Positions 1 through 64,000 of a DNA stretch of 64,000 bases are shown piece after piece. Source of the stretch: Luteibacter aegosomatissinici (GTDB lineage Bacteria; Pseudomonadota; Gammaproteobacteria; Xanthomonadales; Rhodanobacteraceae); the NCBI RefSeq assembly GCF_023078495.1, contig NZ_CP095742.1, positions 1,364,001 through 1,428,000 of the forward strand. Reading direction: 5' to 3'. A program made the position numbers and the translations under genes. How positions within the stretch are numbered: position 1 is the first letter of the stretch; each line of letters opens with the position of its first letter. The notes beneath the pieces are model-generated. The model saw only the letters and a program-made list of their open reading frames with translations, was not told where the DNA came from and made no database searches.

Positions 1-1001
1 CAGCCCACATCGGCCAGGCACAGGTAAGGCGGAACTCGCGGGTTGTGGCCGTAATCCAGGCGTGCCGGCAGGTCTTCCTTGCGGTAGCAATGCATGTGTT
101 CGTGCGGGGCGAGCAGGCGGGCCACGGCGGCCGTTGCATCGTGGCCCTCGCGCGGGGCGAACGTCGCCATCACGCCGTACGACACGGTATCGAGCGCACC
201 CAGGTCGGTCGCTTCATCGGAGAAGACGATATTGCCCTTGGGCACGTCGGCCATGCCGTGGTCGGACACCACCACGATGTTCATGCGGTCGTACAGGCCA
301 CGTTGGCGCAGCTGCGCCACCAGGTAGGCCATGGCGTCATCCACCTCGCGCAACGCGGCATCGACTTCCGGCGAATCCGGGCCGTGCTCGTGGCCGGCAT
401 GGTCCACCGCATCGAAGTAGAGGGTTTCGAACGCGGGCTTCGGGCCGGGCGCATCGATCCACGCAAGCAGCTGGTCCACGCGCGCCTTCGAGGTGAGCGA
501 ATCGTCGAACGGGATCCAGTGATCCGGGCGCACGCCGTGGATCTCGGCCTCGGTGCCGGGCCAGAACATCGTCGCGGTGTGCAGGCCCTGCTTCTGCGCG
601 GTGACCCAGATCGGCTCGGCTTCGGCCCACCAACGGCCATCGCTGGTCGCGGCACGGTTGCCCAGGCTGAACTTGCCCAGCGCGGGGTCGCGCATGGTGT
701 TGTTCACGATGCCGTTGCGGTCCGGCACGCGACCGGTCACCAGCGTGTAGTGGTTGGGGAATGTGAGCGAGGGGAAGGACGGCAGCATGTAAGGCGCGTG
801 TGCGCCGTCATCGGCCATGGCCTGCAGGGTAGGGGTCAGGTGGCGGTCCAGGTAATCGGCGCGGAAAGCGTCGATCGATACCAGCAGGACAGGGTGGGCA
901 GGGGCCGTGGCCGGGCTCGCGGGGCGCGTGGCGCACCCGGCCAGGGCCACCAGCATCAGCGCCGTGAAGAGGCGCGGCAGGCGGGAAAACATGGCATTCA
1001 T
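1..1001 (-). CDS. Nucleotide pyrophosphatase/phosphodiesterase-family lipoprotein (partial, 3' end off window)
   Basis: Likely an exported phosphodiesterase of the ENPP group in the alkaline phosphatase superfamily, hydrolysing phosphodiester or pyrophosphate bonds. The frame is open to base 1, so only about 333 N-terminal residues are seen. The N terminus is a lipoprotein signal with lipobox LAGC (Cys 23 from the first ATG). Metal-site signatures of the family are visible: SIDAFRADY near residue 43, the Thr nucleophile in SLTFPNHYTLVTG, DHAGHEHGPD in the middle, and VVVSDHGMADV later. Two in-frame ATGs (1001 and 992) are possible starts; the second gives a tighter signal peptide. The family call is firm, the substrate is unknown. 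Confidence 0.85.
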   Translation of the reverse strand, partial: MNAMFSRLPRLFTALMLVALAGCATRPASPATAPAHPVLLVSIDAFRADYLDRHLTPTLQAMADDGAHAPYMLPSFPSLTFPNHYTLVTGRVPDRNGIVNNTMRDPALGKFSLGNRAATSDGRWWAEAEPIWVTAQKQGLHTATMFWPGTEAEIHGVRPDHWIPFDDSLTSKARVDQLLAWIDAPGPKPAFETLYFDAVDHAGHEHGPDSPEVDAALREVDDAMAYLVAQLRQRGLYDRMNIVVVSDHGMADVPKGNIVFSDEATDLGALDTVSYGVMATFAPREGHDATAAVARLLAPHEHMHCYRKEDLPARLDYGHNPRVPPYLCLADVG

Positions 1002-1057
1002 GGGGGGAGGCTTAGGCTCTGGTTCTAACGACAATCCTTCCATGATGGACGAGTCAG

Positions 1058-1453
1058 ATGACCAACGCATCACGCAAGTTCATGCTCTTCCTGCTCGCGG
1101 CGCTTCCGCTGGCCGCCTTTGCCCAGGCCGCGACGCCACCGGCGCCGGCGGCCAAACCGGCGCCGCGGCCCAAGGTCTACACCCCGGTGGCGTCACCGAG
1201 CCAGCGGTGGCAGCAGCAGGCCAACCAGCAGCAACTCATCAACCGGCAGAACCAGAACGCCGTGCAGGAGCAACTGCGCCAGAACAACCTGAACCAGCAG
1301 CGCAACAGCGCCACCGACCCGGCCCTGCGCAACCAGCTCGATAACGCCGACCAGTCACAGCAGCAGCAATACCGCGCCCGCCAGGATGCAGCGGCCCGCC
1401 GGTACCAGGACAAGCAGGCCACCCAGCCCGCGAACGCCACCACCCGCCCGTAA
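1058..1453 (+). CDS. Small secreted Gln/Asn-rich protein, function unknown
   Basis: A 131-residue protein with a clear Sec signal peptide (charged start, hydrophobic core ending AAFAQA at about residue 24). A Pro/Ala-rich linker follows, then a hydrophilic segment extremely rich in Gln and Asn (about residues 48-110) and an Ala/Thr-rich tail. No catalytic motif or known domain is recognised. The Gln-rich part could be helical or disordered. It is transcribed divergently from the phosphodiesterase gene, with 56 bp between starts, so the two probably have back-to-back promoters. The signal peptide supports a real gene. Confidence 0.7.
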   Translation: MTNASRKFMLFLLAALPLAAFAQAATPPAPAAKPAPRPKVYTPVASPSQRWQQQANQQQLINRQNQNAVQEQLRQNNLNQQRNSATDPALRNQLDNADQSQQQQYRARQDAAARRYQDKQATQPANATTRP

Positions 1454-1547
1454 CCCGCGTGTATTAACGTGCTGCGACGCAGATGGCCCCGTGGCGGCGG
1501 GCAGACCATAATCGGGAATTCGCTTCCACACCCCCACGGAGCCCCCG

Positions 1548-3221
1548 ATGTCGGCCTTCACGCGCATCGATACCACTCGCACCGTCCGCGCACCGCGCGG
1601 CGCTGAACTCACCTGCAAGAGCTGGCAGACCGAAGCGCCGTTCCGCATGCTGCAGAACAACCTTGACCCGGACGTCGCCGAAAACCCGGCCGAGCTCGTG
1701 GTCTACGGCGGCATTGGCCGCGCGGCGCGCAACTGGGAATGCTTCGACGCCATCCTGCGCAGCCTGCGTGAACTGCGCGATGACCAGACCCTGCTCGTGC
1801 AATCGGGCAAGCCGGTGGGCGTGTTCCCCTCGCACCCGGATGCACCGCGTGTGCTCATCGCCAATTCCAACCTCGTACCCGCGTGGGCGAACTGGGAGCA
1901 CTTCAACGAGCTCGACCGCAAGGGCCTGATGATGTACGGCCAGATGACCGCGGGCTCGTGGATCTACATTGGCTCGCAGGGCATCGTGCAGGGCACGTAC
2001 GAAACGTTCGTGGAAATGGGCCGCCAGCATTACAACGGCAACCTGGCTGGGCGCTGGGTGCTCACCGCAGGCCTGGGTGGCATGGGTGGCGCGCAGCCCC
2101 TGGCCGCGAGCCTGGCCGGTGCCAGCTCGCTCACCATCGAATGCCAGCAGAGCCGCATCGATTTCCGCATCAAGACCCGCTACGTCGATGAGCAGGCCAC
2201 CGATCTGGATGATGCGCTGGCGCGTATCGCCCGCTACACCGCCGAGGGCCGTGCTGTGTCGGTCGCGCTGCTTGGCAACGCGGCGGATGTGCTGCCGGAG
2301 CTCGTGCGCCGCGGCGTTCGCCCCGATGCCGTCACCGACCAGACCAGCGCGCACGATCCGGTGAACGGCTACCTGCCGTCGGGCTGGACCGTGGATGAGT
2401 GGTTCGAGCGCCGCAAGAGCGACCCCACCGGTACCTCGAAAGCGGCCAAAGCCTCGATGCGCAAGCACGTGGAGGCCATGCTCGCGTTCCACGCGCAGGG
2501 CGTGCCGACCTTCGATTACGGCAACAACATTCGCCAGATGGCCAAGGATGAAGGCCTCACCGATGCCTTCGCATTCCCGGGCTTCGTACCGGCATTCGTG
2601 CGCCCGCTGTTCTGCCGCGGTGTCGGTCCGTTCCGTTGGGTGGCGCTCTCGGGCGATCCGGAAGACATCTACAAGACCGACGCCAAGGTGAAGGAACTGA
2701 TCGCCGACGATCCGCACCTGCACCGCTGGCTGGACATGGCCCGCGAGCGCATCAGCTTCCAGGGCTTGCCGGCGCGCATCTGCTGGGTAGGCCTGGGCCT
2801 GCGCCACAAGCTGGGCCTGGCGTTCAACGAGATGGTTCGCAACGGCGAGCTCAAGGCGCCGGTCGTGATCGGCCGCGATCACCTGGATTCCGGCTCGGTG
2901 GCCAGCCCCAATCGTGAAACGGAAGCCATGCGCGATGGCAGCGATGCCGTGAGCGACTGGCCGCTGCTGAACGCCATGCTCAACGTGGCCGGTGGCGCCA
3001 CCTGGGTCAGCCTGCACCACGGCGGTGGCGTGGGCATGGGTTACAGCCAGCACAGCGGCGTGGTCATCGTGTGCGATGGCAGCGAAGAAGCCGACAAGCG
3101 CATTGCGCGCGTGCTCTGGAACGATCCCGCGACGGGCGTGATGCGCCACGCGGATGCCGGCTACGACGACGCCATCGCCTGCGCGAAAGAGCAGGGCCTC
3201 GACCTGCCGATGCAGCGCTGA
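1548..3221 (+). CDS. hutU: Urocanate hydratase
   Basis: Cytosolic NAD-dependent urocanase (EC 4.2.1.49), converting urocanate to 4-imidazolone-5-propionate in histidine degradation. At 557 residues it has the full family length. The NAD-binding [10 protein letters not shown] is near residues 175-184, [10 protein letters not shown] near 355, and the signature GLPARICW places its cysteine at residue 412, matching the active-site Cys of characterised urocanases. The other hut genes (hutH, hutI, hutG) are not adjacent, which is unusual because hutU normally lies in a hut operon. It is followed by a GTAG palindromic repeat and converges with msrA. Confidence 0.97.
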
Positions 3222-3240
3222 CGCAACACCACCTGCCGCG

Positions 3241-3342
3241 GTAGGAGCCCACCCTGTGGGCGACATCTTTTCGCGATGTCACCACGGGGAGAGGGCCTGC
3301 CGCTCTTCCGCGAACGGCGTCGCCCACAGGGTGGGCTCCTAC
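3241..3342. repeat. Family 1 GTAG palindromic repeat (copy R1)
   Basis: Two inverted arms, GTAGGAGCCCACCCTGTGGG at 3241 continuing with CGACATC, and its reverse complement ending at 3342. They enclose a spacer with GGCCTG and TCCGCGAA, motifs shared with the other copies. It lies between the convergent hutU and msrA genes and could form a cruciform or transcript hairpin. Confidence 0.9.
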
Positions 3343-3349
3343 ATAGGTT

Positions 3350-4024
3350 TTATCGCCCGTTGGCCCATGCGGGCGTGTACATGTCCGGGTAAATGCGCTG
3401 CAGGGCCAGCACCTTCGGTCGGTCGTTGATGGCGATGTACATCGCGTCGGGGTTCAGGCGCATGTAATCCTGGTGCTCATCCTCGGCGTTCCAGAAGCCC
3501 TTGAGCGGCACCACCTGGGTCACGATCGGTCCGTTGAAGGCCTTCGCGGCCGTCAGCTGGGCCATGTAGGCCTTCGCCAGTTTTTCCTGTTCCGGCGTGG
3601 CGTAAAAAATCGCGGAGCGGTACTGCGTGCCGCTGTCGGGGCCCTGGCGGTTCAACGTCGTGGGGTCCATGGCCACGGAGAAGAACACCTGCAGGAGCTG
3701 GCCGTAGGTCACCTGCGCGGGGTCGTACACCACGCGCACGGATTCCGCATGGCCGGTGTCGCCATCGCTGACGTCATCGTAGTTGGCATGGGCCGCATCA
3801 CCGCCAGAGTAGCCGGCGCGCACACTTTTCACGCCGCGGACATGCTGGAATACACCCTCGACGCCCCAGAAGCAGCCGCCGGCGAATACCGCGGTGGCCT
3901 CGCCGGGCGCGCGGGCCGCATCCACGGCGGGCGCGGGCAGTTTCAGGCCCTCGTCGCGGGCCGCGGCGGCCGAGCAGGCGGTGAGGGCGGCAAGCACGAG
4001 CGGTAGCAGGATCGGGCGGCGCAT
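3350..4024 (-). CDS. msrA: Peptide-methionine (S)-S-oxide reductase, lipoprotein form
   Basis: Repairs methionine-S-sulfoxide in proteins (EC 1.8.4.11). The ATG at 4024 gives a 224-residue precursor with a lipoprotein signal (LTAC, Cys 17), so the enzyme probably acts in the cell envelope. The catalytic GCFWG motif is intact (Cys 51), followed by the typical GYSGG and the C-terminal DEHQDY region. Apart from the lipobox Cys there is no second cysteine, so the usual resolving Cys is absent and reduction must come directly from an outside thiol donor. A longer reading frame to 4069 exists, but it would bury the signal peptide. Confidence 0.95.
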   Translation of the reverse strand: MRRPILLPLVLAALTACSAAAARDEGLKLPAPAVDAARAPGEATAVFAGGCFWGVEGVFQHVRGVKSVRAGYSGGDAAHANYDDVSDGDTGHAESVRVVYDPAQVTYGQLLQVFFSVAMDPTTLNRQGPDSGTQYRSAIFYATPEQEKLAKAYMAQLTAAKAFNGPIVTQVVPLKGFWNAEDEHQDYMRLNPDAMYIAINDRPKVLALQRIYPDMYTPAWANGR

Positions 4025-4164
4025 GGCGGTTCTCCGGCAGGGGACAAGCCAATAGACCGGGGGTGGCATGGTTTTATTACGCGGCTACCCCTACAGTACG
4101 CCGCCCCCTGGCCGATACATACCGAACGGCGTGGGGATTCCCAGCGAGAAGGAGGCAAGGGAAG

Positions 4165-5412
4165 GTGGCGTACGACCTGGTGGAGCGACGCGTGTTCGTG
4201 TCCGATCTGCAGATCGGCATGTTCGTCAGTCGCCTGGATTGTGAGTGGTCGGATACCCCGTTCCCTTTGCAGGGGGTGCCGATCACCTCGCGCGAGGATA
4301 TCGATAACCTCGCAAAATTCTGCAAGTACGTCTTTGTCGATACCCAGCGGCAGGTCACGCCGTCCCGGCTCATGCCGCCTTCCGTGGTCAAGCCCGCGGC
4401 GGTGGTGGCACCAACGGCCCGCGTGCCGCTGAATACGCGCCTGGTCACCCAGCACGCCTACACCGATACCGCTTCCTTCGACGACGAGATGCCCCGGGCC
4501 CGCGAGGCGTTCGAGACGGTGTCGAAATTCGCCGAACAGCTGGTCGCCGATATCCACGCCGGCAAGTCGATCGATCCGCAAGCGCTGGATGACGCCGTGA
4601 GGCCCATGGTGGCCAGCGTGCTGCGCAGCGGCGATGCCTTCTTCTGGATTGAGAGCCTGCGCCGCCACGACAGCTACACGTTCCGCCACGCCGTGGGCTG
4701 CAGCACCCTGGCCGCCTCGTTTGGCCGGCATATGGGCTTCAACGGCGATGCCATCGTGAGCCTGGCGGCGGGCGGCCTGCTGATGGATGTGGGCAAGGCC
4801 CAGCTCCCCCGCGAGATCCTGGAGCGCGAGGGCCCACTGAATGACATGGAATGGGACCTGGCCCGCCACCACGTGGAAGAGGGCGGGGCCATTCTCGATG
4901 CCTCGGGGGTAACCGACCCGGAAGTGCGCGACATGGTGCTGACCCACCACGAACGCTTTGACGGCACCGGTTACCCGGATGGCCTGGCCGGGACGGCCAT
5001 TCCCCTAGTCGGCCGCATGGCCGCCATCATCGATACCTATCACGCTATGTGTACGCCGCGCCCGTACCGGCCGGCGGTGTCCCAACACCTCGCGCTGCGC
5101 CAGCTGTACCAGGGCCGCGATCGCGAGTACCAGGGCGAGCTGGTGGAACAGTTCCAGGCCTGCCTTGGCGTCTACCCGACGGGCTCACTGGTGGAGCTGA
5201 ACACCGGCGAGGTCGCGGTGGTGATGGTCCAGAACCAGTCCCGCCGCCTGCAACCGCGCGTGGCGATCCTGACGGGCGCCGACAAGGTGGAGCTCGACGA
5301 TTTCCGCATTGTCGACCTGATGCGCCAGGCCGAGGGCGTCCACCGCGAAATCCAGCGCACGCTGCCGGCCGGCAGCTATGGCATTGATCCTTCTGAGTAC
5401 TTCCTGGCATGA
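4165..5412 (+). CDS. DUF3391/HD-GYP domain protein, probable c-di-GMP phosphodiesterase with altered HD motif
   Basis: HD-GYP proteins hydrolyse cyclic-di-GMP. The GTG at 4165 is chosen because AGAAGGAGG lies about nine bases upstream and the N terminus then starts with the DUF3391-like segment (VERRVFVSDLQIGMFV). This gives 415 residues. The GYP signature HHERFDGTGYP is intact at residues 261-271. The HD dyad reads LLMDVGK at 205-211: Met 207 stands where the metal-binding His is expected, before Asp 208. That may alter metal binding or activity. The stop overlaps the next gene by four bases (ATGA), so both c-di-GMP proteins are probably co-translated. An upstream ATG at 4063 lacks such a ribosome site. 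Confidence 0.88.
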   Translation: MAYDLVERRVFVSDLQIGMFVSRLDCEWSDTPFPLQGVPITSREDIDNLAKFCKYVFVDTQRQVTPSRLMPPSVVKPAAVVAPTARVPLNTRLVTQHAYTDTASFDDEMPRAREAFETVSKFAEQLVADIHAGKSIDPQALDDAVRPMVASVLRSGDAFFWIESLRRHDSYTFRHAVGCSTLAASFGRHMGFNGDAIVSLAAGGLLMDVGKAQLPREILEREGPLNDMEWDLARHHVEEGGAILDASGVTDPEVRDMVLTHHERFDGTGYPDGLAGTAIPLVGRMAAIIDTYHAMCTPRPYRPAVSQHLALRQLYQGRDREYQGELVEQFQACLGVYPTGSLVELNTGEVAVVMVQNQSRRLQPRVAILTGADKVELDDFRIVDLMRQAEGVHREIQRTLPAGSYGIDPSEYFLA

Positions 5413-6686
5413 GTGAGTTAGCCCATCTCCTGCCCGCCGTCCAGGCGCGCATCGATCGCGCCCGCCAGGAGCCGGGGTTATGCGCCGTGCTGGTGGTGCG
5501 CCTGCGTGGCATGCGCGAAGCGCAGCTGCGGCATGGCTATGAATTTGGCGATGAGATCATGTTGGCGGCACGCGAGCGCATCGTCGGTGTCGTGCGCCAC
5601 GTCGACCTGGTGTACCTCGCCACCGATGACAGCTTCCTTATCGTGCTGCCGACCGTGCGCAACCGCACCCACGCGCTGCTGGCGGCCACGCGTATCGTTG
5701 GCGCCATCGACGATACCCCGCTTGTCCACGGCGACCGCAACTGGCACGGGCGCGCGGTGGTGGGCGTGGCGCTGTGCCCGCCGCATGGCACCGATGCGGA
5801 GCTGCTGTTCCGCCGCGCCGAGCTGGCCCACGACGAGGCGGTGCGCATCGGCGAGCCGTTCGCCTGCTACGAGCCCGAATCCACGCCGGTGGAAATCCTG
5901 TACGGCGAGCTGCGCGACGATATCGCCGCCAACAAGCTCGACGTGATGTTCCAGCCGCTGTACGACCTGCGCCGTGGCAAGGTGGTCAGCGTGGAATCGC
6001 TGGCGCGCTGGAAGACCTCTGCCTATGGCGAAGTGCCGCCGTCGGATTTCGTGCCCTTCGCCGAGCGCAGCGACCTCATTGTTCCGCTCACCCGGTGGAG
6101 CCTCAACGCGTCGCTCCGCCATGCGGCGGCGTTGCATCGTGGTGGTCGCCCGCTCGATGTGGCGGTGAATCTTTCACCGCGCGTGTTCGCCGAGCAGGGC
6201 TTTGCCGAGCAGTTGCTCGGTGCGCTGGATATCTGGGGCGTGCCAGCCGATTCGGTGATCGTGGAGATCACCGAGACCGCGTTGCTGACCGACCTGGACA
6301 TGAGCGTGCGCGTGCTGCGCCGCCTGCGTGATCGTGGCATCCGCGTCGCCATCGATGATTTCGGCACCGGCTATGCCTCGTTCGCCTACCTGCGCCATTT
6401 CCCGGCCACGGAACTCAAGATCGATCGCACCTTCGTGGATGCGATGGTGAGCGATGCGCGTACCGAGCAGGTGGTGCGGGCCATGATCGAAGTGGCCCAC
6501 CGCCTGGGGCTCGAAGCCGTGGCTGAAGGCGTGGAGAACGAAGAGACGCTGAAGCGCCTCGAAGCGATGAATTGCGACATGGTGCAGGGCTACCACATCG
6601 GCCACCCGATGCCGGCCGAGGAGTTCGTGGCCCAGCGGTTGGCGACCGTAGGAGCCCACCCTGTGGGCGACATCTTCTCGCGATAA
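5409..6686 (+). CDS. Degenerate GGDEF plus EAL domain protein, probable c-di-GMP phosphodiesterase
   Basis: A 425-residue protein without membrane segments. Residues ~20-155 have the GGDEF fold pattern, but the signature is ATDDSF, so cyclase activity is unlikely. Residues ~165-410 form an EAL domain with most catalytic motifs: ESLARW (Glu kept), NLSP, EITET, DDFGTGYAS, KIDRTF, EGVE and QGYHIG. Hydrolysis of c-di-GMP to pGpG is therefore plausible. It follows the HD-GYP gene with a four-base overlap, making a two-phosphodiesterase operon. The last twelve codons ([12 protein letters not shown]) are read through the first arm of repeat R2, which also leads into the TAA stop; this tail is probably not part of the fold. 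Confidence 0.93.
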   Translation: MSELAHLLPAVQARIDRARQEPGLCAVLVVRLRGMREAQLRHGYEFGDEIMLAARERIVGVVRHVDLVYLATDDSFLIVLPTVRNRTHALLAATRIVGAIDDTPLVHGDRNWHGRAVVGVALCPPHGTDAELLFRRAELAHDEAVRIGEPFACYEPESTPVEILYGELRDDIAANKLDVMFQPLYDLRRGKVVSVESLARWKTSAYGEVPPSDFVPFAERSDLIVPLTRWSLNASLRHAAALHRGGRPLDVAVNLSPRVFAEQGFAEQLLGALDIWGVPADSVIVEITETALLTDLDMSVRVLRRLRDRGIRVAIDDFGTGYASFAYLRHFPATELKIDRTFVDAMVSDARTEQVVRAMIEVAHRLGLEAVAEGVENEETLKRLEAMNCDMVQGYHIGHPMPAEEFVAQRLATVGAHPVGDIFSR

Positions 6687-6743
6687 CGACGCAGGACCTG
6701 TAGCGGGCTCGCGAACGGCGTCGCCCACAGGGTGGGCTCCTAC
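6648..6743. repeat. Family 1 GTAG palindromic repeat (copy R2), overlapping two gene ends
   Basis: The left arm starts GTAGGAGCCCACC at 6648 and the right arm ends GGTGGGCTCCTAC at 6743, with CAGGACCTG and TCGCGAA inside. The left arm encodes the tail of the EAL protein. On the minus strand the TAG within GTAG of the other arm is the coaE stop codon. Confidence 0.92.
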
Positions 6744-7342
6744 AGGCTGAGCGCCAGGTAACGTGCGTGCAACGCGCCCACGCGCGCCGCCAGCTCCGCC
6801 TCATCCCCATGGTTCTCGATCACATCATCCGCGATCGCCAACCGTGCCTCGCGCGTGGCCTGCACCGCGATCATCTTCCTGGCCAGCGCTTCATCGATGC
6901 CGTCGCGGCGCATAAGCCGGGCCATGCGCACATCTTCCGGCGCATCCACCACCAGCACGCGGTTCACCCACGCATAGTGCGCGCGGTTCTCCACCAGCAG
7001 CGGAATCGAAAGCAGGCAGTACGGGCCGGTGTCGGCCTCCGCGGCCTCGCGCAGCCACGTCCGGATACGCGGGTGCAGGATGCCTTCCAACGTCGTCCGT
7101 GCCCCGGGGTCATCAAACACCCGCTGGCGCATGGCGGCGCGGTCAAGGCGGCCCTCGTTGTCCAGGGCATTGGCGCCAAACACACGGGCCACTTCCGCCA
7201 GTGCTTCCGAGCCCGGTTCCACCACCGCCCGCGCGGCCACGTCGGCATCGTAAGCGCGCACGCCGAGCGCCTCGAAGCAGCGCTCCACCGCGCTCTTGCC
7301 CGCGGCGACACCCCCGGTCAGCGCGACGACGAAGCGGCTCAT
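6740..7342 (-). CDS. coaE: Dephospho-CoA kinase
   Basis: Last step of coenzyme A synthesis: ATP-dependent phosphorylation of dephospho-CoA at the 3' hydroxyl (EC 2.7.1.24). At 200 residues it has the usual length. The P-loop GGVAAGKS sits at residues 10-17, the Asp of YDAD near 31-34, and HPRIR and LLSIPLL in the expected places. The start overlaps the pilD stop by four bases, the common pilD-coaE arrangement in gammaproteobacteria. The stop codon TAG is the second to fourth base of the GTAG repeat R2, so the repeat defines the end of this protein. Confidence 0.97.
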   Translation of the reverse strand: MSRFVVALTGGVAAGKSAVERCFEALGVRAYDADVAARAVVEPGSEALAEVARVFGANALDNEGRLDRAAMRQRVFDDPGARTTLEGILHPRIRTWLREAAEADTGPYCLLSIPLLVENRAHYAWVNRVLVVDAPEDVRMARLMRRDGIDEALARKMIAVQATREARLAIADDVIENHGDEAELAARVGALHARYLALSL

Positions 7343-8208
7343 TGCAGGCCGGTGAGGTGCATGTACGCGCCCAGGATGCGATTGCCACCCATGAGCCACA
7401 CCCAGCCCGCCGCCGCGATGTACGGGCCAAACGGAATGGGCACATCGCGCTGGTGCTTGAAGAACAGCATCATGGAACCGCCCACCAGCGCACCGATCAG
7501 CGAGGAGAGCATGATGATCGGGAGCAGGGCGATCGGCCCCATCCACGCGCCCAGCGCGGCGAGCAGTTTGAAATCGCCGTAGCCCATGCCTTCCTTGCCG
7601 GTGAGTAGGCGGAACGCCTGGTAGACGCTCCACAGGCTGAGGTAGCCGATCAACGCCGCCAGGATGGCCGACGACGGCGCCACCGGCAGCGGCTGCCAGC
7701 CCGGGAGCAGGGTAAGGCCCAGGCCGATCCAGAGCAGCGGGTAGTTGAGCTCATCCGGGAGCAGCTGCGTGCGTGCGTCGATGCCCGCCAGCGCAATCAG
7801 GAACCAGGTGAACACCAGCCCGGCGAGGGCCCCTGCCGTAGGGCCGAACCGCCACACGATGGCCGCGCTGGCGAGGCCCGAGAGCAGTTCCACCAGCGGG
7901 TACTGCTTTGAGATGGGCTCTTTGCAGTAACGGCAGCGCCCCCGTAGCAACAACCAGCCCAGCACAGGGATGTTGTCGTGGGCAGCGAGCGGGTGCTTGC
8001 ACTTGGGGCAGTGCGAACCCTGCACCACCACGCCGGGCGGCCGCGGTTCATCCACCTCGGGCAGTTCCAGCACCTCGCGGGCCTGGCGGCGCCAATCGGC
8101 CTGCATGCGCGCGGGAACGCGCAGGATCACCACATTGAGGAAGCTGCCGACGAGCAGGCCGAGGGCACCGGCGAAGGCCACCCAGAGGGCGAGGGGCAAA
8201 TCAGGCAT
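7339..8208 (-). CDS. pilD: Type IV prepilin peptidase / N-methyltransferase
   Basis: Inner-membrane aspartyl protease that cleaves type IV prepilin leaders after Gly and N-methylates the new Phe. The 289-residue sequence has a hydrophobic first segment, then the cytoplasmic zinc domain with CPKC (Cys 67 and 70) and CRYC (Cys 92 and 95). About six further membrane spans follow, with catalytic Asp residues in IDARTQLLPDE and in GYGD (the GxGD motif). Substrates include the two pilins encoded near 22 kb. It lies downstream of pilC, with a probable terminator between, and is translationally coupled to coaE. Confidence 0.96.
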   Translation of the reverse strand: MPDLPLALWVAFAGALGLLVGSFLNVVILRVPARMQADWRRQAREVLELPEVDEPRPPGVVVQGSHCPKCKHPLAAHDNIPVLGWLLLRGRCRYCKEPISKQYPLVELLSGLASAAIVWRFGPTAGALAGLVFTWFLIALAGIDARTQLLPDELNYPLLWIGLGLTLLPGWQPLPVAPSSAILAALIGYLSLWSVYQAFRLLTGKEGMGYGDFKLLAALGAWMGPIALLPIIMLSSLIGALVGGSMMLFFKHQRDVPIPFGPYIAAAGWVWLMGGNRILGAYMHLTGLQ

Positions 8209-8226
8209 GAAAAGTCCGTAATCCCA

Positions 8227-8260
8227 AGAAAAAACCCTCCGCCCGGGGGCGAAGGGTTCC
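8227..8260 (-). terminator. Rho-independent terminator between pilC and pilD
   Basis: Read on the minus strand, AACCCTTCGCCC pairs with GGGCGGAGGGTT across a very short loop and is followed by TTTTTT. It lies after the pilC stop and 18 bases before the pilD start, so pilD-coaE may depend on read-through or on a promoter inside pilC. Confidence 0.75.
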
Positions 8261-8289
8261 TATTGTGCCTTGCTTAGGCGGCGGAGCGC

Positions 8290-9555
8290 TTAGACCGTGC
8301 CGGCCAGCTTGAAGATGGGCAGGTACAGCGAAATCACCATGCCGCCGACGAGGACGCCGAGGATCACCATGATGAACGGCTCGAGCAGGCTGCTGAGCGT
8401 ATCCACCGCGGTGTTCACCTCTTCCTCGTAGAACTCGGCCACCTTGAACAGCATGTGGTCCAGCGCACCGGATTCTTCGCCGATGGCGGTCATCTGCACC
8501 ACCATGTTCGGGAACAGGTTCACCTGGCGCATGGACAGCTGCAACTGGTGACCCACCGAGATGTCATCGCGCATCTGCTTCACGGCATCGCCGTAAACCA
8601 CGCTACCGGTGGCACCAGAGACGGCATCCAGCGCTTCCACTAGCGGCACGCCAGCGTGAAACGTAACACCCAGGGTTCGGGCGAAACGCGCGATCGCAGA
8701 TTTGTGCAGAAGATCGCCGATAACTGGCAACTTCAGCGAGAAGCGATCAAGGAAATGCGCGAATTTCTGCGACCGCTTCTTGAAGAAGATCAGCGAGAAC
8801 ACAGAGCCGACGATAATGCCGATTACTGCCCACCAGTACGACTGCATGAAGCGCGATGCAGACACCACGAACTGGGTGGGGGCGGGTAGCGATGTCTTTG
8901 CATCCGCGAAGGTCTGCTCGAACACAGGTACGACAAAGAGCAGCAGGATGATAGACACCAGCAGCGCCACGACCAGCACCATGATCGGGTAGAACAGCGC
9001 TTTTTTGATCTTGGACTTGATGCTCTCCATGCGCTCTTTGTAGGTCGCGACGGTATCGAGCACGGTATCGAGCACACCCGCCGACTCACCTGCGTGGACC
9101 AGGTTGCGGTACAGCTCATCGAACTGCACGGGGTAGAGCGCAAGGGCTTCGTGCAGGGCGGCGCCGCCTTCGATGCTCGTCTTCACCTCGGTCAGCATGT
9201 TCTTGAAGCGGATATTCTTCTGGCCATTCGCGATGATGTCGAAGGCCTGGACCATGGGCACGCCCGACGCCATCATCGTGGCGATCTGGCGGCTGAAGAT
9301 CGCCACATCCCTGGGCGTGACGGTCTTGCCGCTACCGCCGAACAGCGGTTTGCTGCGTTCGCGAACCTGCTGGGGGTTCATGCCCTGCCGGCGCAATTCC
9401 GCCTTGACGAGCGAGGCATTCTTCGCCTGCATCTCGCCTTTCATGCGCTTGCCGCGCTTGTCCAGTGCGGTCCAGTCGTACGTGGTCAGCTGGTTGACGG
9501 CAGCACGTGACGCGCCAACGGCGCGCGCGTTCTTGGTAGCGGTGGCGGTTGCCAT
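8290..9555 (-). CDS. pilC: Type IV pilus inner-membrane platform protein
   Basis: GspF/PilC-family platform protein that couples the PilB ATPase to pilin extraction and insertion. It is 421 residues long, normal for PilC. Two T2SSF domains are visible (about residues 85-210 and 290-410), with membrane segments near 185-210, 235-255 and the C terminus. The N-terminal extension starts at the ATG (9555) and contains the conserved FDWTALDKRGKRMKGE-like segment (here YDWTALD). It lies 142 bp downstream of pilB on the same strand. Confidence 0.96.
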   Translation of the reverse strand: MATATATKNARAVGASRAAVNQLTTYDWTALDKRGKRMKGEMQAKNASLVKAELRRQGMNPQQVRERSKPLFGGSGKTVTPRDVAIFSRQIATMMASGVPMVQAFDIIANGQKNIRFKNMLTEVKTSIEGGAALHEALALYPVQFDELYRNLVHAGESAGVLDTVLDTVATYKERMESIKSKIKKALFYPIMVLVVALLVSIILLLFVVPVFEQTFADAKTSLPAPTQFVVSASRFMQSYWWAVIGIIVGSVFSLIFFKKRSQKFAHFLDRFSLKLPVIGDLLHKSAIARFARTLGVTFHAGVPLVEALDAVSGATGSVVYGDAVKQMRDDISVGHQLQLSMRQVNLFPNMVVQMTAIGEESGALDHMLFKVAEFYEEEVNTAVDTLSSLLEPFIMVILGVLVGGMVISLYLPIFKLAGTV

Positions 9556-9618
9556 GACGCGGTGTTCCCCCCGGGTGATATTCCAGGCCGCCAGCCCCGG
9601 CTGGCGCCCCTGACTTTT

Positions 9619-9624
9619 ATTATA
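9619..9624 (-). promoter_or_regulatory. Possible -10 box for pilC
   Basis: On the minus strand a perfect TATAAT lies about 64 bases upstream of the pilC start, in the pilB-pilC gap. No good -35 box is seen 16-18 bases before it, so this is only a candidate for separate pilC transcription. Confidence 0.3.
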
Positions 9625-9697
9625 GTGTGAAGCTTTGGTGGAAGCCTTTCTGCCGTCTGGCGCACAAGATCAGTGCGCCGGATGCCGCCAGCGGGTG

Positions 9698-11425
9698 TCA
9701 GTCCTTGGTGACGCGGTTGATTTCGGTCAGGCTGGTGACGCCGTTCTTCACCTTGAGCAGTGCCGAGGCGCGAAGATCGTTGATACCCGCCCGGCGGGCG
9801 ACCTCCGCGATTTGCATGGCGTTTCCGCCCTCAAGCACGATCTTCTGGATATCCTCGACCATCGGCATGACCTGGTAGATGCCGACGCGCCCCTTGTAGC
9901 CCTCGTTGCAGCCATCGCAACCCACGGCCTCGTAGATCGTCATGCCCGCGTCGATCTCCTCCTGCGTGTAGCCCTCGGCGAGCAGGGCGGTAGGCGGAAG
10001 GGTGATCTCGCGCTTGCAGTCGTGCAGGCGGCGGGCCAGGCGCTGGGCAATGATCAGGGTCACCGACGAGATGATGTTGTAGGGCGCGATACCCATGTTC
10101 ATCAGGCGGGCGATGGTCTGCGGCGCATCGTTGGTGTGCAGGGTGGAAAGCACCATGTGACCGGTCTGGGCGGCCTTTACCGCGATCTCCGCGGTTTCAA
10201 GGTCACGGATTTCGCCGACCATGATCACGTCCGGATCCTGGCGCAGGAACGAGCGTAGCGCTGCGGCGAAGGTCATGCCGCGCTTGACGTTCTGCTGTAC
10301 CTGGTTGATACCCTCGACGCGGATTTCGACCGGGTCCTCTACCGTCGAAATGTTGCGCCCTTCCGTATTCAGGATATTCAGCGCCGTATACAGCGATACG
10401 GTTTTGCCTGAGCCGGTGGGGCCGGTGACGAGCACCATGCCGTAAGGCTTTTCGATGGCATCGAGGTAGAGGTTTTTCTGGATTTCCTCGTAGCCGAGCT
10501 TGTCGATGCCCAGCTTGGCCGAGGACCCATCGAGCACGCGGAGCACGATCTTCTCACCGAACAGCGTAGGGAGGGTGCTGACGCGGAAATCGATAGCGCG
10601 GGTCTTGGTCAGGTTGAGCTTGATGCGGCCATCCTGCGGCACCCGGCGTTCGGCGATATCCAGGCCGCTCATTACCTTCAGGCGGGAAGCAAAGCGGCTA
10701 CCCAGCTTGATAGGGGCCGAGGCGACGATCCTGAGGATGCCGTCCATGCGCAGGCGCACGCGGTAAACGGATTCGAACGGTTCGAAATGGATATCGGACG
10801 CGCCGCGCTTGATCGCATCCACCAGGATCTTGTTGACGAACTTGACGACGGGCGCATCGTCGTTCGCATTCGCATCGATGCCCGTGGTGCCATCGCCATC
10901 GTCCGGGCCGGCGTCCAGCGATAGTTCGTCGAACTCGCCGGTATCAAAGGCGGGTACGCTGGCATTCGCCGCGGAAAGCGCGCTATCGATGATGCGGCGG
11001 AGTTGGCCGCGCTCAACCAGTACCGGCTCCACCATGTGGTTGGAGTGGAACTTGATTTCATCAAGGGCATGCGACTGCATGGGGTCGGCGATGCCGACGA
11101 ACAGGCGCTTTCCCCGCTTGAACAGGGGCAGGGCCTGGTGCTTGGTGATCAGGGCCTCGGTGACCAGATCCATGGGCATATTACCCGGGACCATGTTCCC
11201 GATATCCATGAGGGGCATGCCGAACTCGGCCGACGCCACCTGGGAGAGCTTGGCGCTGTCGACCAGGTGGTGGTCGACCAGCCACGCCGAAAGCGACGTG
11301 CGCTTGTCGGCGGCATCCTGAACGGCCTTGCGAACCTCGGCTTCGCCAAGGACGCCTTCGGTCACGAGCCGTCGGGCCATGCCGGTCAGGCCCGCGAGCG
11401 TGGGCTGGTGCATCTGTGTTGCCAT
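9698..11425 (-). CDS. pilB: Type IV pilus extension ATPase
   Basis: Hexameric cytoplasmic GspE/PilB ATPase that powers pilus assembly. At 575 residues it has full length. The N-terminal MshEN-type region (about residues 1-160) precedes the ATPase core, which has Walker A GPTGSGKT near residue 330, the Asp box and Walker B-type DPDVIMVGEIRD, the His box TGHMVLSTLHTN, and a C-terminal zinc tetracysteine region (CDGCNEG). The MshEN region often binds c-di-GMP in PilB proteins, which would link it to the c-di-GMP genes nearby; that link is inference. It heads the pilB-pilC-pilD-coaE cluster. Confidence 0.97.
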   Translation of the reverse strand: MATQMHQPTLAGLTGMARRLVTEGVLGEAEVRKAVQDAADKRTSLSAWLVDHHLVDSAKLSQVASAEFGMPLMDIGNMVPGNMPMDLVTEALITKHQALPLFKRGKRLFVGIADPMQSHALDEIKFHSNHMVEPVLVERGQLRRIIDSALSAANASVPAFDTGEFDELSLDAGPDDGDGTTGIDANANDDAPVVKFVNKILVDAIKRGASDIHFEPFESVYRVRLRMDGILRIVASAPIKLGSRFASRLKVMSGLDIAERRVPQDGRIKLNLTKTRAIDFRVSTLPTLFGEKIVLRVLDGSSAKLGIDKLGYEEIQKNLYLDAIEKPYGMVLVTGPTGSGKTVSLYTALNILNTEGRNISTVEDPVEIRVEGINQVQQNVKRGMTFAAALRSFLRQDPDVIMVGEIRDLETAEIAVKAAQTGHMVLSTLHTNDAPQTIARLMNMGIAPYNIISSVTLIIAQRLARRLHDCKREITLPPTALLAEGYTQEEIDAGMTIYEAVGCDGCNEGYKGRVGIYQVMPMVEDIQKIVLEGGNAMQIAEVARRAGINDLRASALLKVKNGVTSLTEINRVTKD

Positions 11426-11575
11426 GGTCGGTCCGGTCCCCAGGGTATGGCGCTGAATCTACTCCAGAATATGATGAGGGTCACGTCGAACCCGTGAAAT
11501 CCAAGATTTCTTGAGGGCGCATGGCCTCTCGGCGCGACCTTTGCCTTATTATGCGTCGGCCAACGGGGACATATC

Positions 11576-12430
11576 TTGAGTCGTATCAGCATTATCCTGC
11601 CCGCAAAGAACGAGGCGGCGGCCCTAAAAGACCTCTTGCCGCGCCTTGCTGCCGCCCAGCCAGAAGCCGAGATTATCGTGGTGGACGACGGCTCGACCGA
11701 CGATACCCGCGCGGTTTGCGAGCGCACCGGCGTGACCTGCCTGTCCTCGCCTTACTCAATGGGCAACGGTGCGGCCATCAAGCGCGGCGCACGCGCCGCG
11801 TCGGGCGACATCCTGGTGTTCATGGACGGTGACGGGCAGCATGATCCGGCCGATGTCCGGAGGCTAGTCAGTCGCATGGAGGAAGGCTTCGACATGGTCG
11901 TGGGTGCCCGCTCCTGGGAAAGCCAGGCGGGTGTCGGCCGCGGGGTGGCCAACACCTTATACAACTGGCTGGCCAGCCGGATGACGGGGCACGTCGTGGC
12001 GGATCTCACATCTGGTTTCAGGGTAGCCCGAGCGGCCCGCTTCCGCGAATTCATTCATCTGCTGCCGAATGGTTTCTCTTATCCGACCACGAGCACCATG
12101 GCGTTCTTCCGAAGTGCCTATGGTGTTGCCTATGAGCCCATCAAGGCGGCCGAGCGCGTCGGCAAGAGTCATATTCGTCCATTCAAGGATGGCATCCGCT
12201 TTCTCCTGATCATTTTCAAGATTGCGACGCTTTATTCGCCATTAAAACTGTTTGGCCCGGTAAGTGTCGTGTTCTTCATGCTGGGTACGGCTAATTACGC
12301 CCGAACCTACCTGCTCGATGGGCGGCTGACAAACGGCAGTGCACTCATGTGGAGCGCCGCAGTCATCGTTTTCCTTATTGGACTGGTATCGGAGCAGATA
12401 ACGTCGTTGACGTATCGTCGTGATGAATGA
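11576..12430 (+). CDS. Glycosyltransferase family 2 (polyprenyl-phosphate sugar transferase type)
   Basis: A GT-A enzyme probably moving a sugar from a nucleotide donor to a polyprenyl phosphate at the cytoplasmic membrane face. Residues 1-215 hold the GT2 domain: SIILPAKNEAA at the N terminus, VVDDGSTDDT for nucleotide binding and MDGDGQHDP as the DxD region. Two hydrophobic spans follow near the C terminus (about 215-235 and 255-275), as in dolichyl-phosphate-mannose or ArnC-like synthases. The start is a TTG at 11576 with GGGGAC upstream. It overlaps the next glycosyltransferase by eight bases and is divergent from pilB. Confidence 0.88.
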   Translation: MSRISIILPAKNEAAALKDLLPRLAAAQPEAEIIVVDDGSTDDTRAVCERTGVTCLSSPYSMGNGAAIKRGARAASGDILVFMDGDGQHDPADVRRLVSRMEEGFDMVVGARSWESQAGVGRGVANTLYNWLASRMTGHVVADLTSGFRVARAARFREFIHLLPNGFSYPTTSTMAFFRSAYGVAYEPIKAAERVGKSHIRPFKDGIRFLLIIFKIATLYSPLKLFGPVSVVFFMLGTANYARTYLLDGRLTNGSALMWSAAVIVFLIGLVSEQITSLTYRRDE

Positions 12431-13622
12431 ACGGCCGGTGCGTCCGCAGCTGATCGTATTGGCGTCCACGTACCCCCGTTGGAAGGATGACCATGAGCCG
12501 TCCTTTGTTCATGAACTTGCGCGGCGTCTGACGAGCAGCTTCGATGTCGTGGCGGTAGTCCCGCACGCGCCGGGTGCTGCGGTGCGTGAGATTCTCGATG
12601 GCGTGGATGTCGTGCGCTACCGCTATGCACCGGCCGCTTTCGAAACGCTGGTCAATGATGGCGGAATTGTCACCAATTTGCGCCGGGCTCCTTGGAAGTG
12701 GCTGCTCGTGCCCAGTTTCGCAATGGGGCAATGGCTTGCTGCGCGGCGGCTGTTGCGTCCCGGCACAATCGTGCATGCGCATTGGCTGGTATCGCCGGGG
12801 GCGATCGCACGCTGCCTCGGTGCGCCTTATTTACTAACCTCTCACGGCGCAGACCTCTTCGCGCTACGAGCACCGCTGGCAGTGCGGCTAAAGCGTTGGG
12901 TTGCGCTCGGAGCACGCAGGTTTGCGGTGGTGAGTAACGCTATGGCCGACGAAGCCGTTCGTCAGCTTGGCGTGCCTGAGGTGACTGTGTCACCCATGGG
13001 AGCCGATTTGCAAGCGCGCTTTACGCCGGATCTATCGTTGGTCCGCGATAAAGACCACCTGTTGTTCGTCGGTCGCCTCGTGGAAAAGAAGGGCATCGAT
13101 ATCTTGTTGCACGCCCTTCCACGTGTTATCGCCGAACGAGCCGCTACTCGCCTTACAATCGTAGGCCACGGCCCGCTGATGGCCCAGTTACGCGCGCTAG
13201 CCGAGGAACTCGGTATCGCTGGCGCCGTCGATTTCGCCGGCCCGCTGGCCGGGCGGGCGCTAGTCGATATGTATCGGCGTGCATCACTTTTCGTCGCGCC
13301 GTTTCGTCCGGCGACATCGGGTGACCAGGAAGGCTTGGGACTCGTGCTGGTAGAGGCACTCGGTTGTGGGTTAGGGGTGGTCGCGTCGGACGTGCCTGCA
13401 GCGCGCGACGTACTCGCAGAGATGCCGGGCGCAAGCAGGGTGGTTCCCGGAGATGCCGACGCGCTAGCTAGCGAGATCATGCGGCGCCTCGAGTCGCCTT
13501 CGCTTCCTGATGCTGTTGCCGGGCGCCAGGCGTTGCTTGATCGTTTTGACTGGGAGGCGGTGACTGCTCGTTACCGTGATGCGTTGCTGGCGATACGCGA
13601 CGCATCGTCCGCCGAGCCATGA
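12423..13622 (+). CDS. Glycosyltransferase family 4
   Basis: A 399-residue GT-B enzyme, retaining type, for glycan assembly in the cytoplasm. The N-terminal domain has STYPRWKDDHEPSFVHELAR and the acceptor-side TSHGADLF. The C-terminal domain has FVGRLVEKKGIDILLHA and the EGLGLVLVEALGCG block containing the donor-binding E-x7-E pattern. A GTG three bases before the ATG is an alternative start. It overlaps the upstream gene, so they form a two-gene unit. Its last 52 bases overlap the 3' end of the convergent gene at 13571-14497, so both C termini are encoded by the same DNA on opposite strands. Confidence 0.9.
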   Translation: MNERPVRPQLIVLASTYPRWKDDHEPSFVHELARRLTSSFDVVAVVPHAPGAAVREILDGVDVVRYRYAPAAFETLVNDGGIVTNLRRAPWKWLLVPSFAMGQWLAARRLLRPGTIVHAHWLVSPGAIARCLGAPYLLTSHGADLFALRAPLAVRLKRWVALGARRFAVVSNAMADEAVRQLGVPEVTVSPMGADLQARFTPDLSLVRDKDHLLFVGRLVEKKGIDILLHALPRVIAERAATRLTIVGHGPLMAQLRALAEELGIAGAVDFAGPLAGRALVDMYRRASLFVAPFRPATSGDQEGLGLVLVEALGCGLGVVASDVPAARDVLAEMPGASRVVPGDADALASEIMRRLESPSLPDAVAGRQALLDRFDWEAVTARYRDALLAIRDASSAEP

Positions 13623-14497
13623 AGAAAGCTCAGGCCTGACATGATGCCGGCCAGCAGTGCGCGCAGTCGAAACGGAAGCCGACTCGTCTGCAGCAGCCCA
13701 TCACCGCGGCGCAGGACGAAACGACGCACTGGTTCTGTGAACGGATGGATTGCTCGCAGCCAAGGGTGCATCCTTGCGTCGAGGCTGGCGTAACCGAGAG
13801 CGGCGTAAGGCGCTGGGTGACGCTGCGAAAAGAGGCGCGAATTGGCCCCGCCCGCATCGGCCATCTTCGCGCAGACCGTTGAAAGATCCAGGGGAGCTTC
13901 ATGCGTGACGACGGCGCCGGTGTTGAACGCGATGTTGACACCTGCCGCGGTCAGCCGCAGGGCAAAATCACGGTCCTCGAAGCCATAGCCCCTGTAAGCC
14001 GGGTCGAACCCACCCACCGCCATCGCGTCGTCGCGTGCCATCATGACATTGGCGCTGGTAAACGTGGCGACGCCCGCGGCGCGCAGTCGACGGGCCGCAG
14101 CTCGGCGCTGGTACTTAGCCCAGAAATCAGTGCCCGTCGTGCGGACCACCCCGGAAGAGCAGCGCCCAGGCCCGACCTGTGCGGCATGGGCGATGAGATA
14201 GCCGCGATCCACGGGCACGCAATCGGCATCCAAGAAAAGCAGCAGCTCGCCCTGGGCTTCGCGCATGCCGGTATTGCGTGCCTCTACGCGTCCACGGTTG
14301 GAGTTGTGTGCGACAACACGCGCCCGGCCCTTCAGATCGACCCGGAGTTGCTCGGCGGTGTCGTCGCCCGAGCCGTCGTCCACCACAACGATTTCCAGCT
14401 CGTGCGGACCCCGATCGCAGGCAAGCAGGCCAAGCACTGTCCTAAGCGCCCGGGTGGGCTCCTTGTAGACGGGAATGATCGCGGTAATGAAGGGCAT
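13571..14497 (-). CDS. Glycosyltransferase family 2
   Basis: A 308-residue GT2 enzyme with TAIIPVYKEP at the N terminus, VVVDDGSGDDT and FLDADCVP (DxD), then GYGFEDRDFALRL, the ED block found in GT2/chondroitin-type enzymes. No membrane segment is clear, so it is probably cytoplasmic or membrane-associated. It stands alone on the minus strand inside the glycan island, tail-to-tail with the GT4 gene (52 bp overlap), and is divergent from the methyltransferase at 14566. The sugar and acceptor cannot be told from the sequence. Confidence 0.88.
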   Translation of the reverse strand: MPFITAIIPVYKEPTRALRTVLGLLACDRGPHELEIVVVDDGSGDDTAEQLRVDLKGRARVVAHNSNRGRVEARNTGMREAQGELLLFLDADCVPVDRGYLIAHAAQVGPGRCSSGVVRTTGTDFWAKYQRRAAARRLRAAGVATFTSANVMMARDDAMAVGGFDPAYRGYGFEDRDFALRLTAAGVNIAFNTGAVVTHEAPLDLSTVCAKMADAGGANSRLFSQRHPAPYAALGYASLDARMHPWLRAIHPFTEPVRRFVLRRGDGLLQTSRLPFRLRALLAGIMSGLSFLHGSADDASRIASNASR

Positions 14498-14565
14498 CGG
14501 CGTTGTGGACTAGGCGGCTCTTGCTAAACTTCACTATCGTTACACCCACAGCCGGAAGGTCAACG

Positions 14566-15585
14566 ATGACGGGTCAGATCATAGCGGGAAACGGGTGGCC
14601 GGGCGATGCGCTCGAACCCGTGCCTGCCTGTCCCGCCTGCGCGGAGCGGGCTCCCGCGAAAATTGTGTTCGATGACGTGGAAGACGTGCTCGGCGGGGTA
14701 CCGGGTACATGGCGGATGCGCGAATGCCCACGCTGCTCATCGCTGTTCCTGGATCCCCGCCCGGCCGGCAGCGGACTGGCGTTGGCCTACGCCACCTATT
14801 ACACGCACGAAGCCCCTGTGGTCCGTGCGCCGGAGCGACCGGCCTCCGGGCTTGCAAGCATGGTCGAGGGTTATCTTGATCGCCGCTTTGCGCGGCCCGA
14901 CGGCAGAGGTAATCGCTGGGGGTATGCGGTCTTCCGCCTGCTGCCGCCGCTCCGTCAGCAACTGGACTATTTCCTTCGACATCTCCCTAGTCGCCACGGG
15001 CTTTTGCTCGACGTGGGTAGTGGAAACGGAGAGTTCCTGCGTCGCGCGACGCGCGCAGGATGGGACGCCTATGGCGTTGAACCCGATGCCACCGCCGCGA
15101 ACGTGTCGCGCACGGCGGGCTGCGATGTCGTGACCTCGTCATTCGAGGCGTACCGCACTAGCCGCTCCTTCGATGCGATGACATTGTCCCACGTGATCGA
15201 GCACGTGGCCGATCCGCTTAGTGCACTGCGGCATGCGCATGGAATGCTTGCCCCCGACGGTATGTTGTGGATCGCCACGCCCAATGCCAAGGCGCCAGGG
15301 CGCCGTTGGTACGGACGCGACTGGCGTGGCCTGGAAGTACCTCGGCACACTATAGTTTTTACCGCGAAGGCCCTGTGTACCGTGCTTCATGAAGCGGGGT
15401 TCGTCGACATTCGTTTCCTCAGGCGGGGCAGGGGCGCGCGATACATCCTCGATCAATCAAAATTGACCGCCCGCCGCCGCGGAGTGTCGCGGATTGGCTT
15501 GCCCTCGATACTGATTGACCTGATTGCCTCTATATGGGCAACAGGAGCCGAAGAACTGGTGATAACGGCAAGGAAGCCTCGGTGA
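14566..15585 (+). CDS. SAM-dependent methyltransferase with N-terminal zinc ribbon
   Basis: A 339-residue class I methyltransferase. The ATG at 14566 is chosen because GGAAGG lies a few bases upstream; a longer frame from 14503 exists. An N-terminal Cys4 motif (CPAC about residue 18 and CPRC about 52) looks like a zinc ribbon. The SAM-binding motif I LLLDVGSGNGEFL lies near 145-157, and SHVIEHVADP is the usual post-motif of this group. Such proteins often modify sugars in O-antigen or glycan clusters. The stop overlaps the next gene start by four bases (GTGA), so the two are coupled. Confidence 0.87.
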   Translation: MTGQIIAGNGWPGDALEPVPACPACAERAPAKIVFDDVEDVLGGVPGTWRMRECPRCSSLFLDPRPAGSGLALAYATYYTHEAPVVRAPERPASGLASMVEGYLDRRFARPDGRGNRWGYAVFRLLPPLRQQLDYFLRHLPSRHGLLLDVGSGNGEFLRRATRAGWDAYGVEPDATAANVSRTAGCDVVTSSFEAYRTSRSFDAMTLSHVIEHVADPLSALRHAHGMLAPDGMLWIATPNAKAPGRRWYGRDWRGLEVPRHTIVFTAKALCTVLHEAGFVDIRFLRRGRGARYILDQSKLTARRRGVSRIGLPSILIDLIASIWATGAEELVITARKPR

Positions 15586-16478
15586 GCACGCCAGTGGCCG
15601 CGATCACGCTGGAATTCCGCAGCCCGTCAAGGACTGTGCGTTGCGTCCGTGCAATGCTCGCCGAAGGTGTCGCACGCGTACTCGTAGTCGATAATTCGGA
15701 AGATGGCGGTGAAAGTGCGGCGCGCTTGCGCGAGGCATTCGTTGGTGACGCCAGGGTACTCGTGCATGTCAACCCGACCAATCTCGGTTTCGCTCGTGGG
15801 GTAAACGGTGGGCTTGCGCTGCTTCGCGAAGAAGCATGGCGGGGACGGGTCCTCCTGATCAACAACGACGCGACGTTAGTACCTGGCGCGCTTGCCTCGT
15901 TGGGGCGCACCCTGGATTTGGAGCCACGCGCAGCGTTGGCCTATCCGGAGATTTGCCACGCCGGTAAATCGCTGACGCTGGTTTATTACCAGCGGGCGAC
16001 GGGCTTGCTGTCTCCGTCACCTCTCGCGGGTAGCTTTCCGTATGTGAGTGGTTGCTGCATGTTGCTGTCGTCACAGACAGCTGCCAGTGATGTCTTCGAC
16101 GAAACATTTTTCATGTACGGCGAGGATGTTGAGTTTAGCTACCGGCTTGCCCGGCATGGCCGTCCGGTCGCATTTGCTGCCGGTGCGCAGGTTGATCACG
16201 TAGGCGCCGGTGCCTCCGGGCTCGGCAGCGTCTTCTATGAAACGCACATGGTCGCTGCACACGTCATCCTCGCTCGCCGGCTTGCGCGACGTGGATTTGA
16301 GCGTGGAATATTCCTCTCAGGTCGGGTGGTATTTCTTACCCTGCGCGCCTCGTTACGGTCGCTGCGCTATCGATCATGGGTTCCCTGGCGAGCGCTGTCA
16401 GATGGCTGGGCCCTCGGCCAGCGCGCGCTCACGGCGGTGGACAGCAATCAATCTCGCGACCATCCCCCAGCCAATTAG
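15582..16478 (+). CDS. Glycosyltransferase family 2, rhamnosyltransferase-like
   Basis: The GTG at 15582 is chosen as start because it overlaps the methyltransferase stop as GTGA. This gives 298 residues. The pattern VLVVDNSEDGGE, NLGFARGVNGGL, LLINNDATLVPGAL and FFMYGEDVEFSYRLARHG is typical of the WbbL/rhamnosyltransferase branch of GT2, which usually makes surface polysaccharide linkages. There is no clear membrane segment, although the C terminus (about 235-285) is hydrophobic and basic. Its last 81 bases overlap the convergent flippase-like gene. Confidence 0.88.
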   Translation: MSTPVAAITLEFRSPSRTVRCVRAMLAEGVARVLVVDNSEDGGESAARLREAFVGDARVLVHVNPTNLGFARGVNGGLALLREEAWRGRVLLINNDATLVPGALASLGRTLDLEPRAALAYPEICHAGKSLTLVYYQRATGLLSPSPLAGSFPYVSGCCMLLSSQTAASDVFDETFFMYGEDVEFSYRLARHGRPVAFAAGAQVDHVGAGASGLGSVFYETHMVAAHVILARRLARRGFERGIFLSGRVVFLTLRASLRSLRYRSWVPWRALSDGWALGQRALTAVDSNQSRDHPPAN

Positions 16479-17699
16479 ACTCATCGCCCCTTCGGCGATA
16501 ATTAGCGCGATCGCCGCACCCGTGGCACCGTGACGCGCAGCGAGCCACGCCATGGCGGCGCACAGTACGGCCACGCCGCCGACCTCGAAGCAGATCCGGT
16601 GGAGCGGACGCCCGAGGGATACGAGGATGGTGCCCGCGCTGATGCGCAGCGAGATCAGCGGGGCGGCAAGGGCGAGCCAGTGCATCAGCTGCGCAATGGC
16701 CAGGTAGGGAGCGCCGAAGAGTCGCGGAAGCCAAGGGCTCGATGCTTCAAGGATCCCCATGCTGACTGCGCCCCAGACGAGGGCTGCTACGGCAACCTGG
16801 GCAATCATGCGGTGCCGGTCGCCCATGCGCTCCGCGCTTCGGCCGAACAGGCGCGTCTGTACAGACAGCAAGAGAGCTGTAACTGGGGTTACCATGGCGC
16901 CGACAATGCGTGCGGTCGCTGCATATATGCCGGCATCATGCGCACCCAGCACGCGCAGGGTGATCACCTTATCCAGCTCGGCCGGGTTGAGAGCAATCAG
17001 GTTCATCAGCGCGTACGACGCGCCTTGGCGCATTTCACTACCGCGAGCGCGGCGGGGGCGCCAATGCAGGTCGCCCATCAGTCGCGCCACCCGCCACGCC
17101 ATCCATGCACAGGCTAGCGAACCGGCAAACTGGAGCGTGAGGTAGGCGGCTAGCCTGTCGGGTGCAGCGAATCTCATTGCGATCGCCACCGCTGCGACAC
17201 GGAGTGCCAGTGGCAGCCATTGCATTACCTGGCTCAAGGTAACGCGTCCGCGAGCCTGCATTACAAAGCTAAGCGTGAGAATGAAGGGATTGGCCAGCAG
17301 CTCGCTCATCGCCATCAGTACGAGCAGGCCAGCCGAGAGACAGGCGTCCCCTGCAGCCAGGTGGGCGAGACCGACAAAGATTGGGGTGAGCAGGGTGCCG
17401 ACAATGCCGATGATTGGCCAGGAATAGCTCCATACATCACGGGGTGCTGTGTCATCGTGCTCGATGCGAGATAGCAGGACGTAGCCCGCCCCTGCGCCAG
17501 GGAGGATGCCGAGCATGACTGCGATGGCAGCGGCGGATGCAAAGGCGCCGTAGCCCGATGGGCCCAACGCTCGCGTTAACAGCACAAGGGTGGCTGCTTG
17601 GGTAAACAGCCTGGCGGTCAGCACGGCGGATGTCGCCATCGAGGTGCGCAGCACCGAAGCGGAAGGGACGAGGGCTCGCAGGCGCGAGGCGAGGGTCAT
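16398..17699 (-). CDS. Polysaccharide or lipid-linked glycan flippase-like membrane protein (Wzx/MATE type)
   Basis: A 433-residue protein with about twelve hydrophobic segments, in the pattern of MOP-superfamily polysaccharide exporters. The start contains the typical RLFTQAATLVLLTRALGPSGYG segment (about residues 30-50). The family moves lipid-linked oligosaccharides across the inner membrane. The start overlaps the stop of the GT-C-like gene at 17696 by four bases, so it is the last gene of a pilin-GT-C-flippase unit. That context suggests delivery of a lipid-linked glycan for pilin or surface glycosylation. Substrate unknown. Confidence 0.8.
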   Translation of the reverse strand: MTLASRLRALVPSASVLRTSMATSAVLTARLFTQAATLVLLTRALGPSGYGAFASAAAIAVMLGILPGAGAGYVLLSRIEHDDTAPRDVWSYSWPIIGIVGTLLTPIFVGLAHLAAGDACLSAGLLVLMAMSELLANPFILTLSFVMQARGRVTLSQVMQWLPLALRVAAVAIAMRFAAPDRLAAYLTLQFAGSLACAWMAWRVARLMGDLHWRPRRARGSEMRQGASYALMNLIALNPAELDKVITLRVLGAHDAGIYAATARIVGAMVTPVTALLLSVQTRLFGRSAERMGDRHRMIAQVAVAALVWGAVSMGILEASSPWLPRLFGAPYLAIAQLMHWLALAAPLISLRISAGTILVSLGRPLHRICFEVGGVAVLCAAMAWLAARHGATGAAIALIIAEGAMSLIGWGMVARLIAVHRRERALAEGPAI

Positions 17700-19675
17700 G
17701 GCTGCTTCTGGCTTGTGGCCCGTGACATCGATTGATCTAGCTTACGAAGCTCGGTATCAAATCGTCCACCAACGTTGAGGTCATGCAATGCGCTGACTTC
17801 CGCTTGGGCGCCTTCCACGTCGCCATGAGCGATTAGCATGTGGGCCACGCGGATATGATATGCCGGCTCCTGGGGCGCCTGAGCCGAGGCAGCCTGCATC
17901 ATGCGCAGTGCGAGCGCATCATCCTTCAGGATCGATGCGACGAAATCAGAGTAGGAGGCCTTCAGGCGCGGACTGGCGGTGCGCTTGTTCAAGGCAATGC
18001 GGAAGGTCTTGTCCAGCTCCCCGGCGTCGAAGTCACATGCTTCTTGTTCCAGGCAGCTGGCGAGTGAGATGAGCGCACTATCGTCCTGCACGGTGACGGG
18101 GCGTGACGCAAGCTTGTTGCGCATGCTCTCCCACCACGCATGCTTTGCCGGCACCTTCATGTGCCCGTTCATAAACACGAGTGCCTGCTCCGCGAGGATC
18201 GGCGAATCGGGCAGGGCGGCCGCGCGCTCAAGTGCACGTTCCGCCTTCAGAACCAGTACTGAACCTGGGCGGTAGCGCGAGGCAATGAGATACGCGCGAC
18301 CGAGTTCGTATTGCCCTCGCGGCGAGTAAGGGCCGCGCGCGCCGAGCTCTTCCGCTGTTGAGAGCGGAGTACGCCAGGCGATTGCAGTGTATGCCGTCAG
18401 CCCTGCAGACCAAGCCAGGAGACCTGCTCCCGCGATGCGCGGCATAGCCCAGACTAGGCGGGCGCTCGGCGTTCGCAAGCGAACGACTTGTTCAACGTAG
18501 CGAACTAGTTCAGTGACCGCGAGAACGACGCCGATGCTGGCGAAGTAGTTGCGGTGTTCGTAAATCAGTTCAAGCGGTAATACCGTGCCTGTCAGGGTGT
18601 GACACGCAAAGAACCATGCGATACCAAGCGAAGCTAAGGGCAGCGCGCGGCGAATGCACCACGCGGTGACGACCAGGGCCAGCAGGCCTAGCGCGCTGAA
18701 AAGTGTCGACGGTGGCGTAAGCCAGCCGCTGCTTGCGACGAAATCGTCGTGGTAGAAGCTGAGGTCGCCAGGGCCGGGTGCGATTGTCCAGTGAAGGTAG
18801 TCGAGAACGATGCGCGCTTCGCTGAGCAAGCGCGTGTGCAGGGTGAAGTCGCGAGTGGCCCAGGTGCGCGGATCGAGAAGGCTTGGTCCGATCCATGCGA
18901 GGCCGGCCAGGATTGGAGCTCCCAGCGCCACCATGTAAAACCCGACGAGACGACGATCGATGGCCGCGGATGAGGTTCCTGATCGAAATCGGAAGACGAG
19001 CGCCTCGACACAAAACGCATAGAGCGGCAGCAATACCGCAGTTTCTTTGGCAAGTACGCCAAGACCGGCAGGCAGCGTCGCCCATGCGCACGCCACTGCA
19101 AAATGACGAACGCCGCGGTCCATACGCAAGCGCGTCTTTACATAGCCCACCAGTCCGGCAAGAACGAACAGGTTGGCCAAAGATTCCATGCGCTGCACGA
19201 TGTACAGCACTGATGTCACGTTGATCGGCAGCAGCAACCAAGCCAATGCGAGCAATCCCGCATGCCATGCAATGCTGCGTTCACCATTATGGCAATCGGA
19301 ACAGCCGGCTTGATGGTGAAGCAGCAGCGCGATCAGGAAATACAGCAGGATCCCGTTCAGAACGTGAATGACGATATTGGTCGCCTTCATGGCAGACGGC
19401 GAGAGTTCGCCTGCTCTCAGGTAGTCCATTGCAAAGGTGAGTGACGACAAGGGGCGCTTCAACTCGCTCGAAGGCGAGGACATCGCCGCGCGGGCGAGGG
19501 AAGCCACCGAGATCTCTTCGGGTTGCACCGCTGGGTTGTCTGCGATGTTCGGGTAGTCATCGAACAAGAATCCCCCGCCAAGGCCCGGTACGTATACGAT
19601 GGCCGTGACGCAGGTAAGGACAAGCAGCGTGAGCAGCGTCCATCGCGTCTTTGCAAATCGGGCCCACTGACTCAC
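17696..19675 (-). CDS. GT-C-like multi-spanning membrane protein with helical repeat C terminus (paralogue B)
   Basis: 659 residues. About ten membrane spans fill residues 10-420. The first periplasmic loop has an acidic pair (FLFDDYPNI, near residue 36), where GT-C glycosyltransferases and TMTC proteins carry the catalytic acid. LYIVQRME and LELIYEHRNYF recur in its neighbour. The C-terminal ~200 residues are soluble and look TPR-like (helical, Ala-rich). It is paralogous to the next upstream gene and overlaps it by four bases. The position directly after a pilin suggests a pilin glycosyltransferase comparable in role to TfpW, but homology to TfpW is not shown here. Confidence 0.75.
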   Translation of the reverse strand: MSQWARFAKTRWTLLTLLVLTCVTAIVYVPGLGGGFLFDDYPNIADNPAVQPEEISVASLARAAMSSPSSELKRPLSSLTFAMDYLRAGELSPSAMKATNIVIHVLNGILLYFLIALLLHHQAGCSDCHNGERSIAWHAGLLALAWLLLPINVTSVLYIVQRMESLANLFVLAGLVGYVKTRLRMDRGVRHFAVACAWATLPAGLGVLAKETAVLLPLYAFCVEALVFRFRSGTSSAAIDRRLVGFYMVALGAPILAGLAWIGPSLLDPRTWATRDFTLHTRLLSEARIVLDYLHWTIAPGPGDLSFYHDDFVASSGWLTPPSTLFSALGLLALVVTAWCIRRALPLASLGIAWFFACHTLTGTVLPLELIYEHRNYFASIGVVLAVTELVRYVEQVVRLRTPSARLVWAMPRIAGAGLLAWSAGLTAYTAIAWRTPLSTAEELGARGPYSPRGQYELGRAYLIASRYRPGSVLVLKAERALERAAALPDSPILAEQALVFMNGHMKVPAKHAWWESMRNKLASRPVTVQDDSALISLASCLEQEACDFDAGELDKTFRIALNKRTASPRLKASYSDFVASILKDDALALRMMQAASAQAPQEPAYHIRVAHMLIAHGDVEGAQAEVSALHDLNVGGRFDTELRKLDQSMSRATSQKQP

Positions 19676-21618
19676 GGCGCAGTTCGCCCGATCTCGCCAT
19701 TCTGCAGCGCTCTACGGAAGGTGTGAATGGCTTCGTCGAGCCGGTGGTCGGGACCCCCCTCGGATTTTTCGAGCGCGGTCAGTACCTCCTGGCAGCCGGC
19801 TACGTCGCCGAGCGAGGCATCTAGCTGGAAAAGAAGGACACCGATGCCGTTGTTGTGCTCGCTGTCCCGCCATGCCTGGCGAACCATGGCACGAGCTTCT
19901 TCGATCCGGTTGAGATCGGCAAGCATGTGGCCCGTGTTGTAGCGTGTGCGCCACACCGCCTGAGCGTTACCAGGTTGTGGAGTCTCGGCGAGCCATGCGG
20001 AGGCTGTCGCCGCGATGCGCGCCGCATCGACCGCGCTGCAGCCCTGGGAAATCCGGGTTGCGAGTAGCTCCCACCCGGTCATCGCGTAGTTGCTTATGCG
20101 GCCGTTCGCCCGCTGCGCAAACTCCTGATACAAGGTGTCCGGCGCGGACTCGCTGTTGACTTCGCAGTAGGCGAGCAGACGCCAGATCGTTGACGTAGCC
20201 CGTTCCGTAGGCGGGCTGTTCCGCTCGCCCTCGTTGATGAAGTGGAGCGCGCCGTCCAGATCATGCGCCATCATGGCTCGGCCGGTGAGGTTGGAGAGCA
20301 GGCGTGCCGAGGTTGGATTGTATCCATACTGAACTGCATAGAACGTCGTTTCATCGCTCCAACCCTGGGCTTGATTCCAGGCACCCAGACCGTAGATGGC
20401 GACGCACCCGACGGCACAGGCAGAAAGCGCGCGGCGGACGCGTGGTTTGATTGCACTGGTGCCTACTGCAAGCCGGATAAGCCCAATAACGGCCAGCAAC
20501 GCAAAAAATGAGGCGCCATAGTTGCGATGATCAAAATAGAGCTCCAGTCCGATCGGGCCGCCTTCGATAGAGTGGCTGATCAGGAAGCCTGCCACGCCGA
20601 GGGTGAACAACGGAGCGCGCCGGCGCAGCAGCCATGCGCAGGCGAGAGCGGCCATCCAGCCCAGCAAGGCTATTGCGGTCGACGCGGGTGTCCATAGACT
20701 CGTCGAAATTGGAAAATTGTCGTGGAACAGACCCATCCGCGCGCCAATTGGGAAGAAGCTCGCCTGCAGGTAGCTCCATAATATCCTGGGCTCAGTCATC
20801 AGCCTCTGTGGCAAGTCAAAGTCGCGTGCAGCGTAGCCCCCGGTGATCCAGTCCGGTCGCATTACCACGAAGGCTGCCCCGAGCAGGAGCGGCAGGATGA
20901 CTGTGAGCGCAAAGAACAGCCTGACCTGTGCGGGCCGAGTGCTGCGGGTAAACAGGATGTACTCCAGTGCGGCCGCAAGCGGAGCGGCGAGGACGCCCGT
21001 TTCCTTGGCTGCGCCAGCCAGCAGGGTCAGGGCAGGTACGGCAAGCCAGAGCGCCGCCATGGCGAGGCGCGATCCGGATTCGATGCGCGGACGCGCGATC
21101 ATGAATACGATCAGCGTGGCAAACACGAGTAGCACGGCCAGTTGCGCCATGCGCTGAATGATGTACAGCACCGTACTGGCCTGAATTGGCAGCCAAAGCC
21201 ACGCGACGGCGATAAATGCCGCCAACCAGTTTGCGGTGGATCGTTCGATGCCTGTCTTCAGGACGATCAACCGGGCAAGGACGAACGCCAGGAGGCCGCA
21301 TCCGAGATGAATGCCGAGATTGGTGGCTTTGAAGGCAAACGTATCGAGAGAGCGATCGAACCAGGCGTTGACAAGGAATGTCAGCATGCTCAAAGGGCGG
21401 CCACCGGGGCCCGAGCGGTTGCCATACACAACGCCCTGCCAGCCCAGTTGACCGTCAGTCCAGCGCTTCAGCGGCTCGAGGTTGCCAATGTCGTCCAGCA
21501 GGAAGGGGCCATGTAAGCCCGAGGCGTAGATCGCGACGGTTAGCAGAAGGGAAGCAAGGAAGGCTGCGGCAATACGTAGACGCAGCGATGAGGCTTCAGT
21601 GGCTTTCAGAATGGACAA
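19672..21618 (-). CDS. GT-C-like multi-spanning membrane protein with helical repeat C terminus (paralogue A)
   Basis: 648 residues with the same architecture as the downstream gene: first span, an acidic loop motif (FLLDDIGNL near residue 40), KATNLGIHL, LYIIQRMAQLA and LELYFDHRNYGAS, then a helical soluble C terminus of about 230 residues. The conserved acidic pair and the HRNY segment mark both as one family. It begins 40 bp after the pilin stop at 21658, so pilin, paralogue A, paralogue B and the flippase-like gene are probably one transcript. Pilin O-glycosylation is the leading inference; an O-antigen-modification role is an alternative. Confidence 0.75.
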   Translation of the reverse strand: MSILKATEASSLRLRIAAAFLASLLLTVAIYASGLHGPFLLDDIGNLEPLKRWTDGQLGWQGVVYGNRSGPGGRPLSMLTFLVNAWFDRSLDTFAFKATNLGIHLGCGLLAFVLARLIVLKTGIERSTANWLAAFIAVAWLWLPIQASTVLYIIQRMAQLAVLLVFATLIVFMIARPRIESGSRLAMAALWLAVPALTLLAGAAKETGVLAAPLAAALEYILFTRSTRPAQVRLFFALTVILPLLLGAAFVVMRPDWITGGYAARDFDLPQRLMTEPRILWSYLQASFFPIGARMGLFHDNFPISTSLWTPASTAIALLGWMAALACAWLLRRRAPLFTLGVAGFLISHSIEGGPIGLELYFDHRNYGASFFALLAVIGLIRLAVGTSAIKPRVRRALSACAVGCVAIYGLGAWNQAQGWSDETTFYAVQYGYNPTSARLLSNLTGRAMMAHDLDGALHFINEGERNSPPTERATSTIWRLLAYCEVNSESAPDTLYQEFAQRANGRISNYAMTGWELLATRISQGCSAVDAARIAATASAWLAETPQPGNAQAVWRTRYNTGHMLADLNRIEEARAMVRQAWRDSEHNNGIGVLLFQLDASLGDVAGCQEVLTALEKSEGGPDHRLDEAIHTFRRALQNGEIGRTAP

Positions 21619-21657
21619 GTGGTCTCCGGTATGGTGCGATCCGCCGGAGCCGGTGGA

Positions 21658-22098
21658 TCAGCTACGACATGTAGCGGGCAGGAACTTGGCGCTCAGGGTG
21701 CCTGGCGTGCCGAAGCCGCCTAGGCCGTTGCAACTCCATAAGATGATGCCATTGCTCGCGGTTGGCGTCAGCGTAAAGGTTTTACCATCAACATCGCTGT
21801 CGATATGACGGTAGGTGACCTCAATGACGCCGCCTGCCATGACCGCCACCTGGCTGACGTAAGTGCTGCTACCCGTCTGGTAGCCTGCTCCATTGCTCGT
21901 TGACGGGAACACGCCCTTCGAGCCATACGTCTCGGCGACAGCCCACTTCGCTCCATCGGCCAGCAGGAGCCCCTCGGACACTTTGGCTCGCTTTGTGTAA
22001 TCCTGATATTGCGGAATGGCGATCGCAGCCAGGATGGCGATGATCGCCACCACTATCATCAATTCGACGAGAGTGAAGCCTTTCGGCAATTTGCCCAT
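21658..22098 (-). CDS. Type IV pilin (second copy, linked to GT-C genes)
   Basis: 146-residue type IVa pilin. The start at 22098 has GGGGAG upstream and yields the short leader MGKLPKG before the N-methylated Phe of [18 protein letters not shown], with Glu at mature position 5. The C-terminal Cys pair (WSCNG and ATCRS) forms the disulfide loop. It is a close paralogue of the upstream pilin, sharing the hydrophobic helix and [10 protein letters not shown] but differing in the exposed C-terminal half. It starts 128 bp after the first pilin stop, behind a terminator, and is followed by the two GT-C-like genes. Confidence 0.95.
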
Positions 22099-22144
22099 GG
22101 TCTGCTCCCCTGTCATGCCCCCTGTAAGGCACGCACTGTCCGAT

Positions 22145-22170
22145 AAAAAGAAGGCTCCCGAAGGAGCCTT
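22145..22170 (-). terminator. Rho-independent terminator after the first pilin gene
   Basis: On the minus strand AAGGCTCC, loop TTCG, GGAGCCTT, then a T-rich tail ending TTTTT. It separates the first pilin from the second and would make the first pilin transcript largely monocistronic. Confidence 0.9.
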
Positions 22171-22225
22171 CCATGGCCGCTACGATCCATAAAGGTTCGT
22201 AGCGACGATTGACGCGTTAACGCGA

Positions 22226-22672
22226 TTACTTGCGGCAGTTGGCCGGCAGGTACTTGGAAATGACGGTGCCCGAACCGCCGCCCAGGCCAGCGGCGCCGTT
22301 GCAATCCCACTGGACCGCGCCCTGAGAGGCCGTCGGCGTCAGGAGGATGGTCTTGCCGTCGATGCCGGCAGCATCAATGTGCTGGTAGGTGATGGTGACC
22401 ACGCCCTTGGTGTCGACCTTGAGCTCAGAAACGTACGTTGTTTTCGCGGTCTGGTAGCCAGCAGCTGCGCTGGTGGCCGGCCAGCCGCCCTTCGACTGGT
22501 AGGTTTCAGCGACAGCAAGCTTGGCGGCGTCTGCCAGGACCAGGCCTTCCGACACCTTCGAGCGCTTGGTGTAGTCCTGGTACTGCGGGATAGCGATAGC
22601 GGCAAGGATCGCGATGATCGCAACCACGATCATCAGTTCGATCAGGGTAAAGCCTTTCTGAATGTTCTTCAT
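22226..22672 (-). CDS. pilA: Major type IV pilin
   Basis: 148-residue pilin with leader MKNIQKG, cleavage before [18 protein letters not shown], Glu 5 of the mature chain and the C-terminal disulfide pair (WDCNG and ANCRK). It is processed by PilD and assembled by PilB/PilC. It has its own terminator and a good sigma-54-type promoter upstream, the usual arrangement for the highly expressed major subunit, so I take it as the main pilin. The second pilin downstream is its duplicate. A longer frame to 22771 is not needed. Confidence 0.95.
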
Positions 22673-22806
22673 GGAACTTCCTCGAAATTGGTTAGCTAAC
22701 CATTTGTTGTGTGATGCCCCCTGAGCTCTAGCGCCGGATCTCCTAGGCTGATCCGGTTTCCCCCTCATCATCGTTCGAGGTTGACCAGGAAGCTCACCCC
22801 ACTGAA

Positions 22807-22822
22807 AGCACTAAACATGCCA
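22807..22822 (-). promoter_or_regulatory. Candidate sigma-54 promoter of pilA
   Basis: On the minus strand TGGCATGTTTAGTGCT matches the -24/-12 class, with GG and GC exactly ten bases apart. It lies about 135 bases upstream of the pilA start. Pilin genes in Pseudomonas and Xanthomonas are commonly driven by RpoN with PilR, so the context fits. The -12 half is imperfect (GTGCT rather than TTGCA). Confidence 0.6.
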
Positions 22823-22959
22823 TGGTGGAGGCGACCCGCAGTATGCGAGCGAGGCCGATTCTGCACAGGCTGGCGCGGCTTGCAACTGCAAATCATCGCA
22901 ACTGGCGATCCGGTCACAGGCACCCTTGTTCAAGTGACGCCCATGGTCAGCATGTGACG

Positions 22960-24303
22960 TTATGGGGCACTTTCTTCGCGAGGATTCAGCTTTCCTTGCC
23001 GTGCCTTAAGGGCCTGGCATGCGGCGATCACCGCGCTCGCGGCAAGCAACACCTCCACTCCGCGCAGTGGCGTGGCGTAGCGGGCATCTGCCTGAAGCAG
23101 GGTGTAAACGAGCGTGGCATAACCGGCCAGGCTGGCCACCGCGAACAGCATGGGTTCGCAGCGAATCCCCCGCAGCAGGGCAAGGATCGCCCCCACCAGC
23201 GCCGCCAGCATGATCAGCGGGGAGGCCACGAAAAAGACGCCGCTGGTTGCACGGAGCACTGGATTGACGGCCAGGAGGGAGTGCGTCGTGGCGAACACGT
23301 ACACATCACCCTGGCCGATGCCAATGTTCCAGCCCCACAATTCAACCGGTTTACGCAGGTACCAGGCGGTGTAATGGCCGGGCGCGGCGGCAAGCCGGCC
23401 ACCCACGGCACGCAGGCCCTCCGCCGGGGACCTGGCCACCAGCCGGAACTCCGCATCGATGGTCCGCATGGTCTCGGCGGCGTCGGCGTCGATGGTCATG
23501 GCGGCGTACTGCTCGTGATATTCGGGCCAGGAGCCCTGCACGAAGTTCATGGCCACGCGGCTTGTCGCCGTCGTGCTGCCGGGCACCGTGGCGTTGCGCA
23601 CCATCCAGCCGGCCACGGGCAATACCGAGGCGACCAGCAGGCAAAGCCACAGCCGCCGTTGTGTGGGCATCCGCCACAGGGCAAACAACGCCAGCAGCGG
23701 GGCAAACGGCGCGAATACGGCATTGGTGAGCGCTGCACCGGCGAAACTTGCACCCGCAAGCAGGCCTGGCATGGGGCGCTGCTTGCGCAGCGCAATCTCC
23801 AGCGTGTAGCAGGCCGCGCCGATGAAGAAGCCCGTGAGCGTCTCGCTGAGCAGGTAGCCCGACATGCTGATCAGGTGTGGCCACAACGCCACCGCGACGG
23901 CGACAGCCAGCCCGGCACGGAACGAAAGCCGGCGCCGCGCCAGGGCGCCGTAGAAATACACCGTGGCCGCTGAAAGCGCGGCCTGGATCAGGAGCATGGC
24001 GTGATAGAAGGGCTCGCCCCATCCGAGGGCCGCGCCGGTGGCGGCCATAAGCGCGGGGTAGCCTGGGTCGCGGAAGGTATCCGGCGGCGGCATCGGTACG
24101 TTGGTCGGCGCGCCAGAGAAGACGTGGTGCTGCACCAGGTTCACCGCGTACTTGAAGTACTGCAGGGCATCACCGCGCAGCGGATCCTCGACGATGGTGG
24201 TATTGGCGTACCAGATCCGGATCAGAAAAGCGGCCACGGCGACGATCAGGAGTACCCCGGCTTCGCCCCATGGGCGGCGGGTGGCGGTGCGTGTCTCGTT
24301 CAA
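22960..24303 (-). CDS. GT39-like (GT-C) membrane glycosyltransferase or related protein
   Basis: About 447 residues with some ten membrane spans. The TTG at 24303 is preferred because AAGGGGAAAG lies just upstream. After the first span comes EDPLRGDALQYFKYA, with acidic residues where ArnT/PMT-type enzymes have their catalytic Asp, then FRDPGYPALMA, typical of the family. Such enzymes transfer a sugar from a polyprenyl-phosphate donor to lipid A, protein or glycan outside the inner membrane. The polyprenyl donor could come from the GT2 at 11576. It is the first minus-strand gene of this block, upstream of pilA but separated from it by 287 bp. Confidence 0.75.
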   Translation of the reverse strand: MNETRTATRRPWGEAGVLLIVAVAAFLIRIWYANTTIVEDPLRGDALQYFKYAVNLVQHHVFSGAPTNVPMPPPDTFRDPGYPALMAATGAALGWGEPFYHAMLLIQAALSAATVYFYGALARRRLSFRAGLAVAVAVALWPHLISMSGYLLSETLTGFFIGAACYTLEIALRKQRPMPGLLAGASFAGAALTNAVFAPFAPLLALFALWRMPTQRRLWLCLLVASVLPVAGWMVRNATVPGSTTATSRVAMNFVQGSWPEYHEQYAAMTIDADAAETMRTIDAEFRLVARSPAEGLRAVGGRLAAAPGHYTAWYLRKPVELWGWNIGIGQGDVYVFATTHSLLAVNPVLRATSGVFFVASPLIMLAALVGAILALLRGIRCEPMLFAVASLAGYATLVYTLLQADARYATPLRGVEVLLAASAVIAACQALKARQGKLNPREESAP

Positions 24304-24413
24304 CGGCTTTCCCCTTTGGCGTACCGCCGAGTCTAGCGTACCCCTCCGGCATGGTTGCGCCCGCGCGGCCGTGCCCGTACCGTCGCCATGCGACTCACCC
24401 AAGGAACGCTTTC

Positions 24414-26510
24414 ATGAAACTCCGCTTTGCCGCGCTTGCGCTCGCGTTGGCCGCCGGCCCCGTGGTGGCGGCCGATGCCGACACCACGGCCACCCACCCT
24501 TTCTCCATCCGCGACCTGGTCATGATGGACCGGGTGGGCGACCCGCAGCTTTCGCCGGATGGCCGCTATGCGCTATTCGCGGTGCGCGCCACCGATTACG
24601 CGGCGAACAAGGGCGTGACCTCCCTGTATGTCATGGACCTGGATAAGCCGCCCCAGGCGGTCAAGGTCATCGAGAAGGGGTCATCTGCTCGTTGGGCGCC
24701 TGATGGTAGATCCATCTACTACGTGGCGCCTAAGGATGGCACCGCGCAGGTGTTCCACCGCGCCTTTGATGCGGGACAGGGCGGCAAGGGTCTGGCCTTG
24801 ACCGTGGCGGCGGGCGATGCCATCACCGATGCACCGCTGGATGTGAACGCCTACAAGGTCTCCCCCGATGGCTCGAAGATCCTCCTGAGCTACGAGGTCT
24901 TCACCGACTGCGCCGACCTCAGCTGCACGAAAGAGCGCCTGGACGGCCGTGAAAAGGACAAGTCCACCGGCACCGTCTACGACAAGCTGTTCGTTCGCCA
25001 CTGGGATACCTGGGCTGACGGCCGCCGCGCCCAGCTCTACATCGCCGACGCCAAGGCCACCTCGCAGCCCGTACTGCTGAGCAAGGGCATCGATGGCGAC
25101 GTGCCGAGCAAGCCGTTCGGCAGCGAAGATGAGTTCACCTTCTCGCCCGATGGCAAGACCGTGTTCTTCGATGCCCGCATCGCCGGCAAGACCGAACCCT
25201 GGTCCACCAACTTCGATATCTTCAGCGTGCCCGCGGATGGCTCGGCCAACCCCACCAACCTCACCGCTGAAAACCAGGCCTGGGACGCCAACCCACTGGT
25301 CTCGCCCGATGGCAAGACCCTCTACTACACGGCCATGAAGGAGCCGGGTTCGGAAGCCGACCGCTTCGGTATCTGGGCCCTTGACCTGGCCAGCGGTAGC
25401 AAGCACGAAGTGGACCCGCAGTGGGACCGCTCCGCTGGCACCCTGCAGATCTCTGCCGACGGCAAGACCCTCTACACAACCACCGATGACAACGGCCAGC
25501 ACCCGCTGTTCGCCATCGATGCCGCCACCGGCAAGGTCACAACCCTGGTCACCGATGGCAGCGTCAGCGCCTTCGCCATCGGCGACAAGAGGATCCTGCT
25601 CTCGCGCGATGACCTGAAGCGCCCGGCCGATCTCTACACGGCGGACCTGAAGGGCAAGGGTCTCAAGCAGATCACCCACTACAACGCCAAGCGCATGAAG
25701 GCCGCCCAGGTCGGCGAGCCCGAGTTCTTCACCTTCATGGGCTGGAACAACGAAACCGTGCAGGGCTACGTGGTCAAGCCGGTCGGCTACAAGAAGGGCA
25801 AGACCTACCCGGTCGCCTTCATCATCCATGGCGGCCCGCAGGGTGCCATGACCAATAGCTGGAGCTACCGCTGGAACGCGCAGACCTACGCCGGCCAGGG
25901 CTTTGCCGTGGTCACGGTCAACTTCCACGGTTCCACCGGTTACGGTCAGGCTTTCACCGATGCGATTTCGGGTGACTGGGGCGGTAAGCCGCTCGAAGAC
26001 CTGAAGGCCGGCTGGAGCGCCGCCCTGCAGAAGTACAGCTTCCTCGACGGCAACCGTGCGTGCGCCCTCGGCGCCAGCTACGGCGGCTACATGGTCTACT
26101 GGATGGCCGGCAACTGGAACCAGCCGTGGAAGTGCTTCGTCGACCACGATGGCGTCTTCGATGCACGCGCCATGTACTACGACACCGAAGAGCTCTGGTT
26201 TGAAGAAAAAGAAAACGGTGGCACGCAGTACGATCACCCGGAAAACTACGAGCGCTTCAACCCGATCAACCACGTGAAGGACTGGCGCGTGCCGATGCTC
26301 ATCGTGCATAGCGGTCACGATTTCCGCATCCCGGATACCCAGGGCCTGGGCGCCTTCACGGCGCTCCAGCGTCGTGGTATCCCCAGCAAGCTGCTGCACT
26401 TCCCGGATGAGAACCACTGGGTGCTCAAGCCGCAGAACAGCGTGCAGTGGCATGAGACGGTGAATGCGTGGCTTAAGCAGTGGACATCTACTGCTGGAGT
26501 TGCGCAGTAA
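24414..26510 (+). CDS. S9-family prolyl oligopeptidase-type peptidase, secreted
   Basis: A 698-residue periplasmic or secreted serine peptidase of the dipeptidyl/acylaminoacyl peptidase branch. The start at 24414 gives a Sec signal peptide ending PVVAAD at about residue 20. An N-terminal beta-propeller (repeated LSPDGRYALFAV-like and SPDGKTLYYTA-like blades) covers roughly 35-430. The alpha/beta hydrolase domain carries the nucleophile in GASYGGYM, the Asp in HSGHDFRIP and the His in DENHWVLKP. A 162 bp piece of this gene near the acid residue is repeated at 29138-29299. A strong hairpin follows the stop. Confidence 0.95.
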   Translation: MKLRFAALALALAAGPVVAADADTTATHPFSIRDLVMMDRVGDPQLSPDGRYALFAVRATDYAANKGVTSLYVMDLDKPPQAVKVIEKGSSARWAPDGRSIYYVAPKDGTAQVFHRAFDAGQGGKGLALTVAAGDAITDAPLDVNAYKVSPDGSKILLSYEVFTDCADLSCTKERLDGREKDKSTGTVYDKLFVRHWDTWADGRRAQLYIADAKATSQPVLLSKGIDGDVPSKPFGSEDEFTFSPDGKTVFFDARIAGKTEPWSTNFDIFSVPADGSANPTNLTAENQAWDANPLVSPDGKTLYYTAMKEPGSEADRFGIWALDLASGSKHEVDPQWDRSAGTLQISADGKTLYTTTDDNGQHPLFAIDAATGKVTTLVTDGSVSAFAIGDKRILLSRDDLKRPADLYTADLKGKGLKQITHYNAKRMKAAQVGEPEFFTFMGWNNETVQGYVVKPVGYKKGKTYPVAFIIHGGPQGAMTNSWSYRWNAQTYAGQGFAVVTVNFHGSTGYGQAFTDAISGDWGGKPLEDLKAGWSAALQKYSFLDGNRACALGASYGGYMVYWMAGNWNQPWKCFVDHDGVFDARAMYYDTEELWFEEKENGGTQYDHPENYERFNPINHVKDWRVPMLIVHSGHDFRIPDTQGLGAFTALQRRGIPSKLLHFPDENHWVLKPQNSVQWHETVNAWLKQWTSTAGVAQ

Positions 26511-26528
26511 ATTTGCAGTTGTTCCGCC

Positions 26529-26562
26529 GAACGGCGGCCCGCTGGGCCGCCGTTCTTGTGTG
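26529..26562 (+). terminator. Hairpin terminator after the S9 peptidase gene
   Basis: GAACGGCGGCCC, loop GCT, GGGCCGCCGTTC at 26529-26555: a perfect 12-base-pair stem, followed by a weakly T-rich tail (TTGTGTG). It lies 19 bases after the stop and 27 bases before the next gene. Confidence 0.75.
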
Positions 26563-26581
26563 TGCCTGGCTAAGGAGTGAC

Positions 26582-28861
26582 GTGAAACAGGGGAGTAACG
26601 ATCTGGCGCGCCTAGCGCAATGGATCGCGGTAGTCTTCGCAGTGGCCGGCGGTCTTTTGATCTTATTGCCGCTCGCTCCGATCATGCCCGATCTCACGAT
26701 TGATGGCGCGTGGCGCATCGCGAGCAATGCGGCTACGGCGCGCGAGCTGGTCTTTGGACAAGACTTCGTCTTTACGACGGGCCCCTATGCCGCGATTTAC
26801 ACGCGCATGTATTCGCCCGATACGGATCATCTGGCGTTGGCGGGCGCATGCTGCCTTGCACTGCCAATGCTCGGGGCCGTGGTTGTCAGCGTGCCAAGCC
26901 ATCATCGGTTATGGCTGCTCGGCCTACCTGTGATCGGGGCGATGCCCGGCATGAGTGATGCGCTTTTCATCGGCATGCCATGGCTGCTCGTCCTCCTGGC
27001 GTCGGGTGGTCAATCCTGCGATCGCCGAGCCTGGATCACATTGCTGTATGCAGTGGTGGTTGCCAGCGCATTGCTGCCCTTGATAAAGGCAAGCTTCACT
27101 ATTCCAGCGGTGGCTGGAGTTGTCATGGCGGCGTTGGTCGTCCGCCGCACGGGGCGCTTGCACGCGATCCTGTTGCCGTTGGCTTTTTTTGTAGGAATCG
27201 CGTGTGCGTGGTGCATCGCTGGGCAGCCGTTAGGCGCGCTCCCGTCGTATTTTGCATCGCAGGCAGAGATTATCGCCGGCTACGGCGACGCCATGTCCAT
27301 TTCGGGCCCCGTGGCCGACATGGTACTTCTCGCCATTGCCTCGGGGTTGCTCTGTATCGCGTACCTGGGTGCAGAGCGGCCGCGCCTGCACATCTGGCTC
27401 GGTGCGATGTTGACGCTATTCATCGGGCTGAAGGCGGGCCTCGTTCGTCATGACGACTTACACTCGGCTATTGCAGCGGCCTCGGTGCTTCTCGTCGCCA
27501 TATATGTTGTCTCTGTGATGCGCTCGTGGCCATGGCGCGCGGCGGCGATGCTGGCTGGGTCACTCGCGATCGCGGTATTCGCTCGTTTGGAGCCGATGTC
27601 GCCACAGGCCATTATCGGCCGCACCGCGAATGCAATAATTGATTCAGCGGCCATGGGGATCGATCGGCTGAACGGTTCGCCGCTCTTGAAGCTTCAATAT
27701 CGTCGTGCTATCGGGCTCATAAACAGCCTCTCCGGAATTCAGTCCGATGGACTGTCTGCGGACGTCTACAGCGTGGGTGCATCGCTGGTGCCGCTAAGTG
27801 GAGAGCGGTGGTCCCCAAGGCCGGTCATCCAGAGCTACTCGGCCTATACGCCGTCGCTTATCTGGCGCAACGTGGAGCACCTGAAGAAGGGCGGTCCGGA
27901 AAGGGTCTACTGGCAAATCAACACCATTGATTCGCACTATCCATCGCTCGACGACGGCGCAAGCTGGCGATGGCTCCTCGGCGCCTACCGGCCCGTTGAC
28001 CGGGTATCTGATTTCGTCGTTCTTGAGCGCACCGGGCAGGCGGCGGAGTTATCCCTGGGTGCCGAAGTCATCAAGGCGCGTCCGGCGCTGGGGGAGTTGA
28101 TTACGCTTCCAGACGATTCGCCCCTGTGGGTAACAATCAAGCTCAAGTCGTCCTGGCTTGGACGGCTGCGTTCAATCGTTTTCAAGCAGCCTTCGGTTCA
28201 TCTGATTGCTATGTACCCTGAGTACACCGTCAGTTATCGGGTCGTTCCTGGCATGATGGAAACCGGCTTTTTGCTTTCACCAACGATTGGAAGTACTAGC
28301 GAGCTGCTGTCCTTCCTCGCCAATGGCTTCGCGGCGACATCCAAGCGCCGTGTGCCGGAGCGCATTGCCATCGATGTCGATGATGGAGCGATGTGGTTCG
28401 AGGATTATTTCGAGATAAGCATTCATCGGCTTCGCATTCCAGAAAGCACCGCCAAGGCGTCCTTCCTTGATGAGGCAGAAATAACGTCAGCTCATTTCGA
28501 AGGCGGTGGTGATTGCGTTATTCAAACGTTTAATGGTGATCCGCTTCGAGGTGACTCCATCGTGGCCGCGGGCAGCACTATCGCGCTGACAGGGACTTTT
28601 GCGATGAGTAAGGCGGGCGGCATGCCGGCCGACGCGGCAGCGCTAATGGTCATCGATGAATCTGGCGTTCGTCATTTAGTCCATGCGCGCACCGTACCGA
28701 GGAGCGACGTGGCGAAGTTGTATGGCCTGTCGCTGCTCAACTCGGGCTTTAGCACTCTATTCAGCATGGAAGGTATGCCTCGGCCGTTGAAGGTGACTGT
28801 GCTGGTCGCAAAAGCGGGGCGTGCCTACGAATGCCGATCACCGTCATTGACCGTCCACTGA
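26582..28861 (+). CDS. Large membrane protein with FTTGPYAAIYT signature, function unknown
   Basis: The GTG at 26582 is preceded by AAGGAG, giving 759 residues. The first ~400 residues hold about ten hydrophobic spans. Early on DGAWRIA and DFVFTTGPYAAIYTRMYSP resemble a conserved but uncharacterised bacterial membrane family that I remember only by its FT(F/Y)GP pattern. The last ~360 residues are soluble and probably periplasmic, without a recognised motif. A GT-C-type role is possible given the topology and the glycan island, but no catalytic acid can be assigned. Base composition is less GC-rich than the flanks. Confidence 0.7.
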   Translation: MKQGSNDLARLAQWIAVVFAVAGGLLILLPLAPIMPDLTIDGAWRIASNAATARELVFGQDFVFTTGPYAAIYTRMYSPDTDHLALAGACCLALPMLGAVVVSVPSHHRLWLLGLPVIGAMPGMSDALFIGMPWLLVLLASGGQSCDRRAWITLLYAVVVASALLPLIKASFTIPAVAGVVMAALVVRRTGRLHAILLPLAFFVGIACAWCIAGQPLGALPSYFASQAEIIAGYGDAMSISGPVADMVLLAIASGLLCIAYLGAERPRLHIWLGAMLTLFIGLKAGLVRHDDLHSAIAAASVLLVAIYVVSVMRSWPWRAAAMLAGSLAIAVFARLEPMSPQAIIGRTANAIIDSAAMGIDRLNGSPLLKLQYRRAIGLINSLSGIQSDGLSADVYSVGASLVPLSGERWSPRPVIQSYSAYTPSLIWRNVEHLKKGGPERVYWQINTIDSHYPSLDDGASWRWLLGAYRPVDRVSDFVVLERTGQAAELSLGAEVIKARPALGELITLPDDSPLWVTIKLKSSWLGRLRSIVFKQPSVHLIAMYPEYTVSYRVVPGMMETGFLLSPTIGSTSELLSFLANGFAATSKRRVPERIAIDVDDGAMWFEDYFEISIHRLRIPESTAKASFLDEAEITSAHFEGGGDCVIQTFNGDPLRGDSIVAAGSTIALTGTFAMSKAGGMPADAAALMVIDESGVRHLVHARTVPRSDVAKLYGLSLLNSGFSTLFSMEGMPRPLKVTVLVAKAGRAYECRSPSLTVH

Positions 28862-29137
28862 CGATGCGCAGATTAAGACCGGTAGATGGACTTATCATCT
28901 GGACGTTCGCGATTTTTCGATGGGGGCGGTAGCAGAGCTTGGTGTTAACTGCTGTACGGGCAAAAACGTACGACCGGTGGCCAGGCATGACGCTGCGCAA
29001 CGATTACGTTGGATCGAAGGCCTTCTTAGCGTTCTCTGCACCGGAATGCTACGTCGGAACGTTCCCGTTTTCAGGGCACGGATGGGGTGCTGGGATTCGA
29101 TCCATTACGTTCTGCTGCCAAATAAGAAGTCCAAACT
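28862..29137. other. Intergenic stretch, nothing recognised
   Basis: Between the large membrane protein and the S9 fragment. Short frames exist but show no signal, domain or ribosome site. Base composition is AT-richer than most of the window. Confidence 0.5.
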
Positions 29138-29299
29138 GAAAAACTTTGGTTCGAAGAAAAGGAAAGCGGTGGCACCCAGTACGATCACCCGGTTAAGTAC
29201 GGACGCTTCGACCCGATCAACCGCGTGAAGGACTGGCGCGTGCCGGTGCTCATCGTGCACAACGGTCACGATTCCCGCATCCCGGATACCTAGGGCCTG
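29138..29299 (+). pseudogene. Remnant of an S9 peptidase gene
   Basis: 162 bp align without gaps to 26187-26348 of the intact S9 gene, roughly 85% identical by eye. It keeps LWFEEKE, GGTQYDHP, VKDWRVP, LIVH, GHD and RIPDT, then has an in-frame TAG at 29291 where the intact gene has CAG. No catalytic Ser or His segment is present. It is a direct-repeat remnant of a second copy. Confidence 0.9.
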
Positions 29300-29430
29300 C
29301 CCGAGGCAGCTTGTTCGGCATCATCAAAGCTGAATCCACATAGGTGAAATCCTACAGACTCAGGTGAGCCGTATCGCTAAAATTCGCGAACCCGACCACG
29401 CGTCCGTGCCGGGGTGGGGCCGGGGGAGCC

Positions 29431-29955
29431 ATGCAACGCGACGAATGGGTATTCAAAACAGGCGATAGGGTCATCATGTGGATGCTCGCGCTCTGCGTCC
29501 TGATCATGGCCCTCGTCTTTGCGGGCCATGAAATTCGCCCATCGGATGATTGGGCGCATCGCCTCGGCACCTATGCCATCGCCATGGGTTTCGTCGCGGC
29601 CTACGTGGTTCCGGCGATCTTCCTGTTTCCCTCCATCGTTGTGACGGCCGACGGTTTGGCGCGACAGTATTACGGATTTCGTTCCGGGTACATCGCCTGG
29701 AGTGACATTACCTGCATACGTTGCCTCGACATGGGCCGGTTCCGTGCAAGGGAATACCGCGTCTGCACCGACACAAGGATGAGCTCCTGGCGGCTGGCGT
29801 TCCGCGGCGATTACGACAGCGTCGACGAGCTGATAGCGCTGATCCAGGCGCAGGTGACATCACGCGGCATCCCCGTCTATTCGAGCCGGATTGGACTCCC
29901 CGTCCTGATTGACCACATCCCACTGCCCGATGAGCCGGTCAAGAATCTGGGCTGA
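29431..29955 (+). CDS. Small membrane protein with PH-like C-terminal domain, hypothetical
   Basis: 174 residues. Two hydrophobic spans lie at about 15-32 and 48-68 with a short loop between them. A soluble domain follows, with ITADGLARQYYG-like strand pattern (here VTADGLARQYYGF) and IAWSDITCIR, reminiscent of bacterial PH-like (DUF304-type) domains. GGGGGAG lies just before the ATG, supporting this start. It stands alone. The role is unknown; membrane binding or sensing is only a guess. Confidence 0.7.
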   Translation: MQRDEWVFKTGDRVIMWMLALCVLIMALVFAGHEIRPSDDWAHRLGTYAIAMGFVAAYVVPAIFLFPSIVVTADGLARQYYGFRSGYIAWSDITCIRCLDMGRFRAREYRVCTDTRMSSWRLAFRGDYDSVDELIALIQAQVTSRGIPVYSSRIGLPVLIDHIPLPDEPVKNLG

Positions 29956-30423
29956 GTATGTTTTGGAGATCTGGGCCGGGACGCTGGCGGCGGATAGCGA
30001 TAACGAGCGCGCCGGTATCGCCGGTGTGTTGTGCCTTCCATAGTGCGTTCATCGATTGCATAACGACTTCCCTTGTTTCGCCGCGACGTGCCCTGACGCG
30101 GCACAACAGGCAAACACCTGCCATACCGCGGACCATAAGGATCGCGATTCCTCCGGCTACCCGAGACCGGGCACCGGGCGGCGTGATTGACGACGTAGTC
30201 GCGGCGACAACCATCCATGAGGCGTTCCAGGCGCAACGCCTGCCTCATTCGATCAAGAATTTCCTCAAGCGATGGTGCCGCAGCGGTTCTTCAACCGTGC
30301 CTGCAGGCTACGCAGGCGGCCCGTTCACCATCGAGGTGCCGCCGGGGGGATCCAGCGGGCGAGCGAGTGCCGTATGATCGGTAACACCCATCATCAACTC
30401 CTGATTAGTTGGTTGTGGCTAGT

Positions 30424-30453
30424 GGGTCAGGGGTGGTCTAACACCCCTGGCCC
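30424..30453. other. Strong hairpin in the 30 kb intergenic region
   Basis: GGGTCAGGGGTG, loop GTCTAA, CACCCCTGGCCC: twelve pairs with one G-T. There is no T-run afterwards on either strand, so it is not a standard terminator. It may be part of a structured RNA. Confidence 0.5.
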
Positions 30454-30664
30454 GCGCTTTCATCGCCTGAGGGCGATGGTTGCCTCCGCGGTATGCATGA
30501 TGAGCGCGCGCGGGCAACGAAACGACCGTAGCAAATTGCTGCGGTGATGTCTGTAAGAATGACGGACATCGTTTGTAAGGCAGTGCGATCAGCGCTTACC
30601 TACGCATCAACGCAAGGAATCGCTCACGGCGATTGTCCTCCGCCATCTATAACGATGCATAGAA

Positions 30665-30702
30665 AGAGGGCCCCGCTTGAAGCGGGGCCCTCTTCTTTTC
30701 GC
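30665..30702 (+). terminator. Rho-independent terminator-like hairpin
   Basis: AGAGGGCCCCGCT, loop TGA, AGCGGGGCCCTCT, then TCTTTTC. No protein gene precedes it closely on the plus strand, so it may end an unannotated small RNA. It could also serve the AraC gene on the other strand, 210 bp away. Confidence 0.75.
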
Positions 30703-30870
30703 ACACCGGCGGCTCTTTATACCCACTCCTGGTCGGGCCCTTCATGGAAGGGGGCGGGAATCATCTTTCACCGGCTTGATGATTCCTTTAGGAGCGTCCT
30801 TGCGGCGGCTCCGTGGAGAAGCGTAGCGTGCGGCGTGTTCGCTTTGCAATCCGATGTTTCGTAATTTTGG

Positions 30871-30893
30871 ATCGCGCGCAAGCGCGCTCCTAC
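30871..30893 (-). repeat. Family 2 GTAG repeat arm
   Basis: On the minus strand GTAGGAGCGCGCTTGCGCGC followed by GAT. A degenerate partner (TAGGAGCGTCCTTGCGGCGG) lies about 80 bp to the left at 30790. It is located just after the AraC-type gene. Confidence 0.85.
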
Positions 30894-30903
30894 GAAGAGC
30901 GGG

Positions 30904-31842
30904 TTAGTCGTGCAGGCCTGTGCGCCAGGAGTGGGGTGTGCGTCCGGCGAAGCGTTTGAACACAGTGGTGAAGTGCGCCTGTGTACGGAAGCCTACTTCC
31001 ATCGCTATGTCGATCAGTGAGCGGTTGCCTTCCGCCAGCAACCGCTTCGCACGTTCTATGCGGCATAGCTGCAGGTACTCATGCGGTTTATGCCCGGTGG
31101 CGGCACGGAAGCGCGCCGCAAAGTGCATCGGCGATAGCCCGGCGGAACGCGCAATATCCGCCAGTGTGATGCGCTTGCCGAGATTCGCATCCACGTAGTG
31201 GGTAACCTTGACGAGCCGCCAGTTCTGCAGCATGCCTCGGTGCTGGTCCGGGTGTCGTCGAGAACCATTGGCGCTGAGGTGGCGAAGGCGCGCCACGATG
31301 GGCTTGCCGAGGGATTCCGCACATCGCGTCATGCATCCCGCATCATGCGTAGCGAGCAGGGCACGGGCGAGCTTGTCGACGGCTTCATCGCGGTAGATGC
31401 CCGCCTGCAACGGCGTGGCGGCGATCTCGCGGGCAAGCTCAGCGTCGGCCGCTACAAACGCGTTTTCCATGCGCAGGTGCAGGCTATCCACCGGTTCGAA
31501 GAACTCGGCGGCGACCTGCTGCTCGGGTGCCGTCACGACGGCCGTCCCCGCAGGGATCGCTCCCGCGTGCCACGGACGCCCATCGACGCAAATGACGCCG
31601 CGCGTGGCCCTCAGGAAGATGGCAACGACATGCGCACCAGGCGGTGTGGTCGCGATGAGCCCACCCACGGGCGGCGAGGTCCAGCGCGAGGCAATGACCG
31701 GTTCAGTGCACCGTCGGGGTACAGAAGGCATGCGCCATGCCAGTTCCCGTTGGACAACGGGAAGGGGTGTAACAGGGTCTGTGTCATCCGTGAAACAACC
31801 TTCCAGGCCATCTCTGTGATTTTCGACACGACGCATCGCCAC
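30904..31842 (-). CDS. AraC-family transcriptional regulator
   Basis: A 312-residue DNA-binding regulator. The C-terminal ~100 residues form the AraC double helix-turn-helix: ITLADIARSAGLSPMHFAAR for the first helix pair, then SLIDIAMEVGFRTQAHFTTV and FKRFAGRTPHSWR for the second. The N-terminal ~200 residues look like a cupin-type effector domain (DGRPWHAGAIPAGTAVV). The target is not evident; the nearest genes are the copper-type operon starting 220 bp away on the same strand. An ATG two codons in is an alternative start. Confidence 0.92.
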   Translation of the reverse strand: MAMRRVENHRDGLEGCFTDDTDPVTPLPVVQRELAWRMPSVPRRCTEPVIASRWTSPPVGGLIATTPPGAHVVAIFLRATRGVICVDGRPWHAGAIPAGTAVVTAPEQQVAAEFFEPVDSLHLRMENAFVAADAELAREIAATPLQAGIYRDEAVDKLARALLATHDAGCMTRCAESLGKPIVARLRHLSANGSRRHPDQHRGMLQNWRLVKVTHYVDANLGKRITLADIARSAGLSPMHFAARFRAATGHKPHEYLQLCRIERAKRLLAEGNRSLIDIAMEVGFRTQAHFTTVFKRFAGRTPHSWRTGLHD

Positions 31843-32061
31843 GGCCGCTCTCCCTCTAGGCGAGACCGTTGACCCCCTGGATCTGGCTGCCAGCCTTCGC
31901 GCATCCCCGCGAAGTGACGGCTGGCGTCATCCTGTCGAAATAGTAGCCACGGATTTGCCGAAACCGCAAGATCATGCCCCTTTGCGATTGTGAAGGCGAA
32001 TCGGAGGCGGGCGGCCGGCTATCGGGGGATACCCGGCGCACCCACCCGCACGCATCACGCG

Positions 32062-32340
32062 TCAGTGCTGTTGCGATGCGTACGCGTCGTACTCGGCCTG
32101 GTTGAGCTTGCCGTCGTGGTCAAGGTCCGCGTCGTCCCAGTGCATCTTCATCCCCTCCAGGCGCGGGTACTTCTTCTCGAGCGCTGGCGTGATCGCATCG
32201 CGATCAATCATCTTCTGGCCCTTGGAAATGGACGCAAACGAAGGGTAATCCTTGCTTCCATCAGCAAGCGCTGCGGTGGTGAATGCGGTGGCGCCGGCCA
32301 GGGCGAGGGCGAGTAGGGTGTAGCGCGGTGACGTGAACAT
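32062..32340 (-). CDS. Small secreted EF-hand protein
   Basis: 92 residues: a Sec signal peptide ending TAALAD at about residue 27, then a soluble domain whose C terminus has one clear EF-hand loop (DLDHDGKLNQAEY, Asp at positions 1, 3 and 5, Glu at 12). An earlier segment, SKGQKMIDRDAITPALEKK, may be a degenerate partner hand. It is probably a periplasmic calcium-binding or structural protein. It is the last gene of the multicopper oxidase operon, 54 bp after the SCO gene. Confidence 0.85.
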   Translation of the reverse strand: MFTSPRYTLLALALAGATAFTTAALADGSKDYPSFASISKGQKMIDRDAITPALEKKYPRLEGMKMHWDDADLDHDGKLNQAEYDAYASQQH

Positions 32341-32394
32341 GGGTGGCTCCTGGTACGTGGTTGCGCCGGCGCGGCCGGCAGGGGTGTGGCGCGG

Positions 32395-32943
32395 TTACCG
32401 GTGCGCCTCAAGCGTGGCCGCCACGCGGGCTGCCACATCCTGTTCGGGAAGCTTGCGTCCGTAGTGATCCAGTAAGGTGCCGTCAGCGCCTACCAGATAC
32501 AGCACGGTGGAGTGATCCATCAGGTAACCGCCTTCCGCGGGCACCTTGTTGAAATAGACGTGGTACGCATCCGTCACTTGCCTGATTTGCGATTCGGAAC
32601 CAGTGAGGCCAACCACCTCGGGCCCGAAGGCGCGCACGTACGCCTTCATGCGCGCGGCGTTATCACGCGCCGGATCCACGGTGACGAAAACAGGGGTTAC
32701 CGCAATACCCGTGCTTCCGCGAACACGGCGCGCGACCTGGACGATCTTCGCGACATCCACCGGGCAGACATCCGGGCACGACGTGTAACCGAAGTACATC
32801 AATAGCGGTTGCCCGCGATACGTCTGGTCAGAGACCGCGTGCCCATCCTGGTCGAGCAGGTGGAAGGGGCCACCTACATCGATATCCGCGGCAAGCGCGG
32901 GCATGGCGGAAAGCAGGCCAAAAAAGGCGAGCCAGCGGGTCAT
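32395..32943 (-). CDS. SCO1/SenC-family periplasmic copper or thiol-redox protein
   Basis: 182 residues: signal peptide ending ALAAD (about residue 19), then a thioredoxin fold with the copper-binding CPDVCP motif and the distal His in LMDHSTVLYL, the three ligands of SCO proteins. SCO proteins deliver copper to CuA sites or protect against copper and peroxide stress. Its start overlaps the stop of the outer-membrane protein (TGATG), so it is co-translated with a multicopper oxidase cluster rather than with cytochrome oxidase genes. A role in loading copper into the oxidase is inferred. Confidence 0.93.
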   Translation of the reverse strand: MTRWLAFFGLLSAMPALAADIDVGGPFHLLDQDGHAVSDQTYRGQPLLMYFGYTSCPDVCPVDVAKIVQVARRVRGSTGIAVTPVFVTVDPARDNAARMKAYVRAFGPEVVGLTGSESQIRQVTDAYHVYFNKVPAEGGYLMDHSTVLYLVGADGTLLDHYGRKLPEQDVAARVAATLEAHR

Positions 32944-34136
32944 CAGAACGCTCCGTTCAAAACGAGCTGCACACCCAGCAGGTTCGAGGTCTGCCCCGCC
33001 TGCCGCGAGCGGCCACCGGAGAGCGCGACATCGATCAACCCGGTCAGGTGGTACACCACACTGGCTTCGGTGAGGTATTCGGTGCTGCTGCCGCTGCCCG
33101 CGGGCGAGATGTGCCGGTTGGTGTGGGTCAGGCCCCAGGCAAAACGCCCCGTGTCCAGGGTGAGCGAGGTGGTGAGATAGGACGTGTCGTAACCGGGCAC
33201 GCCGTTTTCATTGTTCGTGCGGACGTATTCCACGAAGGGCACAAGGTCCACGTAGCGCGCCGCCAGTGTGGGCGAAAGCAACGTCGTTTCCGGAATGGGG
33301 ATGAGGTAGCGGATCGATGCCGTGCGCGACTGTTCGTTCGCCGCGGTGGGGTTCGCCGCGCTGGTATCGCCCTTATGGTTGGCCATGTAGCCCAGCTGCA
33401 CTTCGATATACGGGAGCGCGGCGGGCGCGCGCCAGTTCAATACCGCCGCCACGTTATTGGGCTTGCCGGTATTGGTGGCGCCACCATCGGAGCGGCGTGC
33501 CTGGGTCGAGGGCCGGAAGAACGCCGTGCTGAGAATCGAGGTATCGGCGGCATAGACGCTGATGCTGGGCGCCAGCGTACCGAGTGTGTACGACGAGAAG
33601 CGCCGGGCGTAGCTGCCCCCGATCACGCCGCCTAAGGCATAGGGGGCCACGAACCCACCGGTGTACAGGCCCGGTGCGGCCGTTTGCGCCCGGCCGTAGG
33701 GCAGGTCGAGCTTGCCCAGCCGCCAGGTATCTTCTTCGCCCTGGTGATACCAGTTGAGGTCGGCCACCTGCAGGCCGGTGCCACCCAGCCAGCGGCGTTC
33801 GCCGGGGCGCGCCGAGGTGACCGGGCTGATTTCCGTGCTCAGCCAGATTTCGTTATTCGTGTTGAAGCGGAAATGCAGGTCGTTGGTGATATCGAAGTAG
33901 CCGTTGGTGGTGACCTTGTTTGATTGATCCTGCGCCTTCAGGCCACTGAAGTCGTACTGGATGGCCGTGCCGTAATCGATGCCGAAGCCGGGGTAGCGGC
34001 CGCTGGAGGCGGTGGCGGTACCGCACAGTAGCAACGCGGTCGCTCCGACTATCGCGCGCAAGCGCGCTCCTACATGAACGCGCGGGCCCCTGTAGGAGCG
34101 CGCTCGCGCGCGATGGGTGCTCGCCGAAACCTTCAC
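32943..34136 (-). CDS. Outer-membrane beta-barrel protein, porin-like; repeat-encoded N terminus
   Basis: 397 residues. The C terminus ends in Phe (LNGAF), and alternating hydrophobic strands with aromatic ends run through the whole chain, as in outer-membrane porins. It starts with GTG overlapping the oxidase stop (GTGA). Codons 8-30 are read through two inverted family 2 repeats, placing ARSYRG and VGARLRAI before the hydrophobic signal core ATALLLCGTATA. An internal TTG at 34061, preceded by TAGGAG from the repeat, would give a normal-looking signal peptide. Function could be metal or solute passage. Confidence 0.8.
   Translation of the reverse strand: MKVSASTHRARARSYRGPRVHVGARLRAIVGATALLLCGTATASSGRYPGFGIDYGTAIQYDFSGLKAQDQSNKVTTNGYFDITNDLHFRFNTNNEIWLSTEISPVTSARPGERRWLGGTGLQVADLNWYHQGEEDTWRLGKLDLPYGRAQTAAPGLYTGGFVAPYALGGVIGGSYARRFSSYTLGTLAPSISVYAADTSILSTAFFRPSTQARRSDGGATNTGKPNNVAAVLNWRAPAALPYIEVQLGYMANHKGDTSAANPTAANEQSRTASIRYLIPIPETTLLSPTLAARYVDLVPFVEYVRTNNENGVPGYDTSYLTTSLTLDTGRFAWGLTHTNRHISPAGSGSSTEYLTEASVVYHLTGLIDVALSGGRSRQAGQTSNLLGVQLVLNGAF
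34051..34114. repeat. Family 2 GTAG repeat pair inside the outer-membrane protein gene
   Basis: Arms 34051-34073 and 34092-34114 are inverted copies of GTAGGAGCGCGCTTGCGCGC followed by GAT (one arm has CTCGC). Both lie within the 5' coding part of the porin-like gene and keep the frame open. Confidence 0.9.
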
Positions 34137-35716
34137 TGCGCACCCCCCAGCGGCCGCGCATTCACCGGCGCCGTCTTGTCGATCGCCTCACGCCCGGTGT
34201 TGCGCAGGTACGCACACGTCTGGTTATCGCCATAGATGCCACCCAGCGGTTCCAGCTTCACCGCCTGCGCGTAATCCTCCGGCTTGACGACCTGGATCAC
34301 CTGCATCATGCCGCCGTCTTCGTGCTCCATGATGTGGCAGTGGTAAACGAACTTGCCCAGGATCACCGGGTCGGTGAACGGAATGCGCAGCGTGATCGAG
34401 CCGAGTGCGGGAATGAACACGTTATCGCGGTAGCCAATGAAATCCACTGGCTTGCCGTTGATCTTGGTGACCTGGAAATCGAGCTGGTGGATGTGGAACT
34501 GATGCAGCTCCTGGCTTGGATTGAACAGCGTCCACTCCTCGGTATCGCCCAGCTTCACCGTGGTATCCACGCGGCCGGGATCGAAGCGGCGGCCGTTGAT
34601 GAAGAACGCGTTGCCGTCGTCCTCGGCGTCCTGGAACACAAAACGGCGGCTGGCTGCGATGGGATCCTGCCGTAGGTCGCGCGCCTGCGGGTAAGCGCTG
34701 GTGATGCGTACGGTGGGCACGCTATCGCCGGTAGAAACGAGGGTGCCGAGCGTGGTTGCAGCATAGGTATCGCCCGCCGGGCCGGTATTCGCGGCACTCA
34801 TCGTCAGCGGGTATCGGCCAGGGGCCGGTCCCGTTACAAGGATGCTGATGCGCGCCGATGGCCCCACCAGCATTTCGTCGATGGTCACATCCTTGACGAC
34901 GGTATCCGCATCTTGCGACAGCAATTGCACGCGCAGGCCGGCGAGGTGCATGCGGAAGTACTGGTTCGCATCCACGTTGAAGATATGCCACAGCTGCGTC
35001 TCGCCGGGCTTGATCGAGATATCCGGCTGGAACTGCCCGTTGATCGTACGGATGGACGGCGAGCCGGTGACGATTTCGCTGGCGAGCCGGCCGGTAAAGG
35101 TCTTCTGGAAATTGCGTAGCACGAGGATGCGCTCGCGTACCGGGCGCAACTCCGGGAACTGGTCTTTCAGGCCATCCACGAGGATGGGGCCCGAAAGGCC
35201 ACCCGATACCTGGCGCTCGGCCCCGCGATGGAAATGGCTGTGGTACCAGTAAGGGCCGGGCGAATGATCATCCGGAAGGCGCAGCACGTACCGGCCCTTG
35301 GTGTGCGGATCGGTATCCCTGAAAATGCTGTCGCCTTCATCCAGCGGCGAGACCTGCATGCCGTGGAAATGCAGGTTCGTAAGCTCATCCATCTGGTTAT
35401 CGAGCGTCAGGCGAATCGTGCCGCCCGGCCGCGTGCGAATGAGCGGCGCATCGTAATCGCCGTTGAATACCAGCGATGTGTACGGTGTATCGCCCACCAT
35501 CACCTTGGTCTCGGCGGCGGTAAGCGTCACGGTGGTAACGCCATCCGCGCCATAGGTGTACTGCTTCGGCTCGCGCAGTTCCGTCGCGTGTGCAGCACCC
35601 GCAACCCAAAGCAAAACCAGCCACGCTCGTGTAGGAGCGCACTTGCGCGCGATCGAGGCCGCGGCACGGCCTATCGCGCGCAAGCGCGCTCCTACAGGGG
35701 CAGCGATCGCGATCAT
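34133..35716 (-). CDS. Periplasmic multicopper oxidase
   Basis: 527-residue three-domain cupredoxin oxidase of the laccase/CopA/CueO type. All four copper-site motifs are present: HFHG and WYHSHFH in the N-terminal domain, HQFHIHQLDF and YHCHIMEHEDGGMM at the C terminus, with the T1 Cys and Met. It oxidises small substrates or metal ions with O2 and probably serves copper tolerance. The signal region contains two family 2 repeats (VGARLRAI and IARKCAPTR before LVLLWVAGAAHA). No twin-arginine motif is seen. The ATG at 35716 overlaps the previous stop (TAATG). It is second in a five-gene operon. Confidence 0.95.
   Translation of the reverse strand: MIAIAAPVGARLRAIGRAAASIARKCAPTRAWLVLLWVAGAAHATELREPKQYTYGADGVTTVTLTAAETKVMVGDTPYTSLVFNGDYDAPLIRTRPGGTIRLTLDNQMDELTNLHFHGMQVSPLDEGDSIFRDTDPHTKGRYVLRLPDDHSPGPYWYHSHFHRGAERQVSGGLSGPILVDGLKDQFPELRPVRERILVLRNFQKTFTGRLASEIVTGSPSIRTINGQFQPDISIKPGETQLWHIFNVDANQYFRMHLAGLRVQLLSQDADTVVKDVTIDEMLVGPSARISILVTGPAPGRYPLTMSAANTGPAGDTYAATTLGTLVSTGDSVPTVRITSAYPQARDLRQDPIAASRRFVFQDAEDDGNAFFINGRRFDPGRVDTTVKLGDTEEWTLFNPSQELHQFHIHQLDFQVTKINGKPVDFIGYRDNVFIPALGSITLRIPFTDPVILGKFVYHCHIMEHEDGGMMQVIQVVKPEDYAQAVKLEPLGGIYGDNQTCAYLRNTGREAIDKTAPVNARPLGGAQ
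35631..35695. repeat. Family 2 GTAG repeat pair inside the multicopper oxidase gene
   Basis: Arm GTAGGAGCGCACTTGCGCGC at 35631 and its inverted partner ending at 35695, separated by a GC-rich 19 bp spacer. It lies in the signal-peptide coding region and is read in frame. Confidence 0.9.
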
Positions 35717-36006
35717 TACCAGTTGCGGTTATGTTCGTTGGCCACATCGGCCGCGAGGCGCACCTCGGTATCGGCCTGGCTCAACAGCTCCTTGGCACGC
35801 CCGGCGTGGCCGCCCAGCTCGTCGTTATTGGCCTGCTGGCCACGGCTGAGCGCCTGCCACGCGGCGACGATGTGCTGCTGCGCATCGCGCAGGTTGCCGT
35901 GGCGTTCGCCGATATCGACGTACGGGCGCTCTTGCGCAACGGCCGCGCAGCCGACGGAGATGACCGCGCCGAACAGCGCGCCCGCGAGGAAGGTATTCGC
36001 TTTCAT
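35716..36006 (-). CDS. Small periplasmic protein at head of the copper-type operon
   Basis: 96 residues with a signal peptide (hydrophobic 6-25, probable cleavage after AVAQ) and a helical, Gln/Ala/Glu-rich remainder with GNLRDAQQHIVAAWQALS and a C-terminal NEHNRNW. No known domain is recognised. It is the first gene of the operon: its TAA overlaps the oxidase ATG by one base. Possibly a periplasmic helical bundle protein; the function is unknown. Confidence 0.8.
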   Translation of the reverse strand: MKANTFLAGALFGAVISVGCAAVAQERPYVDIGERHGNLRDAQQHIVAAWQALSRGQQANNDELGGHAGRAKELLSQADTEVRLAADVANEHNRNW

Positions 36007-36118
36007 GGTGTGCCCTTTGGAGATAAGCCCCGGCCGGAATGGCCGGCGTGCTTATGGTCCGGGGCGCGGGCATGTGGGTCTTTCCAGAAAGCAGTGTTTG
36101 TTTCTGATTCGAACGGCT

Positions 36119-37795
36119 TTAGCGCAGGGCGCCCATCCAGATGGCCACGGCGACTGCACCGCCGTCGGCGATGCCCAGCGCGCGGTCGCCCAGGTAGGCG
36201 GCACGTCCCGCCCGGGCCTTGAGCGTCGCGGTTTCTTCGGCACCGCGGGTGGCCGCCAGGTGCAGTGCTTCCAGCGCTTCGAACGGCGCCATGTTGGCGT
36301 CGAGCGCAGCCTTGTAGGCATCGGCAGCGGGGTAGAGCGCATCCAGCATGGTGCGGTCCCCGGCTTTGGCGCCACCGAGGTTGGCGATGGCATCGGCGGC
36401 GGCCACCAGCGCCGCATGCCATTGCCGCGGGGTCGGATCGGCCACGCCGTTGAGATCGCGGGCGGCGCGCATCAAGCCGGTGGCGTAGAACGGCCCGGAA
36501 CTGCCGCCGATCGCCTGCCGCATCGCATCGGCCATGTGGCGCAAGGCGCTTTCCGGAGTGTGCCAGGCGTGGTCGGGCAGGGTGAGCACGGCCTCGGCGC
36601 CGCGGCGCAGGCTGGCCCCCAGGTCGCCATCACCTGCCTTGGCATCCAGCTCGGTGAGCTCATCCTCGGCCTGGAGCAGGGCCTGGGCGGCGGCATGGGC
36701 TGCGCGGCGCACGGCATCGCCTGCCGGTGTGGGTGATCCGGTCGTAGTGGCTTCGCCCGGTGCCGCAGGTACGTCCTTGATCGGCGCATCGTTGAGCTCG
36801 CCACCGCCGTGCCACGCTGGCGCACTGGCGGGGGCATCGAGGAGCGCGAGCAGTTCGTCATCCACCTTCAACACGGAGAGCGAGGCGCCGGGCATATCCA
36901 GCGCGGTGAGGAAGTTTCCACACCATGCGCGGACCACCTCGATGCCGCGGGCCCTGAGGTTGTTCAGGGCGCCGCGCAGCAGGATATCGAGCTCCATGGG
37001 CGGCGTGGCGCCCAGGCCATTCACCAGCAGGGCCACGCGCTGGCCGCTCGTAAGTGCCAGATCCTCCACGATCGTGGCGAGCACCGTCTCGGCCAGGCCA
37101 TCCGCGGGGGCGATGGGGCCTTTGCGCACGCCCGGCTCGCCGTGGATACCCAGGCCATATTCAATTTCGGTGTCACCCAGCTCGAAACCCGGGTGGCCGG
37201 CGGCGGGCACCGTACACGAGCCGAGCGCCACGCCCATGGAACCCAGGCCCGTCGCAGCGCGGCGGCCCAGTTCGGCGACGGCGGTTACCGACTTGCCCGC
37301 CGCCGCAGCGGCGCCGACCACCTTGTGGATAAGCACCGTTCCCGCGATGCCGCGGCGGCGATCGGGTGCCACGGTATCGCGCAGCGCAACGTCATCGGCC
37401 ACCGTCACGATCTCGACAGGAATGCCTTCACTGCGCGCCATCTCGGCGGCCAAGCCGAAGTTGAGCCGGTCGCCGGTGTAGTTCTTCACCACCAGCACGG
37501 CGCCAGCCTTGCCACCCACCGTGCGAATCGCGGCGAGCACCGCGTCGACACTGGGTGAGGTGAAGACATCACCCGCGATGGCCGCGGCCAGCAGGCCCTC
37601 GCCGACATAGCCCGCGTGCGCCGGCTCGTGGCCGCTCCCGCCGCCGGAAAGGATCGCCACGGTGGCGTTCCCGTCATGCTGCTTGCGCACCACCACGTTC
37701 TGGTTCGAAAGCAATGCTTGTCCCGGCGAACGCGCGACCGAACCTTCAAGCATTTCACGGACGACATGGCGCGGATCGTTGATGATCTTCTTCAT
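36119..37795 (-). CDS. ATP-dependent dihydroxyacetone kinase (DhaK-DhaL fusion)
   Basis: 558 residues with both kinase halves in one chain. The DhaK part (1-330) has SGGGSGHEPAH, NYTGDRLNFGLA and the substrate-binding His in GLGIHGEPG. The DhaL part (about 365-558) has DAKAGDGDLGASL for Mg-ATP and GGSSGPFY. It phosphorylates dihydroxyacetone or glyceraldehyde with ATP, unlike the PTS-dependent split DhaKLM, and no DhaM is nearby. It resembles the DAK1/2 type of Citrobacter and eukaryotes. It stands as a single gene 112 bp upstream of the copper operon. Confidence 0.95.
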   Translation of the reverse strand: MKKIINDPRHVVREMLEGSVARSPGQALLSNQNVVVRKQHDGNATVAILSGGGSGHEPAHAGYVGEGLLAAAIAGDVFTSPSVDAVLAAIRTVGGKAGAVLVVKNYTGDRLNFGLAAEMARSEGIPVEIVTVADDVALRDTVAPDRRRGIAGTVLIHKVVGAAAAAGKSVTAVAELGRRAATGLGSMGVALGSCTVPAAGHPGFELGDTEIEYGLGIHGEPGVRKGPIAPADGLAETVLATIVEDLALTSGQRVALLVNGLGATPPMELDILLRGALNNLRARGIEVVRAWCGNFLTALDMPGASLSVLKVDDELLALLDAPASAPAWHGGGELNDAPIKDVPAAPGEATTTGSPTPAGDAVRRAAHAAAQALLQAEDELTELDAKAGDGDLGASLRRGAEAVLTLPDHAWHTPESALRHMADAMRQAIGGSSGPFYATGLMRAARDLNGVADPTPRQWHAALVAAADAIANLGGAKAGDRTMLDALYPAADAYKAALDANMAPFEALEALHLAATRGAEETATLKARAGRAAYLGDRALGIADGGAVAVAIWMGALR

Positions 37796-37840
37796 GGTGA
37801 ACCGGAACCTTTGCGCGGTGGGGAGGGGTTTCGTCGGGTG

Positions 37841-38863
37841 CTAGAACCAGCGGTTGCGCTTCAGGGCGATAAATATACCGCCGACGATACACGCCACAAG
37901 GCAGGTAATGGCAGGATACGCCCACGGCTTGTCCAGCTCCGGCATGTGCGCGAAGTTCATGCCATACCAGCTGGTGATCAGCGTCGGCGCGGCGAGCATG
38001 GCGGCCCAGCCAGCCAGCTTTTTCATCACTTCGTTCTGGCCGAAGGTGACCAATGCAAGGTTCACACCGATCGCTGCACCCAGCATTTCACGCATGGCGG
38101 AAATCGATTCGTTGACGCGGAAAACGTGATCGTAGATATCGCGGAAATAGGCGCGCAACTCATCGTGGATAAGGTGCGGATGCAGCCGCGTAAGCTGCGC
38201 CACGATATCTTGAAGCGGCACGACTGCCAGGCGCAGCGTCATCAGTTCGCGCTGCATGTCGTACAGGCGCTTGATCGTCTGCCTGTTGTACGTTTCCGCG
38301 AAGATATCGGTTTCGAGTTCGTGTAGCTCTTCCCGGAAATCGCGCACGATCGGCAGGAAGTTATCCACGATGAAATCGAGTACGGCGTAGAGCGCATAGC
38401 TCGGCCCCATGGCCAGTAGCTCAGGTGTCTGTTCGCAGCTGCGCCGCGCAGGAGCGTACGAAAGCGACGCGCCGTGGCGCACCGTCATGAAGTAACGGCG
38501 GCCCAGGAAGATCTGCGTTTCACCGAACGCGATATTGCCGCCGACCAGCTGGGCCGTCTGCGCCACGATGAACAGTGAATCACCGTACGTTTCGATCTTG
38601 GTGCGTTGGTGCGCAAGCTGCGCATCCTCGATCGCCAGGTCGTGAAGATCAAATTCTTCCTGCAACTTGAGGAGTAGCGCCTCATCAGGCTCATGCAGCC
38701 CGACCCACACGAACGTATCGGGCTCCTTCAAGACATCGCTGATGGCGTCGATCGAGATATCGCCGATACGCTTGCCGTTGGTTCGGTAAGCGACGCAGTT
38801 AACGATCATGCCGCCGGCGTGGTCGACGGGCGTGGGTTCGGGGATCAGGGAGAGGGTAGCCAT
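37841..38863 (-). CDS. corA: CorA-family magnesium/cobalt transporter
   Basis: 340 residues from the ATG at 38863; an open frame continues upstream to 39085 but with no family resemblance. The large cytoplasmic alpha/beta domain is followed by a long helix and two C-terminal membrane spans (about 285-305 and 318-336). The pore signature GMN is present in WYGMNFAHMPE, and the protein ends in basic KRNRWF as usual. It forms a pentameric Mg2+ channel in the inner membrane. A further possible start is the internal ATG at 38809 (MIVNCVAYR). Confidence 0.93.
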   Translation of the reverse strand: MATLSLIPEPTPVDHAGGMIVNCVAYRTNGKRIGDISIDAISDVLKEPDTFVWVGLHEPDEALLLKLQEEFDLHDLAIEDAQLAHQRTKIETYGDSLFIVAQTAQLVGGNIAFGETQIFLGRRYFMTVRHGASLSYAPARRSCEQTPELLAMGPSYALYAVLDFIVDNFLPIVRDFREELHELETDIFAETYNRQTIKRLYDMQRELMTLRLAVVPLQDIVAQLTRLHPHLIHDELRAYFRDIYDHVFRVNESISAMREMLGAAIGVNLALVTFGQNEVMKKLAGWAAMLAAPTLITSWYGMNFAHMPELDKPWAYPAITCLVACIVGGIFIALKRNRWF

Positions 38864-39078
38864 GAGGAGATGATGCCGTGGGTGGATGAAGGCGGCAACG
38901 CCATATCGGACAAATGCCGATGGACGTAAGCGTAGCCCCACGAAACAGCTGGGACGCGGCCCGATAGGGCCCATTCGCGGGTTTATATACCGTAGTGGGG
39001 TGGTGCGTTTTGTGACGGGCAGGAAATTACGACCCGTACAGCACCGCGACCAAGGACCCCAACTCAAGGAACGAACCC

Positions 39079-40476
39079 ATGGCACCGCAAAGCCCGGCCC
39101 TGCCGACCCTCCCGTTCACCTACGCCACGTGGAAAAAGGACACGAACCTCACCGTGTCCATCACCGATCCCACCGGGAAGGCGAAATTCGCCGTTCTCGA
39201 TAAAGCCGTGGAGGCGTACACCGCGAAACCATCGCAGGCGTCCCTCACGGCCATGCGAAACGCGTTGCTGGACTGGACCAGCTACAAGGACAAGAGCGGT
39301 GGCGCCGGTGCCTGGAAGAAGAGCGACCGTAACAAGAAGCTCACGATCACCGCGCTCTACAACGCCATCCAGGGTGCGGGCGATACCGATAAGGGTTTTG
39401 GTATCCCCGATTTCATGAGCGAGGGCATGGTCAACGCTCGCCTTGGCATCCTGTATCTGTTTGGCAACCTTGCTTGCGATGAGGGCAAGTACCGGATCAT
39501 TACCAACGGCCTGATCGATATGGCCGGCAAGGGCTCCGGAACGCTCGGCACGGCGGTAAAGCGTACGACCGACGCGGGGACGTGTTTCACGCCCTACGCC
39601 GCTGGGTCAGCCGAACGCACGGCGAAGCGCCAACAGGTTTCAAACGCGCTCAAGGGCATCGCCGCCTCGGTTACACAGGCCATATTCACCCAGCGGGCTA
39701 ACGGCGAGGATGACGGTGAAGGTACCAAGACTGAAGCGATCTGGAAGGCGATTCCCGGCGGATTGCAGACCGTCTGCGATCACATCGCTGAGAAGGTCAT
39801 GGACCAGATATCGCCATTCCTTGCCAATGGCGTGGCAGCGACCCAGGGGCTCGTGACGGCGGTTAAAGTCGGCGGCGAACGCTTCGTGGTTCATGCTCGC
39901 GGAAAGGGCGTAACCCTGGTTCCGGGCGTGCCCACCACTACGATCGATGGCATCAAGCGTGGCATGGATCTATCGCTCGCGGGCGAGGTCTATAACGTGC
40001 TGAAGGGCGGCACAGCGCTGGCGCTGGAAGGGCTGACCGCAGGGGTCGCGGGAGCGATCGCGGGAATCGCGTTTTCCGCGATCGAAGTGCTGGTCGCCTT
40101 CGCGAGGAAGGTGCACGACTTTTACCGAATCCGCCTGTTCCTGACCGATGCGAAAGCCTTATGGGCACAGCGCGAAAAGCCAAACTCGCTACACAGGCAG
40201 CCTTATGCGTTCAACCGCTGGTATCGCAAGACGGCGATGCGTGTGCCAGCGATCCCTGTACTGACACTCAATAGCGGCGTGTGCGGCGACAAGATGCGCA
40301 TGCTTTGCATGTTCAGCAATGAGGGTGAGGTGATTAGCCAACAAAACTTCGACAAGGGTGTGGCCTACATTGATCACCTAAAGGGCTGGGGTTCCTCCTA
40401 TCTGGAGGAAACGGCGTACAGCTTTACCAGCGCCGACAAACTGGTGGCCGAACTGATCAAACCCGCGAAGGTGTGA
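39079..40476 (+). CDS. Unrecognised 465-residue protein with a central hydrophobic Gly/Ala segment
   Basis: AAGGAAC just before the ATG supports the start. There is no signal peptide. The N-terminal half is soluble and mixed, with a repeated Lys/Asp/Gly character (KKSDRNKKLTITALYNAI). Around residues 315-340 lies GLTAGVAGAIAGIAFSAIEV followed by LVAFA, a Gly/Ala-rich hydrophobic stretch that could insert in membranes. The C-terminal ~110 residues are soluble with three Cys. I recognise no family. Such a lone hydrophobic segment in a leaderless protein recalls pore-forming effectors, but no secretion or immunity gene is adjacent. Its stop abuts the stop of the next gene. Confidence 0.8.
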   Translation: MAPQSPALPTLPFTYATWKKDTNLTVSITDPTGKAKFAVLDKAVEAYTAKPSQASLTAMRNALLDWTSYKDKSGGAGAWKKSDRNKKLTITALYNAIQGAGDTDKGFGIPDFMSEGMVNARLGILYLFGNLACDEGKYRIITNGLIDMAGKGSGTLGTAVKRTTDAGTCFTPYAAGSAERTAKRQQVSNALKGIAASVTQAIFTQRANGEDDGEGTKTEAIWKAIPGGLQTVCDHIAEKVMDQISPFLANGVAATQGLVTAVKVGGERFVVHARGKGVTLVPGVPTTTIDGIKRGMDLSLAGEVYNVLKGGTALALEGLTAGVAGAIAGIAFSAIEVLVAFARKVHDFYRIRLFLTDAKALWAQREKPNSLHRQPYAFNRWYRKTAMRVPAIPVLTLNSGVCGDKMRMLCMFSNEGEVISQQNFDKGVAYIDHLKGWGSSYLEETAYSFTSADKLVAELIKPAKV

Positions 40477-41676
40477 TCAATCGTGCCGCCGGCACAGGCT
40501 GGCGAAAAGGGCGGCCCAGCACGGCAGCGCGAAGAGCAGCCAGGGCATGTTCCGCTGCGGGAAATCCGGCCAGAGGTGTAGAAGCAAGCCGATGACGCAA
40601 GCGGCGAACGAGCTGCCGGTGACACGCGAGGCCAGCCGGCTCATCGGACGGCCCGCGCGGCGCAGGCGCCAGATGCCCGGGATGATCAGCAGCGCGAACG
40701 GCTGGTAGGCAAGCAGGTTGAAGTTGCCCCAGGCCGAGCGGTGCAGGGTCAGTGTCCACAGGCCCAGCATGAACAGGCCCGCCACGCCGGCGAACACGGT
40801 GAAGAGGGTGCCCGCGGCGACGAACACGCCGCGGGCACCGCGGTGGCGCGTCACGGCGGGCAGGGCGAGCGGGATGGCGAGCACGATGCCGGCGATCAGC
40901 AGTGGCCAGCGCAGGTCAGGCGCCTTGTCCGGCGGCGGCACCAGTGTGGCGTCGGCCAGGGTTTCTTCCTTCAGCACCAAGGGCTTGCCATTCACCTGGG
41001 TCGTGCGAACCAGGGCTTCCAGTTCCATCGGCAGGAAGGCATCGCGCCATGACGTCATCGGCTGGTCGGCGAACGGGCCGAGGCCGAGGTCCATGCCGAG
41101 CATGAGCCACGCCTGGTTGCTCATCAGCCGCGAGGTCTGCTCGCGGTAGGTCATGCCGCCCGGCTGTGCACTCCACTGGCGGTGCAGCGCGCCGCCCAGC
41201 GCGGCATCCAGCGCATCGCGGACGCGCGTGGTGCAGTTGTCCAGGTAGTAATCGTAGTTGTAGCCCGCGTTTTCCGGGCGGATGTTCCACAGCAGGAAGC
41301 GGCGAAGCTCTTCTTTTTGCGGCTCGTCCAGCGCCAGCACCTGCCGGTGCACGTAACGGCCTTCGCCCTTGTAGAACTGCACATCGGAGGCCGTGGTTTC
41401 GGCATCCATGCGGTACGCCATGATGCCGCGGGCGAAATTCAGGATGAAGCCATCCTGGTCGAAATCGAACACGCCGTAGTTGAAGGCGATGGCTTCGCCG
41501 CTCGCCGTGTCACGCACTTCCAACGCATCGTGGCCGAAGCGCTCCCAGTAGATATCGCCCGGGCCATAAGTAAGCAGCGAGACCTCGATGTTCGACGCGG
41601 GCGCGTCGACGATGCCGGCGCGGGCCAGTGAGGGGACGAGGCAAAGGGCGAGGAGGAAGAGCAGGGCGTGGCGCAT
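40477..41676 (-). CDS. DUF4105 (Lnb N-terminal periplasmic domain) membrane protein
   Basis: 399 residues: signal peptide ending LARAG at about 20, a periplasmic domain (about 25-230), then five or so C-terminal membrane spans. The domain has WERFGHDALEV and YDYYLDNCTTRVRDALD, the His and Cys segments that define DUF4105. DUF4105 is part of Lnb, the lipoprotein N-acyltransferase reported in Bacteroidota. It lies downstream of ybeX, the slot occupied by lnt in E. coli. A role in lipoprotein acylation is possible but untested. It converges with the gene at 39079 with no spacer. Confidence 0.88.
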   Translation of the reverse strand: MRHALLFLLALCLVPSLARAGIVDAPASNIEVSLLTYGPGDIYWERFGHDALEVRDTASGEAIAFNYGVFDFDQDGFILNFARGIMAYRMDAETTASDVQFYKGEGRYVHRQVLALDEPQKEELRRFLLWNIRPENAGYNYDYYLDNCTTRVRDALDAALGGALHRQWSAQPGGMTYREQTSRLMSNQAWLMLGMDLGLGPFADQPMTSWRDAFLPMELEALVRTTQVNGKPLVLKEETLADATLVPPPDKAPDLRWPLLIAGIVLAIPLALPAVTRHRGARGVFVAAGTLFTVFAGVAGLFMLGLWTLTLHRSAWGNFNLLAYQPFALLIIPGIWRLRRAGRPMSRLASRVTGSSFAACVIGLLLHLWPDFPQRNMPWLLFALPCWAALFASLCRRHD

Positions 41677-41707
41677 CGTGCGTCAAATGTCCGGTGATCA
41701 ATCGATG

Positions 41708-41802
41708 GTAGGAGCGCACCCTGTGCGCGACATTTTTCGCGGGAAAGCGACAGGACCTGCAGCTCGTTCGCGAAAGATGTCGCCCTCAGGGTGGGCTCCT
41801 AC
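41708..41802. repeat. Family 1 GTAG palindromic repeat (copy R3, variant arm)
   Basis: The left arm reads GTAGGAGCGCACCCTGTGCG, a compensated variant. The right arm ends GGGTGGGCTCCTAC. CAGGACCTG and TTCGCGAAA lie inside. It sits between ybeX and the DUF4105 gene. Confidence 0.9.
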
Positions 41803-41813
41803 GGGATCTTGCA

Positions 41814-42665
41814 TCAGGCTGCGCCGTTGACTCGCGTCACATGGAACTGCTGCACGCGCCGGTCGTCGGCTTCGGTGACGCGGAACAGGAATTCACCCAC
41901 GCCGATCTCCTCGCCCACGGAGGGCAGGTGGCCGAACTCGGAGGTGATCATGCCGCCGATGGTGTCGTATTCCTCGTCGGAGAAATGTGCACCGGTCTCT
42001 TCGTTGAAATCCGCGATGGGCGTGAGCGCGCTGACGGTGAGCGCACCGTTATCCAGCGGCTGCACCAGCACGGGATCTTCTTCGTCATCGTGCTCGTCGT
42101 CGATTTCGCCGACGATCTGCTCCAGCACGTCTTCAATCGTGATGAGGCCAGCCACGCCACCGTATTCATCGACCACCAGCGCCATGTGGTTGCGCGTAAG
42201 GCGGAACTCCGCCAGCAGCACGTTCAGGCGCATGGATTCGGGGATGAGCACCGCGGGGCGGAGCAGGCCACGGATATCGTTGCACTCGGCCTTGCCGAAG
42301 TACTTCAGCAGGTCCTTGGCGAGCAGGATGCCCAGCACTTCATCCTTGTCTTCGCCATGCACGGGGAAGCGCGAATGGCCGGACTCGACCACGGCGGCGA
42401 GGATATCGGGGAGGGGAGCATCGACTGGGAGGCTGACGATCTGGGCGCGCGGCACCATGACATCGTCAACGCTGAGTTCGGTCACCTTGATCGCACCCTC
42501 GACCATGGTCAGGGTGTCGTTGGAGAGGAGGCCATTGACCTGTGCGGTACGCAGCTCCTCGATCAGTTCACCGCGGTTGCGCGGCTCGCTGGAAAACAGA
42601 TGGCCCAGTCGGTCCCACCACGATCGGTGAGCCGGGCCGTTGGTACTACCAGGGTCCTCGTTCAT
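41814..42665 (-). CDS. ybeX: CorC/YbeX-type CBS-domain protein
   Basis: 283 residues without the DUF21 membrane domain, as in E. coli CorC/YbeX. Two CBS domains span about 65-190 (VDDVMVPRAQIV, HSRFPVHGEDKDEVLGIL, VDEYGGVAGLITIEDVLE) and a CorC_HlyC domain covers 205-283. It has been linked to Mg/Co efflux and, for YbeX in the ybeZYX operon, to ribosome maturation. The acidic DDEHDDEEDP linker is typical. It is third in the miaB-ybeZ-ybeY-ybeX order. Confidence 0.95.
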   Translation of the reverse strand: MNEDPGSTNGPAHRSWWDRLGHLFSSEPRNRGELIEELRTAQVNGLLSNDTLTMVEGAIKVTELSVDDVMVPRAQIVSLPVDAPLPDILAAVVESGHSRFPVHGEDKDEVLGILLAKDLLKYFGKAECNDIRGLLRPAVLIPESMRLNVLLAEFRLTRNHMALVVDEYGGVAGLITIEDVLEQIVGEIDDEHDDEEDPVLVQPLDNGALTVSALTPIADFNEETGAHFSDEEYDTIGGMITSEFGHLPSVGEEIGVGEFLFRVTEADDRRVQQFHVTRVNGAA

Positions 42666-42728
42666 TACTCTTTGATGTTCGGCCCAAACCGGGCGGAAGG
42701 GTCAGTCTACTGGAATTTCCATGACGGT

Positions 42729-43196
42729 TCAGGGGACCGTGTAGGGGTCGGCGATGCCCAGGCCGGCCAGGACGCGGGTCTCCAGGGCCTCCATCGCCTC
42801 GGCCTCGGCATCCACGATGTGGTCGTAGCCCAGCAGGTGCAGGGTGCCGTGGATGGTGAGGTGGGCCCAGTGGTCGTTGGCCTTCTTGCCCTGTTCGGCG
42901 GCCTCGCGGGCCACCACGGGGGCGCAGATCACCAGGTCGCCGATCAGGGGCAGGTCCACGCCGGGCGGCAGGTCGGCCTCGAACGAGAGCACGTTGGTGG
43001 CGTAATCGCGGCCTCGGTACTGCAGGTTCAGGGCCTGGCCTTCCTCGGCATCGACGATACGGATGGCCACCTCGGTGGCCTTGCGCCGGCGCGCTCCCTT
43101 GAGCGCGGCCTCCACCCAGCGGCGGAAGCTGGCCGGGGCAGGGATGCCCTTGCGCGAGGCGGTGGCGTAGCCCACCGCGACATCCACCTGGCTCAC
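42729..43196 (-). CDS. ybeY: Endoribonuclease YbeY
   Basis: 155-residue zinc metalloprotein involved in 16S rRNA 3' processing and ribosome quality control. The zinc motif [15 protein letters not shown] (H-x3-H-x5-H) is complete, and [15 protein letters not shown] is the conserved central block. Its start overlaps the ybeZ stop by four bases and ybeX follows 63 bp later, the canonical cluster order. Confidence 0.97.
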
Positions 43197-44176
43197 TGGC
43201 GCTCGTCCTGCTTGTCTTCAAATGCCTCGTAGGCACGCACGATCTTGGCCACCAGCGGGTGACGGACCACGTCGCGGGAGGTGAAGAAGGTGAAGCTGAT
43301 GCCATCGACGCCGCGCAGCACCTCGATGGCATGACGCAGGCCCGAGCGGATGTGGCGGGGCAGGTCCACCTGCGAGACGTCGCCCGTGATCACCGCCACC
43401 GAGCCGAAGCCGATGCGGGTGAGGAACATCTTCATCTGTTCCACGGTCGTGTTCTGGGCTTCGTCGAGGATGACGTACGAATCATTGAGCGTGCGGCCGC
43501 GCATATACGCCAGCGGCGCGATCTCGATCACGTTGCGTTCGATCAGCTTGGCGACCTTCTCGAAACCGACCATCTCGTACAGCGCGTCGTACAGCGGGCG
43601 CAGGTACGGATCGATCTTCTGGCTGAGATCGCCCGGCAGGAAACCGAGCTTTTCGCCGGCTTCCACGGCAGGGCGTACCAGCAGCACGCGCTGCACGCGG
43701 TTGGCTTCCAGCGCCTCGACGGCGCTGGCGACGGCCAGGTAGGTCTTGCCGGTGCCGGCCGGGCCCACGCCGAAATTGATGTCGTGGGTGTTGATGGCGT
43801 GCAGGTAGCGGGCCTGGTTGGGGCCGCGACCCTTGATCACGCCGCGCTTGACCTTGATCACCACTTCCTGCGCCGACTCGGCCGCCTGCTCGTTGAGCGC
43901 GTCGATGCCGGACTCGGCCAGGTGCATGTTGATCACCTGGCCATTCAGGGTCTCGTTCTCGGTCGCGGCGTAGAGCGCGCGGAGGACCTGCTCGCCGGCC
44001 TTCGCTGCCGCCTCGTCACCGATGACGCGGAACAGGGCACCCCGGTGGTCGATCTCGATGCCGAGCCGCAGCTCGATCTGGCGGATGTGCTCATCGAGGG
44101 GGCCGCACAGGTTGGCGAGACGGGCATTGTCCTCGGGATCGAGGGCGAAATCGCGTTGGGAAAGACCTGGATTCAT
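43193..44176 (-). CDS. ybeZ: PhoH-like ATPase YbeZ
   Basis: 327 residues. The P-loop ATPase domain carries Walker [10 protein letters not shown] and Walker [10 protein letters not shown], with RGRTLNDSY and [11 protein letters not shown] as family blocks. An N-terminal KH-like region (about 30-110) precedes it. YbeZ works with YbeY in rRNA processing. It overlaps ybeY by four bases and lies downstream of miaB, with repeat R4 between. Confidence 0.96.
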
Positions 44177-44211
44177 AGAGCCCTGGAGATTTATGGCTGA
44201 TCGGTGGCTTC

Positions 44212-44306
44212 GTAGGAGCCCACCCTGTGGGCGACATCTTTCGCCTCGGCGGAACAGGCCCTGTGGCGCCGTCGCGAACGGCGTCGCCCACAGGGTGGGC
44301 TCCTAC
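44212..44306. repeat. Family 1 GTAG palindromic repeat (copy R4), providing the miaB stop
   Basis: Arms at 44212 (GTAGGAGCCCACCCTGTGGG) and ending at 44306, with CAGGCCCTG and TCGCGAA inside. On the minus strand the TAG of GTAG (44305-44303) is the miaB stop codon. Confidence 0.93.
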
Positions 44307-45652
44307 GAAGCGAGAGCGACCTCATCATCGAGGCGGACGCGGCCACGCAAGGAGTTGCTCATGGCCTCGGTGATCACGACGTCGACGAACTGCCCGATCA
44401 TCCGCGGATGGCCGGGAAAGTTCACGTAACGCATGTTCTCGGTGCGGCCGGTCATTTCGTTCGGGTTCTTGCGGCTCGGCTTTTCCACCAGCACACGCTG
44501 CACGGTGCCGACCATCGCCTCGTTGATCTTGCGTGCGTTTTCGTTGATCGCAGCCTGCAGGCGCGTAAGGCGGGCGTGCTTTTCCTCGGCCGGCGTTTCA
44601 TCGGCAAGGTTGGCCGCCGGCGTGCCGGGGCGCGACGAGAAGATGAAGGAGAAGCTCTGGTCGAAGCCGATATCGTCGATCAGCTTCATGGTCTTCTGGA
44701 AATCATCCTCGGTTTCACCCGGGAAGCCCACGATGAAGTCGGAAGAGATGCAGATATCCGGGCGCACGGCGCGCAGCTTGCGGATCTTCTGCTTGAACTC
44801 AAGTGCGGTGTAGCCGCGCTTCATGGCCGACAGGATGCGATCCGAGCCGGCCTGCACCGGCAGGTGCAGGTAGTTGGCCAGCTGCGGCACGCTGCCGTAC
44901 GCCTCGATCAGCGAATCGGAGAACTCCAGCGGGTGCGAGGTGGTGAAGCGGATACGGCCAATGCCATCGATCTGGGCGATGGCGTGGATGAGCACCGCCA
45001 GATCCGCCACGCTGCCATCGTGCATGGGGCCACGGTACGCGTTGACGTTCTGGCCGAGCAGGTTCACTTCGCGCACGCCCTGTTCGGCGAGCTGGGCCAC
45101 TTCGACGATCACATCGTCGAACGGGCGGCTGATCTCTTCGCCGCGGGTGTAGGGCACCACGCAGTACGAGCAGTACTTCGAGCAGCCTTCCATGATCGAT
45201 ACGAAGGCGGTGGGGCCTTCGGCGCGGGGTTCCGGCAGGCGGTCGAACTTTTCGATTTCCGGGAAGCTGATATCGACCTGCGCCTTGCCGCTGGCACGCT
45301 TGGCCTCGATCATCTCGGGCAGGCGGTGCAGGGTTTGCGGGCCGAAGACCAGGTCCACATACGGTGCGCGCTTCAGGATGGCATCGCCTTCCTGCGAGGC
45401 GACGCAGCCACCCACGCCAATGAGCACGGGCTTGCCGTTCTTCTTGTGTTCCTTCCACTTGCCGAGTTGGCTGAAGACCTTTTCCTGGGCCTTCTCGCGG
45501 ATGGAGCAGGTGTTGACCAGGATGACATCGGCTTCCGATTCGTCCTGGGTCAACTCCAGGCCGTGGGACGCGCGCAGTACATCGGCCATCTTGGCCGAGT
45601 CGTACTCGTTCATCTGGCAGCCGTGGGTCTTGATGAAAAGCTTGCCGCTCAT
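44303..45652 (-). CDS. miaB: tRNA-2-methylthio-N6-dimethylallyladenosine synthase
   Basis: Radical-SAM methylthiotransferase modifying i6A37 of tRNAs (EC 2.8.4.3). 449 residues, normal length. The N-terminal UPF0004 domain has GCQMNEYDS (Cys 12), NTCSIREKA and GVGGCVASQ for the auxiliary cluster. The radical-SAM [15 protein letters not shown] has the C-x3-C-x2-C ligands, and a TRAM domain ends the chain. The protein ends ALAS with the stop contributed by repeat R4, so the last residues are fixed by the repeat insertion. Confidence 0.97.
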
Positions 45653-45812
45653 GGGGCTTGGGTACCGTGTTGCGTGGCCTATTACCGAACCGCGCAGTTT
45701 ACGCCGGGGGCGGGGCAGGCGCCAGATGGCGGCGGAGGATCAATGACTTGCGTGAAGAACATCACGTCTTTCACCCTTGCTGGCGGCCCGGCCGTGGCGG
45801 ACAATCGCGGCC

Positions 45813-47018
45813 ATGGTTGACGACGCGACGCCAGGGGAAAGCGCCGGCCATCACGCCCGCCGTTTCCTTGCCTTAGTGCCGGTCCTGAGAAGGGCCGCGG
45901 CGTTCTGCATCCTGCTTTCGGGGCTGGCCAGTGCCCCTGCCTTCGCGGGCAGCCTGTACCGGTGCACGGGCAGCACGGGCGAAACGGTGTTTTCGGGCAG
46001 CACGGCCGGTTACAAGGACTGCAAGCGCATCGGCAGTACCCCCGGGGCTCGCCCCGCGCGGCCGGCGGGTTCGAATGGCGCCACCGCTCCGGCGCGCTCC
46101 GCCGCACCCGCGCCCGGGTCGGATCTGCCGCTGGCGTCGGCGGTTCCGTCGGTTGCTGTCGCCACGGGTGCCGGACCGGTGGCCCCTTCGTTCAAAGGCG
46201 TGTCGGGCGGTGTGGTCGGCCCGGACGAGCCCGTGACCTCGCTCGCGGGCGTGACAGGAGGCGTCGTGACCGATGCCGAGGCGCGGGCCGAAGCGGCGAA
46301 GGCGGCCCTGCCAGCCATCACGGCACCCAAGGGCAGTTGGGACTACAAGGAATCCGCATCGGCCGACCTGGCCGCCGCCCCTGCACCGGAAGCACCGAAG
46401 GGCTCCCGCGTACTGCGCGGCGCGGTGTACCGGATCACACGGGCCGATGGCGGGGTGGAGTACACCAATATTCCGCAGGCGGGCGGGGCAGGTAAGAGCG
46501 TGAAGATGCTCTTCACCTATATCGCCACCTGCGTGGCCTGCGATGTCCATTCGCGGATCGACTTCAACAGCGTGGCACTGAACCTCACGTCATTCGGCGA
46601 TGTGATTCGCTCGGCCAGCCTGGAATATCACGTGGATGAAGCGCTGCTCCGCGCGGTGATCCACGCGGAGAGCGGCTTCAATCCTCGGGCGCTTTCCATT
46701 GCCGGCGCGCAGGGCCTCATGCAGCTGATCCCCGGAACGGCCCGCGACATGGGCGTGCAGGACGTGTTCGATCCGGCGCAGAACATTCGCGGCGGCGCGC
46801 GTTATCTGGCCATCCTGCTGCAGACGTTCAACGGCAACGAGCGGCTGGCCGCCGCGGCGTACAACGCGGGGCCGGGGGCGGTGCAGCGCTACAACGGCGT
46901 GCCGCCGTACGATGAAACCCAGGTGTACGTCGAGCGCGTGGGGTTGTTGCGCAAGCGCTATACAGAAGGCCTGAGGCGGCTGGGTACCGGGGTTCCGTTG
47001 GCTGAGCGGGGGTCCTGA
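45813..47018 (+). CDS. Secreted lytic transglycosylase (SLT domain) with DUF4124-like N terminus
   Basis: About 401 residues from the ATG at 45813. A long basic n-region and hydrophobic core end at about residue 45 (APAFAGS). LYRCTGSTGETVFS and YRITRADGGVEYTN look like two DUF4124-type modules. The C-terminal SLT domain (about 270-390) has the catalytic Glu in IHAESGFNPRALS, GLMQLIPGTA and AAYNAGPGAV. It cleaves peptidoglycan to anhydromuropeptides in the periplasm. The middle is Ala/Pro-rich and probably flexible. It is divergent from miaB. Confidence 0.92.
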   Translation: MVDDATPGESAGHHARRFLALVPVLRRAAAFCILLSGLASAPAFAGSLYRCTGSTGETVFSGSTAGYKDCKRIGSTPGARPARPAGSNGATAPARSAAPAPGSDLPLASAVPSVAVATGAGPVAPSFKGVSGGVVGPDEPVTSLAGVTGGVVTDAEARAEAAKAALPAITAPKGSWDYKESASADLAAAPAPEAPKGSRVLRGAVYRITRADGGVEYTNIPQAGGAGKSVKMLFTYIATCVACDVHSRIDFNSVALNLTSFGDVIRSASLEYHVDEALLRAVIHAESGFNPRALSIAGAQGLMQLIPGTARDMGVQDVFDPAQNIRGGARYLAILLQTFNGNERLAAAAYNAGPGAVQRYNGVPPYDETQVYVERVGLLRKRYTEGLRRLGTGVPLAERGS

Positions 47019-47053
47019 GCACCACCTCCACGACGCGTCATGCTGATCGCCCC

Positions 47054-47149
47054 GTAGGAGCCCACCCTGTGGGCGACGCCGTTCGCCATCGCGTCACAGG
47101 CCCTGGTGCTCTCTCGCGAAAAGATGTCGCCCACAGGGTGGGCTCCTAC
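47054..47149. repeat. Family 1 GTAG palindromic repeat (copy R5), providing the protease stop
   Basis: Left arm at 47054, right arm ending 47149. CACAGGCCCTG and CTCGCGAAA lie inside. The minus-strand TAG (47148-47146) is the stop of the DegS-like gene. Confidence 0.92.
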
Positions 47150-48318
47150 GGGGTGCCGGGGGCTTGGGTCTGCACCGGCGACGTCGGCGGCCGTTGTGTC
47201 GGCACCACCGATAGGGCAAATCGCTGCCCATTGCGCAACCCGGAAACCTCCACGGCGACGCCGGGCTTCAGCGACGCCTCATGCCGCCGCAGGTCCGAGG
47301 CATCCAGGATGTCCTCGTCGCCGATCTTCAACAGCACATCGCGCTGCTCGATACCGGCCAGCGCAGCGGGGCCGCCTGGCGAGACATCGTTCACCACCAC
47401 GCCACGCGCTGCCGACGGCAGGCCGCTCTCGGCCGAGACGGGCACCGGGCCGTAATCGGCGCCGATCCACCCGCGCACCACGTGGCCGGTCTTGATGATC
47501 TGGTCGAGCACATCGCGGGCACTCTGTACCGGAATGGCAAAGCCAATGCCTTCGGCACCCACGGCCTGCCCGATCAGCGAGGTGTTGATGCCCACCAGCT
47601 CGCCATGCGCGTTGACCAGGGCGCCGCCTGAGTTGCCGAAGTTGATGGCCGCATCGGTCTGGATGAGGCTTTCCAGGCTGGACAGGTTGAGCTGGCGGCC
47701 GATCGCGCTGACGATGCCCATGGTCACGGTCTGGCCAATGCCGAACGGGTTGCCGATGGCGAGCACCACATCGCCCACGCGGGGACGGCTATCGGCATCG
47801 GTCATCTTGATGGCCGGAAGGTTGCCGGCATCCACCTTCAGCACCGCCAGGTCCGTTTCATCGTCGGAACCCACCACCTTGGCGCTTGCCACGCGGCCGT
47901 CGTAGAGCAGCAGCTGGATGTCATCGGCATTGGCGATGACATGGTTGTTGGTCAAAACATAACCATCATCGCTGACGATAACGCCCGAACCGAGGTTCTG
48001 CTGGCGCCGCGTCCGCACCGGGCCCGTCGGGACGCTGAAGATGCGCTGCAACACGGGATCGGAATAGAGCTGGCGGGGCTGCTCGGTGACCAGCTTGTTC
48101 GCGTAAATGTTCACGACGGAAGGCGCCGCCTGCGCCACGGCGTCGGCATACGACACCGGCGCGATGGCTGCCGGCGTGGCCGATTCTTCATGCCCCGCGA
48201 TGCGCTGCCGCAAGAACGCGCCGCTGCCTGGCCAGAACAGGCCAATGACGAAGGCGATGGCAAGGCCAAGCACGACGAAGCGGGCGACGAAGGTGAACGT
48301 GCGGGCAGCTTGGTTCAT
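47146..48318 (-). CDS. DegS/DegQ-type membrane-anchored serine protease
   Basis: 390 residues: one N-terminal membrane span (about 10-30), a trypsin-like domain and one PDZ domain (about 280-375), the DegS layout. The catalytic triad is in LTNNHVI (His), DDETDLAVL (Asp) and NFGNSGGALV (Ser). DegS starts the sigma-E envelope stress cascade by cutting RseA; whether this protein is DegS itself or a general anchored HtrA is undecided. The C terminus QTQAPGTP runs into repeat R5, which supplies the TAG. It is divergent from petA. Confidence 0.92.
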   Translation of the reverse strand: MNQAARTFTFVARFVVLGLAIAFVIGLFWPGSGAFLRQRIAGHEESATPAAIAPVSYADAVAQAAPSVVNIYANKLVTEQPRQLYSDPVLQRIFSVPTGPVRTRRQQNLGSGVIVSDDGYVLTNNHVIANADDIQLLLYDGRVASAKVVGSDDETDLAVLKVDAGNLPAIKMTDADSRPRVGDVVLAIGNPFGIGQTVTMGIVSAIGRQLNLSSLESLIQTDAAINFGNSGGALVNAHGELVGINTSLIGQAVGAEGIGFAIPVQSARDVLDQIIKTGHVVRGWIGADYGPVPVSAESGLPSAARGVVVNDVSPGGPAALAGIEQRDVLLKIGDEDILDASDLRRHEASLKPGVAVEVSGLRNGQRFALSVVPTQRPPTSPVQTQAPGTP

Positions 48319-48507
48319 GAGTGGCCGAATTTTCCGCGTCCTGGCGGGGAGTTAGCTGCCAAGTCTTTACATCCGGCAGGGGTTTGTTCACTTTATTGTA
48401 CGTGGCTGGTGCTGACGTTACACTGACGTAATTTTGCGGAAGCCGATTTCCGAACGAACCGGCGATAGGGGTCCGCAAACCTCAATGGCAAAGTTCCGGA
48501 GAGCCTG

Positions 48508-49110
48508 ATGGCGAACGAAGAAGTCGTCGATCACGGGCGCCGTCGCTTCCTTACCACGACGACGGCCGTTGTCGGTGGCGTGGGGGTGGTTGCGGCGATC
48601 GTGCCCTTCATCAAGTCGTGGGAACCATCTGCAAGAGCCAAGGCGGCGGGGGCGCCTGTCACGGTAGACATCAGCGCGATCGACGCTGGGCAGAAAGTCA
48701 CCTTCGCGTGGCGCAGCCTTCCCGTCTTCGTCGTCAACCGTACAAAGGACCAGCTGGCCCAGCTCAAGGGCCTCGAACCCCGGTTGCTCGATCCATCCTC
48801 TTCCGATGCCGGCCAGCAGCCGGAGTACGCGAAGAACGAAACCCGTTCCATCAAGCCCGAGTGGCTGGTCGTCATCGGCCTGTGCACCCATCTGGGCTGC
48901 GTTCCCGATTTCGTGCCCGATATCAAGCCCGAGCCCTTCGACGCGAACTGGAAGGGCGGCTTCTACTGCCCCTGCCATAAATCCCGTTACGACCTGTCCG
49001 GCCGCGTGTTCAGTGGTGTTCCGGCTCCGAAGAACCTCCCGGTGCCGCCGTATCACTTCATTGACGACACGCACATCCAGATCGGCGTGGATCCGGAGGG
49101 GAAGAGCTGA
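48508..49110 (+). CDS. petA: Ubiquinol-cytochrome c reductase iron-sulfur subunit
   Basis: Rieske subunit of the bc1 complex. 200 residues with a twin-arginine-type start ([11 protein letters not shown]) and a single membrane anchor. The Rieske [2Fe-2S] ligands are in CTHLGC and CPCHKSRYD, and the flexible-neck region is Ala-rich. It transfers electrons from ubiquinol to cytochrome c1 on the periplasmic side. Its stop overlaps the petB start (TGATG), the usual petABC order. Confidence 0.98.
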
Positions 49111-50411
49111 TGGCCAGCACATTGTCGCGTCTTGGGAACTGGTTCAACGAGCGTGCCCCGGGCTTCATGCCGATGTACCGGAAGCACATGACCGAGTACT
49201 ACGCACCGAAGAACTTCAATCTCTGGTACTACTTCGGTTCGCTCGCCCTGCTGGTGCTGGTCAACCAGATCGTCACCGGCATCTTCCTCACCATGAACTA
49301 CAAGACGAGTGCGGCGGAAGCCTTCAACTCGGTTGAGTACATCATGCGTGACGTGGAGTGGGGCTGGCTCATCCGCTACATGCACTCCACCGGCGCCTCG
49401 CTGTTCTTCGTCGTGGTGTTCCTGCACATGTTCCGCGGCATCATGTACGGCTCGTTCAAGAAGCCCCGCGAGCTGGTGTGGGTGCTGGGCATGCTCATCT
49501 TCCTGGTGCTCATGGCCGAGGCCTTCATGGGCTACGTGCTGCCCTGGGGCAACATGTCGTTCTGGGGCGCCAAGGTCATCATTTCGCTGTTCGGCACCAT
49601 TCCCTTCATCGGCGATACGCTGGTGCAGTGGATCATGGGTGACTACCTGCCGGCCGATTCCACGCTGAACCGTTTCTTCGCACTGCACGTGATCGCGCTG
49701 CCGCTGGTGCTGTTGCTGCTGGTCGTGCTGCACCTCGCCGCATTGCACGAGGTGGGTTCGAACAACCCCGATGGCGTGGATGTGAAGCATGGCCCGAAGG
49801 GCAACCGCTGGTCGCCCGACAAGCCGAAGGATGCCATTCCGTTCCACCCGTACTACACGGTGAAGGACTCGTTTGGCGTCGGCTTCTTCCTGATGATCGC
49901 CGCGTTCATCATCTTCTTCGCGCCCACGTTCGGCGGCTGGTTCCTGGAGCACGATAACTTCACGCCGGCGAACAACCTGGTCACGCCCAGCCACATCAAG
50001 CCGTCGTGGTACTTCACGCCGTTCTACGCAATCCTGCGCATGATCCCGTCGTTCTTCGGCACGGCCATCTGGGGTGTGCTCGGCATGTTCGGCGCCATCC
50101 TGCTGCTGGGCCTGCTGCCGTGGATCGACAAGGGCGAGGTGCGCTCCGTGCGGTACCGCGGGTTCGGTTTCCGCATCGCCCTGGCCGTGCTGGTCATCTC
50201 GTTCCTGGCCCTGGGCCTGGTCGGTGCGGGCGTCACCGCCGAACTCATCCCCGAATGGTTCCCGGGCGTGGATGTCACGACGTGGGAAAACGCGTTCGGT
50301 CGGCTCATGGTGCTCGGCTACTTCGGCTTCTTCGTGTTCGTATGGATCTACACGCGCTTTGGTTTCGAGAAGACCAAGCCGGTTCCGGAACGGGTGACGA
50401 CGCATGATTAA
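49110..50411 (+). CDS. petB: Ubiquinol-cytochrome c reductase cytochrome b subunit
   Basis: 433 residues, with eight to nine membrane spans. Haem-ligating His pairs fall in the second and fourth helices (MHSTGASLFFVVVFLHMF and the FALHVIALPLVLLLLVVLHL region). The Qo-site PEWY equivalent reads PSWYF. It forms the catalytic core of bc1, oxidising ubiquinol at Qo and reducing quinone at Qi. It overlaps petC by eight bases. Confidence 0.98.
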   Translation: MASTLSRLGNWFNERAPGFMPMYRKHMTEYYAPKNFNLWYYFGSLALLVLVNQIVTGIFLTMNYKTSAAEAFNSVEYIMRDVEWGWLIRYMHSTGASLFFVVVFLHMFRGIMYGSFKKPRELVWVLGMLIFLVLMAEAFMGYVLPWGNMSFWGAKVIISLFGTIPFIGDTLVQWIMGDYLPADSTLNRFFALHVIALPLVLLLLVVLHLAALHEVGSNNPDGVDVKHGPKGNRWSPDKPKDAIPFHPYYTVKDSFGVGFFLMIAAFIIFFAPTFGGWFLEHDNFTPANNLVTPSHIKPSWYFTPFYAILRMIPSFFGTAIWGVLGMFGAILLLGLLPWIDKGEVRSVRYRGFGFRIALAVLVISFLALGLVGAGVTAELIPEWFPGVDVTTWENAFGRLMVLGYFGFFVFVWIYTRFGFEKTKPVPERVTTHD

Positions 50412-51156
50412 GCGCTACCTCTCTTCCCTTGCCCTTGCGCTGGGCCTTGCCGCCGTTGCCGTTCCTGCCCTTGCCGCCGAAGGTGAAGACCTTCCGCCGT
50501 CGGGCGCGAACGTGTACGACCAGGCCTCCCTGCAGCGGGGCGCCAAGCTGTTCTTCAATTACTGCGTGGGCTGCCACTCGCTGAAGTACGTGCGTTATTC
50601 ACGCCTGGCCACCGACCTGGGCCTGACCGAAGACGAGGTGATGAAGAACCTCAACTTCACGGGCGCCAAGTTCGGCGAGACGGTGATCTCGCACATGCCT
50701 GCGGAAAGCGCCAAGGGCTGGTTCGGCAAGGAGCCGCCGGACCTCACCCTGGAAGCCCGCGCCAAGGGCCCGGACTTCATCTACAACTACCTGAACTCGT
50801 TTTACCTGGACCCGAGCCGCCCGGTGGGCTGGAACAACACGGTGTTCCCGAACGCCTCCATGCCCAACCCCCTGTGGGAGCTGCAGGGTCTGCAGGTGGC
50901 GGTGCACGCCGAGGGCAAGGCCGGCGCCGATGCCCCGGTGGAACGCCTCGAACTGCACACCAAGGGCAGCATGACCCCGGAAGAGTTCCAGGCGGCTACC
51001 CGCGACCTCACGGCGTTCCTCGAGTACACCGCCGAGCCGGCCGCCCTGGAGCGCCAGTCCGTCGGCATCTGGGTGCTGCTGTTCTTGGCCGGCCTGACCT
51101 TCCTGCTGTACCTTCTGAAGCATGAATACTGGAAGGACGTCCACGAGAGTCACTGA
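50404..51156 (+). CDS. petC: Ubiquinol-cytochrome c reductase cytochrome c1 subunit
   Basis: 250 residues: signal peptide ending ALAAEG at about 24, haem c motif CVGCHS (about residue 56), the Met ligand region in the C-terminal half, and a C-terminal anchor LLFLAGLTFLLYLLKHEYW. Accepts electrons from the Rieske protein and passes them to soluble cytochrome c. Last of the pet operon. Confidence 0.98.
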   Translation: MIKRYLSSLALALGLAAVAVPALAAEGEDLPPSGANVYDQASLQRGAKLFFNYCVGCHSLKYVRYSRLATDLGLTEDEVMKNLNFTGAKFGETVISHMPAESAKGWFGKEPPDLTLEARAKGPDFIYNYLNSFYLDPSRPVGWNNTVFPNASMPNPLWELQGLQVAVHAEGKAGADAPVERLELHTKGSMTPEEFQAATRDLTAFLEYTAEPAALERQSVGIWVLLFLAGLTFLLYLLKHEYWKDVHESH

Positions 51157-51166
51157 TTGATGTCCC

Positions 51167-51190
51167 CGGGGCGGCCGCAGGGTCGCCCCG
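51167..51190 (+). terminator. Weak terminator or attenuator after petC
   Basis: CGGGGCG and CGCCCCG form a stem over a ten-base loop eleven bases after the petC stop. Only a weak T-rich tail (TTCCGTTTC) follows. It may partly separate pet from ssp transcription. Confidence 0.45.
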
Positions 51191-51226
51191 TTCCGTTTCG
51201 GCGAAGAAGGGAGGGAGATCGAAAGC

Positions 51227-51871
51227 ATGGTTCAGAATGCTCGTTCGCGCACGGCGCTGACGCTCTACACGAGCGCAGACGATATCCATTGCCACCGTAC
51301 GCGCCTGGTGCTGGCCGCCAAAGGCGTCGCGTATGACCGGATCATCCTGAAACCGGATGAGCCCACGCCGGATCTCCTTGAGCTGAATCCCTACGGGACG
51401 CTGCCCACCCTCGTGGACCGCGACCTGACCGTGTACGACACCCTGATCGTGGTGGAGTACCTGGATGAGCGGTACCCGCACCCTCCGTTGATGCCGATCG
51501 ATCCGCTCTCGCGGGCCCGGTTGCGCCTGGCCACCTGGCGTATCGAGAACGACTGGCTGCCCGAAATCGAGACGATCCAGGAGGGCGGCCGCGATGCCCC
51601 CGCGGCACGCAAGCGCCTGCGCGAGCACCTGCTGCTGGCTGCGGAGCTGTTCAAGGCCTCCAAGTTCTTCCTGAATCCTGAGATGAGTCTCATCGATTGC
51701 CTGGTCGCGCCGGTGGTCTGGCGGCTCCCGTCACTGGGTGTCGACCTGGGCCCCAGCGGCAAGGCCATCGTCGATTACGGTGAGCGGCTGTTCCATAGCC
51801 AGGGCTTCGCGCGGAGCCTCACCCCGGAAGAGCGGGCCATGCGGCCGGACTTCGATTTCAATCCCGGTTAG
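51227..51871 (+). CDS. sspA: Stringent starvation protein A (GST-fold regulator)
   Basis: 214 residues with a glutathione-S-transferase fold: an N-terminal thioredoxin-like domain (LTLYTSADDIHCHRTRLVLA, NPYGTLPTLVDRDL, ESRYPHP-like DERYPHPPLMP) and a helical C-terminal domain. SspA binds RNA polymerase and helps stationary-phase and acid responses; it lacks GST activity. Downstream of petC and followed by sspB, as in many beta- and gammaproteobacteria. Confidence 0.96.
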   Translation: MVQNARSRTALTLYTSADDIHCHRTRLVLAAKGVAYDRIILKPDEPTPDLLELNPYGTLPTLVDRDLTVYDTLIVVEYLDERYPHPPLMPIDPLSRARLRLATWRIENDWLPEIETIQEGGRDAPAARKRLREHLLLAAELFKASKFFLNPEMSLIDCLVAPVVWRLPSLGVDLGPSGKAIVDYGERLFHSQGFARSLTPEERAMRPDFDFNPG

Positions 51872-51970
51872 CCCTGACCGGCCGTATCCCTTAAACTCTC
51901 ATCGAAACCTTGCCCTGCCGGGGCCTGGGTGTTCCCCCGACCAACCGGCGGGTACGACGAGGATGCTGTA

Positions 51971-52420
51971 ATGGATACGAACGAAACCCAGGGCATGACT
52001 TCCAATCGCCCTTACCTGCTGCGTGCCATCTACGACTGGATCAGCGATAACGGCCTGACCCCGTACGTGTTGGTGGATGCCGGCCAGCCGGGCGTGAAGG
52101 TGCCTTCGCACGTGGTGAAAAACGGCCAGGTCGTGCTGAACCTGGCCATGCGCGCCGTGGCCAACCTCGATCTTGGCAACGATCGCATTGCCTTCCAGGC
52201 CCGTTTCTCGGGCGTCAGCCAGAACATCGTGATTCCGGTTGCTGCCGTGCTGGCGCTTTATGCCCAGGAAAACGGCCAGGGCATGATGTTCCCGGCCGAT
52301 GAGAACGATGCCGCGGCCGCGGCGGTGGAGGCTTCCGACGAAGCCGCCGAAACCCCGGCTACGGGCGGCGACGATGACCGGCCCAAGCGCGGCGCCCCGC
52401 ACCTGCGGGTGGTGAAGTAA
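51971..52420 (+). CDS. sspB: ClpXP protease specificity-enhancing factor
   Basis: 149 residues. The N-terminal ~110 residues form the SspB substrate-binding domain (RPYLLRAIYDWISDNGLTPY, VVLNLAMRAV, NDRIAFQARFSG). A flexible acidic linker follows, ending in the ClpX-binding tail APHLRVVK, which matches the conserved C-terminal XB motif. It delivers ssrA-tagged proteins to ClpXP. The ATG at 51971 is used; an ATG at 51995 (MTSNRPY) is also possible. Confidence 0.96.
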   Translation: MDTNETQGMTSNRPYLLRAIYDWISDNGLTPYVLVDAGQPGVKVPSHVVKNGQVVLNLAMRAVANLDLGNDRIAFQARFSGVSQNIVIPVAAVLALYAQENGQGMMFPADENDAAAAAVEASDEAAETPATGGDDDRPKRGAPHLRVVK

Positions 52421-52422
52421 CG

Positions 52423-52450
52423 AAAAGGCCGCCCCAGGGCGGCCTTTTTC
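52423..52450. terminator. Bidirectional terminator between sspB and the DUF3301 gene
   Basis: AAAAGGCCGCCC, short loop, GGGCGGCCTTTTT: a twelve-base-pair stem flanked by A- and T-runs, so it works on both strands for the convergent genes. Confidence 0.92.
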
Positions 52451-52451
52451 A

Positions 52452-52844
52452 TCAGTGCAGTCGGCGGCGGTCCGCCAGGGAGATCACATTGCCCGGCAAC
52501 CCGGTTTCCGTTGCCACTACGGTCTCCAGCTCCGGGTTCCCCGAGTGGGGCAGGGAGTAGCTGGCCACTTCGTCGCCAGCCATCCAGATTTTCGCGGCCT
52601 GCCGACTTTGCCCATCCTCGCTCACCTCGAACGCATAGCAGCGTTCGAGCCGGCGGCCGCCATCCACGCCTTGCAGGCGAATGGCGCGCAGGCCAACGGA
52701 TTGATCAAGTAGCTGTAATCCATGCCTTTTGCACAGTGCCGTCGCTGCGCGCACGGCCACTTCACGTGCCCGCGTCAGCCGATACCAGCTCGCGATCAAC
52801 GCAGCCAGACCCAGCAGCCAGAAAAGATCGGATACAGAATTCAT
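52452..52844 (-). CDS. DUF3301 family protein
   Basis: 130 residues from the ATG at 52844. An N-terminal membrane anchor (LFWLLGLAALIASWY) is followed by REVAVRAATALCKRHGLQLL and RCYAFEVSEDGQSRQ, the conserved blocks of the DUF3301 family found in gammaproteobacteria. Function unknown. It is downstream of nadC on the same strand (52 bp gap) and converges with sspB. Confidence 0.85.
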   Translation of the reverse strand: MNSVSDLFWLLGLAALIASWYRLTRAREVAVRAATALCKRHGLQLLDQSVGLRAIRLQGVDGGRRLERCYAFEVSEDGQSRQAAKIWMAGDEVASYSLPHSGNPELETVVATETGLPGNVISLADRRRLH

Positions 52845-52896
52845 GGGGCCAGTGTGTGGCCGGAGCGCGCGCACCACAAGTGGCCCGCTGGCGCTA

Positions 52897-53754
52897 TTAC
52901 AGGTTAAGGCGCAGCGACAGGTCGATGGCGCGTACGTTCTTGGTCAGCGCGCCGCTTGAGATGAAATCGACACCGGTTTCGGCGATCGCGCGGATCGTAT
53001 CGATCTCCACGTTGCCGGAAACCTCCAGCGGCATGCGGCCCGCGGTGAATTCCACCGCCTCCTTGAGCATGGCCGGGGTGAAGTTATCCAGCAGCGCGCG
53101 ATCGGCGCCGGCCTGTAGGGCCTGGGCCAGCTCGTCGAGCGTCTCCACTTCCACGATCAGCGGAAGGGAAGGGTGGATGCGGCGCGCATCGCGCACGGCG
53201 GCGGGAATGCCACCGGCGGCGATGATGTGGTTTTCCTTCAGCATCATGGCATCGAACAGGCCGATGCGATGATTGGTGCCGCCACCGCACAGCACGGCGT
53301 ACTTCTGGGCGCGGCGCAGGCCGGGGATCGTCTTGCGGGTATCGAGCACGCGCGCCTTCGTGCCTGCGATGGCATCAGCGTAGCGCGACGTCACCGTGGC
53401 CGTGGCCGAGAGCAACTGCAGGAAGTTCAGGGCGGAGCGCTCGGCGGTGACCAGTGCGCGTGCCTTGCCGGCGATGTGGCAGATAGCCGAGCCGGCGGCG
53501 ATGCGGTCGCCATCGGCCGCCAGCCATTCGATCTGCACGGCAGGATCGAGCTTGCGAAAGGCGGCATCGAACCATGCCGTGCCGCACAGTACGGCGTCCT
53601 CACGACACGTGAGCACCGCGGTAGCGCTGGCGTTTGGGTCGAGCAGGTCGGCGGTGGCATCGCCCGGGCCGATATCTTCGGCGAAGGCGCGGTCGATATC
53701 GGCGAGGATCTCGCTAGCCGGCGGCAACGCGCCGGCGAGGTTCGGAGGGGTCAT
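52897..53754 (-). CDS. nadC: Nicotinate-nucleotide pyrophosphorylase (quinolinate phosphoribosyltransferase)
   Basis: De novo NAD synthesis: quinolinate plus PRPP to nicotinate mononucleotide and CO2 (EC 2.4.2.19). 285 residues from the ATG at 53754. RKTIPGLRRAQKYAVLCGGG holds the basic substrate-binding residues, HRIGLFDAMMLKENHI the metal/PRPP site, and VEVETLDE with the ISSGALT end the barrel. It begins four bases after the DUF1631 stop, so they are co-transcribed. Confidence 0.97.
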   Translation of the reverse strand: MTPPNLAGALPPASEILADIDRAFAEDIGPGDATADLLDPNASATAVLTCREDAVLCGTAWFDAAFRKLDPAVQIEWLAADGDRIAAGSAICHIAGKARALVTAERSALNFLQLLSATATVTSRYADAIAGTKARVLDTRKTIPGLRRAQKYAVLCGGGTNHRIGLFDAMMLKENHIIAAGGIPAAVRDARRIHPSLPLIVEVETLDELAQALQAGADRALLDNFTPAMLKEAVEFTAGRMPLEVSGNVEIDTIRAIAETGVDFISSGALTKNVRAIDLSLRLNL

Positions 53755-53758
53755 CGGC

Positions 53759-56044
53759 TCAAGCGTTTTCTGGGGTGCGCAGCCGCTCGACGATGGCATC
53801 CATGGCGCGATCGAACAGCAGCGTGGAATCGAGCACGCGGGCCGTGCCCTGGGCAAACGCCTGGGCGAGGCCGGCGAGGCTATGGTCGGCGACCTTCAGG
53901 CCGCGGCGGTTCACGAACAGGAAGCGGCCGCTGATCGGGCTGACCCACGACAGCTTGGCGCGATCCGTAGTGCCATCGTCGGCCGTGAATTCCAGCCACT
54001 GGCCTACCTTGAGTTCGCGTGCCTGCGAGAGGTAACGCTCATCGAAGGCCTCGTCGGCCAGCACTTCGCCTTCGTCTTCCGGCTCGGGCTCGAGCACCGG
54101 CTCTTCGATGGCCTGGATGGCTTCGGGCAAGGGCATGACGCTGGCGACCAGCGTGCCGCTTTCCGTCTCCGGTGCGGTTTCGCCAAGCTGCGTGCGGTAG
54201 AACGCGTGCAACTGGGCGAGCAGCTGTTCGGTATCGGCTTCCTGGAACGCGACCGATGCCAGGCCGCGGCGCAGCGAGCGCTCGATACCGGGGAGCAAGG
54301 CGCGCAGGTCGCGGCGGCTGTTCGTATCGTGCACCGGCCGTGCGCTGGCGACGAAGTGATCGATGAAGCGAAGCGAATCGGCGAACTCGGTGGATTCTTC
54401 GCCCTGGCGGAGCAGGGTGAGTACGACGTAGTTGGCCCACGCGCGGGTGAGCACGCCATAGATCAGCGGAGGCAGGTTCGCGCCGGCCGTGCGGCCCACG
54501 ATTTCCTGCGCGGCGCGCCGGCGTGCCTGTTCCAGTTTTTCGCGGCCGCGCGTCGACTCGGCGACGCGCTGCTCGGCAAGCTCGGCGCGCTTGCGGGCGA
54601 CATCGAGGAATTCCTGCAGCTCGGCGGCAAGGCGATCGAAGATCGCGATGTCGTCATCGAACTCGTGCAACAGTCGCTCGACGATCGATTTCACCTTGTC
54701 GAACAGGCGCCCATCACGGTCGCCCTCGGCCGACCAGCCCTTGGCCGCATCGGCCAGCGCATCGAGCAACTGGCGCGCCGGGTGCGACTTGTGCGCGAAC
54801 ATCCGGCGATCGAGCAGGGCGACCTTGAGGTAAGGAATCTGCAGGCGGGCAAGCAGCACCTGCATTTCGGCCGGCAGGTTGCGGTCTTCGAGGATGAACT
54901 CGAAGAGCATGCCCACCAGGTCAATCGTGTCTTCATCCACGCCGGAGACGTGCGCGGTGTGCTGCCCACGCAACTGGCCGATCTGCGTCAGCAGCTGCTC
55001 TTTGAGCTGGGCCACGTCGCGGGCCATCTCGCCCTGGCTGGCAAGGTGCGCTGCACTGGCCGGCAATACCGAAATCTGGCTCTGCAGGAGCGTGAGCGCT
55101 CCGAGCAGTTCCGCCGGGCTCGGAAGGGGGCCCAGGGGAATCGGCACGCCGGAGGCCGCTACGCCCGCACCGGACATATCGGCTGGCATGGCACCGCGCC
55201 GTGCGGAGAACAGGGCATGCAACGAGTGCATGAACTCCGCCGCCGCCGCATCGGTGACCGGTGCGGCCGGCCCGTGCGCTACAGGCGTCGCCGTGGAATC
55301 CGGGCCGGTGGGTGCCGGCGCATCGCTGCGCCGCGTAGAAATCTCGTGGCGCAGCTGCGGCAGGACGCCGGCTGCGGCCAGTTCGTTGTTGATGTCGTCG
55401 TAGAGCTCGTCGATGCCGGCGAGCACGTACCGATCGAACAGCTTGTAGATGATGAGCTTGACGCGAACTTCCACCAGCAGCTCGCGCAAGGCCTGGCGGA
55501 AGGCGTTGGCCAGCGACGCCGGGCCCACCGGGTTGCTGGCGTCATCCATCTTGTTGCCGCCGCAGATTACCGACAGGCGCTGGTTCACGGCGAACAGGGC
55601 GCGCGCCAGGCGCTGCTCGTTCTTGCCCACCATGGAGGTGACGGCGAGCGATTCTTCCAGCTCGTTTTCACCGACCAGGCTGAGTTCGATGTTGGCCAGG
55701 GGGCGGGTATGCGAATCCGTCTCGGGGGCACGCAGGCGTCCCGCCGAAAAATCGGCCAGATCGCGTGCGACCTGGCCGAGGAAGGTGCGCTCGACGATCG
55801 CCCGTTTCTTGCGCACTTCGCGCATGCCATCGAAGAACTGCGTTTGCGCCGCGTTGTTCTCTGCCTTTTCAGCCAGATCGAACAGGGCGTCGTCGATGTT
55901 CTCGAACATGTTGCTGGCCAGCGCGTGCAGGCGCTTGGTCGCCAGGCCGCGAACCGTTGCCAGGAGCGCGCCCACGCGGTCGCTGCGCGGGTCCAGGCGC
56001 TGGCTAAGATCGACCACGTTCGACGGTTCGCTCGCGTTACTCAT
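53759..56044 (-). CDS. DUF1631 domain protein
   Basis: 761 residues, largely alpha-helical. DUF1631 covers most of the chain; conserved parts include LANAFRQALRELLVEVRVKL, IYKLFDRYVL and VGQWLEFTADDGTTDRAKLSW near the C terminus. The latter looks like a small PilZ-like beta segment (VSPISGRFLFVNRRGLKV). The family is sometimes mis-annotated as thymidine phosphorylase, which the sequence does not support. Function unknown. It is upstream of nadC. Confidence 0.88.
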   Translation of the reverse strand: MSNASEPSNVVDLSQRLDPRSDRVGALLATVRGLATKRLHALASNMFENIDDALFDLAEKAENNAAQTQFFDGMREVRKKRAIVERTFLGQVARDLADFSAGRLRAPETDSHTRPLANIELSLVGENELEESLAVTSMVGKNEQRLARALFAVNQRLSVICGGNKMDDASNPVGPASLANAFRQALRELLVEVRVKLIIYKLFDRYVLAGIDELYDDINNELAAAGVLPQLRHEISTRRSDAPAPTGPDSTATPVAHGPAAPVTDAAAAEFMHSLHALFSARRGAMPADMSGAGVAASGVPIPLGPLPSPAELLGALTLLQSQISVLPASAAHLASQGEMARDVAQLKEQLLTQIGQLRGQHTAHVSGVDEDTIDLVGMLFEFILEDRNLPAEMQVLLARLQIPYLKVALLDRRMFAHKSHPARQLLDALADAAKGWSAEGDRDGRLFDKVKSIVERLLHEFDDDIAIFDRLAAELQEFLDVARKRAELAEQRVAESTRGREKLEQARRRAAQEIVGRTAGANLPPLIYGVLTRAWANYVVLTLLRQGEESTEFADSLRFIDHFVASARPVHDTNSRRDLRALLPGIERSLRRGLASVAFQEADTEQLLAQLHAFYRTQLGETAPETESGTLVASVMPLPEAIQAIEEPVLEPEPEDEGEVLADEAFDERYLSQARELKVGQWLEFTADDGTTDRAKLSWVSPISGRFLFVNRRGLKVADHSLAGLAQAFAQGTARVLDSTLLFDRAMDAIVERLRTPENA

Positions 56045-56123
56045 CGCGCATCCTGGAAAAAACTTAGGCCCCCGCCTGAGGGAATCATTGTGCGGGAACT
56101 AGGGCCTCAAAGTGTGACCTTCG

Positions 56124-56414
56124 TCACGGATTGTGCGCGCGACCTGCGTCTGCCGCAAACCCTGCCAGCTGCGTGGTGCCAATGCCGGATTCGGGCAGCA
56201 TGACCGGGATGCCATCGTCGACGCGGTAGACCACCTGGCCGTCGGTGGTGATCAGCCCTTCGGAGAGGGGCTCGGCCACCTTTTCACCCGCCACCGTATC
56301 GACCGATCCGGCCTTGATAGCGGTGTTGAGCTGGTCACGCTCGGCGGCGGTGAGGGGGCGCAGGGGGCGCTTGCTGACAGGGCAGCAGAGGATGTCGATG
56401 AGACGCTTGTCCAT
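56124..56414 (-). CDS. Trm112-family small protein with incomplete zinc motif
   Basis: 96 residues beginning MDKRLIDILCCPVSKRPLRP, the Trm112/YcaR start. The usual C-P-x-C zinc knuckle here reads CPVSK, with Ser in place of the second Cys, and only two adjacent Cys are present in the protein. DDGIPVMLPE is the typical C-terminal block. YcaR-like proteins are small and of unclear role. Divergent from purE. Confidence 0.88.
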   Translation of the reverse strand: MDKRLIDILCCPVSKRPLRPLTAAERDQLNTAIKAGSVDTVAGEKVAEPLSEGLITTDGQVVYRVDDGIPVMLPESGIGTTQLAGFAADAGRAHNP

Positions 56415-56486
56415 GGATGCGGCCCGGGTGGGCCAACCTTATTAAATCGAATGTACGTACAATAACGACTTTTGGGTGCTCCGGCC

Positions 56487-57002
56487 ATGACTGCCAACAA
56501 GGGTAGCGAAGCCTCCGGACCGCGCGTCGGCGTGGTAATGGGTTCGCGTTCGGACTGGGAAACGATGGAGCACGCCTCCTCGATGCTGACCCGCATGGGC
56601 ATCGTCCACGAGGTGCGCGTCGTCTCCGCCCACCGCACCCCCGATCTATTGTTCGATTACGCCGACGGCGCCCGCGGCCGTGGCATCCAGGTGATCATCG
56701 CCGGCGCCGGTGGCGCGGCGCACCTGCCGGGCATGCTCGCCGCGAAGACGGCGCTGCCGGTGTTCGGCGTGCCCGTGCAGTCCAAGGCCTTGAATGGCAT
56801 GGATTCCCTGCTCTCCATCGCCCAGATGCCGGCCGGCATTCCGGTCGGCACGCTGGCCATCGGCCGTGCGGGCGCCACCAATGCCGCCCTGCTGGCCGCC
56901 TCGGTGCTGGCCCTGCACGACCCGGCCGTGGCCCAGGCGCTGGATGCCTTCCGCGCCGAACAGACCAACACCGTCCTCGATAACCCGGATCCGCGCACGT
57001 GA
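56487..57002 (+). CDS. purE: N5-carboxyaminoimidazole ribonucleotide mutase
   Basis: Purine synthesis: converts N5-CAIR to CAIR (EC 5.4.99.18). 171 residues from the ATG at 56487. [13 protein letters not shown] holds the Ser and Asp for the substrate phosphate, [12 protein letters not shown] the catalytic His, and [13 protein letters not shown] the conserved loop. Overlaps purK by four bases. Confidence 0.97.
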
Positions 57003-58153
57003 ACCGCAAGCTCCCCACCGTCGGCATCCTCGGTGGCGGGCAGCTGGCCCGCATGCTTTCCCTCGCCGCCGCGCCGCTGGGCGTGCGTACGCTCGTGGTC
57101 GATGGCAGCGCGGATGCCTGCGCCGGCCAGGTCACCGAGCTGGTGGTGGCCGATTGGTTCGACGACGCGGCCCTGGACGCGTTCGCGCAGCGGGTGGATG
57201 TCGTCACCTTCGATTTCGAGAACGTCCCCGCGGCGGTCGCCGAGCGCCTGGCCGCCAAGGTCCCCGTGTTCCCGGGCCCGCGTGCGCTCGCCGTGGCCCA
57301 GGATCGCCTGAGCGAGAAGAACTTGTTCCGCGAATGCGGCCTCGGCACCCCCGATTTCGAACCGGTGGATACCCGCGAGGAACTGGTCCGCGCCGTGGAG
57401 CGCATTGGCGCTCCTGCCGTGCTGAAGACCCGCCGGCTGGGTTATGACGGCAAGGGCCAGTTCCGGCTGAAGACCGCCGCCGATATCGACGCGGCCTGGG
57501 CGGCCCTGGGTGAGGCGGCGGGGAAGGTGGGCCTGATCCTTGAAGCCTTCGTGCCGTTCGATCGCGAAGTCTCGGTCGTGGCGGTGCGTGGCCGCGATGG
57601 TTCGTTCCGTAGCTGGCCGCTCACCCGCAACTGGCACGTCGATGGCGTGCTGTCGCTGAGCCTGGCCCCCGCGCCGGGTTCCACCGATGAGCTGGAGCGT
57701 GAGGCCAACGCCCATGCCCGCAAGGTGGCCGAAACGCTCGATTACGTGGGCGTGTTTGCCCTGGAACTGTTCGTGTGCAATGGCCGCCTGCTCGGCAACG
57801 AGATGGCGCCGCGGGTGCATAACTCCGGCCATTGGACCATCGAAGGCGCGCACACCAGCCAGTTCGAGAACCACGTAAGAGCCGTGCTGGGCCTGCCCCT
57901 GGGCGATACCGGCGTGCGCGGCCCCAGCGCCATGCTTAACTGGATTGGCGAGATGCCCGATCCGGCGCCGGTGCTGACGGTGGCCGACGGCCACTGGCAC
58001 GACTACGGGAAGGAAGCCCGCCCGGGCCGCAAGGTAGGCCATGCCACCGTGTGCGCCCCGGATGCCGGCAGCCTGCGCGAGAAGTTGGCGGCGGCTGGCA
58101 AGGGCCTGGGCCGCGAAAGCCAGGTCCAGCCCGCGATCGACGCACTGGCCTGA
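56999..58153 (+). CDS. purK: 5-(carboxyamino)imidazole ribonucleotide synthase
   Basis: ATP-grasp enzyme making N5-CAIR from AIR, bicarbonate and ATP (EC 6.3.4.18). 384 residues. [12 protein letters not shown] at the N terminus, [13 protein letters not shown] for ATP binding and [14 protein letters not shown] as the metal/active-site block are all present. Starts GTG overlapping the purE stop. The stop precedes repeat R6 by five bases. Confidence 0.97.
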
Positions 58154-58158
58154 CCCAT

Positions 58159-58285
58159 GTAGGAGCCCACCCTGTGGGCGACATCACCCATGTAGGAGCC
58201 CACCCTGTGGGCGATATCTTTTGTCGCGAGGCAGCAGGCCCTGTTGCGTTTCGCGAACAGCGTCGCCCACAGGGTGGGCTCCTAC
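58159..58285. repeat. Family 1 GTAG repeat (copy R6) with a duplicated left arm
   Basis: Two direct left arms (58159 and 58192, each GTAGGAGCCCACCCTGTGGG), then the inverted right arm ending 58285. CAGGCCCTG and TTCGCGAA lie inside. The only copy with three arms, it suggests unequal exchange or arm gain. Confidence 0.92.
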
Positions 58286-58286
58286 A

Positions 58287-58320
58287 AAAAAGGCCGGGCG
58301 ACGTGCCCGGCCTTTTTTTG
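58287..58320. terminator. Bidirectional terminator between purK and sodB
   Basis: AGGCCGGGC, loop GACGT, GCCCGGCCT, with an A-run before and TTTTTTT after. It serves the convergent purK and sodB transcripts and sits right after repeat R6, which suggests that the repeat itself is not needed as terminator. Confidence 0.93.
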
Positions 58321-58333
58321 TACGTAAACGGGT

Positions 58334-58915
58334 TTATGCCATGTTCTTGGCGGCAAATTCCCAGTTCACGATGGCCCAGAAGTTCTCAAGGTACTTCGGG
58401 CGGGCATTGCGGTAATCGATGTAATACGCGTGCTCCCACACGTCCGCCGTGAACAGCGGCTTGTCGCTGCCGGTGATCGGCGTGGCGGCGTTGGAGGTGT
58501 TCACGATGGCCAGGGCGCCATCCGGGCGCTGCACCAGCCAGGTCCAGCCCGAACCGAAGTTGCCGGCGGCCTGCTTGCTGAACTCTGCCTTGAACGCGTC
58601 CACCGAGCCGAACGCCTTGGTCAGCGCATCGGCCAGCTTCGCCGGCGGCTCGGCCTGCTGCGAGGCCGGGCGCATCGAGTGCCAGTAGAAGGTGTGGTTC
58701 CAGATCTGCGCGGCATTGTTGAAGATGCCGCCCGAGGAGGTCTTCACGATGTCTTCCAGGCTCTTGCCCTCGAACTCGGTGTCCTTGACCAGGTTATTGA
58801 GGTTCGTGACATAGGTCTGGTGGTGCTTGCCGTAGTGAAACTCGAGGGTTTCGGCGGAGATGTGCGGCTCCAGGGCATTCTTCTCATACGGAAGCGGGGG
58901 AAGTTCGAACGCCAT
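58334..58915 (-). CDS. sodB: Iron superoxide dismutase
   Basis: 193-residue cytosolic Fe/Mn-type SOD. Metal ligands fit the family: His in LEFHYGKHH, His in IWNHTFYW, and Asp and His in [13 protein letters not shown]. The Gln in the NFGSGWTWL region and Ala/Gln pattern favour the Fe type. It destroys superoxide. Single gene, divergent from grxD. Confidence 0.96.
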
Positions 58916-59022
58916 GTCTGGGCTCCTTAGCGGTGGCTGGGGGAAAAGGGATGAAGCAGGGCGCGGCCCGCGCGGCTGCTACACTATGAAACATTCAGCA
59001 TTCTAATGATGAAACCCGACCT

Positions 59023-59346
59023 ATGGACGTCGTAGACGAGATCAAGGCCATCGTGGCGGCACATCCGATCGTGCTTTTCATGAAGGGCACGCCCGAATTC
59101 CCCACCTGCGGCTTCTCCGATCGTGCGGTGAAAGCGCTGGAGGCGGCGGGCGCGACGTTCCATCCGGTGAACGTGCTGGCCGATCCGCGCATCCGCGCCG
59201 GCCTGCCGCACTACTCGAACTGGCCCACGTTCCCGCAGTTGTTCCTGCTAGGGGAGTTCATCGGCGGTTGCGACATCGTCGAAGACTTGCATGCGGCGGG
59301 TGAACTCAAGCGCATGGCCGCGGATGTGGCCGGGGCCGAATCGTGA
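59023..59346 (+). CDS. grxD: Monothiol glutaredoxin (CGFS type)
   Basis: 107 residues with the CGFS active site at 29-32 (PTCGFSDRAVKAL), WPTFPQLF and GGCDIVEDL for glutathione binding. CGFS glutaredoxins carry [2Fe-2S] clusters and pass them to target proteins. Overlaps the next SDR gene by four bases; the two are co-translated. Confidence 0.96.
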   Translation: MDVVDEIKAIVAAHPIVLFMKGTPEFPTCGFSDRAVKALEAAGATFHPVNVLADPRIRAGLPHYSNWPTFPQLFLLGEFIGGCDIVEDLHAAGELKRMAADVAGAES

Positions 59347-60116
59347 GCATGCTGCCTTCCGCACGCCTGCCCGAGGGCTGGGCGCTCGCGCCGGGCGTGC
59401 TCGCTGGCAGGGTATTCCTGCTGACCGGCGCCACGGGCGGGCTGGGCGGTGAAACCGCGCGCGCCATCGTGCGTGCCGGCGGCACGGTGGTCATCACCGG
59501 CCGAAAGGTTCGCCCGCTCGAAAAACTGTACGACGACCTGGTCGCCCTGGGCGGCCCGGAACCGGTCATCCATCCACTCGATCTGGAGAGCGCCACGCCC
59601 GCGGTCTTCGCCGCACTGGCCGATGGCCTCGAAGCGGAGTTCGGCCGGCTCGATGGCGTGATCCACGCCGCGGCCCATTTCAACGAACTCACCCCCATGG
59701 CCATGCACAAGCCGGATGACTGGCTGCGCGCCATGCAGGTCAATGTCTCGGCGCCGTTCGCACTGACCCAGGCCTGCATGCCGCTGCTTACCCGCGGCGA
59801 CGACAGTGCCGTGGTGTTTGTCTTCGATGATCCGGAGCTGGTCTCCCGCGCGCACTGGGGTGGCTACGGCGTCTCCAAGGCGGCCGTGGAGCGCATGGCG
59901 GCCGTGCTGCATGCCGAGCACCGTGGCGGCGCCATGCGCGTGCATGCCCTGTTGCCGCCGCCCATGCGTACCGCGCTGCGCCGCGCCGCCTACTACGGCG
60001 AGAACACCCTCGAACGGCCTCTGCCCACGGCATCGGCCGAAGCCATCGTGTATCTGCTTTCAGGTGCTGGCGCGGATGCGCGAGGCACGGTCCTGGATAT
60101 CCGCCACACCCACTGA
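59343..60116 (+). CDS. Short-chain dehydrogenase/reductase (YciK-like)
   Basis: 257 residues. The Rossmann start is FLLTGATGGLGGETARA, with the later VIHAAAHFNELTPM block. The catalytic Tyr-x3-Lys is in WGGYGVSKAAVERM. It therefore probably binds NAD(P)H. The pattern most resembles YciK-type oxidoreductases, whose substrate is unknown. It starts GTG-proximal to grxD with a four-base overlap. Confidence 0.9.
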   Translation: MSMLPSARLPEGWALAPGVLAGRVFLLTGATGGLGGETARAIVRAGGTVVITGRKVRPLEKLYDDLVALGGPEPVIHPLDLESATPAVFAALADGLEAEFGRLDGVIHAAAHFNELTPMAMHKPDDWLRAMQVNVSAPFALTQACMPLLTRGDDSAVVFVFDDPELVSRAHWGGYGVSKAAVERMAAVLHAEHRGGAMRVHALLPPPMRTALRRAAYYGENTLERPLPTASAEAIVYLLSGAGADARGTVLDIRHTH

Positions 60117-60142
60117 TTCACCGCTTTTAGGAGTACGTCCCC

Positions 60143-60751
60143 ATGGAAACGCAGATGACGACGTTATCCGCGGGCATCCTGCTGTTCCTGATCATGGATC
60201 CGCTGGGCAACATCCCGCTCTTCCTTGCCCTGCTGAAGGACGTACCGCCGCAGCGGCGCCGCAAGGTGATGATCCGCGAGCTGTTGATCGCACTGGGCGT
60301 GCTGGTGGCCTTCCTGCTGGGTGGCCAGTTCATCCTCAAGCTGCTGCAGCTGCGCCAGGAGTCGGTCAGCATCGGTGGCGGTATCGTGCTGTTCCTGATC
60401 GGTATCCGCATGGTGTTCCCGCCGGTGGAAGGCGGGGTGTTTGGCAAGCCGGGCGAGGGCGAGCCGTTCATCGTGCCCATGGCCATTCCCGGCGTCGCCG
60501 GCCCGTCCGCCATGGCGGCACTGCTCCTGCTCACCAATTCCCAGCCGGGCCGCACGGCGGAGTGGGGTATCGCGCTGTTCCTGGCGTGGCTCACCACGTC
60601 GATCATCCTGCTCAGTTCCACCTTCCTGTTCAAATGGTTGGGTGAAAGCGTGCTGACCGCCATGGAGCGCCTGATGGGCATGCTGCTCATCGCCCTTTCG
60701 GTGCAGATGTTCCTGGGCGGGCTCTCGTCCTATTTGCACATTGCCGTATGA
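60143..60751 (+). CDS. MarC-family membrane protein (YhgN-like)
   Basis: 202 residues with six predicted membrane spans. LFLIMDPLGNIPLFLALLK at the start and PMAIPGVAGPSAMAALLLL in the middle are the two NPxG/PLGN-type half-repeats of the MarC family. It lies 26 bp after the SDR gene. Function unknown; earlier claims of antibiotic resistance for MarC were not supported. Confidence 0.93.
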   Translation: METQMTTLSAGILLFLIMDPLGNIPLFLALLKDVPPQRRRKVMIRELLIALGVLVAFLLGGQFILKLLQLRQESVSIGGGIVLFLIGIRMVFPPVEGGVFGKPGEGEPFIVPMAIPGVAGPSAMAALLLLTNSQPGRTAEWGIALFLAWLTTSIILLSSTFLFKWLGESVLTAMERLMGMLLIALSVQMFLGGLSSYLHIAV

Positions 60752-60801
60752 ACATACGTGGCGGTAGGGTAACTGTCATAATTGCCCGCGAGCATGGGCG
60801 A

Positions 60802-60857
60802 GGCCGGGACTGACCCGGCCCCGGGCATGGGCAAAGCCCCGGGATGGGGCCACGAAG
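60802..60857 (+). promoter_or_regulatory. Structured leader upstream of the acyltransferase gene
   Basis: GGCCGGG ACTGA CCCGGCC, followed at once by a nested hairpin with outer GGCCCC/GGGGCC and inner GGGC-AAA-GCCC. The two compete for the same GC-rich bases. It lies about 85 bases before the start at 60942. No T-run follows, so a terminator is unlikely; it may be an attenuator-like leader or DNA-level palindrome. Confidence 0.4.
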
Positions 60858-60941
60858 GGTGTTCAAAGGCACTATGACAAACCACGACTCCGCACCACGC
60901 CCGCACGGCCCGTACCGTCCGACGTCTAAGGGAGCCACATC

Positions 60942-62654
60942 ATGCTGAGCATCGATCGCACCCTGCAGGAACGCATGCCATGGCTGGCCCAGCACCCCAA
61001 GCTGCGCAAGCCGCTGACCGGGTTGCTCGGTACGCTGGCCCACGAACAACGCTTCAACGGCGTGCTCGAGGCGCTGCGCGATACCCAGGGCATTGAGTTC
61101 GCCGAGCGCGTGCTTGAGCACCTGGGCGTCAGCTGCCGGGTCACCGAGCGCGAGCGCGAGAACATTCCCGTGGAAGGCCCGCTGATCGTCGTGGCCAACC
61201 ACCCGCTGGGCATGGTCGATGCCATGGCTCTGGTCCAGCTCATCGCCTCGGTGCGCCGCGACATCCGCATCCTTGGCAACGATGTGCTGGCCGCCGTGCC
61301 GCAGATGGAACCGCTGTTGCTGCCCGTCGATATCTTCGGCAAGGGTGCCACCTCGCGCATGCGCGCTTTGTTCCGCAGCATCGAGGCGGGCGAAGTGCTG
61401 GTGATGTTCCCGGCGGGTGAAGTTTCCCGCGTGCGCGCCAGCGGCGTGCGCGATGGCAAGTGGTCCGATGGCTTCGCCCGTATCGCGGCGAAGGCCGGGA
61501 TCCCGGTGTTGCCCGTGCATATCAACGCACGTAACTCCGTCGCGTTCTATGGCCTCTCCATGCTGGCCAAGCCGCTGAGCACGGCCATGCTTCCGCGCGA
61601 GGCCACCTCGGGCAAGCAGCGCCTGGGCATCCGCATCGGCAAGCTCGTCGATGCCGACGAATTGAAGCAGGTCAGCGGCGGTTCCTCCGAGCGCGCTGCC
61701 AAGCTGATGCGCCGCCACGTGTACCGCGTGGGCCAGCAGCGTGGCCTGGTCTTCGGTGGGCAGACACCGCTTGCTCATCCGGAACCGATCGAGCGTGTGG
61801 TCGCCGAGCTAGCCAATGCTGAAGTGCTGGCTGAGCTGGGCGGCGGCAAGAAGGCCTTGCTGGTGCAGGGTTCCAGCGATAGCGCGGTGCTGCGCGAGAT
61901 CGGCCGCCTGCGTGAGCTGACCTTCCGCCGGGTAGGCGAAGGCACCGGCAAGCGTCGCGACCTCGACGCCTACGATCCGTATTACGAGCACCTGGTGCTG
62001 TGGGACGAGAAGGCACTGCGCATCGTCGGTGCGTATCGCTTCGGCCATGGCGGCAAGCTGATCGCCGAGCGTGGCATGAGCTCGTTGTATACCTCGAGCC
62101 TGTTTGATTATTCGCCGGCGCTGGAATCGCGTTTGGCTCAGGGCCTTGAGCTGGGCCGCAGCTTTATCGCCCCGGCTTACTGGCGCTGGTCGCGCGCGCT
62201 GGATCAACTGTGGCAGGGCATTGGCCTGTATCTGCAGCGGCATAAGGATGTCCGTTACCTGTTCGGCCCGGTGAGCATGTCGGCGGCGATTCCGCGCGAG
62301 GGCCGTGAATGGATCGCGGCGGCGCACCAGCATTTCTTTGGCGTGCAGGGCCTGGCGGCGGCTCGCCAGCCGTTCGTGATCCCGCAGGAGACGCTAGCGC
62401 AGGTGCGTGCGGAGCTTGAGGGGCTCGATGCAGCGGGTGGCCTGGGTAAGCTGAAGAACCGGCTGGATGCGCTGGGTGTGACGCTGCCGGTGTTGTATCG
62501 CCAGTATGTGGATCTGGTGGATCCGGAGGGCGTGCAGTTCCTGGCGTTTGGCGAGGATCCGGATTTCGCGGGCTGCGTGGATGGCCTGGTGATGCTGGAC
62601 CTGCTGAGCCTGAAGCCGGCCAAGCGCGCACGCTACCTGGGCAAGCAGGACTAA
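60942..62654 (+). CDS. Bifunctional acyltransferase: PlsC-type N terminus plus GNAT/OlsB-type C terminus (OlsF-like)
   Basis: 570 residues. Residues ~50-250 hold a PlsC-type lysophospholipid acyltransferase domain with VVANHPLGMVDA (His and Asp) and MFPAGEVSRVR. Residues ~290-540 fit the OlsB/hemolysin-type N-acyltransferase, with REIGRLRELTFRRVGEGTG, DAYDPYYEHLVLWDE, GRSFIAPAYWRWSRALDQLW and LFGPVSMS. This double layout matches OlsF, which makes ornithine lipids by N- then O-acylation. The call as OlsF-like is inferred from architecture. It stands alone behind a structured leader. Confidence 0.85.
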   Translation: MLSIDRTLQERMPWLAQHPKLRKPLTGLLGTLAHEQRFNGVLEALRDTQGIEFAERVLEHLGVSCRVTERERENIPVEGPLIVVANHPLGMVDAMALVQLIASVRRDIRILGNDVLAAVPQMEPLLLPVDIFGKGATSRMRALFRSIEAGEVLVMFPAGEVSRVRASGVRDGKWSDGFARIAAKAGIPVLPVHINARNSVAFYGLSMLAKPLSTAMLPREATSGKQRLGIRIGKLVDADELKQVSGGSSERAAKLMRRHVYRVGQQRGLVFGGQTPLAHPEPIERVVAELANAEVLAELGGGKKALLVQGSSDSAVLREIGRLRELTFRRVGEGTGKRRDLDAYDPYYEHLVLWDEKALRIVGAYRFGHGGKLIAERGMSSLYTSSLFDYSPALESRLAQGLELGRSFIAPAYWRWSRALDQLWQGIGLYLQRHKDVRYLFGPVSMSAAIPREGREWIAAAHQHFFGVQGLAAARQPFVIPQETLAQVRAELEGLDAAGGLGKLKNRLDALGVTLPVLYRQYVDLVDPEGVQFLAFGEDPDFAGCVDGLVMLDLLSLKPAKRARYLGKQD

Positions 62655-62678
62655 GGCGTCGCGAACGCCCGTGCACCT

Positions 62679-62702
62679 GTAGGAGCGTGCTTGCACGCGA
62701 TA
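62679..62702. repeat. Family 2 GTAG repeat arm
   Basis: GTAGGAGCGTGCTTGCACGC followed by GATA, a self-complementary variant, 24 bases after the acyltransferase stop. Confidence 0.85.
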
Positions 62703-62719
62703 AGCCAACGAAGCAGGGA

Positions 62720-62750
62720 AAAGGCCGCGAGCAATCGCGGCCTTTCTTAT
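62720..62750 (+). terminator. Rho-independent terminator of the acyltransferase gene
   Basis: AAAGGCCGCGA, loop GCAA, TCGCGGCCTTT, then CTTAT. It lies 65 bases after the stop, beyond the family 2 repeat arm. Confidence 0.85.
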
Positions 62751-62821
62751 GCGGTTCATTCGCTAGCGCGAATGCATGTTCTTAGCGGCATCCGCCGCCT
62801 TGCTCTTGAGGGCGCGAGGCC

Positions 62822-63008
62822 GAGAGCCGTCGGTGCCCACCCTCGCGTCGGATGCTGCGGCTGCGCCGCCGTGCCTTTGATTCGCGCACAAGGTGCGCTC
62901 CTACAACCGCCGCCCCGTTAGCGAGCCATGGGCCAGCACTATGTAAGGCTGGCCTACGGCCGCTCTCTTGTGCGGAACTCGCCTCGAGGGTGGGCACCGA
63001 CGGCTCTC
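62822..63008. repeat. 187 bp segment bounded by a 24 bp perfect inverted repeat
   Basis: The left end at 62822-62845 begins GAGAGCCGTCGGTGCCCACC. The right end at 62985-63008 is its exact reverse complement. The 139 bp interior holds a family 2 arm and no coding frame. It resembles a small non-autonomous inverted-repeat element; no flanking target duplication is obvious. Confidence 0.75.
62880..62904 (-). repeat. Family 2 GTAG repeat arm (degenerate)
   Basis: Minus strand: GTAGGAGCGCACCTTGTGCG then CGAAT. It lies inside the 187 bp inverted-repeat segment. Confidence 0.75.
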
Positions 63009-63209
63009 TTGACCCATGAGGTTGGGTGAGTGGAGAGCCACGGCGTTGTCTGCGGGCAGATTGGTGCGTTCGGGCATGCGTGGGCGGACAGCTGCTTCGT
63101 CTGCGGACAGGGGGTAGCTGTGTGGCGTGCATCAGCAAGCGCGGTGTTGTGGCAGCGTTTGCCGATCGTCGCGCGGTGATGCGTTATGGCGTCACCGCTG
63201 CGTCGGCTG

Positions 63210-63232
63210 ATCGCGTGCAAGCACGCTCCTAC
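63210..63232 (-). repeat. Family 2 GTAG repeat arm
   Basis: Minus strand: GTAGGAGCGTGCTTGCACGC then GAT, the same variant as at 62679 in the opposite orientation. Confidence 0.85.
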
Positions 63233-63273
63233 ACGAGCCGTGCGTGTTCATTCATTAATTCGTGGCACATCTT

Positions 63274-63360
63274 GTAGGAGCCCACCCTGTGGGCGACATC
63301 TTTTCGCCGAGCGCACAGGCCCTGCGGCAGTATCGCGAAAGCTGTCGGCCACAGGGTGGC
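63274..63360. repeat. Family 1 GTAG repeat (copy R7), interrupted by the IS110 element
   Basis: The left arm GTAGGAGCCCACCCTGTGGG is intact at 63274, CAGGCCCTG and TCGCGAAA follow, and the right arm begins (GGCCACAGGGTGGC). It is then cut where other copies continue CTCCTAC; instead CTTGTG follows at 63361. The break falls at the CT dinucleotide. Confidence 0.88.
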
Positions 63361-63390
63361 CTTGTGTCTTTGCCGCGGCGTAGGCTGATG

Positions 63391-63540
63391 GGTGAGAGCG
63401 GAGTGCGGCAAGCCGATGATGGCCGGTGCCAGGAGCACGTGTAGGAGCAAGGGCTGCCGCACTCCCTTCACCAAGCCCGAACAGTTGCTCGAGTCCTACC
63501 TCGAATTCACAAGCCGGGGCTGGTGGAGGTGCTCTCACTC
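63391..63540 (+). ncRNA. Predicted IS110 bridge RNA
   Basis: Two stem-loops are visible. The first (stem 63391-63414 with 63451-63472, based on GAGTGCGGC/GCCGCACTC) has an internal loop with GATGGCC on one side, apical GTGC-CAGGA-GCAC, and GTAGGAG (63441-63447) on the other; GTAGGAG is complementary to CTCCTAC, the expected right half of the broken repeat. The second (AGCCC 63474 with GGGCT 63517, apical TCGAG/CTCGA) has CACAAG at 63508-63513, complementary to CTTGTG, the first bases of the element at 63361. These fit target- and donor-binding loops. The exact ends of the RNA are not known. Confidence 0.65.
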
Positions 63541-63564
63541 CCGATCCTACTCCGGAGAGACGCC

Positions 63565-64000
63565 ATGGGCATGCATATCGGTGTTGATGTGGGAAAGGCC
63601 ACACTGGATGTGGTCTGGTTATCGACCAGGCGTCACGAGCGCTTCGCCAATACGCCGGTGGGCCGGGAAAGGCTGCTGAAGGTGTTGTCTCCCAGTGCCG
63701 TTGAGCACATCGTGCTGGAGGCGACAGGAGGCTACGAACGGGCCATCGTGGAAGCCTTGGCGGCAGCCGGCTACCAGGTGACGCGCCTGGCGTCGCACCG
63801 GTCCAGGGCATATGCCGCAGCGCTTGGAAACCTCGCCAAGAACGATAAGATCGATGCCTTAACGTTGGCCCGCATGGCCAAGACCATCGATCCGGAGCCC
63901 TACCAGCCGACACCGCCCGAACGGGCGCAACTGGCCGATCTGGTACGTTGCCGCCAGCAGTTGGTGAGCCAGCGCGATGACAATCGCCGCCGGCTGGCTC
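63565..64000 (+). CDS. IS110-family transposase (bridge-RNA-guided recombinase), partial
   Basis: The first 145 residues are visible; the frame is open to the window end. The RuvC-like DEDD residues are in place: Asp 8 (HIGVDVGK), Glu 52 (IVLEATGGYE), and Asp 94 and Asp 97 (AKNDKIDALTLARMA). The D-x2-D spacing is that of the family. The catalytic Ser of the C-terminal Tnp domain is outside the window. GGAGAGA before the ATG supports the start. The protein acts with the bridge RNA to join element and target at the core dinucleotide. Confidence 0.93.
   Translation, partial: MGMHIGVDVGKATLDVVWLSTRRHERFANTPVGRERLLKVLSPSAVEHIVLEATGGYERAIVEALAAAGYQVTRLASHRSRAYAAALGNLAKNDKIDALTLARMAKTIDPEPYQPTPPERAQLADLVRCRQQLVSQRDDNRRRLA

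What the first reader, a model, noticed from the sequence alone, without database searches (positions are those of the whole stretch)
63391..63472. Target-binding loop of a predicted IS110 bridge RNA spells out the GTAG repeat
The non-coding left end of the IS110 element folds into a long hairpin (63391-63414 with 63451-63472). Its open 3' strand carries GTAGGAG, the complement of CTCCTAC, which ends the right arm of family 1 repeats. Its 5' strand carries GATGGCC, close to the left flank GGTGGCCT seen at the junction. This is the layout of a target guide pair in IS621-type bridge RNAs, so this element appears programmed for the host's own dispersed repeats. The folding and pairing are by eye; the RNA is not demonstrated.
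Basis: partly seen in the sequence, partly recalled or inferred. Interest (0 to 1): 0.88.

Follow-up and report, generated by a model that had tools for sequence, protein, structure and literature searches.

The report
RNA-guided transposon aimed at host repeats
The DNA left of this transposase gene almost certainly encodes a guide RNA that steers the jumping gene into the host's own dispersed repeats; this is a known type of system, but here relatives in different hosts have changed their guides to match each host's repeats.

Summary
The observation largely holds. The IS110 left end (63361-63564) encodes a predicted IS621-type bridge RNA with target and donor loops. All four own-genome copies sit at the same point of a GTAG-tagged REP, GGTGG(C/G)[CT]CCTAC. 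Right target guide, left donor guide and right donor guide match (7-8, 9 and 6 nt); the left target guide matches 6 of 8, alone no better than chance. The fold is conserved (28 sequences; 19 of 33 pairs with changes on both sides). Across 36 distinct right guides, guide matches flank at 4.56 of 6 positions against 1.66 permuted. A same-genus sibling has an 86% identical left end but a changed target loop; its 4 readable right and 3 left ends abut a different repeat (332 copies there, 1 here). Corrections: the lower stem is a closing helix around both loops; the donor loop was missed. Antisense to the bridge RNA lies a match to Rfam sRNA sX15, with a TAnnnT box near its 5' end in 25 of 26 relatives. 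Bridge RNAs aimed at REPs are known, so this is a new member; guide tracking and the antisense partner are the interesting parts. No RNA was demonstrated.

The parts
63274..63294 (+). REP unit GTAGGAGCCCACCCTGTGGGC, partner of the interrupted unit
63347..63361 (+). interrupted REP unit GGCCACAGGGTGGC|C, cut by the insertion; last base is the first of the core
63353..63360 (+). left target AGGGTGGC (last 8 bases of the flank)
63361..63362 (+). core dinucleotide CT at the left end of the element
   Evidence: four-copy comparison
63361..63368 (+). right donor CTTGTGTC (left end of the element)
   Evidence: CTT[AG]T at the corresponding place in many relatives
63381..63386 (+). TAGGCT, possible -10 box of a promoter completed only in the circular form (TTGCTT-17 nt-TAGGCT across the RE-LE junction)
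   Evidence: read by eye; circle-junction promoter described in PMC11208160 section 5
63390..63540 (+). predicted bridge RNA, enclosed by a closing helix (63390-63399 with 63531-63540)
63400..63465 (+). target-binding stem-loop (63400-63414 with 63452-63465)
63416..63424 (+). left target guide ATGATGGC + core C (6 of 8 to AGGGTGGC)
63439..63447 (+). right target guide GTGTAGGAG, complement of CTCCTACAC
63466..63528 (+). donor-binding stem-loop (63466-63478 with 63517-63528)
63481..63489 (+). left donor guide ACAGTTGCT, identical to the right end of the element (GACAGTTG-CT)
63508..63513 (+). right donor guide CACAAG, complement of CTTGTG
63386..63539 (-). match to Rfam RF02234 sX15 (61.6 bits, gathering 55), antisense to the bridge RNA
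63544..63549 (-). TAGGAT on the minus strand, -10-like box 4 nt upstream of the sX15 5' end here; TAnnnT in 25 of 26 distinct sequences of the clade
63565..64000 (+). IS110 transposase start (306 aa; continues past the window; PF01548 and PF02371)

Best explanation
This is an IS110-group insertion sequence whose left end encodes a bridge RNA. After excision as a circle, the RNA is transcribed across the joined ends (inferred from IS621). The transposase holds it: the donor loop pairs with the element's own joined ends (GACAGTTG-CT-TGTG), and the target loop pairs with a host repeat: the right guide reads the constant REP tag (CTCCTAC) and the left guide reads the REP stem next to the core, best at the 3-5 bases nearest it. 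Recombination at CT inserts the element into the repeat. Relatives have changed the target loop, mainly the left guide, to fit the repeats of each host while the donor guides stayed the same. Shown by sequence: element ends, fold, guide-flank matching, host-specific guide changes. Inferred: transcription, RNA-protein binding, circle, recombination.
For: Four own copies, all at the same REP position with CT core. Protein: DEDD_Tnp_IS110 and Transposase_20, similar to IS621 8wt6 at 4.1e-28 and ISCro4 9t56 at 5.8e-30. Fold: 92.4% of cells paired against 79.9% shuffled and 33-47% when slid; 19 of 33 pairs with changes on both sides. Guides: 36 distinct right guides match their flank at 4.56 of 6 against 1.66 +/- 0.19 permuted, best of 20,000 permutations 2.5; 9 further elements, not all with distinct guides, 5.22 of 6 against 2.10, p 5e-5; left guides 6.36 of 9 against 5.36 +/- 0.13 (n=36), and in the own-like subclade 3.93 of the 5 core-proximal bases against 2.78 (14 distinct pairs, p 2e-5; widths 4, 6 and 8 gave p 4e-5 to 6e-5). 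Sibling in G107: 86% identical left end, right guide GTGTGGGAG, 4 of 4 right flanks CTCCCACA, 3 of 3 left flanks GAAGCGG-CT; AGCGGCTCCCACA occurs 332 times in G107 and once here, GGTGNNCTCCTACA 198 times here and 0 in G107. Rare-variant choice: 3 of 4 own insertions are in GGTGGC-type repeats, which make up 10 of 380 unoccupied ones; hypergeometric P 1.2e-4.
Against: No transcript or protein-RNA binding is shown. The own left guide is imperfect (6 of 8; T and A where the target has G; it reads CG rather than CT at the core), and one of the four own copies has G where the guide has C. Ends of single-copy relatives were set by motifs (donor-guide copy plus CT; CTT[AG]T), not by empty sites. 26 of 98 elements had no unique donor-guide motif and were not tested; 7 more were dropped. 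Poor right-guide matches: 1 of 6 in L094; 3 of 6 in L082, L102, L106, L128 and in L139, which the de-duplication had removed; L203. For L192, L194 and L196 the left end was chosen by me between two candidates. Two of the three GGTGGC sites (W, D) lie in related composite repeats (4 differences in 80 nt), so they are not fully independent draws.
Confidence: 0.93

Rival explanations
1. The region acts mainly as a 5' leader of the transposase mRNA controlled by a full-length antisense RNA (sX15/Asr9 type); the folded plus strand matters as a leader, not as a guide.
For: sX15 match on the minus strand; transposase match antisense to sX15 in 33 of 48 fetched loci; TAnnnT box in 25 of 26; [quoted passage not shown]
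Against: A leader has no reason to copy both element ends and the host flank at fixed loop positions across 36 distinct guides, nor to change with the host repeat.
Confidence: 0.05
2. GTAGGAG in the left end is a fragment of a REP that the element picked up, not a guide; the transposase finds REPs by their hairpin.
For: The tag is common here and the target forms hairpins.
Against: The same columns hold other sequences in relatives and match other flanks there.
Confidence: 0.01
3. The match of guide and flank comes from shared ancestry: related elements in related hosts keep the same sites without guiding.
For: Many relatives share similar guides and flanks; no tree-aware test was run.
Against: The main permutation used distinct guides only; right and left guides change in step with flanks between near-identical scaffolds; copies within a genome sit at different loci.
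Confidence: 0.01

Closest known systems
IS621 of E. coli and its bridge RNA (Durrant 2024, PMC11208160; sections 5, 6, 7, 12 and passages read)
   Same: RNA in the left end, target loop before donor loop, left guides read the bottom strand and right guides the top strand, guides run into the core, natural target a REP (ATCAGGCCTAC).
   Different: Here a closing helix encloses both loops instead of a separate 5' stem-loop, and an sX15-type antisense match covers the RNA.
ISPpu9 of Pseudomonas putida with Asr9/Ssr9 (PMC8450116, abstract and passages read)
   Same: An IS in REPs with an antisense RNA over the region just upstream of tnp.
   Different: Sequence relation not tested; in ISPpu9 transcripts were shown, here none; the 9-nt right end here cannot hold an Ssr9-like RNA.
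Rfam RF02234 sX15, Xanthomonadaceae sRNA
   Same: Own region scores 61.6 bits, above gathering, over all 159 positions, on the minus strand.
   Different: Rfam calls it an sRNA; here it is seen as the antisense of an IS110 bridge RNA. The original report (Schmidtke 2012) was not held; I cite it only from a reference list.
IS1111-group elements with seekRNA (PMC11187229, passages read)
   Same: RNA-guided target choice; REP (ISPa11) or attC (ISKpn4) targets.
   Different: IS1111 guide RNAs lie in the right end (PMC11208160 section 12); here the right end after tnp is 9 nt.

Membership tests
IS110 family, IS110 group | DEDD N-terminal domain and C-terminal Transposase_20 domain with conserved serine | tested here: met
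   PF01548 73.6 bits, PF02371 65.8 bits; D8, E52, D94, D97 and S229 invariant in 8 sequences (their catalytic roles are recalled)
IS110 family, IS110 group | structured non-coding RNA in the left end with two loops | tested here: met
   predicted fold and pair counts
IS110 family, IS110 group | donor guides matching the element's own ends | tested here: met
   ACAGTTGCT (9 nt) and CACAAG (6 nt); a copy of the left donor guide plus CT downstream of tnp in 66 of 69 elements, one mismatch allowed (not L123, L137, G050)
IS110 family, IS110 group | target guides matching the insertion site | tested here: met
   right guide strong; left guide significant only across relatives
IS110 family, IS110 group | RNA is transcribed and bound by the transposase; circular intermediate | not testable with these tools
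   no expression data; junction promoter inferred by eye
IS1111 group | guide RNA in the right end | tested here: not met
   9 nt between the tnp stop codon and the core
Rfam sX15 | covariance model score over gathering | tested here: met
   61.6 against 55, minus strand
Rfam sX15 | expressed small RNA | not testable with these tools
   only a conserved TAnnnT box; the sigma-70 consensus scan found no promoter in 63200-63800
Asr9-type regulator | antisense RNA to the tnp 5'-UTR that changes tnp expression | tested here: inconclusive
   position and strand fit; no functional data

The most novel reading that the evidence does not exclude
A REP-hunting IS110 lineage keeps its right guide on the constant REP tag and re-writes its left guide to the REP stem of each new host, while its members also encode, on the opposite strand and from their own promoter, a full-length antisense copy of the bridge RNA (the Rfam 'sX15' RNA) that masks all four guides and so limits or times RNA-guided transposition.
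Probability: 0.35. Interest if true: 0.78.

Novelty: new member of a known kind. Interest (0 to 1): 0.55.

Why it matters
It gives a natural pair of near-identical bridge RNAs whose target loops differ as their hosts' repeats differ, so guide re-programming in nature becomes directly testable by swapping a few bases. It also suggests what the Rfam family sX15 is: the antisense strand of an IS110 bridge RNA, pointing to a possible built-in regulator of RNA-guided recombinases.

Tried and rejected
Rejected: the long hairpin 63391-63472 as one helix (outer bases pair with 63531-63540). Rejected as proof: the own left guide taken alone. Rejected: sX15 as evidence that the plus strand is transcribed (it is the minus strand). 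A sigma-70 consensus scan of 63200-63800 found no promoter on either strand. One search used a wrong search pattern, found nothing and was replaced. The idea that the 7 sX15 loci without a transposase match are small mobile derivatives found no support: none had a downstream CAGTTGCT; by eye L184 and L185 still show the start of a decayed transposase. Not done: structure prediction, covariance-model building, a tree-aware covariation test.

Full report
What is there. The window ends inside an IS110 transposase (start 63565). The whole genome (4.99 Mb, one contig) holds four copies with identical 204-nt left ends. Aligning them fixes the ends: left CTTGTGTC..., right ...GACAGTTG, with core CT. 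Left flanks are GGTGGC (three copies) or GGTGGG (one); right flanks CTCCTAC in 4 of 4, followed by A in three and G in one. All four lie at the same point of a palindromic repeat with the tag GTAGGAGC; GGTGNNCTCCTAC occurs 380 times in the genome (reversed control 4). GTAG-tagged REPs are a known class (PMC3733652, passages).

Fold. The region folds better than all 200 shuffles. In an alignment of 28 sequences (own, 27 others, of which four, L042, L185, L187 and L189, have no transposase match) the consensus has a closing helix, a target stem-loop and a donor stem-loop: 33 pairs, 92.4% of cells paired, 19 pairs with changes on both sides, covariation 0.361 against 0.162 shuffled and at most 0.084 when slid. 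Two limits: most members were found with the sX15 covariance model, and the structure was derived from the same alignment, which favours it against the slid controls.

Guides. Target loop: left guide 63416-63424, right guide 63439-63447. Strand logic is that described for IS621 (PMC11208160 sections 6 and 7). In 20,000 shuffles the right target guide and left donor guide words never occurred together.

Test across relatives. One genome-contig scan gave 80 loci; with 4 own and 14 family loci, 98 elements were examined. 72 had exactly one donor-guide motif; 65 gave a right guide and a right end; 46 had unique target loops, 36 distinct right guides. Right guide against flank, core excluded: 4.56 of 6 for the 36, permuted 1.66 +/- 0.19, best of 20,000 permutations 2.5; all 65 rows 4.65. 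Match by position from the core outward: 0.98, 0.93, 0.91, 0.80, 0.80, 0.22. Left guides: 6.36 of 9 against 5.36 +/- 0.13 (n=36). Nine further elements, found by the sX15 model, gave 5.22 of 6 against 2.10 (17 tried, 2 without a donor motif, 6 without a right end in the locus). Poor matches: L094 1 of 6; L082, L102, L106, L128 and the duplicate L139 3 of 6; L203.

Host-specific guides. In G107, same genus, the left end is 86% identical. Aligned with ours, the donor-guide segment AGCCCGAACAG...CACAAGCCGGGGC differs at one base, and the target loop differs in both guides. Four of four right ends abut CTCCCACA and three of three left ends GAAGCGG. That host carries AGCGGCTCCCACA 332 times (ours 1) and GGTGNNCTCCTACA 0 times (ours 198). 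In a wider own-like set, 16 of 19 loci keep GTAGGAG in the right guide (exceptions L191, L203, L204), while the left guide varies with the flank: 3.93 of 5 core-proximal bases against 2.78 permuted, p 2e-5, 14 distinct pairs. These 8-mers were copied by hand; repeated guide-flank pairs, the own GGTGGG copy, and L214 and L219 (guides cut by contig ends) were left out. In the own genome three of four insertions chose the rare GGTGGC repeat type (10 unoccupied of 380), P 1.2e-4, with the caveat that two of these sites lie in related composite repeats.

Antisense RNA. Rfam sX15 matches 63386-63539 on the minus strand. Of 14 loci scanned, 11 carry it, all antisense to the bridge RNA; L062, L106 and L131 do not. 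In a sample of the order, 44 of 398 genomes have it at E up to 0.001, 35 over the curated cut-off. Of 48 sX15 loci fetched and checked (several are copies within one genome, and one search lists more hits than were fetched), 33 have an IS110 transposase match on the opposite strand, 32 of them beginning 31-43 nt from the sX15 5' end; 8 of the other 15 run off a contig within 108 nt, 7 have no transposase match. Upstream of the sX15 5' end, 25 of 26 distinct sequences have TAnnnT on its strand, in 20 of them ending exactly 6 nt before it (own and G107: 4 nt); shuffled mean 2.0, maximum 8. This box overlaps the transposase leader, so its conservation could have another cause, and the consensus scan of the own region found no promoter. 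ISPpu9 offers a precedent: Asr9 is antisense to the tnp leader and was reported to raise tnp translation (PMC8450116). Searches for sX15 (one paper, passages read), for IS110 with antisense RNA and bridge RNA and for bridge RNA with REP listed no title or abstract that links sX15 to a bridge RNA; the library holds only part of the literature.

Verdict. A bridge RNA programmed for the host's REPs: well supported, and of a known kind, since IS621, ISPpu9 and others already use REPs (PMC11208160; PMC1525189 abstract). What is fresh is the natural guide change between sister elements and the identity of sX15 as the antisense strand of a bridge RNA.

Noticed in passing
L110, L122, L130, L175, L178, L180, L182: Sister elements of the sX15 clade sit in CTAAC(A/G)C-CT-GA(A/G)TTAAG followed by an imperfect palindrome; GTTAGGC follows in 5 of the 9 loci examined (L110, L122, L175, L178, L180). 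This looks like an integron attC site (consensus recalled), i.e. an IS110-group counterpart of the IS1111-attC group. PMC11187229 passages name IS1111 members; the other papers listed were not read.
   Followed up: partly
G110, G114, G120 elements (L013, L016, L015): Other IS110 elements in the same genus sit at sites that read as a GTAG-tagged arm with the core shifted by two bases (GCGCTC[CT]AC); left guide plus core 9 of 9 in G110 and G114, 6 of 9 in G120. Copy number of that repeat in those hosts was not counted.
   Followed up: partly
L187 and L189 (1497-1675): A bridge-RNA/sX15 copy without a transposase match lies between near-identical flanks in two genomes of one genus: a decayed or retained orphan.
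   Followed up: no
window 63347-63361: The repeat variant occupied here (GGCCACAGGGTGGCC) keeps its stem through a paired change relative to the common GCCCAC...GTGGGC type.
   Followed up: no
G107 C14, C20, C1, C13, C5, C6, C19: The sibling element is cut at contig ends in a draft genome; four right ends and three left ends were read, so several copies exist.
   Followed up: yes
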